The translations under genes were made by a program, and so were the position numbers. Below are positions 1 through 40,419 of a DNA stretch of 40,419 nt, in pieces. Under the pieces are notes generated by a model. The model was not told the DNA's origin, ran no database searches, and saw only the letters and a program-made list of their open reading frames with translations. The stretch comes from Candidatus Sulfotelmatobacter sp. Lineage in GTDB: Bacteria; Acidobacteriota; Terriglobia; Terriglobales; Acidobacteriaceae. Numbering within the stretch: position 1 is the first letter of the stretch; each line of letters begins with the position of its first letter. The DNA is taken from contig JASHQK010000682.1 in NCBI GenBank assembly GCA_030039195.1, forward strand, positions 1 to 40,419, in the 5' to 3' direction.

Positions 1-1
1 A

Positions 2-259
2 ATGGACAACGTCATCGACCGCATGCGCGACGACGCCTTCATCCAACTGGTCAAAACCATGAACGAACGCCCCGAAGCGGTGCGCCAGGCGCTCGATGCA
101 CTCCTGGTCGCGCGTAATCTGGAGCGCGTTGCCGATCACGCCACCAACATCGCCGAAGATGTCATCTTCTGGGTGCAGGGCTCCGATGTCCGGCACAATG
201 TGCATCCCGACGAAGACCAGGACGCCTCTCGTCCAACCACCAGAGCTTCGGGCGTGTAA
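2..259 (+). CDS. phoU: PhoU family phosphate regulator, C-terminal fragment
   Basis: The frame is open to the left edge and ends at a TAA at 257-259, so this is the 3' end of a longer gene and the methionine at 2 is probably internal. The visible 85 residues show the last helices of a PhoU repeat, including the NLERVADHATNIAEDVIFW segment (about residues 39-57). That is the conserved metal-binding/helical signature of the family (E/DxxxD plus a downstream N/E). PhoU proteins link the PstSCAB phosphate transporter to the PhoR/PhoB two-component system and restrain phosphate uptake. The pst genes would be expected just left of the window. The acidic tail after the last helix is normal variation. 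A phosphoesterase gene follows on the same strand 156 nt downstream. Confidence 0.9.
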   Translation: MDNVIDRMRDDAFIQLVKTMNERPEAVRQALDALLVARNLERVADHATNIAEDVIFWVQGSDVRHNVHPDEDQDASRPTTRASGV

Positions 260-270
260 ATCTGTGGCGC

Positions 271-307
271 ATGGGGTGCCCCATGTCTCGCCGTTTTTGC
301 GAGACAT
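271..307 (+). repeat. Bipartite palindrome element, copy 1 (after phoU)
   Basis: Two adjacent perfect palindromes: ATGGGG-TG-CCCCAT at 271-284, then ATGTCTCGC (283-291), loop CGTTTTT, GCGAGACAT (299-307). It starts 12 nt after the phoU stop. The same two-part architecture recurs on the minus strand at 23983-24016. It could act as an RNA 3'-end structure or be a REP-like element. There is no U-tract after the second hairpin, so it is not a textbook terminator. Confidence 0.75.
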
Positions 308-415
308 TGGAGTTTCGATATTGCGCTTTTGGATCGCACCCTTTTTGACTGTCCCCCGCGCCCTGCATTACCCTCATCTCTTCTCCGCTGTTAGAGGCTT
401 TCCTGTGAGGTCATC

Positions 416-3280
416 GTGATCGCTCGTCTTCTGCGTGCTACGTGTGTTCTCCTGCTGGTTTCTGTCTCATCATGGGCGCAACAATCCGCCGCCGATCATT
501 CGTCCATCATGCTGCCCACCAGCAAAATGCTCAGCGAGCCTTCTCCGGGACGCATCGGTAGCGTCGACGGATCTCCCATGACCATGGTCGTCAGTCCCGA
601 CGCCCGCTATGCAGCGCTGCTCAACGACGGCTATGGAACGCAGGAAAATAACCAGCATCAGGGAATTTCGGTTCTCGATCTCAAGACGAACAAAATCGTC
701 GATTATCCCGACGCGCGCTTCAGCACAGAAAATCATCAGAGCCTCTTCCTCGGCTTGGCATTCAGTTCCGATGGCAAGCATCTGTACGCATCAGTTGGAT
801 CGTTGACCGATGTGACCGGTGCGAATCCCGGCGACTTGGGGAACGGCATTGCCGTATACAGCTTCAAAGAGGGCAAGGTCGCGCCGGAGCGATTCATCCC
901 GATCGCGCCGCAGCCGCTGGCCGACGGAAAGCGAGTTCCGATTGGTCTCAAGCCGCCTCCGCACACGGCCATTCCGTATCCTGCGGGAATCGCAGTGATC
1001 AGTGATCACGGCCGCAGTCCGGAGAACGACAAACTGCTCGTTGCGAACAATCTCGCCGACAATGCCGTGCTGCTCGATGCCGCGAGCGGTAAGGTTCTCA
1101 AGACTTTCGATCTAAGCACGAGCAATCTGGTTCCGTCGTCGTATCCGTACACCTGCGTTGCCACGAAGGATGGAAAACGCGCCTGGTGCAGCTTGTGGAA
1201 TGCGTCGAGAATAGCGGAACTAGATTTGACAAGCGGAACGGTATCTCGCATGATCTGGCTGGCAAGCGGGAGCAGCGGGCCGCAGATAAAGCCACCGGAA
1301 GATCCATTAGCCCCGGGTTCTCACCCAACCGCCCTTCTGTTCAGTCCTGACGAACGCGTGCTTTATGCTGCGCTCTCGAATCTTGATCGCGTTGCGGCTC
1401 TGGTGATCGGCGTGGGCGGGGAATCAACAGGGGTCTGGTCGTTCACCACAACGGGCGGAAATCAGAAACAGCCTGGGAGCTCTCCAATTGCATTAGCCCA
1501 ATCCGCCGACGGCGGAAAGCTATTTGTCGGGAACGCATCACTTGACGCCGTCGCGGTGCTTGACGTGGCTCCTTTCGCCAAGAATCTCACGGCTCAGGGC
1601 GTCACGTTTGCCTCCACCGGTTTCGTCCCCACCGACTGGTACCCCTCGGCGCTCGCCGTGCACGGCAACGAACTGCTGATCGCGACTGCCAAAGGCCAAG
1701 GCACCGGACCGAATCCCGGAATGGGCAAGACCGACTCCGAGGTCAAGCGCCATCGTCATCCTTACATCGCAACATTGCTCAGAGGATCCATCGCCCGCCT
1801 CGACATTCCCTCAACACTCGCGAAACTTCCCGAACTCACCAAGATTGTCGAGAACGACAACCTGCTTAATTCCGGACCCGGCGCGATGCAGTTCGCCGGC
1901 GGCAAGAATCCAATCAAGCACGTCATCTACGTCATCAAGGAAAACCGCACCTACGATCAGATTCTCGGCGATCTGAAGGTCGGCAATGGCGACGCTTCGC
2001 TCACGCTCTATGGCGAAGACATCACGCCCAACGAACACAAACTGGCGCGCCAATTCGGCGTGCTCGATAACTTCTACGACAGCGGAGAAGTTTCCGGCGA
2101 CGGCCATCAGTGGTCGACGGCGGCGATCACCTCCGATTACAACGAGAAGACGTGGCAGATCGCTTATCGCGGCAAGGAACGGACCTACGATTTTCAGGGC
2201 CAGGTCGCGGATGAGTTTCCACTTGAAAATAATCAGCCCGACATCGACGATCCTGCAACCGGCTTCCTCTGGGACAATCTCGCCCGCAACAACGTTAGCT
2301 TCCGTGACTACGGCGAGTTCGTGAATGCGCTGTGGTGCAACGAGCGGCGCGGGATGGCAAATCCGAAGCAGGGAACTCCCTCGGGACAGGAATCGCCCTG
2401 CCCGCAAACTGAGGTCGAGCAGGGCGGCGAGCTTCCGCCCAACGTGGGCGATCCGCATGGATCGAACAGTCCCTGGCCATGGAACGTTCCGCTGTTCCAC
2501 GGTGTGAAGCCGACCAAGGCGATTCTGCGCGATCACTTCGACGAACTCTATCCCGACTTCAATACCGACTATCCCGACCAGCTTCGCGCCGATGAATTCC
2601 TGAATGAATTAACGGCGTACGCTCGCGCGCGCCAGGAAAACGAAGACGCCCGCTTCCAGATGCCGCAATTCGTTCTGCTCTATCTGCCCGACGATCACAC
2701 CGGCGGCACGCGTCCCGATCATCCGCGGCCACAGGCTTCGGTCGCCGACAACGATCTGGCCCTCGGCCGTGTGGTCGATGCCGTCTCGCACAGCCCTTAC
2801 TGGGACGACACCGCGATCATGGTTCTCGAAGACGACGCGCAGGATGGCGCCGATCATGTCGACGCGCACCGCTCAATTGCGTTGGTCATCAGCAAGTATT
2901 CGCCGGGATCGTCGGCGCAGCCATACGTCGAACATCGCTTCTACACGACGGTGAATATGGTCCACACGCTCGAAACGCTGCTCGGGCTTCCGACGATGAA
3001 TGTCAATGACGCCTACGCCCCGGTGATGACCCAGATGTTCTCCGGCCCGGGCGATCAACCTGCCTTCAAAGCTGACTCTCGCAACCTGAGAAATGGACTG
3101 ATCTATGAAAGAAACCGGCGCGACGCTCCGGGTGGAAAGATCTCGTCGAAGATGAACTTCTCCCGCCCCGATGCCGCGCCAGCCGCACAACTGAACCGCG
3201 TCCTCTGGCAGGATCAGAAGGGCAACGTGCCCATGCCCAAGCCGCAGCATACGGTGCTGCCGGCCGGCGGGGATGAGTAG
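416..3280 (+). CDS. Secreted YncE-like beta-propeller / phosphoesterase (PF04185-type) protein
   Basis: A 954-residue protein starting at GTG with GAGG at 407-410, five bases upstream. Residues 1-22 form a signal peptide ending near SSWAQQ, so export is expected. Residues from about 45 to 460 carry WD/YVTN-like repeats of the YncE type (segments such as VSPDARYAALLN and LFSPDERVLYAALSNLD). From about residue 500 an alkaline-phosphatase-superfamily phosphoesterase domain begins with the motif HVIYVIKENRTYDQILGDL. Later metal-site segments include DPHGSNSP and LEDDAQDGADHVDAHRS. This two-domain architecture is known in acidobacteria and is usually annotated as bifunctional YncE family/alkaline phosphatase family protein. 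The substrate is unknown; phosphoesters or phospholipids are plausible. Its place beside phoU fits phosphate scavenging, but that link is inference. Confidence 0.88.
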   Translation: MIARLLRATCVLLLVSVSSWAQQSAADHSSIMLPTSKMLSEPSPGRIGSVDGSPMTMVVSPDARYAALLNDGYGTQENNQHQGISVLDLKTNKIVDYPDARFSTENHQSLFLGLAFSSDGKHLYASVGSLTDVTGANPGDLGNGIAVYSFKEGKVAPERFIPIAPQPLADGKRVPIGLKPPPHTAIPYPAGIAVISDHGRSPENDKLLVANNLADNAVLLDAASGKVLKTFDLSTSNLVPSSYPYTCVATKDGKRAWCSLWNASRIAELDLTSGTVSRMIWLASGSSGPQIKPPEDPLAPGSHPTALLFSPDERVLYAALSNLDRVAALVIGVGGESTGVWSFTTTGGNQKQPGSSPIALAQSADGGKLFVGNASLDAVAVLDVAPFAKNLTAQGVTFASTGFVPTDWYPSALAVHGNELLIATAKGQGTGPNPGMGKTDSEVKRHRHPYIATLLRGSIARLDIPSTLAKLPELTKIVENDNLLNSGPGAMQFAGGKNPIKHVIYVIKENRTYDQILGDLKVGNGDASLTLYGEDITPNEHKLARQFGVLDNFYDSGEVSGDGHQWSTAAITSDYNEKTWQIAYRGKERTYDFQGQVADEFPLENNQPDIDDPATGFLWDNLARNNVSFRDYGEFVNALWCNERRGMANPKQGTPSGQESPCPQTEVEQGGELPPNVGDPHGSNSPWPWNVPLFHGVKPTKAILRDHFDELYPDFNTDYPDQLRADEFLNELTAYARARQENEDARFQMPQFVLLYLPDDHTGGTRPDHPRPQASVADNDLALGRVVDAVSHSPYWDDTAIMVLEDDAQDGADHVDAHRSIALVISKYSPGSSAQPYVEHRFYTTVNMVHTLETLLGLPTMNVNDAYAPVMTQMFSGPGDQPAFKADSRNLRNGLIYERNRRDAPGGKISSKMNFSRPDAAPAAQLNRVLWQDQKGNVPMPKPQHTVLPAGGDE

Positions 3281-3293
3281 CTGCCTTGTGTAG

Positions 3294-3311
3294 GGGCGGA
3301 CCTATTCGCCC
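3294..3311. terminator. Short GC hairpin after the phosphoesterase gene
   Basis: GGGCG (3294-3298) pairs with CGCCC (3307-3311) across an 8-nt loop, 13 nt after the stop of the phosphoesterase gene. No U-run follows, so termination is only possible. Nothing else is recognisable in 3281-3412. Confidence 0.3.
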
Positions 3312-3412
3312 GTGTGTCTCGCTCACATTTCCGCGATATTGCCCTCGACTGACAAGCTTTTGACGCTTTCCCTGCTAACCAACCGCACCGCCGCCCGTCC
3401 GTGCGAAGATAG

Positions 3413-4663
3413 ATGGTGACTGCCAGGTCCATCCCGTCCATGGAAACCGCAACCCCGAGGCTGCGCCGTGTCTTCAAGGCATTTGAATATCGCGATTTCC
3501 GCCTGATGTGGTTTGGCGCCTGCACCTCGAGCATTGGCACCTGGATGCAGATCGTGGCCCAGGGATGGCTCATCTACCGCCTGAGCCATTCCGCTTTCCT
3601 GCTCGCGCTCGATCAATTTCTCGCCGGCATTCCGGTCTTCCTGTTCTCGCTGATTGGCGGCGTGGTGGCCGACCGCATCGACCGGCGCAAGGTTCTGCTG
3701 ATGTCGCAATACATCCAAATGGCGAGCGCTGGAATTCTGACCTTTCTCGTCGCGGCTGACCTTGTGCATGTCTGGCAGATTCTGTCGCTCTCGTTCGTCA
3801 CCGGACTGGCGCAGTCCTTTGGCGGACCGGCCTATTCGGCGCTGATCCCGACGTTGGTCGATCGCGAGGATATGCCCAACGCAATCGCGCTCAATTCCAT
3901 CCAATTCAACCTGGCGGTTACTGTCGGTCCGGCGCTGGCCGGCCTCACCCTCGCAAAGCTCGGTGAAGTCTGGTGCTTCGGGCTGAATGCAGTTTCGTTC
4001 ATCGCTCCCATCATTTCGCTGCTCATCATTTCGACGCGTTTCCTGCCGCAGAAATCCACAGAATCGATTTTCAGCAGCCTGAAGCAGGGGATTCGGTTCG
4101 TGCGCGAGCAAGCCGGAATGGTCGCGCTGATCGTGCTCGGCTTCTGCATGACCGCGCTCAGCATGCCGGTGCGCACCTATTTTCCGGTGTTCGTCCACGA
4201 CATCTTTCATCGCGGGCCGGAAACCTACGGCAACCTGCTTTCGCTGATGGGCGTGGGATCGATCTGCGGATCTCTGGGCGTGGCCGGAGGCGGCAAGCTG
4301 GCTGCGAAAGGCCGCTTCGCGCTCGTGATGCTGATCTGCCTGGGCGTGGGTATTTCGATCTTCTCCTTTTCGAAATCCCTGCCCGTGAGTTATTCCGTGC
4401 TGGTTGTGGTTGGCGCTTCGATGATGGCCGTATTTGCCACCGTCACATCGCTGGTGCAGCTGATCACCACCAACGAAATGCGCGGCCGCGTGATCAGCGT
4501 TTACAACTGCGCCTTTCGTGGTGGCATGCCCATGGGCAATCTCGTCTCGGGATGGCTGGTTCCAGCATTCACTGCTCCGGTCGTGCTGGGCGTCAACGGC
4601 TTCCTGCTGATTCTGGTTGCACTGTACTTTCTCGTGTTCGAGCGCCGCGTGGCAGAGCTGTAA
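3413..4663 (+). CDS. MFS transporter, EntS/MFS_3-like exporter
   Basis: A 416-residue polytopic protein with about 12 hydrophobic segments, typical length for the major facilitator superfamily. The N-terminal segment with FEYRDFRLMWFG and SIGTWMQIVAQGWLIYRL is characteristic of the MFS_3 group (PF05977), which includes enterobactin exporter-like proteins. The cytoplasmic loop after the second segment carries the DRIDRRK motif expected between TM2 and TM3. The ATG at 3413 has only a weak upstream purine run; the next ATG (3440, residue 10) is an equally possible start. It follows the secreted phosphoesterase on the same strand by 132 nt, but no shared function is evident. The substrate cannot be predicted. 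The 455-residue antisense frame over this gene is a shadow. Confidence 0.88.
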   Translation: MVTARSIPSMETATPRLRRVFKAFEYRDFRLMWFGACTSSIGTWMQIVAQGWLIYRLSHSAFLLALDQFLAGIPVFLFSLIGGVVADRIDRRKVLLMSQYIQMASAGILTFLVAADLVHVWQILSLSFVTGLAQSFGGPAYSALIPTLVDREDMPNAIALNSIQFNLAVTVGPALAGLTLAKLGEVWCFGLNAVSFIAPIISLLIISTRFLPQKSTESIFSSLKQGIRFVREQAGMVALIVLGFCMTALSMPVRTYFPVFVHDIFHRGPETYGNLLSLMGVGSICGSLGVAGGGKLAAKGRFALVMLICLGVGISIFSFSKSLPVSYSVLVVVGASMMAVFATVTSLVQLITTNEMRGRVISVYNCAFRGGMPMGNLVSGWLVPAFTAPVVLGVNGFLLILVALYFLVFERRVAEL

Positions 4664-4715
4664 CGATAAGCTATCGGATAGCTTGTGCAAGAGCCTACGT
4701 GATAACCGTGGAAGA

Positions 4716-4764
4716 GCGGCTCTTCAGGGCCGCGTAAGGTCTGGATCCAGATGGGCTTTAGCCC
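4716..4764. repeat. Cluster of three palindromes between convergent genes
   Basis: Three consecutive dyads: GCGGC...GCCGC (4716-4720 with 4729-4733), a perfect 12-bp palindrome TCTGGATCCAGA (4740-4751) and GGGCT-TT-AGCCC (4753-4764). They lie between the ends of the MFS gene and the small minus-strand gene. The GGGCTTTAGCCC core resembles a dispersed acidobacterial intergenic repeat that I recall, but only one copy is in this window. A bidirectional terminator role is possible. Confidence 0.55.
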
Positions 4765-4784
4765 CTGAGGGAACGGCAATCGCT

Positions 4785-4928
4785 TCAGAACCAGTCGCTG
4801 CGGTAGGCGATCCACCAGGAGAGGAACAGCAGCGGCAGCGTCGCTCCCACGGCCCACCAGAAGGGAAGCAGGAAGTCGGCGAGCAGCCCGAAGAGCGTGA
4901 ACGACGTCCAGAAGATCTTCTTCTGCAT
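4785..4928 (-). CDS. Small hydrophobic membrane protein, 47 aa
   Basis: Reading the minus strand from the ATG at 4928 gives 47 residues beginning MQKKIFWTSFTLFGLLADF and ending in AYRSDWF before TGA. Two hydrophobic stretches (about residues 5-22 and 24-41) flank a Pro-Phe-Trp-Trp turn, and the ends are charged (QKK and YRSD). That is a credible two-pass or hairpin membrane micro-protein. Reading the same bases in other frames gives arginine-rich shadow peptides. No strong Shine-Dalgarno sequence precedes the ATG. The pattern of aromatic and hydrophobic residues, and a memory of similar short acidobacterial proteins, favour a real gene. The function is unknown. Confidence 0.6.
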   Translation of the reverse strand: MQKKIFWTSFTLFGLLADFLLPFWWAVGATLPLLFLSWWIAYRSDWF

Positions 4929-5098
4929 GCAACGATTCTAACCGCCGACGCCGCCCCTCATGGGGATGACGAACGGGCGGTGTTCGTTGGTTTGTACATA
5001 CCTCAACCTTTTATGCCGACCCTGTAAATTGTGTATTGTCAGTGAGTTGCGATGGGTAGATCGGGCAGTCTTCAGGCGAAAAGCCTCGTGCAGTCTTG

Positions 5099-5130
5099 AC
5101 CACAAAGGACATGAAGGAACACGAAGAATG
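5099..5130. repeat. Dispersed GA-rich intergenic repeat (CACGAAG family), copy
   Basis: The stretch ACCACAAAGGACATGAAGG followed by AACACGAAG matches the degenerate repeat also seen at 8556-8589, 11690-11806 and 26031-26064. It lies in the 252-nt intergenic region 4929-5180, where I see no gene. Confidence 0.6.
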
Positions 5131-5180
5131 GAGGACGGTGGCCCACTTAAGCCTGATTTTCGCTTGAGTTGGCCACCAGT

Positions 5181-5873
5181 TCATTCCCCTGGTTCGAAGC
5201 GGTAGCCGACCCAGGGTTCGGTGACGATATAGCGGGGCGAGGCTGCGTCGGGTTCGAGTTTCTTTCTGAGTTGTCCGACGAAGACGCGCAGATATTCCAC
5301 CTGCTCGGTGCTCTGGCCCCCCCAGATCGCGCCCAGCAGCGTGCGATGGTTCACGACTTTTCCCGGGCGCCGCGCGAGAAAGAGGAGCAGGTCAAATTCT
5401 TTGGGGGTGAGGCGAACTTCCTTGTGCCGCACCAGAACTTTGTGGGCCGCCGTGTCGATATGAAAATCGCCAATCTCAATGATCGCATCGGGCTCGTTTT
5501 CAGCGGGCACACGGCGGAGATTGGCGCGCACGCGCGCCAGCAGTTCGTTCATGCCGAAGGGCTTGGTGACGTAATCGTCGGCGCCGGCGTCGAGGGCTTC
5601 GACTTTTTGCTGTTCCTTGTCGCGGACCGAGAGAACCACGATGGGAATCTGCGAGACGGCGCGCACGCGGCGGCAAAGCTGCACGCCGTCGACCGATGGC
5701 ATGGAAAGATCGGTGATGATCAGATTCGGCGACCAGTCTTTCATGATCTCGAGCGCCATCTCGCCCGAATTGGCGACGCGAATGTCGTATCCCTGGGCGG
5801 AGAGGCTGGTGCGCAGCACGCGCGTAATTTGGGGTTCATCATCGACGACGAGAATGTGCGGCGGATCGGGCAT
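5181..5873 (-). CDS. kdpE: Response regulator KdpE (OmpR/PhoB family)
   Basis: A 230-residue OmpR-type regulator. The receiver domain (about 1-118) has the acidic pair D11-D12, phospho-acceptor D55 in ITDLSMP, and K104 in YVTKPFG. The C-terminal winged helix (about 130-228) has the LTPKEFDLLLFLARRPGKVV signature and ends with YIVTEPWVGYRF, which is very KdpE-like. Its ATG overlaps the stop of the upstream KdpD N-terminal gene (TGATG), and AGGAGG lies at 5881-5886, seven bases from the start, so the two are co-translated. KdpE normally activates kdpFABC under potassium limitation. No kdpFABC genes are in the window, so the target must be elsewhere or different. Confidence 0.93.
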   Translation of the reverse strand: MPDPPHILVVDDEPQITRVLRTSLSAQGYDIRVANSGEMALEIMKDWSPNLIITDLSMPSVDGVQLCRRVRAVSQIPIVVLSVRDKEQQKVEALDAGADDYVTKPFGMNELLARVRANLRRVPAENEPDAIIEIGDFHIDTAAHKVLVRHKEVRLTPKEFDLLLFLARRPGKVVNHRTLLGAIWGGQSTEQVEYLRVFVGQLRKKLEPDAASPRYIVTEPWVGYRFEPGE

Positions 5874-7015
5874 CAGGGGGCCTCCTGGGTCACGATGTGA
5901 ACATCGACCGCGGGCGAGTCGCGCAGGAATCGCTGGATCGCCGAAAGGTAAAGATAGCGCTGCCAGCCGCTGCGGGCGGAGCGTCCGAAAATCACCTGGG
6001 TGATGTGATGCTCGCGCACGAATTGGGCGACGGCATCGGCCACGCTTCTTCCGGTAGAGCGCACCACATTGGCGCCCAGGTTGTGGGCGAAGCGGATATT
6101 CTCGGCCAGACTCTTCTGGTCTTCGGGGCGGGTGTCGCGGCCGACGTCGACATAGAAAACGTAGAACTCCCCGCCCATGGCCTGAGCCATGCGCGAGCCG
6201 CGGGCGATGAGATACTGCGCGCCGGGATTCGAGCTGATACAGACTCCGATGCGCTCGCGGACGGTATGGGCCTGCTGGGTAGCGTCTTTTTCAAGGAGAG
6301 CGTCGAGGCTGCGATCGACCACCCGCGTGACCTGGCGCAGGGCCAGTTCGCGCAGGGCGATCAGGTTTCCCGGGCGGAAGAAGTGAGCCAAGGCGCGCTG
6401 GGCTCGATCGACGGGATAGATATCGCCGCGGAGCATGCGCTTTTGCAAGGCCTGCGGAGTGAGGTCGGCGAGCACGATTTCGTCGACTCGCTGCATGACC
6501 CAGTCGGGAACCGTTTCGCGGACTTGCACGCCAGTGATCTGCTGCACGGTCGGGCCCAGGCTCTCGACGTGCTGCACGTTCATGGTGGAGAGGACGTCGA
6601 TCTTGGCGTCGAGCAACTCCATGACGTCTTCGTAGCGCTTGGCGTGCTTGCTGCCCTCGATGTTGGTGTGAGCGAGTTCATCGACCAGAGCGACGGAAGG
6701 TTTGCGGACGAGGATGGCGTCGACGTCCATCTCGTCGAAAATGGTTCCTTTGTATTCCAGCCTGCGCGGAGGCACGCGATCGAGCTTGGCGGCGAGTTCG
6801 GCGGTGGCCTTGCGGCCATGGGTTTCAACCACGCCGACGGCGACGTCTTCGCCGCGGCTGGCGCGGCGAACGGCTTCGCTCAACATGTTATAGGTTTTGC
6901 CCACCCCCGGAGCGTAGCCGAGGAAAAGCTTGAAAATGCCGCGATTCTTTTCGGTGGAAATTTCGCTCAACCACTCGTCAGGCGTCTTCGTCGTTGGAGG
7001 CATGGTTGGAGGCAT
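5873..7015 (-). CDS. kdpD: KdpD N-terminal sensor (KdpD domain + USP domain), lacking the kinase
   Basis: This encodes only the cytoplasmic N-terminal half of KdpD. It has a KdpD domain with Walker A GYAPGVGKT near the start, the DELAHTN Walker-B-like segment, and then a universal-stress-protein domain (about the last 130 residues) ending at a real stop after VHIVTQEAP. No membrane, HisKA or ATPase domain follows. The frame extends to an ATG at 7054, but that would leave only 7 bp to the divergent kinase gene. I chose the ATG at 7015 (380 aa); 7003 is also possible because the ATGCCTCC segment is repeated. Full KdpD is about 900 residues; the missing half is encoded by the divergent gene at 7062. 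In KdpD this region binds ATP and modulates the balance of kinase and phosphatase activity. Confidence 0.9.
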   Translation of the reverse strand: MPPTMPPTTKTPDEWLSEISTEKNRGIFKLFLGYAPGVGKTYNMLSEAVRRASRGEDVAVGVVETHGRKATAELAAKLDRVPPRRLEYKGTIFDEMDVDAILVRKPSVALVDELAHTNIEGSKHAKRYEDVMELLDAKIDVLSTMNVQHVESLGPTVQQITGVQVRETVPDWVMQRVDEIVLADLTPQALQKRMLRGDIYPVDRAQRALAHFFRPGNLIALRELALRQVTRVVDRSLDALLEKDATQQAHTVRERIGVCISSNPGAQYLIARGSRMAQAMGGEFYVFYVDVGRDTRPEDQKSLAENIRFAHNLGANVVRSTGRSVADAVAQFVREHHITQVIFGRSARSGWQRYLYLSAIQRFLRDSPAVDVHIVTQEAP

Positions 7016-7049
7016 TGTCGGTCTTAGGCGCGAATCTATCATTACATCG

Positions 7050-7055
7050 TACAAT
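7050..7055 (+). promoter_or_regulatory. Possible -10 box of the divergent kinase gene (leaderless?)
   Basis: TACAAT at 7050-7055 lies seven bases before the GTG at 7062. No clear -35 hexamer sits 16-18 bp upstream. If functional, transcription would begin at or next to the start codon, giving a leaderless message, which would fit the absence of a Shine-Dalgarno sequence. Confidence 0.25.
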
Positions 7056-7061
7056 GCGGGT

Positions 7062-8507
7062 GTGAAAAAGGGCGTGGGACAGCAAGTATCGCGCTATCTG
7101 ACGGTGATTGCGGTCGTCGCGTTGATTACCACGGTCGCCTACAGGCTGCATTTGAACGCCGCCACGGCGGCGCTGATGTTTATCGTTGGGGTTCTGCTCG
7201 CCTCGGCCTACTGGGGACTGCGCTATGCGGCGGCGCTGGCGCTATGCGGAGCGGCCTCGTTTGATTACTTTTTCCTGCCCCCAGTGGGATCGTTCGTCAT
7301 CAGTGATCCGAAGAACTGGCTTGCCTTTATCAGCTTTCTTGTGACAGCCCTCGTAGCCACCAAGCTCGGCGATCAGGCGCGGCGCGAGGCGGAAAGCGCG
7401 AAGCGGCGCCGGCGCGAGGTGGAACGGCTCTATGCGCTGAGTCAGCGCATCTTGACTTCGGAAAACGTTCTGGAACTGCTGAATGCGCTGCCGGGCTACG
7501 TTCGCGATACGTTTGCGGTGAGCGACGTTGCGGTGGTCGCGGCGGATCATCCATCGATCTACCGCTCGCCGATGAATGCGAAGTTCGATGAAACCGTGCT
7601 GCGATCGGCGCTGTTGCGCGGAGAACCAGTGACGCAGGCGGGGATTGCCTATGTTCCGCTGCGGCTGGGAATGCGGACGGTGGGCGCGCTGTCGGTTTCG
7701 GGGAAAGAGCTTTCCCGTGAAACTCTTGATGCGATCGGAAGTCTGGCCGGGCTGGCGGTCGAGCGCGCGCGGGCGCTTGAGGCTTTGAGCAAACATCGCG
7801 CGGAGCAGGAGCATGAGCGGCTGCGCTCGGCGCTGCTGGATTCAGTCACGCATGAGTTCCGCACGCCGCTGACTTCCATCAAGGCCAGCGTGACCACCCT
7901 GCTCTCGGGTGCTCATCTGGATGATCCGGGGAAAAAAGAATTGCTGACGGTTATCGATGAAGAAACCGACCGGCTAAACCGGTTGGTCGGCGAAGCGTCG
8001 GAGATGGCGCAACTCGATGCGGGAATGTTCAAGCTCGATGTGAAGCCGCACCCGATCTGGGAGGCGGTGCAGCCCGCGCTGCAGGATGCCAAAGCGTCAC
8101 TGGAGAATCATCCCGTCGACGCAGGGGCGGACGACGGCAGCTTGCCCAAGGTTCTGATGGATGTGGAGCGCATCCGCGAAGTGCTGATGCACCTGCTGGA
8201 GAATGCCGGGAAATATTCGCCGGCGGGTGCGCCGGTCAAAGTCTCGAGCGAAGTGCATGGCGACTGGATGGTTACCAGCGTGGCCGATCGTGGGCCGGGG
8301 ATCGATGCCTTCGAGCAGACGTTGATTTTTGATAAGTTTTATCGCGGCCAGCATCAGCGCTATAGCGCGCCGGGAACGGGCATGGGGCTGGCGATCGCCA
8401 AAGTGATTGTCGAGGCCCATGGGGGGAAGCTGGGGTTGGTGAGCCAGTTGGGTAATGGGTCGGTGTTTTCGTTCACGCTGCCGATCGACAAGAACTCGCG
8501 GGCATAG
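7062..8507 (+). CDS. Membrane histidine kinase = C-terminal half of KdpD (DUF4118-GAF-HisKA-HATPase)
   Basis: A 481-residue protein taken from the GTG at 7062. The longer frame from 6930 is rejected because it runs antisense through the KdpD-N coding region. After a short basic N-terminus come four hydrophobic segments of the DUF4118 type (about 10-105) with the GAASFDYFFLPPVGSF signature of KdpD. Then follow a basic linker/coiled coil, a GAF-like domain (about 120-245), the HisKA H-box SVTHEFRTPLTS with His264, and a HATPase with an N-box (LLENAGKYS), DRGPGI and GTGMGLAIAK. This is exactly the part missing from the divergent minus-strand KdpD-N. It presumably phosphorylates KdpE (inference). 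The split suggests that sensing and kinase modules interact in trans. Confidence 0.9.
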   Translation: MKKGVGQQVSRYLTVIAVVALITTVAYRLHLNAATAALMFIVGVLLASAYWGLRYAAALALCGAASFDYFFLPPVGSFVISDPKNWLAFISFLVTALVATKLGDQARREAESAKRRRREVERLYALSQRILTSENVLELLNALPGYVRDTFAVSDVAVVAADHPSIYRSPMNAKFDETVLRSALLRGEPVTQAGIAYVPLRLGMRTVGALSVSGKELSRETLDAIGSLAGLAVERARALEALSKHRAEQEHERLRSALLDSVTHEFRTPLTSIKASVTTLLSGAHLDDPGKKELLTVIDEETDRLNRLVGEASEMAQLDAGMFKLDVKPHPIWEAVQPALQDAKASLENHPVDAGADDGSLPKVLMDVERIREVLMHLLENAGKYSPAGAPVKVSSEVHGDWMVTSVADRGPGIDAFEQTLIFDKFYRGQHQRYSAPGTGMGLAIAKVIVEAHGGKLGLVSQLGNGSVFSFTLPIDKNSRA

Positions 8508-8544
8508 CACCGCCTGAGTCGGCTTCGAGACAGGGGTAGCGTCA

Positions 8545-8642
8545 TAAATTCAATCAACCACGAAGGACAGGAAGTTGCACGAAGGAAACCGCGCTTTTAC
8601 ATACTTCGTGTTCCTCCGGCCCGTGGTGGTTGGTTGAATTTA
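8545..8642. repeat. Long imperfect inverted repeat containing CACGAAG repeats
   Basis: The left arm (8545-8584) starts TAAATTCAATCAACCAC, and the right arm (8603-8642) is its near-complement: read on the minus strand it starts TAAATTCAACCAACCAC and ends in CACGAAGT. The outer 17 bp match with one mismatch; the inner parts are less perfect but both end in CACGAAG. The loop is about 18 nt. It fills most of the 239-nt gap between the kinase and sugar-porter genes. It could form a large hairpin at the kinase mRNA end or be a mobile-repeat remnant. Confidence 0.7.
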
Positions 8643-8746
8643 GAACAGGCCAGCTATAGCACTTTCATCCCTCCACGCTCATCCTACGTTACAATCGACT
8701 GCTTATCGTTCATGGATATTCCAGTGATCCAGGGGAAACCCTTTTC

Positions 8747-10534
8747 ATGACTGCTGAACTCGCAACCGGGGCGGCTTCAACGCTCGACAGCAAGAGAGTG
8801 TTCTACAACCGATTTCTGCTGGTGGTGGCTGGGCTGGGCGGCCTGCTTTATGGCGTGGATGTTGGCATCATTGCCGGGGCGTTGCCCTATCTTGAAGCAA
8901 CTTCGGGGCTGAACGCCGGGCAGTTGTCGATCGTAGTGGCCGCGGTGCTGCTGGGCAGCGTGCTTTCGACATTATTTGCCGGCCTGCTCGCCGATTGGAT
9001 GGGACGCAAATGGCTGATGGTGGTCAGCGGGATCATGTTCGTGCTCAGCATTCCCATGATCGCCTTGTCGCACGGATACGGGCCGCTTGTGTCAGGGCGA
9101 CTGTTGCAGGGGGTGAGCGCGGGACTGATCGGCGTGGTCGTGCCCCTGTATCTGGCCGAGTGTCTGGTGGCGTCGAAGCGTGGGCAGGGAACGGGAATTT
9201 TTCAGTGGCTGCTCACGGCGGGGATTGCGATTGCGGCGCTGATCGGATTTCTCTTCAGCCTGCGGCTCGATCATGTGGTGCAGACGGGAAGTGCGGCGGC
9301 GGTGTTCGCGTTCAAAGATGCGGCGTGGCGCGGAATTTTCTGGGTTTCGCTGCCGCCGGGGCTTTTGTTCGTGATTGGCAGTTTCATGCTGAGCGAGTCG
9401 CCGCGCTGGCTGCTGCGGCGAGGGAAGGAAGAAGCGTCGTATGCGGCGCTGCTGCGTTCGCGAAGCAACGAGCAGGCCGATCTCGAATTGCGCGAGATGC
9501 AGGAAGTTCTGGCCAGCGAGAAGGCGAAGGCCAGCGCCGGCGCGAAAGTGAAAGAGTCGCTGCTGCGGCGGAAATATGTGATCCCGTTTGTGCTGGCCTG
9601 CGTAATTCTGACGGTGCAGCAGACGACCGGCATTAATTCCATCATCGCGTACAACACGAATATCCTGCTGCAAAGCGGACTTTCAGATCTGGCGGCGCAC
9701 ATCGGGTACGTGCTGTTCACATTCGTCAATTTCTTTGCCACGATTGGCGGGGTCATGCTGGTAGACCGCAAGGGGCGAAAATTTCTTCTGGAACTGGGCA
9801 CGGCCGGAATCATTGTTTCAATGATTTGTGCCGGAGCGCTGTCTGTGCGGACGGAAAAGCTTCGTGTCGATGCAAAGAGCGAAATACAAGCGATGGTCAG
9901 TGCCGATCAGAAGCTGTCGCTGCTCTATAACCAGCAACTCGCATCGCGGCTGGATTCGAGCGTGGGCGCGAATCCTACCTCGCTGGTGGTGATTTACTCC
10001 TATGGGGATTTTCGCGCGGCGAGTCAGGCGGTGCGCTCGGATGACCCTGCGGCGAAGACGATCGAGATCGATCGATCGAGTGTTGTTCCCGACAACAAGA
10101 TCGTGGCATTTTTCTCGAATCCATTGGGAGATCTGGATGCCGCCAAGACTGCTCCGCTGAAAATCGAGAACGCGTTGATCACGCCGGTTCCGAGGAGTGA
10201 AAACGGATGGCTGTTGGCGATTACGATGTTCGTATTCGTGGCGTTCTATGCGGTCGGGCCAGGCGTCGTCGTCTGGCTGGCGCTTTCCGAGTTGATGCCG
10301 ACGCGCATTCGGTCAAATGGGATGAGCATCGCGCTGGTGATGAATCAGGCGGTGTCGACGACGATTGCGGCGATCTTTCTACCGACTGTCGGCAAATACG
10401 GATATTCGATCATGTTCTTTGGATTCGCGGCATGCACGGTGATTTATTTCATTACGGCCGTGTGGTTCCTGCCGGAAACGAAAGGCAAGACGCTGGAAGA
10501 AATCGAAGCCATATTTGAGGGAGTGAAGGCGTAA
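8747..10534 (+). CDS. Sugar porter family MFS transporter with a large inserted loop
   Basis: A 595-residue sugar-porter MFS protein; family members are usually about 460-500 residues. Hallmarks are GLLYGVDVGIIAGALPYL in TM1, DWMGRKW after TM2 (about residue 85), VPLYLAE, SESPRWLLRRGK (about 215), QQTTGINSIIAYN in TM7 (about 290), DRKGRKFLLE, and the terminal PETKGKTLEEIE (about 576). Between about residues 367 and 485 a hydrophilic stretch with no membrane segment interrupts the C-terminal half. It is predicted to lie outside the membrane in the TM9-TM10 loop and accounts for the extra length. The TAA overlaps the next gene's ATG (TAATG), so transporter and SIS isomerase are translationally coupled and probably handle the same sugar. 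Confidence 0.92.
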   Translation: MTAELATGAASTLDSKRVFYNRFLLVVAGLGGLLYGVDVGIIAGALPYLEATSGLNAGQLSIVVAAVLLGSVLSTLFAGLLADWMGRKWLMVVSGIMFVLSIPMIALSHGYGPLVSGRLLQGVSAGLIGVVVPLYLAECLVASKRGQGTGIFQWLLTAGIAIAALIGFLFSLRLDHVVQTGSAAAVFAFKDAAWRGIFWVSLPPGLLFVIGSFMLSESPRWLLRRGKEEASYAALLRSRSNEQADLELREMQEVLASEKAKASAGAKVKESLLRRKYVIPFVLACVILTVQQTTGINSIIAYNTNILLQSGLSDLAAHIGYVLFTFVNFFATIGGVMLVDRKGRKFLLELGTAGIIVSMICAGALSVRTEKLRVDAKSEIQAMVSADQKLSLLYNQQLASRLDSSVGANPTSLVVIYSYGDFRAASQAVRSDDPAAKTIEIDRSSVVPDNKIVAFFSNPLGDLDAAKTAPLKIENALITPVPRSENGWLLAITMFVFVAFYAVGPGVVVWLALSELMPTRIRSNGMSIALVMNQAVSTTIAAIFLPTVGKYGYSIMFFGFAACTVIYFITAVWFLPETKGKTLEEIEAIFEGVKA

Positions 10535-11661
10535 TGACTGCGAAGGACAACCAGCATTCTCATCTGATGCGCAAGGAAATTTATGAGCAGCCGCAGGCGA
10601 TCGCGAAAACGCTGGACATGCATTTGAAGAACGACATGATTTTCCCCGGCGAACTGCATGCCATCGAGAGCGCACTGCTGAGGTTTGAAAAGCTGATCAT
10701 CGCGGCCAGCGGCTCGAGCCGGCATGCCGGGCTGGCGGGCGAAATCATGATTGAAGATCTTTCGGGCGTGGCCGTCGATGTGGAGTACGCCAGCGAATAT
10801 TGCTATCGCTCGACGCACGCAGCGGTCGATCCGATCGTGATGGTGATTACGCAGTCGGGGGAGACCGCCGACACGATCGCGGCGCAGCGGGAAGCTTTGA
10901 CGCGCGGGGTGAAGACGATTGCGATTTCCAACGTTTCTCCGGCGACGATTCCCAACGAAGCGGGAGCGGCCCTGATCACCGGCGCAGGACCGGAGCTGGC
11001 AGTTCCGGCGACGAAGAGTTTTACCACGCAGGTCACGATTCTGTATCTGATGGCCTTGTTTCTTGCGCGCAAGCGCGGGCGCATGACGTCTGAGGTGACG
11101 CGAACCTATTTGCAGGTGCTCTCACAGCTTCCAGTAGCAATCGAGCGGAATTTGCGTGCGTGGGATGATCTGGCGGAACAATTCGCCGCGGCGCACTTTA
11201 AAGCGGAAAAATTTCTGTATCTTGGGCGGGGTGTTCACTACGCGATTGCGCGCGAGGGCGCGCTCAAGCTGAAAGAAATTTCGTATGCGCATGCGGAAGG
11301 CTATCCGGCCGGGGAACTGAAGCACGGACCGAATGCTCTGGTTGATGAGACATTGCCAGTGATGGTGATCGCGACGTGTGATCATGCCGATCCGGACTCA
11401 GGCTTGCGATATCGGCGGACTGTCGATGTCATGCGCGAGGTGAAGTCGCGGCGGGGACCGCTGGTTGCGGTGGCGACGGAGGGCGATACGGCAGTCGAGG
11501 AGATCGCGGATCATGTCTTTTATGTCCCTGCCGCTCCGGAATTATTGCTGCCGGTTGTGGAAGTCATTCCCCTGCAGCTTTTCGCCTATCACGTCGCGGT
11601 GCAGAAGGGATACGACGTAGATCGTCCGCGGAATCTGGTGAAGGCGGTGGTGACGGAATAG
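10534..11661 (+). CDS. SIS-domain sugar-phosphate isomerase, GlmS isomerase half (candidate NagB-II-type deaminase)
   Basis: A 375-residue protein with two SIS domains. It matches the C-terminal isomerase half of glucosamine-6-phosphate synthase from its first residues (MRKEIYEQPQAIAKTL) to its end (DVDRPRNLVKAVVTE). The catalytic Glu of LKLKEISY, the His of GELKHGP and the terminal Lys370 are all present. The glutaminase domain with its N-terminal Cys is absent, so glutamine-dependent synthesis is unlikely. Ammonia-dependent isomerisation or, more likely, deamination of glucosamine-6-phosphate (as in NagB-II proteins) is the best guess. It starts inside the stop of the sugar porter (TAATG), with GGGAG upstream. 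This suggests amino-sugar uptake and use, but the exact substrate is inference. FrlB-like fructosamine deglycase activity is an alternative. Confidence 0.85.
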   Translation: MTAKDNQHSHLMRKEIYEQPQAIAKTLDMHLKNDMIFPGELHAIESALLRFEKLIIAASGSSRHAGLAGEIMIEDLSGVAVDVEYASEYCYRSTHAAVDPIVMVITQSGETADTIAAQREALTRGVKTIAISNVSPATIPNEAGAALITGAGPELAVPATKSFTTQVTILYLMALFLARKRGRMTSEVTRTYLQVLSQLPVAIERNLRAWDDLAEQFAAAHFKAEKFLYLGRGVHYAIAREGALKLKEISYAHAEGYPAGELKHGPNALVDETLPVMVIATCDHADPDSGLRYRRTVDVMREVKSRRGPLVAVATEGDTAVEEIADHVFYVPAAPELLLPVVEVIPLQLFAYHVAVQKGYDVDRPRNLVKAVVTE

Positions 11662-11689
11662 GGGAAACTCTAGAAATTCATCTCCCACA

Positions 11690-11806
11690 ACGGGCGCGAG
11701 GAACGCGAAGGACACCAACGACGCTTCGTGAAACCGCCAAAGGCACGAAGGAATACGAAGAAATACAAAAGACAAGCCATCGAGGGCACAGAGGAACACA
11801 GAGGGA
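11690..11806. repeat. Cluster of CACGAAG-type intergenic repeats
   Basis: Several tandem-like degenerate units (GAACGCGAAGGACACCAACG, GGCACGAAGGAATACGAAG, GAGGGCACAGAGGAACACAG) fill much of the 260-nt gap 11662-11921. No gene is visible there. They belong to the same family as the copies at 5099, 8556 and 26031. Confidence 0.6.
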
Positions 11807-11822
11807 TTTTTCGGCTGCGATG

Positions 11823-11839
11823 CGTTCGCTTTGCGAACG
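11823..11839. repeat. Perfect 7-bp hairpin
   Basis: CGTTCGC (11823-11829), loop TTT, GCGAACG (11833-11839), between the convergent SIS and flippase-like genes. No U-tract is adjacent on either strand. It may help to end transcription. Confidence 0.4.
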
Positions 11840-11921
11840 GCATCTTCGCTCAGCACGACAATCGTGATCGCGGACGGAAGAGAGGTTAGGGAGCAGACGG
11901 GCCGCGCGTCATCTCGACGCG

Positions 11922-12965
11922 TTATTGCCCGGCCTGATGGCTCTCTTGTGAGAGCTTCCGCAGCGAGAGACGTTCGTGATGCGCGAGCAGCAAGCCTGCC
12001 GGGATGACCGCGGCGAAGGTCACCAGCCACAATAAAACTCCGCAACTGGCGGCGAGTTCACTCGGCGCAGCGAAAGGCCCCGAAAGAAGTGCGATGACAG
12101 CGAGCTGTGACCCTCCGCCAACACCGGGCAATTGCAGAATCGACCCGGCCATGCTGGCGCCCATCAAGATCAAGACCTGCAGCAGGGGAATATCGAGAGC
12201 GGGAGCATCGTAGGAGTGCGTGACCGCCTTATAGGCGAGCGCGATCAGGTACCACATCCCAATCGAAGTGAACGCCGCCCAGAACAGGCCGGTCGCGCCG
12301 TGAATGGTGTGCAGCCCGGTGCCGAATTTGCGGACTTCGGCGGCGGCGCGCTGTCCCAAGTGGCGGGGCAGGTGTGAGAACGTGTGCTCGGTCCAGTGCG
12401 CGATTTTCTCTCCCCATTTATTGATCGCGACCGCAACAATTGCGACCGCCGCGACCAGGAGATTCAGCAGCAGCACGCCAACGCGCAGAGCACGGTAAAA
12501 CGGGCCGGGATCAGGAATGGAGAGCATGCCGCCCTCACGAAATACCGCGATGGCCAGCAGTAGAGCGAAGGCGCCAAAATCGAAGATGCGTTCCACGGCC
12601 CAGACCGCGAGCTGAGAGGAAAAAGACAGATCAGTGCGGCGGGCAATCAGATAAGGACGAATGAACTCTCCGGCGCGGCCGAGCAGGGCCAGCCCGGTGA
12701 AACCGATAACCGTGGGCGAGACCAGTTCGCTGACCTTGGCATCGGGCTTGACCGGTTGCAGGAAAACTTTCCAGCGCACGGCCCGCACCCAGTAGGCGAA
12801 GTAAATCAGCGCGATGGCGTAGAGAACGCGCAGCTTGTTGATGCGATGGGTCTGGCTCCAGAACGTCGCCCAGTCGAAGCTGTGCCACTCACGGAACTGG
12901 ATATAAAACAGTGCGGCCAAGATTAACAACACCACGACGGTGGCCAGAATGCGCTTACGATCCAT
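11922..12965 (-). CDS. Flippase-like integral membrane protein (LPG synthase TM / UPF0104 family)
   Basis: A 347-residue polytopic protein taken from the ATG at 12965 (MDRKRILATVVVLLILAAL). The frame continues to a TTG at 12998, which is a less likely start. Several features match the lysylphosphatidylglycerol synthase transmembrane/flippase-like family (PF03706): an early amphipathic segment, then RAVRWKVFLQP, the GFTGLALLGRAGEFIRPYL region and AVERIFDF (about residues 60-140), and the later PGVGGGSQLAVIALLSG motif. Members are thought to move or modify lipids or lipid-linked glycans in the inner membrane. No catalytic synthase domain is fused, so a transport or scaffold role is more likely than lipid aminoacylation. 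It stands alone, convergent with the SIS gene and divergent from the CPBP gene. Confidence 0.82.
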   Translation of the reverse strand: MDRKRILATVVVLLILAALFYIQFREWHSFDWATFWSQTHRINKLRVLYAIALIYFAYWVRAVRWKVFLQPVKPDAKVSELVSPTVIGFTGLALLGRAGEFIRPYLIARRTDLSFSSQLAVWAVERIFDFGAFALLLAIAVFREGGMLSIPDPGPFYRALRVGVLLLNLLVAAVAIVAVAINKWGEKIAHWTEHTFSHLPRHLGQRAAAEVRKFGTGLHTIHGATGLFWAAFTSIGMWYLIALAYKAVTHSYDAPALDIPLLQVLILMGASMAGSILQLPGVGGGSQLAVIALLSGPFAAPSELAASCGVLLWLVTFAAVIPAGLLLAHHERLSLRKLSQESHQAGQ

Positions 12966-13192
12966 GAATAGGGAGAACTCCGCGCCGCGGCCCCTCAACG
13001 CGAAGGAAACGGCAACTCCAAGGTAAATGAGGCGGAGGGTAGGGTCAAACGACTTCTGGGTCCGGACGATTCAGTCAGCCCACTGGGGACCGGCCATCAA
13101 CTCTCGATTCAGTGCGCTCTGGTCAAGCGAAAAACGAATTTTGTATCGAACTTAGGCTGGCTTTCTTGCGTATGATCCCGCGGAGGGACTCT

Positions 13193-14104
13193 ATGCGCAA
13201 AATCTTCATCAACACCGCGGGAAAATTGCGCGCGGGCTGGCGACTGCTGATGTGGTTGCTGATCGCGATCGGGATACAGGCGCTGATCGGCTTCCTGGCG
13301 GAGCGGTTGCATTTGGTGAATGATAGAGCCTTCCTCGATCCAAAGGGGCTGATGCTGGGCGATTGGGTGGCAACGTTCATTCCGGTGATGATCGCGACGC
13401 TCGTGATGATGCGGATCGAGCGACGCACGCTCAGCGATTACTACATTCCGGTGCGCGGGATTCTGAGCAAGAGTTTCTGGATAGGAGCTTTGTGGGGAAT
13501 CGCGGCGGTATCGTTGCTGATTGGTTTGATCGCCTTGGCCGGCGGATATCGGATCGCCGCGGTAGCGCTGCACGAACACTTCTTGTATTGGGTGCTGATG
13601 TGGGTGGCAACGGCGGCCAGCATCGGCATCGTGGAAGAGATCGCCTTTCGCGGCTACATGCTGCGCACGTTGGCCGACGGCATAGGATTCTGGCCGGCGG
13701 CGTGCGTGCTCGCGTTCCTCTTCGGAGCCCTGCATTACTTCGGCAAACCGCACGAGCGCTGGGAGGATTTCGCTTCGACCGGGCTGCTGGCCTTGTTCAT
13801 GTCGCTGACCATCGCGCACACAGGCAGTCTCACATGGGCAATGGGCTGGCATTTTGCTTTCGATTGGGGCGCAATCTGGTTGTGGTCAGGGCGCAACGCT
13901 GGTGAGTATGCGCCGGGAAGACTGTTCGAAACCGCGTGGCCGGCTGCAGACCGCGTGACTGGCGGACTGCTCGGGCCCGAGGCGAGCTGGTTTGTATTTG
14001 TCGTGATTGCCGTGCTCTTCGCAGGTTTTCATTTCATGTACCGACGGAAGCCCCATCGCCAATTAATGGATCAGTCCAAGGCTGTCAGTCTGAAGTGCAA
14101 CTGA
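13193..14104 (+). CDS. CPBP family intramembrane metalloprotease
   Basis: A 303-residue membrane protein. The start at 13193 is set by a strong GGAGGGA at 13182-13188, seven bases upstream; an upstream in-frame ATG at 13112 lacks this. All three CPBP/Rce1 motifs are present: E148-E149 with R153 in EEIAFRGYML, H181 in FGALHYF, and H220...D224 in HFAFDWG. Eight or so hydrophobic segments surround them. CPBP proteases are intramembrane glutamate proteases related to the CAAX prenyl endopeptidase Rce1. Bacterial members have varied and mostly unknown substrates. A TATGAT at 13171-13176 resembles a -10 box but lies too close to the ribosome-binding site to be convincing. Confidence 0.88.
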   Translation: MRKIFINTAGKLRAGWRLLMWLLIAIGIQALIGFLAERLHLVNDRAFLDPKGLMLGDWVATFIPVMIATLVMMRIERRTLSDYYIPVRGILSKSFWIGALWGIAAVSLLIGLIALAGGYRIAAVALHEHFLYWVLMWVATAASIGIVEEIAFRGYMLRTLADGIGFWPAACVLAFLFGALHYFGKPHERWEDFASTGLLALFMSLTIAHTGSLTWAMGWHFAFDWGAIWLWSGRNAGEYAPGRLFETAWPAADRVTGGLLGPEASWFVFVVIAVLFAGFHFMYRRKPHRQLMDQSKAVSLKCN

Positions 14105-14177
14105 CTTGCGCGGGTGACAGACGCTCGGGAAATTACATTCCTAACCGCAAGGGATTTGTGAAACAGGTGGACAGTTT

Positions 14178-14981
14178 CTATTCGCTGGCTTGGGCCTTGG
14201 CCGAAGTCACTGGATGCGAAGTGCGAGAGCTGGCGGACTTTGTCCCGGCGGCCGGCTTTACTGCTGGCGTTTTCTGCGTGGCTTTCTGCTGCGCGATTTT
14301 TTTCTTATTGAAATCCTTCACCACGCGGGCGACGTAGGCGCGCGTCTCATAATAAGGGGGAATGCCGCCAAATTGTTCCACGCGCTGTGGACCCGCGTTG
14401 TAAGCGGCCAGCGCCTTGACCAGATCGAAGTTGTAGCGCTCCAGCAGTTCGCGCAGATATTTCGTTCCGCCTTCCACGTTCGCCTGGGGATCGAATGCGT
14501 TGGGCACGCCCAGCTGCGAAGCTGTTCCCGGCATGAGCTGCATCAGCCCCTGCGCGCCTTTGGGAGAAACGGCGCGGATGTTGAAATCACTTTCGGCCTT
14601 GATGACGCTGTTCACCAGGTCGGGATCGAGGCGATAGCGTCCGCTGGCCTGGTTAACGACATCGGTAAGATTTGTTCGCGGATGCGTCGAAAAGCTCGAG
14701 GTCAGTATGGGAGCGCTTGAGATTGGTGCCGGGCTGGCCTGGTTGGCGGGCGGATCGGACACGGCTTCGTAGTGATCGATGTTTGCCGTGGGCACGTCGA
14801 CGTAATTTGCGCAGTCCGCGCTGATGCACAAGCGCGTGGAATCCCCGATGATTTCGCGGCGCTGGTGCTGGATGGTGAATCCGTTTTTCAGGACCGCGAC
14901 CTCGGCGGCGGAGCAGGGAATCGCGGCTAGCGCGAGAACGGCGATCGCGCAGGCACCGCGTAGTGTCGGAAGGAATCGCAT
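14178..14981 (-). CDS. Lytic transglycosylase, SLT domain
   Basis: A 267-residue secreted protein with a signal peptide (residues 1-25, cleavage near CSAAE). A small N-terminal region (about 26-75) contains two cysteines (LCISADCANY). The SLT domain lies at about 105-220, with catalytic Glu130 in VIKAESDFN followed by the classic SPKGAQGLMQLMPGTA and ALAAYNAGP segments. The tail from 225 is a Lys/Ala/Ser-rich low-complexity region. The enzyme cleaves murein glycan strands in the periplasm to 1,6-anhydro-muropeptides, which would feed the Mpl/LdcA recycling genes further along the same strand (inference). A large inverted repeat separates it from the upstream HAD gene. Confidence 0.9.
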   Translation of the reverse strand: MRFLPTLRGACAIAVLALAAIPCSAAEVAVLKNGFTIQHQRREIIGDSTRLCISADCANYVDVPTANIDHYEAVSDPPANQASPAPISSAPILTSSFSTHPRTNLTDVVNQASGRYRLDPDLVNSVIKAESDFNIRAVSPKGAQGLMQLMPGTASQLGVPNAFDPQANVEGGTKYLRELLERYNFDLVKALAAYNAGPQRVEQFGGIPPYYETRAYVARVVKDFNKKKIAQQKATQKTPAVKPAAGTKSASSRTSHPVTSAKAQASE

Positions 14982-14997
14982 CCTTAATCAAATTCTT

Positions 14998-15103
14998 GTC
15001 ATCCTGAGGCCCGCGGTTTTTGCGGACCGAAGGACCTATGCATTCTTCCATCGCAAGCAAAATTCATAGGTCCTTCGCCGCACGAGGCGCGGCTCCGGAT
15101 GAC
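14998..15103. repeat. Large inverted repeat, GTCATCC...GGATGAC element
   Basis: The left arm (14998-15040) runs from GTCATCCTGAG to CGAAGGACCTATG; the right arm (15065-15103) runs from CATAGGTCCTTCG to CTCCGGATGAC. The inner 13 bp (15028-15040 with 15065-15077) are perfectly complementary, and the outer ends pair again (GTCATCC with GGATGAC). The middle of each arm is GC-rich and less matched. The loop is about 24 nt. It fills the gap between the HAD and transglycosylase genes. I recall the CATAGGTCCTTCG/CTCAGGATGAC type as a widespread acidobacterial repeat. Confidence 0.8.
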
Positions 15104-15127
15104 GAGCAAATTATCGCTCAAAGATCC

Positions 15128-16012
15128 TTACCCAGCCGGGACTACTGTTTCGCCCAGCATTATTTCTATTGCTTCGGCGAGGCCACAGGCGTCGTTGCCG
15201 CCGGTCACACGCCATCCGCGGGCGCGCAACTCCTCGCAGGCATTTCCCATGATAACCGGGTGGCCGGCAAACTCAAGCATCTCGACGTCATTGTGATTGT
15301 CACCGACGGCCATGACCTGTTCGCGGCGATAGCCGCGGTGCGCTGCCCAGCGCTCCAGCGCGTGTCCTTTGGAGCAGCCGGCGTCGAGCACGTCGATCAT
15401 GAGCAGATCGCGTTGAGGATACTCCGTGCGCAGGATGGTGACCATCCCCTGCATGCCTGAGTTGTTGAGGGCCTCGAGCGCCTGGTTCATGCGCGCGATG
15501 CTGCCGCAGAACATCGACTGGATTGGATCGGTCACGAGCGCGCGCTCGATGGGGATGACGAAATCGATGTACTGCACATTTTTTTCCAGCCAGCGGCGAA
15601 TGCTGGCGCCAAGCTCGTCCATGTGTTCGAGCACGAGCGCGCCCTTGGTTTCCTTATCAAATGTCAGAACGGTGTTGCCGCGGAATTCTTGCATGGCGGC
15701 GCAGAGCCGGCGGCAGGTTTCGGCGGGCATGAGATCGCGATGAAAGGTTTCGCCCGAAAGGGAGCGCGTGACCGCGCCGTTGGAGCTGATGAGCCAGAGA
15801 TCGAAACCGAGCTGCCTCGCGATCGGCAAAGCGAACGTGTGGCGGCGGCCGGTGACCAGGACAATTTCGATTCCTGAGGCGTGGGCACGGCGGAGCGCCG
15901 AGAGATCGCGTTCAGAAATTTGAAATTGGGGATTGAGCAGCGTGCCGTCGATATCGGTCGCCAGCAGCCGGATCGCGGACTTGGAACTCGTCACCATGGA
16001 TGATTCTAGCAT
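15128..16012 (-). CDS. Cof-type HAD-IIB family hydrolase
   Basis: A 294-residue HAD phosphatase. Motif I is LLATDIDGTLLNP with D20 and D22; motif II is the Thr of LVTGRR; motif IV is AVGDNHNDVEMLEFAG near residue 240, followed by VIMGNA. The type IIB cap lies between motifs II and III. Cof/YidA-like enzymes dephosphorylate sugar phosphates or pyridoxal phosphate in the cytoplasm; the substrate here is not predictable. The ATG at 16012 was taken; the internal ATG at 15997 (residue 6) is equally possible, since neither has a clear Shine-Dalgarno sequence. It is transcribed away from the plsC operon. Confidence 0.88.
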   Translation of the reverse strand: MLESSMVTSSKSAIRLLATDIDGTLLNPQFQISERDLSALRRAHASGIEIVLVTGRRHTFALPIARQLGFDLWLISSNGAVTRSLSGETFHRDLMPAETCRRLCAAMQEFRGNTVLTFDKETKGALVLEHMDELGASIRRWLEKNVQYIDFVIPIERALVTDPIQSMFCGSIARMNQALEALNNSGMQGMVTILRTEYPQRDLLMIDVLDAGCSKGHALERWAAHRGYRREQVMAVGDNHNDVEMLEFAGHPVIMGNACEELRARGWRVTGGNDACGLAEAIEIMLGETVVPAG

Positions 16013-16114
16013 TCGGGTTTGCAGGACTGCGAAGAGATGCTCAATGCAGTTGGCACAGATGTGTTCTGCCTAGAGTGCAAGTTCGGGGGAATCAGCAACG
16101 ATCAATGGCGTTGT

Positions 16115-16849
16115 CTAAGCCGAGGTCTGTTTCTCTGCGATTGAGCTTCGATATGCTTCCGGCAATCCGCTCTCGATCACGGCGCGAACTTTTTCCATCA
16201 GGCACTCGCGGCTGCCGAAATCCTCCGGCTCGATGGGTGGATGGAAGATCAATTTCACGGGGCCGGGCTTGATGGCGAATCGCCCTTTGGGCATCGCATA
16301 ATGCGTGCCCACGATGGTCATGGGGACGACCGGAACGCCGCACTCCGTTGCCAGATAAAACGGCCCTTTCTTGAAGGGCAGCAGCTTGCCGTCGAACGAG
16401 CGCCTACCCTCGACGTAAATCGTCATGTTCAGACCCTGCGCCACGACTTGTTTCGCGGCCGTGACCGCTTCGATGCCGGCATCGCGGTTGCCGCGATCCA
16501 CCGGAACCAGCGATCCCGTGCGCATGGCGCGGCCGAGAATGGGAGTCTTGAACAGCTCTTTCTTCACCATCACAGAGGTGCGCCGCGGAATGCGCGGAAT
16601 CTGAATCGGCGGATCGAGATTCGACGCATGGTTGGTCATGAAAATGTAGCTGCGCGCCGGATCGATGTGGTCGAGGCCGATGGTTTCGACCCACACTCCT
16701 GCCAGTTGCACTCCGGTTTTGGCGCCCCAGGTGAACATGCGGTATAGCAGGCTGACGTCGCCGCTGATAAACGTCCAGGTGAATCCGATCAGCGCGGCCA
16801 GCGGAGCGGCGACCGCCCAGAAGGTGAGCATGATTATGGTTCGGATCAT
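16115..16849 (-). CDS. plsC: 1-acyl-sn-glycerol-3-phosphate acyltransferase (PlsC family)
   Basis: A 244-residue membrane-associated acyltransferase. Residues 5-30 form a hydrophobic anchor. The catalytic H(X)4D motif is H74-D79 in TNHASNLDPP. The second block is KKELFKTPILGRAM, the third is the glycerol-phosphate-binding YVEGRRSFDG (about 140), and the fourth is VPVVPMTIVGTHYAMPKG. PlsC acylates lysophosphatidic acid to phosphatidic acid at the inner membrane. Its ATG overlaps the stop of the M61 protease gene (ATGA), so it is the last gene of the dapF-ldcA-mpl-M61-plsC run. Its link to murein recycling is unclear; the order may simply be an envelope-maintenance operon. Confidence 0.9.
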   Translation of the reverse strand: MIRTIIMLTFWAVAAPLAALIGFTWTFISGDVSLLYRMFTWGAKTGVQLAGVWVETIGLDHIDPARSYIFMTNHASNLDPPIQIPRIPRRTSVMVKKELFKTPILGRAMRTGSLVPVDRGNRDAGIEAVTAAKQVVAQGLNMTIYVEGRRSFDGKLLPFKKGPFYLATECGVPVVPMTIVGTHYAMPKGRFAIKPGPVKLIFHPPIEPEDFGSRECLMEKVRAVIESGLPEAYRSSIAEKQTSA

Positions 16850-18729
16850 TTTGCGACCGATCCCATCTTGCCTGGCGCAGTCGCTCCGATGTGTTGATCA
16901 GGAGATTCGGCTTTGCCCTTGAGCCACGCGGCTCTCAAGGCGCGTTGATCAGGAGTGACCTTGTCGAGATCCTGTAATTCGTACGAGATTTCCTCACGGG
17001 TTCCGACCTGCCATTTCAGTTCGCGCTCGGTGCCGCGGCGCCCGCGCACTTTGACGGTCAGGGTGTCGCCAGCATGCAGGCTATACAGTGCCTGGCGCGA
17101 TTCCTGTCCGCCCGGTTTGCCCTGCAGTTCCAAAATCGTGTCCCCGGCCTGCAAGCCGGCACGCTCCGCAGGGCTGCCGAGAGTAACCTCTTCGACGGTC
17201 ATCGGTCCATCAAAATTGCGAGAGGCGATGAATCCAGCATCTGGGACGTTGTCTGTGACGGTTGCCACATGAAGCCCGACTGCGCGGAAGAAGTCGTCCC
17301 AGGGGATCTCCTCGGTCCCGGCTACATATTTGCTGAAGAACCAGCCTAGATCGGCATGACTGACGGCCTCGGCGGCTTCACGCACACCCTCGGAATCATT
17401 GAACAATCGGCCCTGCCTGGCGTAGTGGAGGTTCATCCATTCGAGGACTTCGCGCAGAGAGGCGCGATCGTGGCTGGCCTGGCGCACGGCGAGGTCGAGC
17501 GCCACGCCCAATAGCGCACCCTTGTTGTAGTACGAGACGCTGCGCTCGGGACGACGATAGTACGGATTCCCTTCCAGCCACGCATCGAGGCTGGAATCTT
17601 CCGCCGATTGCGTCAAGTGGGCAGGACGGCTTTCCAATTCCGAGATCTCCGCGCCGAGCACGTTCAGATATCCCTTTTCGTCGAGCAGTCCGGCGCGCAA
17701 TTCAATCGTGTTTTCCACCGTGCTGGTCACGCCTTCGCTGAACCACAGCGCGCGAGTGTAATTTTCCTTGGTGTAATCCACCGGCTCGAGAGTCTGCGGA
17801 CGAATGCGCTTTACGTTCCAAAGATGAAAAAATTCATGTGCGCTCACGGTATCAAACGGGTAGAGACTCTGCTTCAAAATGTTGGCGTTGAGTTCGATCG
17901 CGGTGGAATAGGCGTGCTCCATACCGCCTCCGCCTGCCCCGCGCGGGAAATGATAGAAGAACGTGTAGGTGTCGAAGGGACGGTCGTTCATCCAGCTGAT
18001 CGCGGCGGCGACAATCTTCTGCAGGTCGGCGGTAAGCTTTGTCATGTCGTAGTCCGCGGGATCGGCGTCCACAATCACGCGAAAGTGCCCGCCGGATTCG
18101 TCGAAATCCGATTCCTGAAAAGTTCCCAGTTCGAAGGGCGAGTCGACCAGGCGGTCATAATTTTCCGCGGAGAAGCCGCCATCGGGAAGGGAAGCGAGCG
18201 GCGTGGCGATTCGCCAGCCCGCGGGAACATGGCTGAAACTCACGCGCAGCGGCGCGTTGCGGGCATCGACCGGGTACATGAGAATTTCGGCAAGATTGAA
18301 GAACGCGTGATGCGAATTCAATTGCGCGCCGAACGGTCCGGGCGAGTCCACGTAAATCTGGTACTCGATCACGGCTCCGCTTTCTGTGCCTTCCACTTGC
18401 CAGCGGCTGGTATTGATGGCGTGCACGGGCAGAGCCTTGCCGGAACGGTCTTTGGCGCGAACCCAATCCACATACTGCGCGAAATCGCGAACCTGATAGA
18501 GCGCGTTCCATACCGGAAGCTGCAGCTCCCGTTGCGCCGCTCCCGGCGGAAGAATGATCTCGACTTCGACCAGATGCTGCTCCGGGGAAGTGAGCGAGAT
18601 CGTGTAGCCGACAATCGCAACCTGAGCGGCTGCCGCCAGCGTCAGAAAAAAAAAGAAGCTGAACGGGACAAGGCGGAAAGCGTTCCGCGCAAGCGTACTG
18701 CGACGCGAATTCTCTCGAAGAAGGTTCAT
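16846..18729 (-). CDS. M61 family metallopeptidase with PDZ domain, secreted
   Basis: A 627-residue protein with a hydrophobic signal/anchor (about residues 18-36). The N-terminal M61 beta domain runs to about 240, and the catalytic domain has the zinc motif SAHEFFHLWNVKRIRP (H298, E299, H302) followed by the WFSEGVTSTVEN glutamate region. A PDZ domain near 500-580 has VTLGSPAERAGLQAGDTILEL. M61 enzymes (glycyl aminopeptidase family) remove N-terminal Gly or Ala from peptides. The PDZ domain may select substrates. Its ATG directly abuts the stop of mpl with no gap, and its end overlaps plsC by four bases. A role in trimming periplasmic peptides would fit the murein context, but that is inference. 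Confidence 0.9.
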   Translation of the reverse strand: MNLLRENSRRSTLARNAFRLVPFSFFFFLTLAAAAQVAIVGYTISLTSPEQHLVEVEIILPPGAAQRELQLPVWNALYQVRDFAQYVDWVRAKDRSGKALPVHAINTSRWQVEGTESGAVIEYQIYVDSPGPFGAQLNSHHAFFNLAEILMYPVDARNAPLRVSFSHVPAGWRIATPLASLPDGGFSAENYDRLVDSPFELGTFQESDFDESGGHFRVIVDADPADYDMTKLTADLQKIVAAAISWMNDRPFDTYTFFYHFPRGAGGGGMEHAYSTAIELNANILKQSLYPFDTVSAHEFFHLWNVKRIRPQTLEPVDYTKENYTRALWFSEGVTSTVENTIELRAGLLDEKGYLNVLGAEISELESRPAHLTQSAEDSSLDAWLEGNPYYRRPERSVSYYNKGALLGVALDLAVRQASHDRASLREVLEWMNLHYARQGRLFNDSEGVREAAEAVSHADLGWFFSKYVAGTEEIPWDDFFRAVGLHVATVTDNVPDAGFIASRNFDGPMTVEEVTLGSPAERAGLQAGDTILELQGKPGGQESRQALYSLHAGDTLTVKVRGRRGTERELKWQVGTREEISYELQDLDKVTPDQRALRAAWLKGKAESPDQHIGATAPGKMGSVAK

Positions 18730-20196
18730 TCAGTCTCGTTGTGTTGCGACAGCAGAAATTGTTTCCGAGGTCAATTCTCGTAGTCGTGCGGGCAGCTTCT
18801 CATAGATTCCACCGAAGCCGCCATTGGAAAGGATGGCCACGACGTCTCCGCTGCGCATTTCCGGAGCAACGGTTTTGACGATGGTATCGGCATCGGGCAA
18901 GAGACGCGCCCGACGGCCGTTGCGCTCGATTTCGGCGGCCAACGCCGGGAGTTCGAGACGTTCATTTTTGGGCACGGCTTCGGAGCGGAACACGCCGGCA
19001 ACTACGATTTCATCGGCCAACGCCAGGCTGCGCGCGAGATCGTTTTGCAAGATGCGGCGGCGTAAAGTGTTGGAACGCGGTTCGAGGATCGCCCACAACC
19101 GCGCGCCGGCGTAACGCCCCCGCAGCGCTTTCAGAGTGCCTGCGATCGCGGTGGGGTGGTGCGCGAAATCGTCGATAATCGTGATGCCGTTGACTTGTGC
19201 TTTGACTTCGAGACGGCGCTTCACGCTCTTGAATGTGTTCAACGCAGCCGCGATGGCTTCGCAGGGAATGCCACAGGAAAGAGCCATTGCGGCCGCGGCG
19301 GTCGCATTCCACACGTTGTATTCGCCGGCGAGCGCGAACTCGAACTCGCCCCACGGCCTGCCATCGTGCCGTACGGTCCAGGAAGTGCGGCCGGGCTCGA
19401 AGCGCAGATCCCCAATCTGCCAATTTGCCGGCGGAGCAATTCCGTAGCGTTCCACCGGACAGAACGCTTTGGCGAGGGATCGTTCGAGACTCGGGCTTTC
19501 CGTAGCCTCGCCGGAAGCGCCATCGAAAGCGATGATTCGTCCACGCTGTGGAACGAGATTCACGAGCCGCTTGAAAGCGGTTTCGACCGCATCGAGATCC
19601 TTGTAGATGTCGGCGTGATCGAACTCGACGGAGGTAAGGATTACGGCGTCAGGAAAGTAATGGAGAAATTTCGGACCCTTGTCGAAAAATGCGGTGTCGT
19701 ACTCGTCGCCTTCCAGAATGAAGTGCTTGCCCGAGCCGAGATGAAAGCTGGAACCGAAATTTTCCGCGATGCCGCCAATGAGAAAGGAGGGATCGAGGCC
19801 GGCGGAATGAAAAATCCATGACAGCATGGATGTGGTGGTGGTCTTGCCGTGGGTTCCGGCGACTACGATCACTTCTTTTCCACGCAGGAATTCGTCATGC
19901 AGGAGTTGCGGCAGCGAGCAAAAATCGATGCGCTGATCGAGCACGCGTTCCAGTTCCACATTGCCGCGCGAGATCGCGTTGCCAATGACGACCAGTTCCG
20001 GTGCAGGTTCGAGATTCTTCACGTCAAAGGGTTGCGCGACCGGAATGCCTAAGTCGCGCAGGAAATCGGACATGGGCGGATAGGCGGCGGCATCGGAACC
20101 GGTCACGCGGAAGCCGCGCTCCTTCAGCATTCCAGCGAGCGAGGCCATCGCTGTGCCGCAGATGCCGATCAGGTGAATGTGTTTTGGCTTGTTCAT
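18730..20196 (-). CDS. mpl: UDP-N-acetylmuramate:tripeptide ligase Mpl
   Basis: A 488-residue Mur-ligase family protein from the ATG at 20196 (MNKPKHIHLIGICGTAMASL). A TTG at 20217 overlapping the ldcA stop is an alternative start. The N-terminal Rossmann domain has GICGTAMASLAGMLK and the VTGSDAAAYPPMSDFL segment diagnostic of Mpl/MurC. The P-loop is VAGTHGKTTTTSML, followed by EGDEYDTAFFDKGPKFLHY, which is typical of Mpl rather than MurC, and by DDFAHHPTAI. Mpl ligates recycled L-Ala-gamma-D-Glu-meso-DAP to UDP-MurNAc, bypassing de novo peptide synthesis. It lies between ldcA, which makes the tripeptide from tetrapeptide, and the M61 protease. The context is murein recycling in the cytoplasm. 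Confidence 0.93.
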   Translation of the reverse strand: MNKPKHIHLIGICGTAMASLAGMLKERGFRVTGSDAAAYPPMSDFLRDLGIPVAQPFDVKNLEPAPELVVIGNAISRGNVELERVLDQRIDFCSLPQLLHDEFLRGKEVIVVAGTHGKTTTTSMLSWIFHSAGLDPSFLIGGIAENFGSSFHLGSGKHFILEGDEYDTAFFDKGPKFLHYFPDAVILTSVEFDHADIYKDLDAVETAFKRLVNLVPQRGRIIAFDGASGEATESPSLERSLAKAFCPVERYGIAPPANWQIGDLRFEPGRTSWTVRHDGRPWGEFEFALAGEYNVWNATAAAAMALSCGIPCEAIAAALNTFKSVKRRLEVKAQVNGITIIDDFAHHPTAIAGTLKALRGRYAGARLWAILEPRSNTLRRRILQNDLARSLALADEIVVAGVFRSEAVPKNERLELPALAAEIERNGRRARLLPDADTIVKTVAPEMRSGDVVAILSNGGFGGIYEKLPARLRELTSETISAVATQRD

Positions 20197-20213
20197 CTGC
20201 GCAAGCGTTTTTC

Positions 20214-21185
20214 TCAAGCTTCGACTGCCGATTCCAAAATTCTAAGTCCGACCTGAGGGCCATTTACAGTCAGCCTCGCTTTCACGCCCAAGGGAAGCGT
20301 GATGTTTCGCGATGTGACATGACCCGAGCGAACCCCGAACGCGACCGGCACTCCCAAACGGCCGATGATACGCATGATCACTTCTTCTAGAGTGTAGCCT
20401 TGGTTGGGGGTTTGGACACAATGAAGCATCTCGCCGAAGACGAGTCCGCGTACGTGATCGAGATGACCGGCGAGTTTCAGTTGCATCAGCATACGATCGA
20501 TCTGAAAGGGCTTGGTCGCCACGTCTTCGAGAAAGAGAATTGAGCCTGCCGTTTTGACTTCGTAGGGCGTGCCAAGCGAGGCGGCGAGCAGCGACAAGCA
20601 ACCGCCGTACAAAATACCTTCGACTTCTCCGTTGACCAGGCCACGCGACTCGGATCCAATCGGTACATCCCAAGGCGTAGAAGACGAAACCGCTTGCTGC
20701 CAGGACGAGAGCTCGACGCCGTCTTCGTGCGCCCAGTCTTTGGCGATCATGGGAGCATGGAAGGTGACGAGATTGCCAGCGTCGGCGAAGTACGCGAGCA
20801 GGGAAGTGATGTCGCTGTAGCCGGCGAAAATCTTAGGATTGGCGGTGACCTTTTTCAGGTTGAGTTTGTTGAGCAGATAATTGGCGCCGTATCCGCCGCG
20901 CCCGCAGAGAATGGCACGCACATCGTCGCGGTCAAACATTTCTTCGAGTTCGCGAACGCGCCGTTCAAGCGATCCGGCGAAATACAGATCTTTGTCGAGG
21001 ATGGAATCAAAGTAGAAAGGACGATATCCTGCGCGGCGCAGCGCCTCGCAACCCGATCGCAGATCTTCTTCGCGAATATTGCTCGCAGGCGCAACGATCG
21101 CGACGGTATCTCCGGGATGAAGCGCCGGCGGCTTCAGGCGGGCCTTGCGGCGCTGCGTTCGAGTGCGGTGTTGGCGAGCTGGCAT
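20214..21185 (-). CDS. ldcA: LD-carboxypeptidase, S66 family
   Basis: A 323-residue serine peptidase of the S66 family. It opens with a basic leader, then LHPGDTVAIVAPASNI. The nucleophile is Ser124 in FAGYSDITSLLAYF, and the Ser-Glu-His triad is completed by Glu220 in LFLEDVATKPFQIDRML and His289 in VRSGHVTSRN. The CGRGGYGANYLL motif (about residues 94-105) is conserved. LdcA removes the terminal D-Ala from murein tetrapeptides, giving the tripeptide that Mpl uses. MccF-type microcin immunity is the main alternative in this family, but the adjacent mpl makes the recycling role more likely. No signal peptide is evident, consistent with a cytoplasmic enzyme. The start ATG at 21185 follows the dapF-like gene after 64 nt. 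Confidence 0.92.
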   Translation of the reverse strand: MPARQHRTRTQRRKARLKPPALHPGDTVAIVAPASNIREEDLRSGCEALRRAGYRPFYFDSILDKDLYFAGSLERRVRELEEMFDRDDVRAILCGRGGYGANYLLNKLNLKKVTANPKIFAGYSDITSLLAYFADAGNLVTFHAPMIAKDWAHEDGVELSSWQQAVSSSTPWDVPIGSESRGLVNGEVEGILYGGCLSLLAASLGTPYEVKTAGSILFLEDVATKPFQIDRMLMQLKLAGHLDHVRGLVFGEMLHCVQTPNQGYTLEEVIMRIIGRLGVPVAFGVRSGHVTSRNITLPLGVKARLTVNGPQVGLRILESAVEA

Positions 21186-21249
21186 TGCCTGTTTCTTCGA
21201 TCAAACGTATAGATTAACGACAAGACCGGGACTGACGGAACCCGGCGGC

Positions 21250-22053
21250 TCAATCCACGAGAAATTCGCCACGACAGATCAAGTGCGCTGTTCCGCGCAG
21301 AAAAATGATCTTTCCTTCCTTGCGAACGAACTGCGTGCCGCCGGCTGCATGAACCTTGATCGGCGACTCCGCGCGTTGAGTGGTAATGGCAGCCACGGCA
21401 GCCGCGCACGAACCCGTGCCGGAAGACCGCGTCTCGCCCGCGCCGCGCTCAAAAAAGCGCACGTTTACATCGTGCTTGCCGCGCATTTCCGCGAATTCCA
21501 CGTTGACACCGTGTTGCGCGAAATGAGGATTGCGCTGGACTTCCAGCGCGCGAGACTGCCAGTCGTCGGGAAAATGATGAACGAAAATCACGATGTGCGG
21601 ATTTCCCATCGAGACCGGAATACTGCGCACGTTGCCGCCGCGAATTTTTATAGCGACCTCGGGCTGTACCGTGGCTTCGCCCATCTCAGTTTCAAATTCA
21701 TATTCGGAATCGCGGCGGGATGTGAGAGTGCAGAGTCTTGTTCCCGCGCCGGTGAGAATCGCGATGCGCTCCTTGCCCTGCGCAGAGCAAACGTAGGCGG
21801 CGACACACCGCGTACCATTACCCGAAATTTCCGCTGGCGAACCGTCGGCGTTGATCAGCGTGATTTCCAGGTCGGCTGAGAAATGCGGCGACATCCACTC
21901 GACGCCGTCGGCGCCTACGCCTTCGTGGCGATCACAAATCCGGCGCGTGAACGCGGCCATGTCCTGAGGAGCTAAGGCGCGGTCGATCAACAGGAAGTCA
22001 TTGCCGCAGGCGCTGGCTTTGACGAACGGAATGCTGCGTGCCTCAGAGTTCAC
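21250..22053 (-). CDS. dapF: DapF-like epimerase-fold protein with both catalytic Cys replaced by Ser
   Basis: A 267-residue DapF-fold protein. The GTG start at 22053 is supported by GGGGAG five bases upstream. Family landmarks are present: FVKASACGNDFLLID (about 10-24), INADGSPAEISGNGTRC (about 68-83), VSMGNPHIVIFV (about 147-158) and ERGAGETRSSGTGSCAAAVA (about 202-221). In DapF the bases are Cys of xCGNG and Cys of xCGSG. Here these positions read S77 (TCG codon) and S211 (TCC codon), as I confirmed from the nucleotides. An unusual Cys16 sits in ACGND, where DapF normally has GLGND. It may be a variant epimerase, a lyase/dehydratase-like enzyme, or inactive. It heads the ldcA-mpl operon, so a murein or diaminopimelate substrate is likely. 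The family call is secure; the epimerase activity is not. Confidence 0.85.
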   Translation of the reverse strand: MNSEARSIPFVKASACGNDFLLIDRALAPQDMAAFTRRICDRHEGVGADGVEWMSPHFSADLEITLINADGSPAEISGNGTRCVAAYVCSAQGKERIAILTGAGTRLCTLTSRRDSEYEFETEMGEATVQPEVAIKIRGGNVRSIPVSMGNPHIVIFVHHFPDDWQSRALEVQRNPHFAQHGVNVEFAEMRGKHDVNVRFFERGAGETRSSGTGSCAAAVAAITTQRAESPIKVHAAGGTQFVRKEGKIIFLRGTAHLICRGEFLVD

Positions 22054-22179
22054 TCACGCTCCCCGTGGCAGCGGATCGATGAAATGTTGCCAATTCATGC
22101 GCTCAGCAGACGCTCCGACGGTCTGCGGATGGCCGGATTCTATCATCCAGACGCGCTGCCCTCGCGTTTACCCGGCTGA

Positions 22180-23883
22180 TTACCGCGTCGAGTACAGGAA
22201 GGCGCGCCGCTGGCCGAGGACGTGAATTTCAACGATCGCTTTCAGATGAGCCTCTTGAGCCGCATGCCAGACTGGACCGCCCTCGAACGCCACAACATAG
22301 TCAGCATACTTCGCCGGATCAGCCAAAGCCCGTTCCCACAAACCGTCGGGATCGATCGGCCGTTTCCACACGCGATGATTCCCCTCATTGATGACGTGGC
22401 TAAGCGGAATGCCGGCTTGCTCGAGTGCGCCCACATGATCTCCGAGATACATGAGCAGGGTCGCGTTGGGCGGCAACTTTTCCAGCCATTCTGCGACCTG
22501 GGTTTCCAGTTGATTGCGGCTGCGCATATTGATCCGGGCTTCCTGCAGGCAAATTGGGCCAGATCGCCAGATGGACACATAACTGACTACAACAAGCGCA
22601 ACGACGCCAATGACAATTCCCACACGCGCTTTCTCATTCCAGTGTTTGGAGCGCACCGCGACGTACATGAGCGCGGCCAATCCGGCGGCAAACGCAGGCA
22701 AGAGTTGCAATCCGTAACGCACGTTGTAATGCGTATGAGGCCAGAATTCGGGGACAAAAATAGGCACGCCTCCGTATGCCACCGAGAGCGTGTAGAAAGG
22801 CAGCGGCACGAGCAGGAAGAGCAGCGCCAGACGTGCACGGGATTCCGCAGCGCGACGACGAAGACTGATTGCGACAAACACAATTCCCGCCCCTGCCAAT
22901 AGCAGCCAGAGCCGGCCCAGCCAGGGGTTTGCGGCGACATTGTCGTCGCCGGATTTGAGAACGTACATGCCGGCGACCGCAAGATTCCCGCTGCCCGGAT
23001 GGCCGGGATTGGTTGCATTCTGCGTTCTTTGTTCGATTGCTTTTGCGGAATAAGGACCATTTTCAAATTCGAGCGGATTGCGATAGACGACTCCGTTGTA
23101 AGCCAGCCAGAGAACCGGCCCGGCGGCGGCCAACAAAACAAACTTGGCGATCGCGTCGCGTTTGTAGAGGACCGAGTCTGTCGCATCCGGCGAATGTCTG
23201 GAGCTAAAACTCCATAGGAGAACAGTTGCGACCATCGCTGCGGCGAGGAACCATCCGTCATAGCGCGTCAGACACGCCGCAAAGAGACACAGTCCGCATT
23301 TGGTAAGCGCATTCTTCTGGTCGCGCGCAGCTTCGCTGAAATAAACGACGGCCCAGACGAAGAATGCGACATAGACAGACTCGCCCATGGCGGTCGTTTG
23401 CATGTAAATCAGGTTGGGGTTTGCGGCAAAGACCAGGGCCGCAGTCCACGCGGCGAATGGTGAAGCAAGATCGATCGGGCTATCAGATAAGAAGGCGCCG
23501 CGCACGAGCCGGAACATGCCGACTACCGCCCATGCATATGCGATTAGCGAGGGAATCGACCCTCCCACGCCGCGCCGCCACATTTCCTTCGAGATTACAA
23601 AAGGAATCATCAAAAGATGAGGCAGGGGAAGCCAGACCGTCCCCAGCTGCAGCAGGCCCGGAGTTTTCGAATCGAAGACACGCCGCGCGATATTGATGTG
23701 AGCGACGGCATCGCCATAGAGCATTACGTCACCCTGCCGGAAGTAAAAGAGGAAAGAAATGACGGAGACGCAGGTAGCAAGCCACAACAAAAGCCGGCTT
23801 TGGTCGTCCCACGGAGAGCCGGGCGGCCCAGTTCGTCGTGAATTCCTCTTGGCGGTCGGCTTTTGGAATGCGAGTTTGGGCAT
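22180..23883 (-). CDS. Polytopic membrane glycosyltransferase-like protein (GT39/ArnT-like)
   Basis: A 567-residue protein from the ATG at 23883 (MPKLAFQKP). The frame continues upstream to 24024, but those 47 residues are translated from intergenic repeats (they read PEPVEG, a known hallmark of a dispersed repeat) and should not be included. After a hydrophilic head, about ten hydrophobic segments follow. The first loop holds YGDAVAHINIARRV, with the acidic residue expected of GT-C glycosyltransferases, and a soluble C-terminal part (about 470-567) lies outside the membrane. This layout resembles dolichyl-phosphate-mannose/ArnT-type enzymes that use polyprenyl-phosphate sugars, but I do not recognise a specific family. 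It lies downstream of the pfkB gene on the same strand, separated by repeats, so it is probably a separate unit. Confidence 0.7.
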   Translation of the reverse strand: MPKLAFQKPTAKRNSRRTGPPGSPWDDQSRLLLWLATCVSVISFLFYFRQGDVMLYGDAVAHINIARRVFDSKTPGLLQLGTVWLPLPHLLMIPFVISKEMWRRGVGGSIPSLIAYAWAVVGMFRLVRGAFLSDSPIDLASPFAAWTAALVFAANPNLIYMQTTAMGESVYVAFFVWAVVYFSEAARDQKNALTKCGLCLFAACLTRYDGWFLAAAMVATVLLWSFSSRHSPDATDSVLYKRDAIAKFVLLAAAGPVLWLAYNGVVYRNPLEFENGPYSAKAIEQRTQNATNPGHPGSGNLAVAGMYVLKSGDDNVAANPWLGRLWLLLAGAGIVFVAISLRRRAAESRARLALLFLLVPLPFYTLSVAYGGVPIFVPEFWPHTHYNVRYGLQLLPAFAAGLAALMYVAVRSKHWNEKARVGIVIGVVALVVVSYVSIWRSGPICLQEARINMRSRNQLETQVAEWLEKLPPNATLLMYLGDHVGALEQAGIPLSHVINEGNHRVWKRPIDPDGLWERALADPAKYADYVVAFEGGPVWHAAQEAHLKAIVEIHVLGQRRAFLYSTR

Positions 23884-23958
23884 CTGGTGACGATGCGGTG
23901 AAAGTGTTGTTGCGCGCGAGATCCCCGTCCGGCTCGCTCGCTCCGTTCGAAAATCCAA

Positions 23959-24016
23959 CCCTTCGACAGGCTCAGGGCGGGCCTTCTCGCAAACCGGCGA
24001 GAAGTGGGGCACCCCA
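23959..24016 (-). repeat. Bipartite palindrome element copy 2 with adjoining CTTCGACAGGCTCAGG repeat
   Basis: On the minus strand, TGGGG-TG-CCCCA (24016-24005) is followed by CTTCTCGC, loop CGGTTT, GCGAGAAG (24004-23983). This is the same order and nearly the same sequence as 271-307. It is directly followed by the well-known dispersed repeat whose plus strand reads CCCTTCGACAGGCTCAGGGC (23959-23978). It lies 44 nt after the pfkB stop. These repeats create the spurious N-terminal extension of the downstream gene. Confidence 0.75.
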
Positions 24017-24060
24017 TTCTTCATTTTTGCTTCGGTGCGCGAAAAACTATTTTCTGCGGA

Positions 24061-24984
24061 CTAGTCGAGATGAGTCAATTCGCGGAAGACCTGGAAGCGG
24101 GCATCAATCTCGTCGCGGGTTAAACATTGCAGGCGCTCGGTGCCGAAGCGCTCGACAGCAAACGATCCCATCACGCCGCCGTAAAAGAGCGCGCGTTTCA
24201 GAGCCTCGCGGCTTACCTGCTTTTGCGACGCGAGATAACCCATGAAGCCGCCGGCGAAGGAGTCGCCTGCGCCGGTCGGATCTTTTACCTCCTCGATGGG
24301 CAGCGCGGGCGCGCGAAAAGGATGATGTCCAATGCCGAACGCTCCTTCGCGGAAGAAAATCGTTGCGCCGTATTCTCCGTGCTTGATGACCAGCGCGCGA
24401 GGGCCCATGGCCAGAACCTTGTTCGCGGCGCGAGGCAGGTTGGTCTCGTGGGCGAGCATCTTGGCTTCGGTGTCGTTGATGAGCAGCACGTCGACCAACT
24501 TCAAAGTCACGGCGAGTTCTTTCGGCGTGCGGTTGATCCAGTAATTCATGGTGTCACAGCCGGTGAGGCGAACTTCATTCATGATGCGGCGGACATCCGC
24601 CTGCAGCGTGGGTTGGATGTTGGCCAGAAACAGAAACTCCGTGTCTTCGTATTCTTTCGGAATCCGCGGCTGAAATGTCTCGAAAACGTTGAGATCGGTG
24701 AAAGTGGTTTTGGCTTCGTTGAGATTGTCGGAGTACGATCCGCCCCAGCGAAACGTCTTGCCCTGAGCGCGTTCGATGCCGCGCGTATCGATGCCATGCT
24801 TTCGGAATACGTCTTCTTCCTTTGGGCCGAAGTCTTCGCCCACCACGGCGACCACGCGCACGGGCGCGAAATAGCTGGCGGCGAGGGCAAAATACGTCGC
24901 CGCCCCACCGAGAATGTTCGCGACGCTGCCGGAAGGCGAGGTCACATCATCGAAGGCAACCGATCCAACCACGAGAATGCTCAT
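24061..24984 (-). CDS. PfkB family carbohydrate/nucleoside kinase
   Basis: A 307-residue ribokinase-fold kinase. The N-terminal region has GSVAFDDVTSP and NILGGAATYFALAASYF, with the GG substrate-lid motif. The C-terminal signature is VKDPTGAGDSFAGGFMGYL with catalytic base Asp241. A central INDTEAKML segment is also typical. PfkB enzymes phosphorylate sugars or nucleosides; the substrate cannot be read from the sequence. It starts 24 nt after the stop of the MTA phosphorylase gene, preceded by AGGAG, so the two form one transcript. This may indicate salvage of a product of 5'-methylthioadenosine or another nucleoside, for example a ribose derivative or adenosine. That link is inference only. 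Confidence 0.88.
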   Translation of the reverse strand: MSILVVGSVAFDDVTSPSGSVANILGGAATYFALAASYFAPVRVVAVVGEDFGPKEEDVFRKHGIDTRGIERAQGKTFRWGGSYSDNLNEAKTTFTDLNVFETFQPRIPKEYEDTEFLFLANIQPTLQADVRRIMNEVRLTGCDTMNYWINRTPKELAVTLKLVDVLLINDTEAKMLAHETNLPRAANKVLAMGPRALVIKHGEYGATIFFREGAFGIGHHPFRAPALPIEEVKDPTGAGDSFAGGFMGYLASQKQVSREALKRALFYGGVMGSFAVERFGTERLQCLTRDEIDARFQVFRELTHLD

Positions 24985-25008
24985 GCGCGATCTTGCTCCT
25001 GGTGCGGG

Positions 25009-25887
25009 CTAGTTTGCTTTAATTTTCTGCAGGTACTTTCCAACGATCAGATTCAGCTTTTTCTTGGTTGCCGGAGGAATTTTCTTGGGATCGCTGAGGA
25101 TGGCATGAGCCACGGCCGATCCGCAGCCGCAGCCGCGCTCGCGGGGAATCGCACCCACCGTCTCGCGCACAACCTTGCACGCGTTCTCGGCATTTTTGAG
25201 GAGCACGGCCACGACCTGATCGACCGTGACTGAATCGTGGTGCGGATGCCAGCAATCGTAGTCCGTGACCATGGCCACTGTCACGTAGCAGAGCTCGGCC
25301 TCGCGCGCCAGTTTGGCTTCTTGCAGGTTCGTCATGCCGATGACGTCCATGCCCAGACCGCGGTAGACATTCGATTCGGCCTTGGTTGAAAACTGGGGAC
25401 CCTCCATGCAGACGTAAGTTCCGCCGTGCTTGCCGACAACGCCAACTCTGTTGCAAGCTGCTTCGACCACACCTGCCAGTTCCGCGCACACGGGATCGGC
25501 AAAGGCGATGTGAGCGACGAGGCCATCGCCGAAAAAGGTGTCGACGCGATGCCGGGTGCGGTCGAAGAATTGATCAGGAATGAGGAACTCCAACGGCTTG
25601 TGTTCTTCCTTGAGGGAGCCGACCGCCGAAATGGAAACAATGCGCTCGACGCCCAGTTGCTTAAAACCGTGAATGTTGGCGCGAAAATTCAACTCGCTTG
25701 GCAACAGACGATGGCCGCGTCCATGCCGGGCCAGAAATGCAACTTTACGTCCTTCCAGTGTGCCGCAGACGTAAGCATCGGAAGGCGGACCAAAGGGCGT
25801 ACGCAGGCGTACTTCCTTCACTTTGGTTAGCCCGGGCATGGAATACAACCCGCTGCCGCCGATGATGCCAATTTCCGCTTGTGGCAA
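25009..25887 (-). CDS. mtnP: S-methyl-5'-thioadenosine phosphorylase
   Basis: A 292-residue protein taken from the TTG at 25887, four bases after GGAGG (25892-25896). The frame extends to another TTG at 25920, which would place that ribosome-binding site inside the gene. It begins [19 protein letters not shown]. It shows phosphate-binding [34 protein letters not shown], the nucleoside-site block [19 protein letters not shown], and the purine-site [18 protein letters not shown] with VTDYDCWH. MtnP splits 5'-methylthioadenosine from polyamine and other SAM-dependent pathways into adenine and 5-methylthioribose-1-phosphate. No other methionine-salvage genes are next to it; a PfkB kinase follows in the same operon. 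Confidence 0.93.
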
Positions 25888-25972
25888 TGCGCCTCCAGAG
25901 AGATCGCCTCGAAAAGTCAAACCCGTGATTATACAGGACGAGAGTAACCCAAATTCTGACCAAAGCCCGCCA

Positions 25973-26003
25973 GGTAGTGGCTGAACTCAAATTCGCCACT
26001 ACC
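25973..26003. repeat. Perfect 9-bp inverted repeat upstream of mtnP
   Basis: GGTAGTGGC (25973-25981), 13-nt loop, GCCACTACC (25995-26003). It lies in the divergent region between mtnP and the small CxxC gene (25888-26293, about 400 nt), which holds no gene I can support. It could be an operator or an RNA hairpin in the mtnP leader. Confidence 0.6.
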
Positions 26004-26030
26004 GCCCGCCGCAGTGTTCCAATTTCCCTA

Positions 26031-26064
26031 ACCACCGAGGGCACAAAGCAACACGAAGGAAACC
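26031..26064. repeat. CACGAAG-family intergenic repeat, copy
   Basis: ACCACCGAGGGCACAAAGCA followed by ACACGAAGGAAACC, matching the copies at 5099, 8556 and 11690. Confidence 0.6.
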
Positions 26065-26293
26065 GGCGGTCAGCATCCTAAGGCGCAGAATCTGCAAAGA
26101 GTTTCACTGGCAGCCTAAGTTCCTGGCGTCGGCTGCGCGTAAATGCCTGCGTGGCAAGGAACAGCCGACGAAGGGGTGCGGCCTTTGAATTGCATCGTGC
26201 ATCCTGATCTCTCACCGAGAGATGCCGGCGGGCTCGCTCGATGCAGAGTGCGCTGGTTTCGCGGACCTCGAGGGATCTCCCAGGCACACCTTC

Positions 26294-26698
26294 ATGGCCT
26301 TCAAAGAAATCTTCTGGATGGCGTGCGACTCCACCGAGCAACTCCGCGCAGAATATGGCCCTTTTCGCACGCGCGCTGAAGCGGAACTGGAAGCGAAAAA
26401 ACTTGGTTTCGAATACCTGCTGCGCTACGAGCACATGCTTGGCGAGAATGACGAGATCGAGGAAGTGCGCTGCATTTTCATCGAATTACCCGGAGCATTG
26501 CCGATCGGAGCGGAATCTCTGGCGGTAACTTTGCACACGCGCTGCGCCACCTGCGGAGAATCAGCCGCGCACGAAAAGGGTTGGCAGGCTGAGGTCTGGG
26601 CTGACATCCACGAGTTCGAGCACTCCCGCCATCGCGTGCGGCTCTTCCAGCATGCCCGCGGCAAAGGTCTCAAGGAAATCGGCGACTGGCGGGGATAG
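26294..26698 (+). CDS. Hypothetical small protein with a CxxC motif
   Basis: I chose the ATG at 26294, giving 134 residues (MAFKEIFWMACDSTEQLRAE...). The frame is open to an ATG at 26222, but those 24 residues look non-conserved in character. The protein has an N-terminal segment with the pattern YGPFRTRAEAELEAKKLGFEYLLRYEH, like small alpha/beta proteins that accept a strand-helix unit. A later HTRCATCGESAAHEKGW block holds a CxxC that might bind zinc or be redox-active, and the end is basic. No signal peptide or membrane segment is seen. I do not recognise a named family, although similar short acidobacterial proteins seem familiar. Neither start has a good Shine-Dalgarno sequence. It is divergent from mtnP and lies 150 nt before the broken phosphoesterase gene. 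Confidence 0.65.
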   Translation: MAFKEIFWMACDSTEQLRAEYGPFRTRAEAELEAKKLGFEYLLRYEHMLGENDEIEEVRCIFIELPGALPIGAESLAVTLHTRCATCGESAAHEKGWQAEVWADIHEFEHSRHRVRLFQHARGKGLKEIGDWRG

Positions 26699-26719
26699 AC
26701 CGTAGGTTTGCGAACTTTC

Positions 26720-26788
26720 GGTCAAATTTCTGCAAAAATACGTAAATTCCATTGACCAGGCAGGCATAGTATGGAGAGCATAGGTCAA
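26720..26788. promoter_or_regulatory. Three evenly spaced GGTCAA half-sites
   Basis: GGTCAA (26720-26725), its complement TTGACC (26752-26757) and GGTCAA again (26783-26788) lie 32 and 31 bp apart, close to three helical turns. They are 61-129 bp upstream of the phosphoesterase start. TTGACC could also be a -35 element, but no matching -10 lies at 16-18 bp. Regulator binding is a guess. Confidence 0.3.
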
Positions 26789-26848
26789 CGAGTTCGCCCC
26801 CCTGTAAATTCAACCTGGAACTTCTAGACAACAAAAGTGAGGTTCGCT

Positions 26849-28272
26849 ATGCGCGCGCTCTTGATGACCTTGTTGGTGGGAAGCCTCTTTGCAACGTCAA
26901 TAACCGCCCATGCCCAGATGCCAAGGTTTGAACATGTCGTGGTGATTGTTCAGGAGAACCGCACTCCCGACAACCTCTTCCAGGCTTTGTGCGACACACC
27001 GGAGGCCTGCAGCCCGAACCCTGGGATCTCGCAGTACAACATTCAAACGCACAATTGGCTGGACAAAACGCAGTCGACTGGAGTGATCCAGCCGTTGTCG
27101 ATTCCGCTGGCGAGTCACTTCGATCTGCTTCATTCCCACACGGCTTTCGTGAAGCAATGCGACCTGGACTCGAAAACCGGCAAATGCGCGATGGACGGCG
27201 CTGCCCTGGTCCCGTGTGGTCACGGAGCATGTCCGGCGCAGGCAGCATTCCGCTTCGTCGACAATTCCACCGGAATTCTGAACCCATACCTGATGCTCGC
27301 CCGGGAATATGGCTGGGCCAATTACATGTTTCAGACAAATCAAGGTCCCAGCTTTCCCGCGCACCAGTTCATTTTCGGGGGAACCTCGGCACCCAGTGCC
27401 GCCGATGACGCGGCGGGCGTTTTCGTCGCCGAAAATCCCCTCGGAACTGGGGAAGTCGCTGGCTGTAACGCGCCCGCCGGCACGGAAGTGCGGCTGATTT
27501 CACCACCAGACGTGGAAGGGGATTCATTTATCCCTGCTTCGAGCACGACACAATTCCGGATGTGCTCCCGTCCGTGGACTGGCGATATTACACTCCTTCG
27601 GCGGGTTCCATCTGGACCGCACCCAATGCCATTCGACATATTTGCCAGCCAAACGAGCCAACCGGCGGAACCTGTGAAGGCGCGGATTGGATGGATCACG
27701 TCGATCTCAAATCCGCCGACGTTCTGACCGATATCTCAGCTTGCCAATTGCGCGAATTGAGCTGGGTTATCCCGACTGGGCAAAACTCCGATCATTCCGG
27801 CCTCAACGACGGCGGCGGGCCGGACTGGGTCGCGTCGATCGTAAATGCGATTGGGGGAAGCGGTTGCTACAATCCCGACGGCAGTACCTACTGGGAGAGC
27901 ACTGCGATCCTGATCACCTGGGACGATTGGGGAGGATGGTACGATCACGAGCCACCGGAGATTCTACCCCAGCCGCAGGGCGATTATCAGTATGGTTTCC
28001 GCGTGCCGTTGATCGTCGTGTCAGCCTACACGCGGCCTAGGCTGATCGAAAATTCCAGGTATGACTTCGGCAGCATCCTGCGTTTCATCGAGCGCAATTT
28101 TGGCGCTAGGGGGGGAACGTTGAACTTTGCCGATGCGCGTGCCAGCGACGCATTGGAAGGATTCTTCGATTTTCGGCTGTTCCCGCGAGTCTTCGTTCAG
28201 ATTCCGTCAGTCCGCTCGGCGGAGTCTTTTATCAATGACAGCAGGCCACCTTTGGATCCAGATGACGACTAG
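26849..28272 (+). pseudogene. Secreted PF04185-type phosphoesterase/phospholipase C, single frameshift
   Basis: The reading frame starts at the ATG at 26849, with GTGAGG at 26837-26842 as the ribosome-binding site. It encodes a signal peptide ending near TAHAQ and the family motif FEHVVVIVQENRTPDNLF. The frame stays clearly homologous until DVEGDS near 27525, then becomes nonsense and ends at 27727. The -1 frame takes over around 27529 with YPCFEHDTIPDVLPSV and continues with strong family character (WRYYTPSAGSIWTAPNAIRH, then DHSGLNDGGGPDW, then ITWDDWGGWYDHEPP) to the TAG at 28270-28272. One base missing near 27519-27531 explains everything. Both halves are otherwise intact, so this is either a recent mutation or a sequencing/assembly error. 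The enzyme would hydrolyse phosphoesters outside the cytoplasm. It is the second member of this family in the window, after 416-3280. Confidence 0.85.
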
Positions 28273-28302
28273 ATTGAATCGAAAGTGAGGCTGCTGCGGA
28301 AG

Positions 28303-29052
28303 TCAAGCCCCAGTTAATCCACTGGCCGCCGCGCGATCCACGAGCCAGATCAGTTTCCCGTTCGCCGGGTGTACTAACTTCGCCGGATACTGCTCGCCCG
28401 GAGCATCGCTCTGTAAGACGGCTTGCAGGGCGGGTGCTTTGTCTGTCCCGCTGACCAGAAAAGCCACACGGCGACCGGTATTCAGAACCGGAATCGTGAA
28501 TGTGATCCGGTAGGTATTGAACTTTTCCACCCAATTCGCGACGACCAGCTTCGATTTTTCCTGCAGAGCTGCGGTGCCGGGGAATAGCGAAGCTGTGTGT
28601 CCATCGGGGCCGAGGCCGAGAAGGATCAGATCGAAGAGAGGTAACTGCCCAGGGTCAAGGGCAAAGAACTTGCGCAAGGTTTGATCGTAAGCCTCTGCGG
28701 CGGCGGCGGCATCCGGGTTCTCGGCGGGAACACGAAAAATATTTTCCTGCGGAACGGGAACCTTCGACAACATGGCTTCGTTCGCCATTTTGAAGTTGCT
28801 GTCTTTGTCCGTCGGAGGTACATGACGTTCATCGCCAAAAAAGAAGAACATCTTGTCCCAGGGAAGAGAATTGCGGGCGTTGGTGGCGAGCAGATTGTAG
28901 AGACTCCGCGGGGTTGAGCCGCCGGAGAGGGCAAGGGCGAAGCGTCCGCGCTCGTCGACGGCCTCCTTGGCGGCATGCGCTACGAGCTCAGCCCCGGCTT
29001 CAAACAGCTCCTGCGGGGTGGTCAAGGTACGGATTTCGAGCGTGGAACTCAT
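28303..29052 (-). CDS. pgl: 6-phosphogluconolactonase
   Basis: A 249-residue protein of the NagB/RpiA/Pgl superfamily. The N-terminal part has FALALSGGSTPRSLYNLLA (about 42-60), then FFFGDERHVPPTDKDSNFKMANEAML (about 70-95), and the Pgl-specific DLILLGLGPDGHTASLFPGT (about 140-160). The end carries RITFTIPVLNTGRRVAFLVSG. It hydrolyses 6-phosphogluconolactone to 6-phosphogluconate, the second step of the oxidative pentose phosphate pathway. The ATG at 29052 has GAG six bases upstream. It is the last gene of the tkt-tal-gnd-zwf-glk-pgl run, 114 nt after glk, with a hairpin in that gap. Confidence 0.93.
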   Translation of the reverse strand: MSSTLEIRTLTTPQELFEAGAELVAHAAKEAVDERGRFALALSGGSTPRSLYNLLATNARNSLPWDKMFFFFGDERHVPPTDKDSNFKMANEAMLSKVPVPQENIFRVPAENPDAAAAAEAYDQTLRKFFALDPGQLPLFDLILLGLGPDGHTASLFPGTAALQEKSKLVVANWVEKFNTYRITFTIPVLNTGRRVAFLVSGTDKAPALQAVLQSDAPGEQYPAKLVHPANGKLIWLVDRAAASGLTGA

Positions 29053-29115
29053 CTTGATCTCAATCGCAACCGAGATACGAAAACGAAGAGCCGCGTCTTT
29101 GGGGCCGATTCTTAC

Positions 29116-29136
29116 GGAGGGCCTTAAAGGCCGTCC
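29116..29136. repeat. Hairpin between glk and pgl
   Basis: GGCCTT-A-AAGGCC (29120-29132), extended by GGA/TCC beyond one mismatch. It sits in the 114-nt glk-pgl gap. It could be a processing or partial termination signal that sets pgl expression, or a REP-like palindrome. Confidence 0.45.
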
Positions 29137-29166
29137 CTTTCAAAACTGCAAGTAATCAGAGGACCC

Positions 29167-30153
29167 CTAGCCGTGAGCGGCTCGCGCTGCGGCGCAGCGA
29201 GCAGCTCCCATCAACCCGGCTTTCTCGTTGGTCACGACTTGGACGGGGATCGATTCCACCAGCGGCCGCAGGCGTCCCTTATAAAGGAATGATTCCATAA
29301 AGGCCGGGGCTTTCAGCTTGCTGAGAATCTTGGGTGAGATGCCGCCGGTCAGAAAAAGGCCGCCTGTGGCCATCACCTTAAGTGCGAGATTTGAAGCTTC
29401 GGCACCGTAGACCGAAATCCAGATGTCGAGCGCTTTCTCGGCAAGCGGGCAGGAACCCTCGATCGCCGCCTTTGAGATGGCGGCCGCGGGATCACCGGCG
29501 GCCATTTTCGCCGCTAGTTCGGGTGATTCTTTGGCAAGGCCGGAGTCGCGAAGGAATTCATAGACGTTCACCAGGCCCGGGCCAGAAAGAATACGTTCGT
29601 AGCTGACATGTCCAAAACGCGCCTTGAGAAAACGCAGCAACTCCATCTGCAGATCATTTTGCGGAGCAAGATCGGCGTGTCCGCCTTCGCAGGCGAAAAC
29701 GTGGTGGCCTTTGCCGTCCCAGAAGAGCCCGGCCTCGCCTAGCCCCGTGCCCGGTGCAATCACGCCTTGATTGCCAATAGTGGGGCCGGAGACCGTATTC
29801 AAAGGAACAAGATCAGCGGCACTGAGGGCACCAATGCCCCAGGCGCTGGCCTCGAGATCATTGATAAGCAGCGTGGCAGGAAGATGAATCTGTTTGGCCA
29901 GCAGAGACTGTTCAATCACCCAGGGCAAGTTCGAAGTTTCCACACGCCCATTCCTGACCGGGCCGGCGATGCCGAAGCAGGCGGCTTCCGGGCGGGTGCC
30001 GGAATCGTCCAGAAACTTTACGACGATTTCGCCCAGTTCGCTGTGCTGACGGCTGGGGAAGACACGTTCCGAGACTAGACGAAGATTACCATTCTGGGGT
30101 TGAAAGTAAGCCAGCCTGGCATTGGTCCCACCAATATCGCCGGCTAGAATCAT
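29167..30153 (-). CDS. glk: Glucokinase (Glk, ROK-independent bacterial type)
   Basis: A 328-residue protein from the ATG at 30153. The frame reads on to 30267, but that extension lies inside zwf. The N-terminal phosphate-binding loop is [19 protein letters not shown]. The second motif is [15 protein letters not shown] (about 130), then the glucose-binding [12 protein letters not shown] (about 155), and a C-terminal [12 protein letters not shown]. This is the bacterial glucokinase family (PF02685), not ROK. It phosphorylates glucose with ATP to glucose-6-phosphate, the substrate of the adjacent zwf product. Its ATG overlaps the zwf stop (ATGA), with GGAGGA about ten bases upstream, so the two are translationally coupled. 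The tail is Ala-rich. Confidence 0.93.
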
Positions 30154-31691
30154 TTTTCGAAGTTCCTCCAGCGGCGTCCGTCGCGCTCCAGCAGTTCGTC
30201 GGCGTCCTTCGGCCCCCACGCGCCCGATGCATAATTGGGAAAATTGCGCGGCGGCAGGGCCTTCCACACGTCAAGAATCGGGTTTACGACCGACCACCCT
30301 GCTTCCACCATGTCGGCGCGCTGAAACAAAGTTTGATCGCCGATCATGCAGTCATGCAACAGGCGTTCATATCCGGTGCTGGGCTGCTTGCCGAAGTACT
30401 CCTGATATTCGAAGTTCATGTCGACCGTGCCCAGGCGCATGATCGGCCCTGGAACCTTGGCCGCAAACTGCAGTGAAATGCCTTCTTCCGGCTGGATGTG
30501 CAGCACCAGCTGGTTGGGCATAAGTTGTTCGACCGGCGTATCGCGGAACAACACAAACGGCGCCCGCCGGAACTGTATCACGATGTGCGTGTTGCGCACT
30601 GGCATGCGCTTGCCCGTGCGCAGATAAAACGGAACGTCGGCCCAGCGCCAGTTATCGATCAACAGCTTCATGGCGACGAAGGTTTCGGTGCGCGAATCCG
30701 GCGGCACGTCGGGCTCGGTGCGATAGGCTGGAACTCGCTTGCCCTCTTCCATTCCCTCGCCATATTGGCCACGGACCGAGCGGCTTAACACCTCTTCATC
30801 GCTCATGGGCTGGATGGCATGCAGAATCTTCGCCTGCTCATCGCGGACCGCATTTGCGTCGAACGAGATGGGCGGCTCCATGGCGGTGAGCGAAATCAGT
30901 TGCATGATGTGATTGGGCACCATGTCACGCAGCGAACCCGCATGGTCAAAATAACTGCCCCGGCCTTCCACGCCCACGATTTCGGCGACAGAAATCTGCA
31001 CATGATCGATGTAGCGTCGATTCCAGACCGGCTCAAAGATTCCGTTGGCGAAACGAAACGCCAAAATGTTCTGCACCGTTTCTTTGCCGAGATAATGGTC
31101 AATCCGATAGATCTGAGTTTCGGCGACGACTTTGAGTAACTGCTGATTCAGTTTCTTGGCCGATTCGAGATCATGGCCGAAAGGCTTCTCAATGACTATG
31201 CGGCGCCAATGGCTGTTGTCCTGTTCCATTAAGCCGGTGGTGGCCAGTTGCTCGACGATCGGCCCGAAGAAACTGGGCGCAGTGGCCAGATAGTAAAAAA
31301 AATTCTGGTGCGTCCCGTGCTCCTGGTCGATCTTGCTCAGGTAATCCTTTAGCTGCGGAAAAAGGTTCTTGTCGTTAAAGTCTCCCGTGTAATAGTAGAA
31401 GCTGCGGTTGAACCACTTCCAGAGATCGTCGTCGACACAATCTCCACAATAAGACTTGATATCGTCATACACGCGCTTGCGAAATTCTTCGTCGGGCATC
31501 TGCGAGCGCGCCACTCCCACCACGGCAAATTCGCGCGAGAGCAAGCCGGCCCGCGCAAGGTTATACAAGGCAGGAATGAGCATGCGCCCGGTCAGATCGC
31601 CGGCCGCGCCGAAGATCACCATCACGCACGGATCACTCTGCTTACCGACGCGAGGGGTGGCCAAAGTGGGCCGTTCCGCTAGTTGAGCCAT
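30150..31691 (-). CDS. zwf: Glucose-6-phosphate 1-dehydrogenase
   Basis: A 513-residue protein of normal family length. The NADP-binding motif is [18 protein letters not shown] (about 26-43); the usual GASGDL reads GAAGDL here. The substrate and active-site block is [14 protein letters not shown] (about 195-208) with catalytic His and Lys. The later [13 protein letters not shown] and [18 protein letters not shown] segments are typical. It oxidises glucose-6-phosphate to 6-phosphogluconolactone, making NADPH. The ATG at 31691 has GAGG seven bases upstream. It lies between gnd and glk on the same strand; 57 nt separate it from the gnd stop. Confidence 0.95.
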
Positions 31692-31748
31692 GAATCAACC
31701 TCGTTTTCGGAAATCTCTCGAACCGCTCGATGCGATCTCGTACTTGCT

Positions 31749-32744
31749 TTATGCACTCTTGACTGTAGCCGATCCGGACTCGACGTGCCCGCCGAATTTC
31801 TGACGCATCGCAGACAGAACTCTCTCTGCGAATGTGTGCTGCTGGCGCGATCGGAAACGCACAAACAGCGCTGCGCTGAGCACATCCACCGGGACGGCTT
31901 CGTCGATCGCGGCTTGAATTGTCCAGCGACCTTCACCGGAGTCTTGCACATAACCCTCGTATTCGGAGAGGGTCGGATTTTCCGCGAGTGCCATTGCCGT
32001 CAGGTCGAGCAGCCAGGAACTGATCACGCTGCCGCGCCGCCAGACTTCGGCGATGTCGGGCAGATTCAAATCGTAGCGTATATCTTCCGCCAGTTCCTTG
32101 CTGGTTGCGTTCTTGAAAATGTCGAAGCCTTCCGCGTAAGCCTGCATGATGCCGTATTCGATTCCGTTATGCACCATCTTCACGAAATGGCCGGCGCCGG
32201 AGGGTCCGCAGTGGATGTAACCGTCTTCTGCCGTGCCTCCGAGTTTTTCGCGGCCGGGCGTGCGCGAAATGTCGCCTTTGCCGGGGGCAAGCGTCTTGAA
32301 AATCGGATCGAGCCGCTGCACGGCTTCTTTCGGACCGCCGATCATCATGCAATAGCCGCGCTCCAGGCCCCACACCCCGCCGCTGGTGCCGACGTCGACG
32401 TAGTGAATGCCCTTAGGTTTCAGTTCGTGAGAGCGACGGACGTCATCTTTGAAATAGGAATTGCCACCGTCGATGATGGCATCGCCCGACTGCAGATGCT
32501 GCGCCAGTTTCTGAACGGTTTGTTCGGTAGGACCGCCGGCTGGAACCATGATCCAGACGGCTCGCGGCGGCTTCAATTTTGCAACCAGGTCCTCCAGCGA
32601 ACTGGATCCGATGGCGCCCTCTCCCGCCAGATGTTGGACGGCATCTGTGCTGAGGTCGGAGACCACGACCTGATGTCCTCCGCGCATCAAGCGGCGCGTC
32701 ATATTCGCGCCCATCCGCCCCAGCCCCACCATTCCTAATTGCAT
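31749..32744 (-). CDS. gnd: 6-phosphogluconate dehydrogenase, decarboxylating, short form
   Basis: A 331-residue protein, the short form seen in GntZ/YqeC-type enzymes rather than the 470-residue long form. The N-terminal Rossmann motif is [19 protein letters not shown]. It shows [13 protein letters not shown] (about 93-105), [20 protein letters not shown] (about 118-137), and [19 protein letters not shown] with the catalytic Lys and Asn (about 180-200). Short forms are often NAD-dependent; the coenzyme cannot be settled here. It makes ribulose-5-phosphate from 6-phosphogluconate. A strong AAGGAG lies five bases before the ATG at 32744. A 311-nt gap rich in repeats separates it from tal upstream. 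Confidence 0.93.
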
Positions 32745-32768
32745 GCTTGCTCCTTATGATTGCTTTTG

Positions 32769-32910
32769 CATTCTCCGCGAATTCCTCCGCACACTCCGGA
32801 ATCAGAAGGCTCTTAACGTAAAGGCCGCAGAGAAAAGCCGCAGAGACTGCGGAGAATACACATCTCAATCGACTTCGCTTTCTCTGCGAATCTCTCTGCG
32901 CGCTCTGCGA
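32769..32910. repeat. CGCAGAG/CTCTGCG intergenic repeat block between tal and gnd
   Basis: The 311-nt gap 32745-33055 contains CCGCAGAGAAAAGCCGCAGA (32824-32843) and, further on, the reverse motif in CTCTGCGAATCTCTCTGCG and CTCTGCG (32882-32909), giving an inverted arrangement. TTCTCCGCGAATTCCTCCGC at 32771-32790 is a related unit. I see no gene in the gap. The arms could fold into a long, imperfect hairpin in the tal-gnd transcript. Confidence 0.6.
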
Positions 32911-33055
32911 TCAAAGTGGAAAAATGTCAAAATTCTAGACCGTCCTCTCCATTGCGGTCTCGAATGCGACGCTATCGTCGCAGCTGATCTGCAGAAAGCC
33001 CCATGTGTTCGGACAAGAAGTCTTCAGAGCGTTCACGCGTCTTTCCTTTGCTTCG

Positions 33056-34222
33056 CTAGTTCTTCGCTTGCGTATTTTTCGCGACCGCTGCCAGCAGCTT
33101 GTCGAAAGCGTCGGCGAAAAGCTTAACGCCATCGTCGGTCAGTTTGTCGGTCACTTGTTTGATGGAGATTCCGGCGCAGGCCAGATCGTCCATGGTTTTT
33201 TGGGCGCCCGGGAGATCTTCGGTAAGGCTGTTGCGCAACTTGCCATGATCGCGGAAGGCATCGACCGTTGCCGGAGGCATGGTGTTGACGGTGTCGGCTC
33301 CGATCAGTTCTTCAACGTAAATGACGTCACGGTAGTGCGGATTTTTCGTGCTCGTGCTCGCCCACAACACACGCTGCGTCTGGGCACCCTTGGTCGAGAG
33401 CGCCTGCCAGCGGGGACCGCTGAAAATTCGCTCATAGCGTTGATAGGTCAGCTTGCCGTTGGCAATCGCGACCTTTCCCAGCAGCCCAGAAAGCAGGGCT
33501 TTCTGCGCGGGATCGCTGGCCGTTTTAAGTTTTTCATTCAACAGCGAATCGACCAGAGTATCGATGCGGCTAATGAAGAAGCTCGCCACGCCGGCCATCT
33601 TCTTCAGATTTCCGCCACGGGCGGCGAGATCTTCCAACCCGGCAATGTAAGCCTCAGCGACCGTTTCATACACTTCCTGCGAAAACAGTAAAGTGACGTT
33701 GATGTTGATGCCTTCGCCGATGAGCTGGCGAATCGCCGGAATTCCCTCCGCCGTGCCCGGAACTTTAATCATCACGTTCTCGCGTTGCACGGTCTTCCAC
33801 AGCCGGCGCGCTTCTGCGATCGTCTCTTGCGTTTTTCGCGCAAGGTAAGGTGAAACCTCCAGGCTGACGTAACCGTCGCGGAAGTTCGATTGCTGGTACA
33901 CGCCGCGCAACGTGTCGGCCGCGGCCTGAATATCGCGGATGGCGATCTGCTCGTATTTTCCGGTGGCGTCAAGATCTTTGCGGGCGGCGAGCGATGTCAA
34001 AATGTCGGCATAGAGCGAGCTCTCGTCAATCGCTTTCTCGAAGATCGCCGGATTCGAGGTCATTCCCCGCAGGCCATCGTCGTCGATCATCTGCTTCAGC
34101 CTTCCTGTGGTGAACAGATCGCGGCGGATGTAATCGAGCCACATCGACTGGCCGTAACTCAACAATTCCTTCAACGGATTTTTCGTTGCTTTCGAATTTT
34201 CCATAACTCCGGTCGGCTGCAT
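33056..34222 (-). CDS. tal: Transaldolase
   Basis: A 388-residue transaldolase of the longer, actinobacterial/cyanobacterial-like type. The ATG at 34222 (MQPTGVMENSK) has GGAG about seven bases upstream. The frame extends to 34561 only as an antisense-like overlap with tkt and is rejected there. Signatures are SYGQSMWLDYIRRDL and the TSNPAIFEKAI block near the start, the Schiff-base Lys in NVMIKVPGTAEGIPAI, and ININVTLLFSQEVYE with VASFFISRIDTLVD. It exchanges a three-carbon dihydroxyacetone unit between sedoheptulose-7-phosphate and glyceraldehyde-3-phosphate. It starts 23 nt after the tkt stop, so the two form one unit. Confidence 0.94.
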   Translation of the reverse strand: MQPTGVMENSKATKNPLKELLSYGQSMWLDYIRRDLFTTGRLKQMIDDDGLRGMTSNPAIFEKAIDESSLYADILTSLAARKDLDATGKYEQIAIRDIQAAADTLRGVYQQSNFRDGYVSLEVSPYLARKTQETIAEARRLWKTVQRENVMIKVPGTAEGIPAIRQLIGEGININVTLLFSQEVYETVAEAYIAGLEDLAARGGNLKKMAGVASFFISRIDTLVDSLLNEKLKTASDPAQKALLSGLLGKVAIANGKLTYQRYERIFSGPRWQALSTKGAQTQRVLWASTSTKNPHYRDVIYVEELIGADTVNTMPPATVDAFRDHGKLRNSLTEDLPGAQKTMDDLACAGISIKQVTDKLTDDGVKLFADAFDKLLAAVAKNTQAKN

Positions 34223-34245
34223 AGTATCTCCAGATTTTGTTCTTG

Positions 34246-36327
34246 TTAGTGTTTCTCGGCCATGGCGGCGCGCGCTTCGGCAACCACATGATCCACCGTA
34301 AAGCCGAAATATTTCAGTAAGTCCTTGATCGGAGCCGAAGCTCCGAAGCGGTGCATCCCGATCATTCGTCCCGTAGGACCCACGTAGCGATCCCATCCGA
34401 AAGTGGAAGCCATTTCCACCGACACACGCGCAGTGACCTCGCGCGGCAAAACGCTTTCCCTGTACGCTCCATCCTGCTGCTCGAACAGTTCCCACGACGG
34501 CATGCTTACCACGCGTGGCTTGACACCGTCGGCCTTGAGTTTTTCGTAAGCATCGACACAAAGCGAAAGCTCGCTACCTGTGCCCATCAGGATTACATCC
34601 GGTTGGCCGCCTGAGTCGGCCAGCACATAGGCGCCATGGGCCACGCCAGAAGCCGGCGCATATTTGGAGCGGTCCAGCGTGGGAATATTTTGCCGCGTCA
34701 GAACCAGCGCAGCCGGGGAATGCTTCAGTTGCGCGATGATCTTCCACGCTTCCGTGACTTCATTCGCGTCACCCGGACGAAGGACGATGAGATTTGGCAT
34801 GGCTCGCAATGACGCGAGTTGCTCAATCGGTTGGTGTGTCGGTCCGTCTTCGCCGAGGCCGATCGAGTCATGCGTGTAGACAAAGATGGACGCGATCTCC
34901 ATGAGAGCGGCGAGACGAATGCTCGGCCGCATGTAGTCGCTGAAATTAAAGAACGTCGCGCCGAAGGCGCGAATATTCGAGACCGTCAGCCCGTTGACAC
35001 TCGCGGCCATAACGTGTTCACGCACGCCGAAGTGAAAGTTGCGCCCGGCGTAATTGTTGGAGCTGAACTCTCCGGCGCCATCGAATTTCAACGTTGTCTT
35101 ATTGGAGGTCGCGAGATCGGCCGCTCCCCCGATCAGCCAGGGAACATTCTGCGCCAGCGCGTTCAGGACTTTTCCTCCGCTCTCGCGCGTAGCCACGCCC
35201 TTCGCATCGGGCGGAAACGTCGGCAGGTTCTTGTCCCAGCCGGCAGGCAGTTCGCGGCGCTGCATGTGGTGCAATCGTTCCGCCAGTTCCGGATATTTCT
35301 GCGAATATTCCGCAAATGTCTTCGACCACCGCGCGTGCAACTCCCGCCCTCGCTTGCCGATCCCTTCGCGAAAGTGTTCGCGGACGCCGTCGGGCACGAG
35401 GAATTTCGCGTCTTCCGGCCAGCCGTAAAATTTCTTGACCAGCTTTACTTCCTCTTCGCCGAGGGGTTCGCCGTGGGCCGCGTTGGTGTCCTGCTTATGC
35501 GGAGATCCGTAGCCGATGTGGCTGTCGACGATGATCAGCGTAGGGCGATCGTTCGTCTTGAGGAACACGCGGAACGCGCGCGCCAGCATTTCCAGATCGT
35601 TCGCGTCGGTGACGCGGGTGACGTTCCACTCATATCCCATGAAGCGCGTGGCGATGTCTTCGCTGAATGACCATGCCGCGGGGCCGTCGAGCGTGACCGA
35701 GTTGTGATCGTAGATCCAGCAGAGGTTGGAAAGCTTCAGATGACCGGCGAGCGATGCCGCTTCGCCGCCAATGCCTTCCATCAGATCGCCATCGCTGCAA
35801 AGCGTATAGATGTTGTAGTTGAAAATCTCGAAGCCGGGGCGGTTGAAGTTCGCCGCCAGCCATTTGGATGCGATGGCCATCCCGACGCTGTTGCCCACTC
35901 CCTGGCCAAGCGGACCAGTCGTGGTTTCAACCCCCGAGGTGAGGTGAGATTCCGGGTGTCCGGGCGTGCGGCTTCCTAATTGACGGAAGCGCTTGATCTC
36001 CTCCATCGGAACGGCCAATTCCTTGCTGATCTCGCCGTTCGCTTGAACCTGACGCACTTCAGCCAAATGCAGCATGGCGTAGAGCAGCATGGAGGCGTGG
36101 CCGTTGGAGAGCACGAAGCGGTCGCGGTTAAACCATGTGGGGTCGGCGGGATCGTAGTTAAGAAAGTCCTGCCACAGGCAATACGCGACGGGGGCGAAAC
36201 CCATCGGTGCTCCAGGATGCCCGGAATTTGCCTGTTGGACAGCGTCGATGGCCAGGGTCCGGATCGTATTAATGCACAATGTGTCCAGCTGTTGCCCTGT
36301 GGCTAAAACCTGCTCGCTGGCTACCAT
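34246..36327 (-). CDS. tkt: Transketolase
   Basis: A 693-residue protein from the ATG at 36327, with TAAGGAG nine bases upstream. The frame extends to 36423, but without a ribosome-binding site or family similarity. The N-terminal TPP domain has QQANSGHPGAPMGFAPVAYC and a CSDGDLMEGIGGEAASLAGH motif. The pyrimidine domain has FGVREHVMAASVNGL and FVYTHDSIGLGEDGPTHQP, and the C-terminal domain ends with GMHRFGASAPIKDLLKYFGF. It moves two-carbon units between pentose, heptose, tetrose and triose phosphates using thiamine diphosphate. It heads the tkt-tal-gnd-zwf-glk-pgl run; its promoter should lie in 36328-36487, where I see only a weak CACAAAGG repeat fragment. Confidence 0.95.
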   Translation of the reverse strand: MVASEQVLATGQQLDTLCINTIRTLAIDAVQQANSGHPGAPMGFAPVAYCLWQDFLNYDPADPTWFNRDRFVLSNGHASMLLYAMLHLAEVRQVQANGEISKELAVPMEEIKRFRQLGSRTPGHPESHLTSGVETTTGPLGQGVGNSVGMAIASKWLAANFNRPGFEIFNYNIYTLCSDGDLMEGIGGEAASLAGHLKLSNLCWIYDHNSVTLDGPAAWSFSEDIATRFMGYEWNVTRVTDANDLEMLARAFRVFLKTNDRPTLIIVDSHIGYGSPHKQDTNAAHGEPLGEEEVKLVKKFYGWPEDAKFLVPDGVREHFREGIGKRGRELHARWSKTFAEYSQKYPELAERLHHMQRRELPAGWDKNLPTFPPDAKGVATRESGGKVLNALAQNVPWLIGGAADLATSNKTTLKFDGAGEFSSNNYAGRNFHFGVREHVMAASVNGLTVSNIRAFGATFFNFSDYMRPSIRLAALMEIASIFVYTHDSIGLGEDGPTHQPIEQLASLRAMPNLIVLRPGDANEVTEAWKIIAQLKHSPAALVLTRQNIPTLDRSKYAPASGVAHGAYVLADSGGQPDVILMGTGSELSLCVDAYEKLKADGVKPRVVSMPSWELFEQQDGAYRESVLPREVTARVSVEMASTFGWDRYVGPTGRMIGMHRFGASAPIKDLLKYFGFTVDHVVAEARAAMAEKH

Positions 36328-36487
36328 GAGACTCTGCTCCTTAGAAATCGGGTGAACAAATTGAGGCGCGGCCGTTATGACCCGTTGGAGTCCCCAAGAA
36401 CACAAAGGGTTCGCTTCCCTCAAAGTGTATCAATTTCTGCGCAAGAGTGGATTGAGGCCGGGTGAAAACAGCAGACGGTTCTGTGGA

Positions 36488-37132
36488 TTACTTCAGGAGC
36501 TGCAGATAGGTGCTCTCGCTCTGCGCGGCGCGCGTGGTGTCTTGTACGAACTTCAGGAATTGACGCAGGCTGTCCCGTTCGGCGGGTGTCAGGGCGTCGA
36601 AGCGCACGCGAATGCCCGCGGTGCGGCCGCTGCGAGTGACGACTCCGTTCAAGGCAAAGCCTTTCACCCAGATCTTGCCGTTGGCAACCCAGAGTCCTAC
36701 TTCAACCTTGGCCCCCGGTGTAACGGGAGTTGCGGTCTCGACCAGACAGCCGCCCACACTGGTATTGGACAGATTTCCCCAGAGAGGCGTAGGAGCATCA
36801 TCGACGCGGATTTCCACAGCGACAAAGCACTTGATCCGTGGATGACGCCGGCGATCGGTTCCCCAATTCGGACTGAACAGGTCGGGCTCAAACGGAGGCA
36901 TCTCGGAGACTGGCGCCGGTAAAGGTTGCGGCACCGAAACGGCCTGGGAGGTGGCAGAAGCGGCACCCGATTGGGCAGCATTGGCTTTGACTTCGCGCAT
37001 CGCAGCCAGCAGCGCCTCTTCTCGCTTCTCCGGGGGGGCTTCGCGATACGTTTGCAGCAATTTTCCGATCTGTCGTACCAGATCAGGGTCGGAGAGTATT
37101 CGAGTCCAGTCGGTTCCAGTCGCCGTGCTCAT
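36488..37132 (-). CDS. PilZ domain protein (N-terminal helical extension)
   Basis: A 214-residue protein. Residues 1-60 look helical and charged (LVRQIGKLLQTYREAPPEKR), then comes an Ala/Pro-rich linker. The PilZ domain (about 95-195) has the c-di-GMP-binding RRRHPRIKC arginine motif and the second motif NLSNTSVGGCLVE (the D/NxSxxG element), so ligand binding is likely intact. It would sense c-di-GMP in the cytoplasm; the output is unknown. A 6-bp hairpin (CACTTC/GAAGTG, 37140-37160) sits just before the start. It lies upstream of tkt by 160 nt on the same strand, and a second PilZ gene is 110 nt further upstream. Confidence 0.88.
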   Translation of the reverse strand: MSTATGTDWTRILSDPDLVRQIGKLLQTYREAPPEKREEALLAAMREVKANAAQSGAASATSQAVSVPQPLPAPVSEMPPFEPDLFSPNWGTDRRRHPRIKCFVAVEIRVDDAPTPLWGNLSNTSVGGCLVETATPVTPGAKVEVGLWVANGKIWVKGFALNGVVTRSGRTAGIRVRFDALTPAERDSLRQFLKFVQDTTRAAQSESTYLQLLK

Positions 37133-37242
37133 GTAAATGCACTTCTTCCGTTCGGAAGTGTCTGATCTAGCTTGGACCCAAAGTCATCCTTGTTCAAGAT
37201 GACCTAAGTCACGGTTGTTGCGGTGCCGAGTTGTTTGCCTTC

Positions 37243-37644
37243 CTACTCGAGTTCGCTCCTGGCCGATAGACCAAGCTCGCTATCTTCGCGCTCATGGTTC
37301 GGTAGGTAGCTGGCTAAGAAATTTCCTTCTTCACTGCTCATGGAAAGGAACTCGAATCCGTAGTGATATCCACGTCGGTGCCGTAGTACAGCGCGAAGCT
37401 CCCATGCCTTCGGCGAACCAGGAAGTTCAAAGCTGAGAGCCGCGACCTCGCCCAGGTTTAGCTCCGCTGCGATCAACATGCCGATTCCAGCCACGGAAAG
37501 GTCGCGGCAATGAGCATCAATGCGCCGGTGTTCACCCTCCGACAGCAAGATCACGGTGACGGGAAATTCGATCCGATAGCGGGGATGACGCCTCTGCCGC
37601 CGCTCGGCTCGAGATTTCAGAGCTTTTGCTGGCTGTGATGACAT
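37243..37644 (-). CDS. Single-domain PilZ protein
   Basis: A 133-residue protein, almost entirely one PilZ domain. RRQRRHPRYRIEFPVTV (about 15-31) supplies the RxxxR motif, and RDLSVAGIGMLI (about 47-58) the DxSxxG motif, followed by LNLGEVAALSFELPGSPKAW and GYHYGFEFLSMS. The C-terminal tail (about 112-133) is acidic. Both c-di-GMP-binding motifs are complete. No effector domain is attached, so it would act through a partner protein. It lies between a TonB-C gene (30 nt upstream) and the larger PilZ gene downstream, all on the minus strand. Confidence 0.87.
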   Translation of the reverse strand: MSSQPAKALKSRAERRQRRHPRYRIEFPVTVILLSEGEHRRIDAHCRDLSVAGIGMLIAAELNLGEVAALSFELPGSPKAWELRAVLRHRRGYHYGFEFLSMSSEEGNFLASYLPNHEREDSELGLSARSELE

Positions 37645-37674
37645 TTTGGTTGCGCCCCGAATTCCCTCGCTGTT

Positions 37675-38013
37675 CTATTGGGGAACAAAAACCAGTTGAA
37701 CCACTTCGGTCGTCTCGTTGGGCCCTGCTTCAAACTTCCACTTGCTAACCGCGTCGGTTGCCGCTTCGGCTAGCACTGGGTTTCCTCCCAGCACACGGGT
37801 GGTTCGCACGCTTCCGTTGGGTTTCACCACCGCTTCCACTCGCACCGTACCTTGCAAGCGCATCCTACGGGCCAGCTCGGGGTAGATGGGAGCTACGCGG
37901 GAGACGACTTTCCTTCCGGAACCCGCCGTCTCGGCTGTGTTCTGGGCAGTTGCGAATCCAAGCACTGCCATTATTATGGTGACGACGGATACAACCGCCT
38001 TGCGGTTTGACAT
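37675..38013 (-). CDS. Small secreted TonB C-terminal domain protein
   Basis: A 112-residue protein from the ATG at 38013, with GAGGAG four bases upstream; the frame reads on to 38124 without a ribosome-binding site. Residues 5-24 form a signal peptide or anchor (AVVSVVTIIMAVLGFATAQ). A TonB C-terminal fold follows: VVSRVAPIYPELARRMRLQG, then TVRVEAVVKPNGSVRTTRVL, GGNPVLAEAATDAVSKWKFE and a final VQLVFVPQ. There is no proline-rich spanning region as in true TonB, so it is probably a periplasmic energy-transducer-like or scaffold protein, a type common in acidobacteria. It faces the tolC gene divergently. Confidence 0.85.
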   Translation of the reverse strand: MSNRKAVVSVVTIIMAVLGFATAQNTAETAGSGRKVVSRVAPIYPELARRMRLQGTVRVEAVVKPNGSVRTTRVLGGNPVLAEAATDAVSKWKFEAGPNETTEVVQLVFVPQ

Positions 38014-38205
38014 ACCGCTCCTCAGGCTTAGATTACTGAGAAGCCGGGAATCGGACAAAGCACCGAAGATACTGGACCTCGGGTTAGGAATTCTGCCTCT
38101 GAAGGCACGACGGATCGGCGTCAATCGCCCGAGGGTTGATGGTTTTGCATCATAAATTGACGCAAGTAAATCAAATCGAAGCGGTTATGCTATAGGAGAG
38201 AAAGG

Positions 38206-38246
38206 ACGTCCCGCAGTCGCTCGTACTACTTCGTGCGGGCGTTTTC
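38206..38246 (+). promoter_or_regulatory. Terminator-like hairpin in the tolC leader (possible attenuator)
   Basis: ACG-(T)-CCCGCA (38206-38215) pairs with TGCGGG-CGT (38234-38242) across an 18-nt loop and one bulge, then TTTT follows (38242-38245). It lies 9 nt before the tolC ATG. If transcription starts upstream (an AT-rich TTATGCTATAGGAG is at 38185-38198), this could terminate or attenuate it. It may also be only a start-site hairpin. Confidence 0.35.
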
Positions 38247-38254
38247 ATATACTC

Positions 38255-39727
38255 ATGCATGGTTCATTGAAACTGATCCGAAGGGCCTTGTTTTGTGCGG
38301 CGATCGCCAGCTTTTTCGTTCCGCTCCTGTGGGCACAGATGACCGGCACAGGTTCCGCAGCCCCTTCTGTTTCATTTCCCGGCTCGCAAAGTCCATTCCT
38401 GGGCAGTGCCGCCCCGGAGAAAGCCACGGACCAGGTTCTGCAAATTGACTTTAAGCAAGCCATCGACCTTGGTCTGCAGTACAACCTCGGGTTGCTGCTT
38501 TCGAGCGAGCAGACCGAATCGGCGCGGGGCGAGAGGTGGAGAGAGCTCAGCAATCTGCTTCCCAATCTGGGCGCGTATGCCATCGAGAATGTTGAAACAG
38601 AGAGTCTGGCTGCTTTGGGATTCAACAAGTTGGGTCCATACTTCTCGCTACCCGGCAGCACAGTGAAGTTTCCGGCTGTGATCCCGGCGTTCAACTATTT
38701 TGACGTGCGCGCCTCCATGAGTCAGTCCCTGTTCAATTTCAAGAACCTTGAACAGGAGCGGGCCTCGGTCGAAAACGTGAAGGTGGCAGAGTTCAATTAC
38801 AAAGATGCCCGGGAGTTGGTGGTTCTCGCAGTGGGAAATGCCTACCTGCGAGCGATTTCCGATGCGGCTCGGGTGGAAACTGCTGTGGCCCAGGTAACGA
38901 CTGCTCAAGCCCTTTACATGCGCGCTTTCGACCAGCAAAAAGCGGGAGTTACGCCCGCCATTGATACGCTGCGGGCGCAGGTCGAATTGCAGACGCGCCA
39001 GCAGCAACTCATTGTCGCGCGCAACGAACTGGCCAAACAGAGACTGACGGTCGCGCGCGTCATCGGGCTGCCACCGGGCCAGGAATTCGTCCTCACAGAA
39101 AAAGCGCCTTATCAGGCGCTTACTCCTCTCCCCGTCGACATATATCTGCAGCGCGCCTACGCCTCCAGATCGGATTACCAGGCGGCCCTGGCCCAAGTAC
39201 GGGCCGCCGAGTACTCAGTTCGCGCCGCCGCGGCTGGACGTTATCCCTCGCTCGATGTCAGCGCCAATGCCGGTGAAATCGGCATAAACCCTGCTCAGGC
39301 AGATTCCACCTGGCAGGTGACTGGGGGGCTTAGTATCCCGATTTTTGCCGGAAATCGCGTGCACAGTGACGAGCTCGTGGCCAATGCGCAACTGAAACAG
39401 GCCCGTTCTCAGCTGGGCGACCTTCGCGGACGCATCGACTACGAGGTGCGCACCTCACTCCTTGACCTGCAGGCCGCCGCCGATCAGGTGCAGGTTGCGA
39501 AAAGCTCCGTTGATCTGGCCGAGCAAACCCTAGCCCAGTCGCAGGATCGTTTTACCGCGGGAGTTACCGACAACCTGGAAGTGGTCGAGGCGCAAGAATC
39601 CCTGGCCAGCGCGCACGAAACCTACATCGCGAGTTTATATGCTCATAACCTTGCTAAGGTAGAGCTTGCCCGTTCTATCGGCGACGCCGAGCAGGGCGTG
39701 AAACGCTATTTGAAAGGCATGCAATAA
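38255..39727 (+). CDS. TolC family outer membrane efflux protein
   Basis: A 490-residue outer membrane factor. Residues 1-28 are a signal peptide (LFCAAIASFFVPLLWAQ). Two OEP repeats follow. The first (about 65-265) starts with DFKQAIDLGLQYNLGLLLSSEQ and includes YFDVRASMSQSLFNF. The second (about 285-480) has YLQRAYASRSDYQAALAQVR, the beta-strand SIPIFAGNRV, and TLAQSQDRFTAGVTDNLEVV with a long coiled-coil character. The protein would form the trimeric channel-tunnel of a tripartite pump. The stop at 39725-39727 is five nt before the HlyD-type gene, so the two are co-transcribed. The pump gene itself (MFS or RND) must lie right of the window. Confidence 0.92.
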   Translation: MHGSLKLIRRALFCAAIASFFVPLLWAQMTGTGSAAPSVSFPGSQSPFLGSAAPEKATDQVLQIDFKQAIDLGLQYNLGLLLSSEQTESARGERWRELSNLLPNLGAYAIENVETESLAALGFNKLGPYFSLPGSTVKFPAVIPAFNYFDVRASMSQSLFNFKNLEQERASVENVKVAEFNYKDARELVVLAVGNAYLRAISDAARVETAVAQVTTAQALYMRAFDQQKAGVTPAIDTLRAQVELQTRQQQLIVARNELAKQRLTVARVIGLPPGQEFVLTEKAPYQALTPLPVDIYLQRAYASRSDYQAALAQVRAAEYSVRAAAAGRYPSLDVSANAGEIGINPAQADSTWQVTGGLSIPIFAGNRVHSDELVANAQLKQARSQLGDLRGRIDYEVRTSLLDLQAAADQVQVAKSSVDLAEQTLAQSQDRFTAGVTDNLEVVEAQESLASAHETYIASLYAHNLAKVELARSIGDAEQGVKRYLKGMQ

Positions 39728-39732
39728 AATTT

Positions 39733-40419
39733 ATGGCACAAAGCACGGAAAGCCCCGATATCGTCCAACGTCCCTCGGAGCCTGCCCGCGAGCCTTTGCA
39801 CGCCGGGGAAGAAGATTTTCGCCGGCCCGCGCGCTCCCAAAGCAAAGGTTTTCGCATCGCCGTCTCGATTGGCATCCTGGTTCTTCTCGTGGTTGGATTC
39901 TTTGTGTACCGCTATTTGACCAGCTACGAGTCGACCGACGACGCTCAGATTGACGGGCACATCAACTCGATCAGCGCGCGGATTTCCGGCCACGTGCTCA
40001 AACTCGACGTCGAGGACTATCAATATGTCGCAGCGGGAACCATCGTTGTAGAGATCGATCCAGCCGACTACCAAGTCGCCTACGATCGCGCCAAAGCCGA
40101 TTTCGACGACGCCGAGGCGGCCGCCGAAGCGGCCGGAGTCACTGTTCCCATCACGTCGGTGAGTACAAACGGCCAGGTCTCTTCCACTCAAGCCGACGTA
40201 AATAACGCCCGTGCCGGAATTCTGGCGGCCAAGCAGCAGTACCAAGCGGCGAATGCGCAATTGCAGGAAGCGGAAGCGAACAACACCAAAGCGCAGCATG
40301 ATCTGGAGCGCTACAAGCAGCTGGTCGAGAAGCAGGAGATCTCGCAGCAACAGTACGATCAGGCTTTCGCGGCCGCCGCCGCCGGTTCTGCGGCCGTTGA
40401 AGCCGCACGCGCCAGCGCC
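39733..40419 (+). CDS. HlyD/EmrA family membrane fusion protein, N-terminal part (runs off the window)
   Basis: The ATG at 39733 opens a frame with no stop to the window end (229 codons). A cytoplasmic hydrophilic head (about 1-40) is followed by one membrane segment (IAVSIGILVLLVVGFFVYRY, about 43-62). Then comes the signature STDDAQIDGHINSISARISG (about 67-86), typical of EmrA-type adaptors, and a biotinyl-lipoyl half-domain ending in GTIVVEIDPADYQVAYDRA. An Ala/Gln-rich helical hairpin follows (about 140-229, including DLERYKQLVEKQEISQQQYD). It would link an inner-membrane MFS pump to the TolC-like protein encoded just upstream. The right part of the gene lies outside the window. Confidence 0.9.
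   Translation, partial: MAQSTESPDIVQRPSEPAREPLHAGEEDFRRPARSQSKGFRIAVSIGILVLLVVGFFVYRYLTSYESTDDAQIDGHINSISARISGHVLKLDVEDYQYVAAGTIVVEIDPADYQVAYDRAKADFDDAEAAAEAAGVTVPITSVSTNGQVSSTQADVNNARAGILAAKQQYQAANAQLQEAEANNTKAQHDLERYKQLVEKQEISQQQYDQAFAAAAAGSAAVEAARASA

Follow-up and report, generated by a model that had tools for sequence, protein, structure and literature searches.

Diaminopimelate (DAP) epimerase, DapF, serves bacteria in making an amino acid of the cell wall. DapF proteins with serine in place of both catalytic cysteines are widespread in Acidobacteriota, and their sequences suggest that this natural serine-type DapF is probably functional. The window, the whole stretch of 40,419 nucleotides that was analysed, encodes one of them. 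We consider it fairly likely that its gene specifies a serine-type variant of DapF, in which two serines would form the acid-base pair of a functioning LL-/meso-DAP epimerase, the activity being predicted from sequence comparison and a structural model. We found no description of a serine-type DapF, or of an all-serine epimerase, in the open-access literature searched.

The dapF-like gene (21250..22053, reverse strand) begins with a GTG start codon and encodes 267 amino acids. The protein scores 189.2 bits against the DapF profile TIGR00652 (cut-off 114.65) and 139.9 bits against PF01678 (cut-off 34.7). A Pfam scan at E-values up to 0.001 returned PF01678 alone, and assignment to the proline racemase superfamily or the PhzF family was rejected, as was a bifunctional DapF/glutamate racemase (NF038284, 80.5 bits versus a cut-off of 350). 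The AlphaFold2 model, made of the window protein alone from 83 sequences, has the DapF fold with a mean pLDDT of 97.1. The best match in the fold search is the cyanobacterial DapF 9mro (Z 36.3, rmsd 1.5, 252 aligned residues), and 3ejx is also a DapF. The O-ureidoserine racemase 7vdy comes next at Z 34.9, followed by other DapFs. Relatives of proline racemase score Z 28.0 or less, and PhzF chains Z 26-27.

The catalytic motifs of the window protein read EISGNGTRC and RSSGTGSC. The initial annotation had placed serine at both catalytic cysteine positions, and codon reading together with alignment to E. coli K-12 DapF bears this out. Ser77 (codon TCG, 21823..21825, reverse strand) pairs with E. 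coli Cys73, and Ser211 (codon TCC, 21421..21423, reverse strand) pairs with Cys217; the sequences of solved DapF structures agree. Both serines sit just before predicted helices (78-92 and 212-224, secondary structure by DSSP). The two thiols of an ordinary DapF are therefore missing. The PROSITE signature PDOC01029, N-x-(DN)-(GS)-x-x(4)-C-(GI)-N, holds the first catalytic cysteine (PMC8225329); compared by eye, the window protein departs from it with Ser77 in place of that cysteine. Cys16 (codon 22006..22008, reverse strand) lies in the motif ACGND as described earlier, and pairs with E. coli Leu9. The concern that other cysteines might occupy the catalytic positions can be set aside: Cys83 corresponds to Cys79 of E. 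coli and Cys216 to Cys222, and a Cys/Cys enzyme therefore has both of them too. Hereafter, pairs such as Cys/Ser give the residues at sites 77 and 211 in that order.

Downstream of dapF, after a gap of 64 bp and on the same strand, lies an ldcA-like gene (peptidase S66, muramoyltetrapeptide carboxypeptidase-like; 20214..21185, reverse strand). Its product matches PF02016 and PF17676 above cut-off and reaches 161.3 bits against NF008424, under the cut-off of 378. The ldcA-like gene overlaps by 4 bp with mpl, encoding the UDP-MurNAc:L-Ala-gamma-D-Glu-meso-DAP ligase (18730..20217, reverse strand; TIGR01081, 447.3 bits, cut-off 388.7). An M61 peptidase with a PDZ domain, recognized by Pfam, directly follows mpl (16846..18729, reverse strand), and an acyltransferase gene comes after it on the dapF strand. 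Upstream of dapF is a gene for a 614 amino acid membrane protein (22180..24024, reverse strand). Its likeness to PMT_2 glycosyltransferases is sub-threshold (PF13231, E-value 0.0072). Among the dapF neighbors found, members of its family occur most often (41/88 loci). Further upstream, at 24061-25920 and on the same strand as dapF, are a PfkB-family kinase and an S-methyl-5'-thioadenosine phosphorylase, and a kinase of PfkB look occurs near dapF in 30 of the 88 loci. The arrangement of dapF directly upstream of ldcA and mpl, which the initial annotation had read as a murein-recycling operon, is present at this locus but is not the general context: an mpl-like gene is near dapF in 18/88 loci and an ldcA-like gene in 17/88. 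All 88-locus neighbor counts are lower bounds, as the choice of open reading frames picked up dapF itself in 73/88. We rejected gene neighbors as a guide to function since the neighborhood differs between loci. In some Aminicenantes loci (L153, L157, and L159) a protein that by eye looks like a glutamate racemase is found near the Ser/Ser dapF.

The genome to which the window belongs (6.35 Mb, 724 contigs, 90.8% complete, 6.1% contamination) was searched with profiles for a second, canonical dapF, as the initial annotation had proposed, and no other PF01678 protein was found at this completeness. In a first survey, 38 of 41 genomes, including this one, had a PF01678 match. Loci were read from 29 of the 37 matching relatives. 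One of them, L019, ends before site 77, and the other 28, in which both sites can be read, are without exception Ser/Ser. L002 duplicates L001 and was dropped. For the census that followed, 198 genomes that are at least 85% complete were drawn evenly from the phylum. Five had no TIGR00652 match and were dropped, and one DapF was read from each of the other 193. The result was 110 Ser/Ser, 80 Cys/Cys, and 3 Cys/Ser, with no Ser/Cys and no residue besides serine or cysteine (no Ala, Gly, or Thr) at either site in these 193 genomes. Of the 65 families distinguished by their codes, 37 contain nothing but Ser/Ser, 23 nothing but Cys/Cys, and 3 nothing but Cys/Ser; the other 2 hold more than one state. 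Ser/Ser is thus a conserved group among the acidobacterial homologs, and its presence in 110/193 genomes means that neither chance nor sequencing error explains the serines. The Ser/Ser DapF is the sole TIGR00652 match in 105 of these 110 genomes. The five with further matches are four of family f25 and one other genome (G189).

Family f25 contains a strongly divergent Cys/Cys DapF (L251, L252, L291, and L293-L303), and all 14 of those read fall below the TIGR00652 cut-off. Four other f25 genomes (G100, G110, G135, and G232) contain additional DapF matches besides a Ser/Ser DapF. We also scanned contigs across GTDB with a pattern for the first serine. The best 80 of 566 confirmed relatives comprise 79 Ser/Ser and one Ser/Cys (L206). 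They belong to Acidobacteria groups, among which we include Aminicenantes and Saccharicenans, apart from one bacterium without a group and an Actinomycetes MAG, the source of L206. These 80 were ranked by likeness to the window query, so absence elsewhere cannot be read from the ranking.

Apart from the two cysteines, the DAP-contact residues are all present in the window protein, in line with the earlier impression that substrate-binding residues are kept. In Anabaena DapF the contacts are Asn13, Asn66, Gly76, Asn77, Asn164, Asn197, Glu215, Arg216, Gly225, and Thr226 (PMC12039745). We followed this contact set through the main type of Ser/Ser protein, represented by 167 non-redundant sequences. 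Seven positions (N18, N68, G78, N151, N184, E202, and R203) are each kept in 167/167, N79 is kept in 165 and G212 in 163, and position 213 is T in 141 or S in 26. The DAP site of these proteins is therefore intact apart from the two thiols. Left out of this set is a pair of Ser/Ser proteins from family f6, in which Asn151 is replaced by V or L, as in many Cys/Cys proteins of the f6 type. This second Ser/Ser group, which has lost Asn151 and has V at position 200, speaks against our favored reading.

TCN and AGY serine codons are more than one substitution apart. Across 215 Ser/Ser sequences of the phylum, site 77 is encoded by TCN in 198 and AGC in 17, and site 211 by TCN in 202 and AGC in 13. 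Both kinds of codon occur at site 77 within family f1. Because serine is kept across the two codon blocks, it appears to be selected as such at both sites.

The serine forms extend to a second phylum, that of the Actinomycetes MAG carrying L206 (genome G237), which we take as Actinomycetota. The exact motif with a TCN serine was found in 18 of 396 genomes of this phylum (11 Ser/Cys and 7 Ser/Ser); as these loci were found by a pattern that demands serine, they were kept out of all frequencies. An even draw of 60 genomes gave 57 with a DapF and three without a match. In 55 of these, both sites could be read in the best copy, giving 42 Cys/Cys, 6 Cys/Ser, 6 Ser/Cys, and 1 Ser/Ser, where the Ser/Cys count includes G237, the center of the draw, chosen for the serine of L206 (without it, 5/54). 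Two loci (L388 and L389) are readable at the second site alone, with Cys in both, and were dropped from the counts. Three genomes hold a Ser/Ser paralog in addition to another copy, which is Cys/Cys in G260 and G289 and Ser/Cys in G400. The Ser/Ser paralogs L367, L372, and L390, from three genomes of the second phylum, have S-A-A-G instead of S-G-T-G in the second motif and possibly differ in function. Natural Cys/Ser DapFs occur in both phyla (L086, L223, and L276; L359, L368-L370, L373, and L380).

Trees were built by a quick method with SH-aLRT support only, from subsets thinned by identity to 111, 128, and 153 rows. The 153-row tree was made without the columns under test and without L248, which has a long branch. 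At least 17 changes are required to explain the four states on this tree (8 at site 77 and 13 at site 211 when each is counted by itself). The well-supported branches alone force at least four changes of the Ser/Ser label, whether gains or losses. In two further trees, from one of which L248 was likewise left out, 65 rows making up the main Ser/Ser group form a single clade with a support of 94, which is not a starred branch. This clade does not include L096 and L123, two Ser/Ser rows placed close to E. coli, nor the f6 pair, which falls with Cys/Cys rows of a different type and has Cys/Ser rows in its vicinity.

The best sign that each serine may be a tuned, working part of the protein is that each site has its own co-varying partner residue. 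When alignment columns were ranked against the state of each site, site 211 was tracked by position 200, which is Val206 in E. coli, and site 77 by position 66, which is Ile62 there. The window protein has Phe200 (codon 21454..21456, reverse strand) and Leu66 (codon 21856..21858, reverse strand). In the 153 rows, a bulky residue (F, I, L, Y, M, or W) is found at position 200 in 0/69 Cys/Cys, 1/13 Ser/Cys, 9/9 Cys/Ser, and 57/62 Ser/Ser proteins. Leu or Ile is found at position 66 in 10/69 Cys/Cys, 0/9 Cys/Ser, 13/13 Ser/Cys, and 55/62 Ser/Ser proteins. The unthinned set gives the same picture for position 200, with a bulky residue in 220/227 Ser/Ser, 9/9 Cys/Ser, 2/16 Ser/Cys, and 0/123 Cys/Cys. 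Each of the nine natural Cys/Ser DapFs has Ile or Phe where E. coli has Val206. The five Ser/Ser exceptions at position 200 among the 62 rows include the f6 pair (V) and the paralogs L367 and L390 (S).

In simulations of the traits along the tree, an association as strong as the observed one arose in 0 of 1000 runs both for 200 with 211 and for 66 with 77. The two positions had been picked by ranking all 267 columns of the same sequences that were later fed into the simulation, and the 0/1000 figures are uncorrected for this selection. The cross pairs are weaker (site 77 with 200, 2/1000; site 211 with 66, 20/1000). Columns 215 (with site 211) and 21 (with site 77) were likewise reached in 0/1000, with a weaker association. 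A paired test on starred branches had 4 and 5 pairs and was not significant, with almost none in the opposite direction. Positions 66 and 200 each lie exactly 11 residues before their serine, and the model places them on strands 62-68 and 195-202. Such matching spacing is what would be expected of equivalent residues from the internal pseudosymmetry of DapF. Judging from the alignment and the model, the partner residues would touch the serines as part of a second shell.

LysA and Mpl act on meso-DAP. We looked at the surrounding pathway in 71 of the 193 census genomes, hand-chosen at about one per family (43 Ser/Ser, 25 Cys/Cys, and 3 Cys/Ser). LysA is above cut-off in 38 of the 71: 30/43 Ser/Ser, 8/25 Cys/Cys, and 0/3 Cys/Ser. 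The 13 Ser/Ser genomes without LysA above cut-off count against the favored reading. Ddh has some match in 17/71 genomes and is above cut-off in one, the Cys/Cys genome G215. Ddh was rejected as a bypass, with 0/43 Ser/Ser genomes above cut-off. The genome of the window itself has LysA at 510.6 bits and no Ddh match. DapL is above its strict cut-off of 593 bits in 0/71 genomes, and 53 have lower matches (E-values up to 1e-60). A genome with a Ser/Ser DapF, LysA, and no Ddh would need an LL-to-meso epimerase, and DapF is the sole candidate seen. In the open-access literature searched we found no statement on meso-DAP in acidobacterial peptidoglycan.

If the protein is an epimerase, DAP would be bound as in an ordinary DapF. 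Its distal amino acid end would be held by Asn68, Asn151, Asn184, Glu202, and Arg203, and its proximal carboxylate by the backbone at the starts of helices 78-92 and 212-224 (Gly78, Asn79, Gly212, and Thr213). The reacting alpha carbon would then lie between Ser77 and Ser211, placed like E. coli Cys73 and Cys217, and serine would act as the direct acid or base. One serine, its alkoxide stabilized by the helix start, would take the alpha proton, and the other would donate a proton on the opposite face, converting LL-DAP to meso-DAP for Mpl/MurE and LysA. This mechanism is weakened by what is reported for engineered enzymes and for serine itself. Cys-to-Ser variants of PddB have <0.1% activity, with M. 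tuberculosis DapF cited as similar (PMC8225329), and the activity of HisR C67S and C209S is greatly reduced (PMC11602996). A serine hydroxyl, with a pKa of about 16 versus 10 for a thiol, is also a far weaker acid (PMC8225329). There is a precedent for one serine in such a pair in a natural Ser/Cys relative of proline racemase, described as a 4-hydroxyproline epimerase (PMC4113996).

The initial annotation had offered a variant epimerase using another base, a lyase or hydratase, or a binding protein, with Cys16 as a possible replacement base. Cys16 finds no support in that role: it is lineage-specific, present in 52 of 211 distinct Ser/Ser proteins, and was rejected as a compensating base; residue 16 in the others is mostly L, Y, A, F, or N. 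The wider idea of an epimerase that works with Cys40, Cys83, or a water activated by a neighboring acid, with the serines serving just for positioning, seems to us distinctly unlikely. Cys40 occurs in 203, Cys83 in 195, and Cys216 in 134 of the 211, and no cysteine column is universal among them. What weighs for this alternative, and against the favored reading, is that Cys40 or Cys83 is present in 211/211, Cys40 being the sole cysteine of one Ser/Ser protein (L239). However, both are also frequent in Cys/Cys proteins (55/62 and 51/62; 61 from the phylum plus E. coli) and are not specific to the serine form, E. coli DapF has Ala at the Cys40 position, and the co-variation singles out sites 77 and 211. 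Nor did the 167-protein set contain a universal new acidic or basic residue specific to Ser/Ser proteins. E75 (147/167) and H43 (130/167) were rejected as unspecific, as they occur in 37/42 and 18/42 Cys/Cys proteins belonging to this subtype (E. coli and 41 from the second phylum).

It is also unlikely, in our judgment, that the Ser/Ser protein binds DAP or a DAP peptide without epimerizing it, as a lyase, a dehydratase, or a binding or regulatory protein, with an unrecognized enzyme making meso-DAP. The loss of both thiols, the nearly dead engineered serine mutants (PMC8225329), and the paralogs found beside Cys/Cys or Ser/Cys copies would fit such a role, as would a natural Ser/Thr member of the proline racemase superfamily, described as a dehydratase and not an epimerase (PMC4113996). 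The role of lyase or binding protein is made less likely by the genomes, where the Ser/Ser DapF is the sole TIGR00652 match in 105/110 and occurs with LysA in 30/43 and Ddh in 0/43 above cut-off. The seven invariant DAP-contact positions, the retention of serine over two codon blocks, and the absence of Ala, Gly, and Thr at both sites in the census also argue against it. A change to a different amino acid substrate is known for proteins of the same fold such as PddB, CntK, HisR, and O-ureidoserine racemase; substrate shifts have recurred among DapF-like proteins (PMC8225329; PMC11602996), and 7vdy is within Z 1.5 of our best fold match. We think this very improbable here given that the distal contacts (N68, N151, N184, E202, and R203) are invariant in 167/167 proteins, and that the protein is usually the sole DapF match in its genome. 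An artifact, whether sequencing error, pseudogene, or contaminant contig, might be suspected from the fragmented assembly and its contamination level. The chance of this is negligible: the same two serines in 28/28 first-survey loci and in 110/193 census genomes already refute an error at both codons, and the conserved residues show a strong purifying pattern.

The favored reading of a Ser/Ser epimerase can be set beside known enzymes. The protein shares TIGR00652, the predicted fold, the DAP contacts, and usually a single copy per genome with the Cys/Cys DapFs of E. coli, H. influenzae, Arabidopsis, and Anabaena, but it has Ser at both sites, Phe at the position of E. coli Val206, and Leu at that of Ile62. 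The Ser/Cys 4-hydroxyproline 2-epimerase has the same fold class, a natural serine, and a 1,1-proton transfer, but belongs to another branch of the superfamily, acts on another substrate, and has serine at one position (PMC4113996). The Ser/Thr trans-3-hydroxyproline dehydratase B9K4G4, also of this fold class, has Cys at neither position, but it catalyzes dehydration rather than epimerization and has Thr, not Ser, at the second position (PMC4113996). The laboratory mutants of DapF, C73S and C217S (PDB 2q9h and 2q9j), have serine in a catalytic position of the DapF fold. They are engineered and changed at one site each, whereas the serines of the window DapF are natural, at both sites, and accompanied by co-varying residues.

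DapF is the textbook cofactor-free enzyme that pulls an alpha proton with a weak thiolate. That proton has a pKa of about 29 (PMC12039745). We can propose more tentatively that a thiol-free, two-serine, cofactor-independent epimerase, apparently of more than one origin, may be the sole DAP epimerase across much of Acidobacteriota, each site switching between Cys and Ser alone with its own partner 11 residues earlier. If Ser/Ser forms do work, the thiol pair would be dispensable, and models based on thiolate pKa would need revision. The DapF of C. glutamicum is described as having a redox switch, a disulfide formed between the two catalytic cysteines, and Cys-to-Ala changes leave it with almost no activity (PMC5296763). 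A Ser/Ser form would be unable to make this disulfide. DapF is also an antibacterial target, and aziridine inhibitors attach covalently to its cysteines (PMC12039745). The Ser/Ser form would have no thiol for aziridino-DAP to alkylate, and such enzymes would probably escape covalent attachment. Annotation rules that demand cysteine would miscall the protein that appears to be the principal DAP epimerase in much of the Acidobacteriota, an abundant soil phylum. The Ser/Ser DapF found in so many relatives suggests that the textbook two-cysteine mechanism may not be the sole one.
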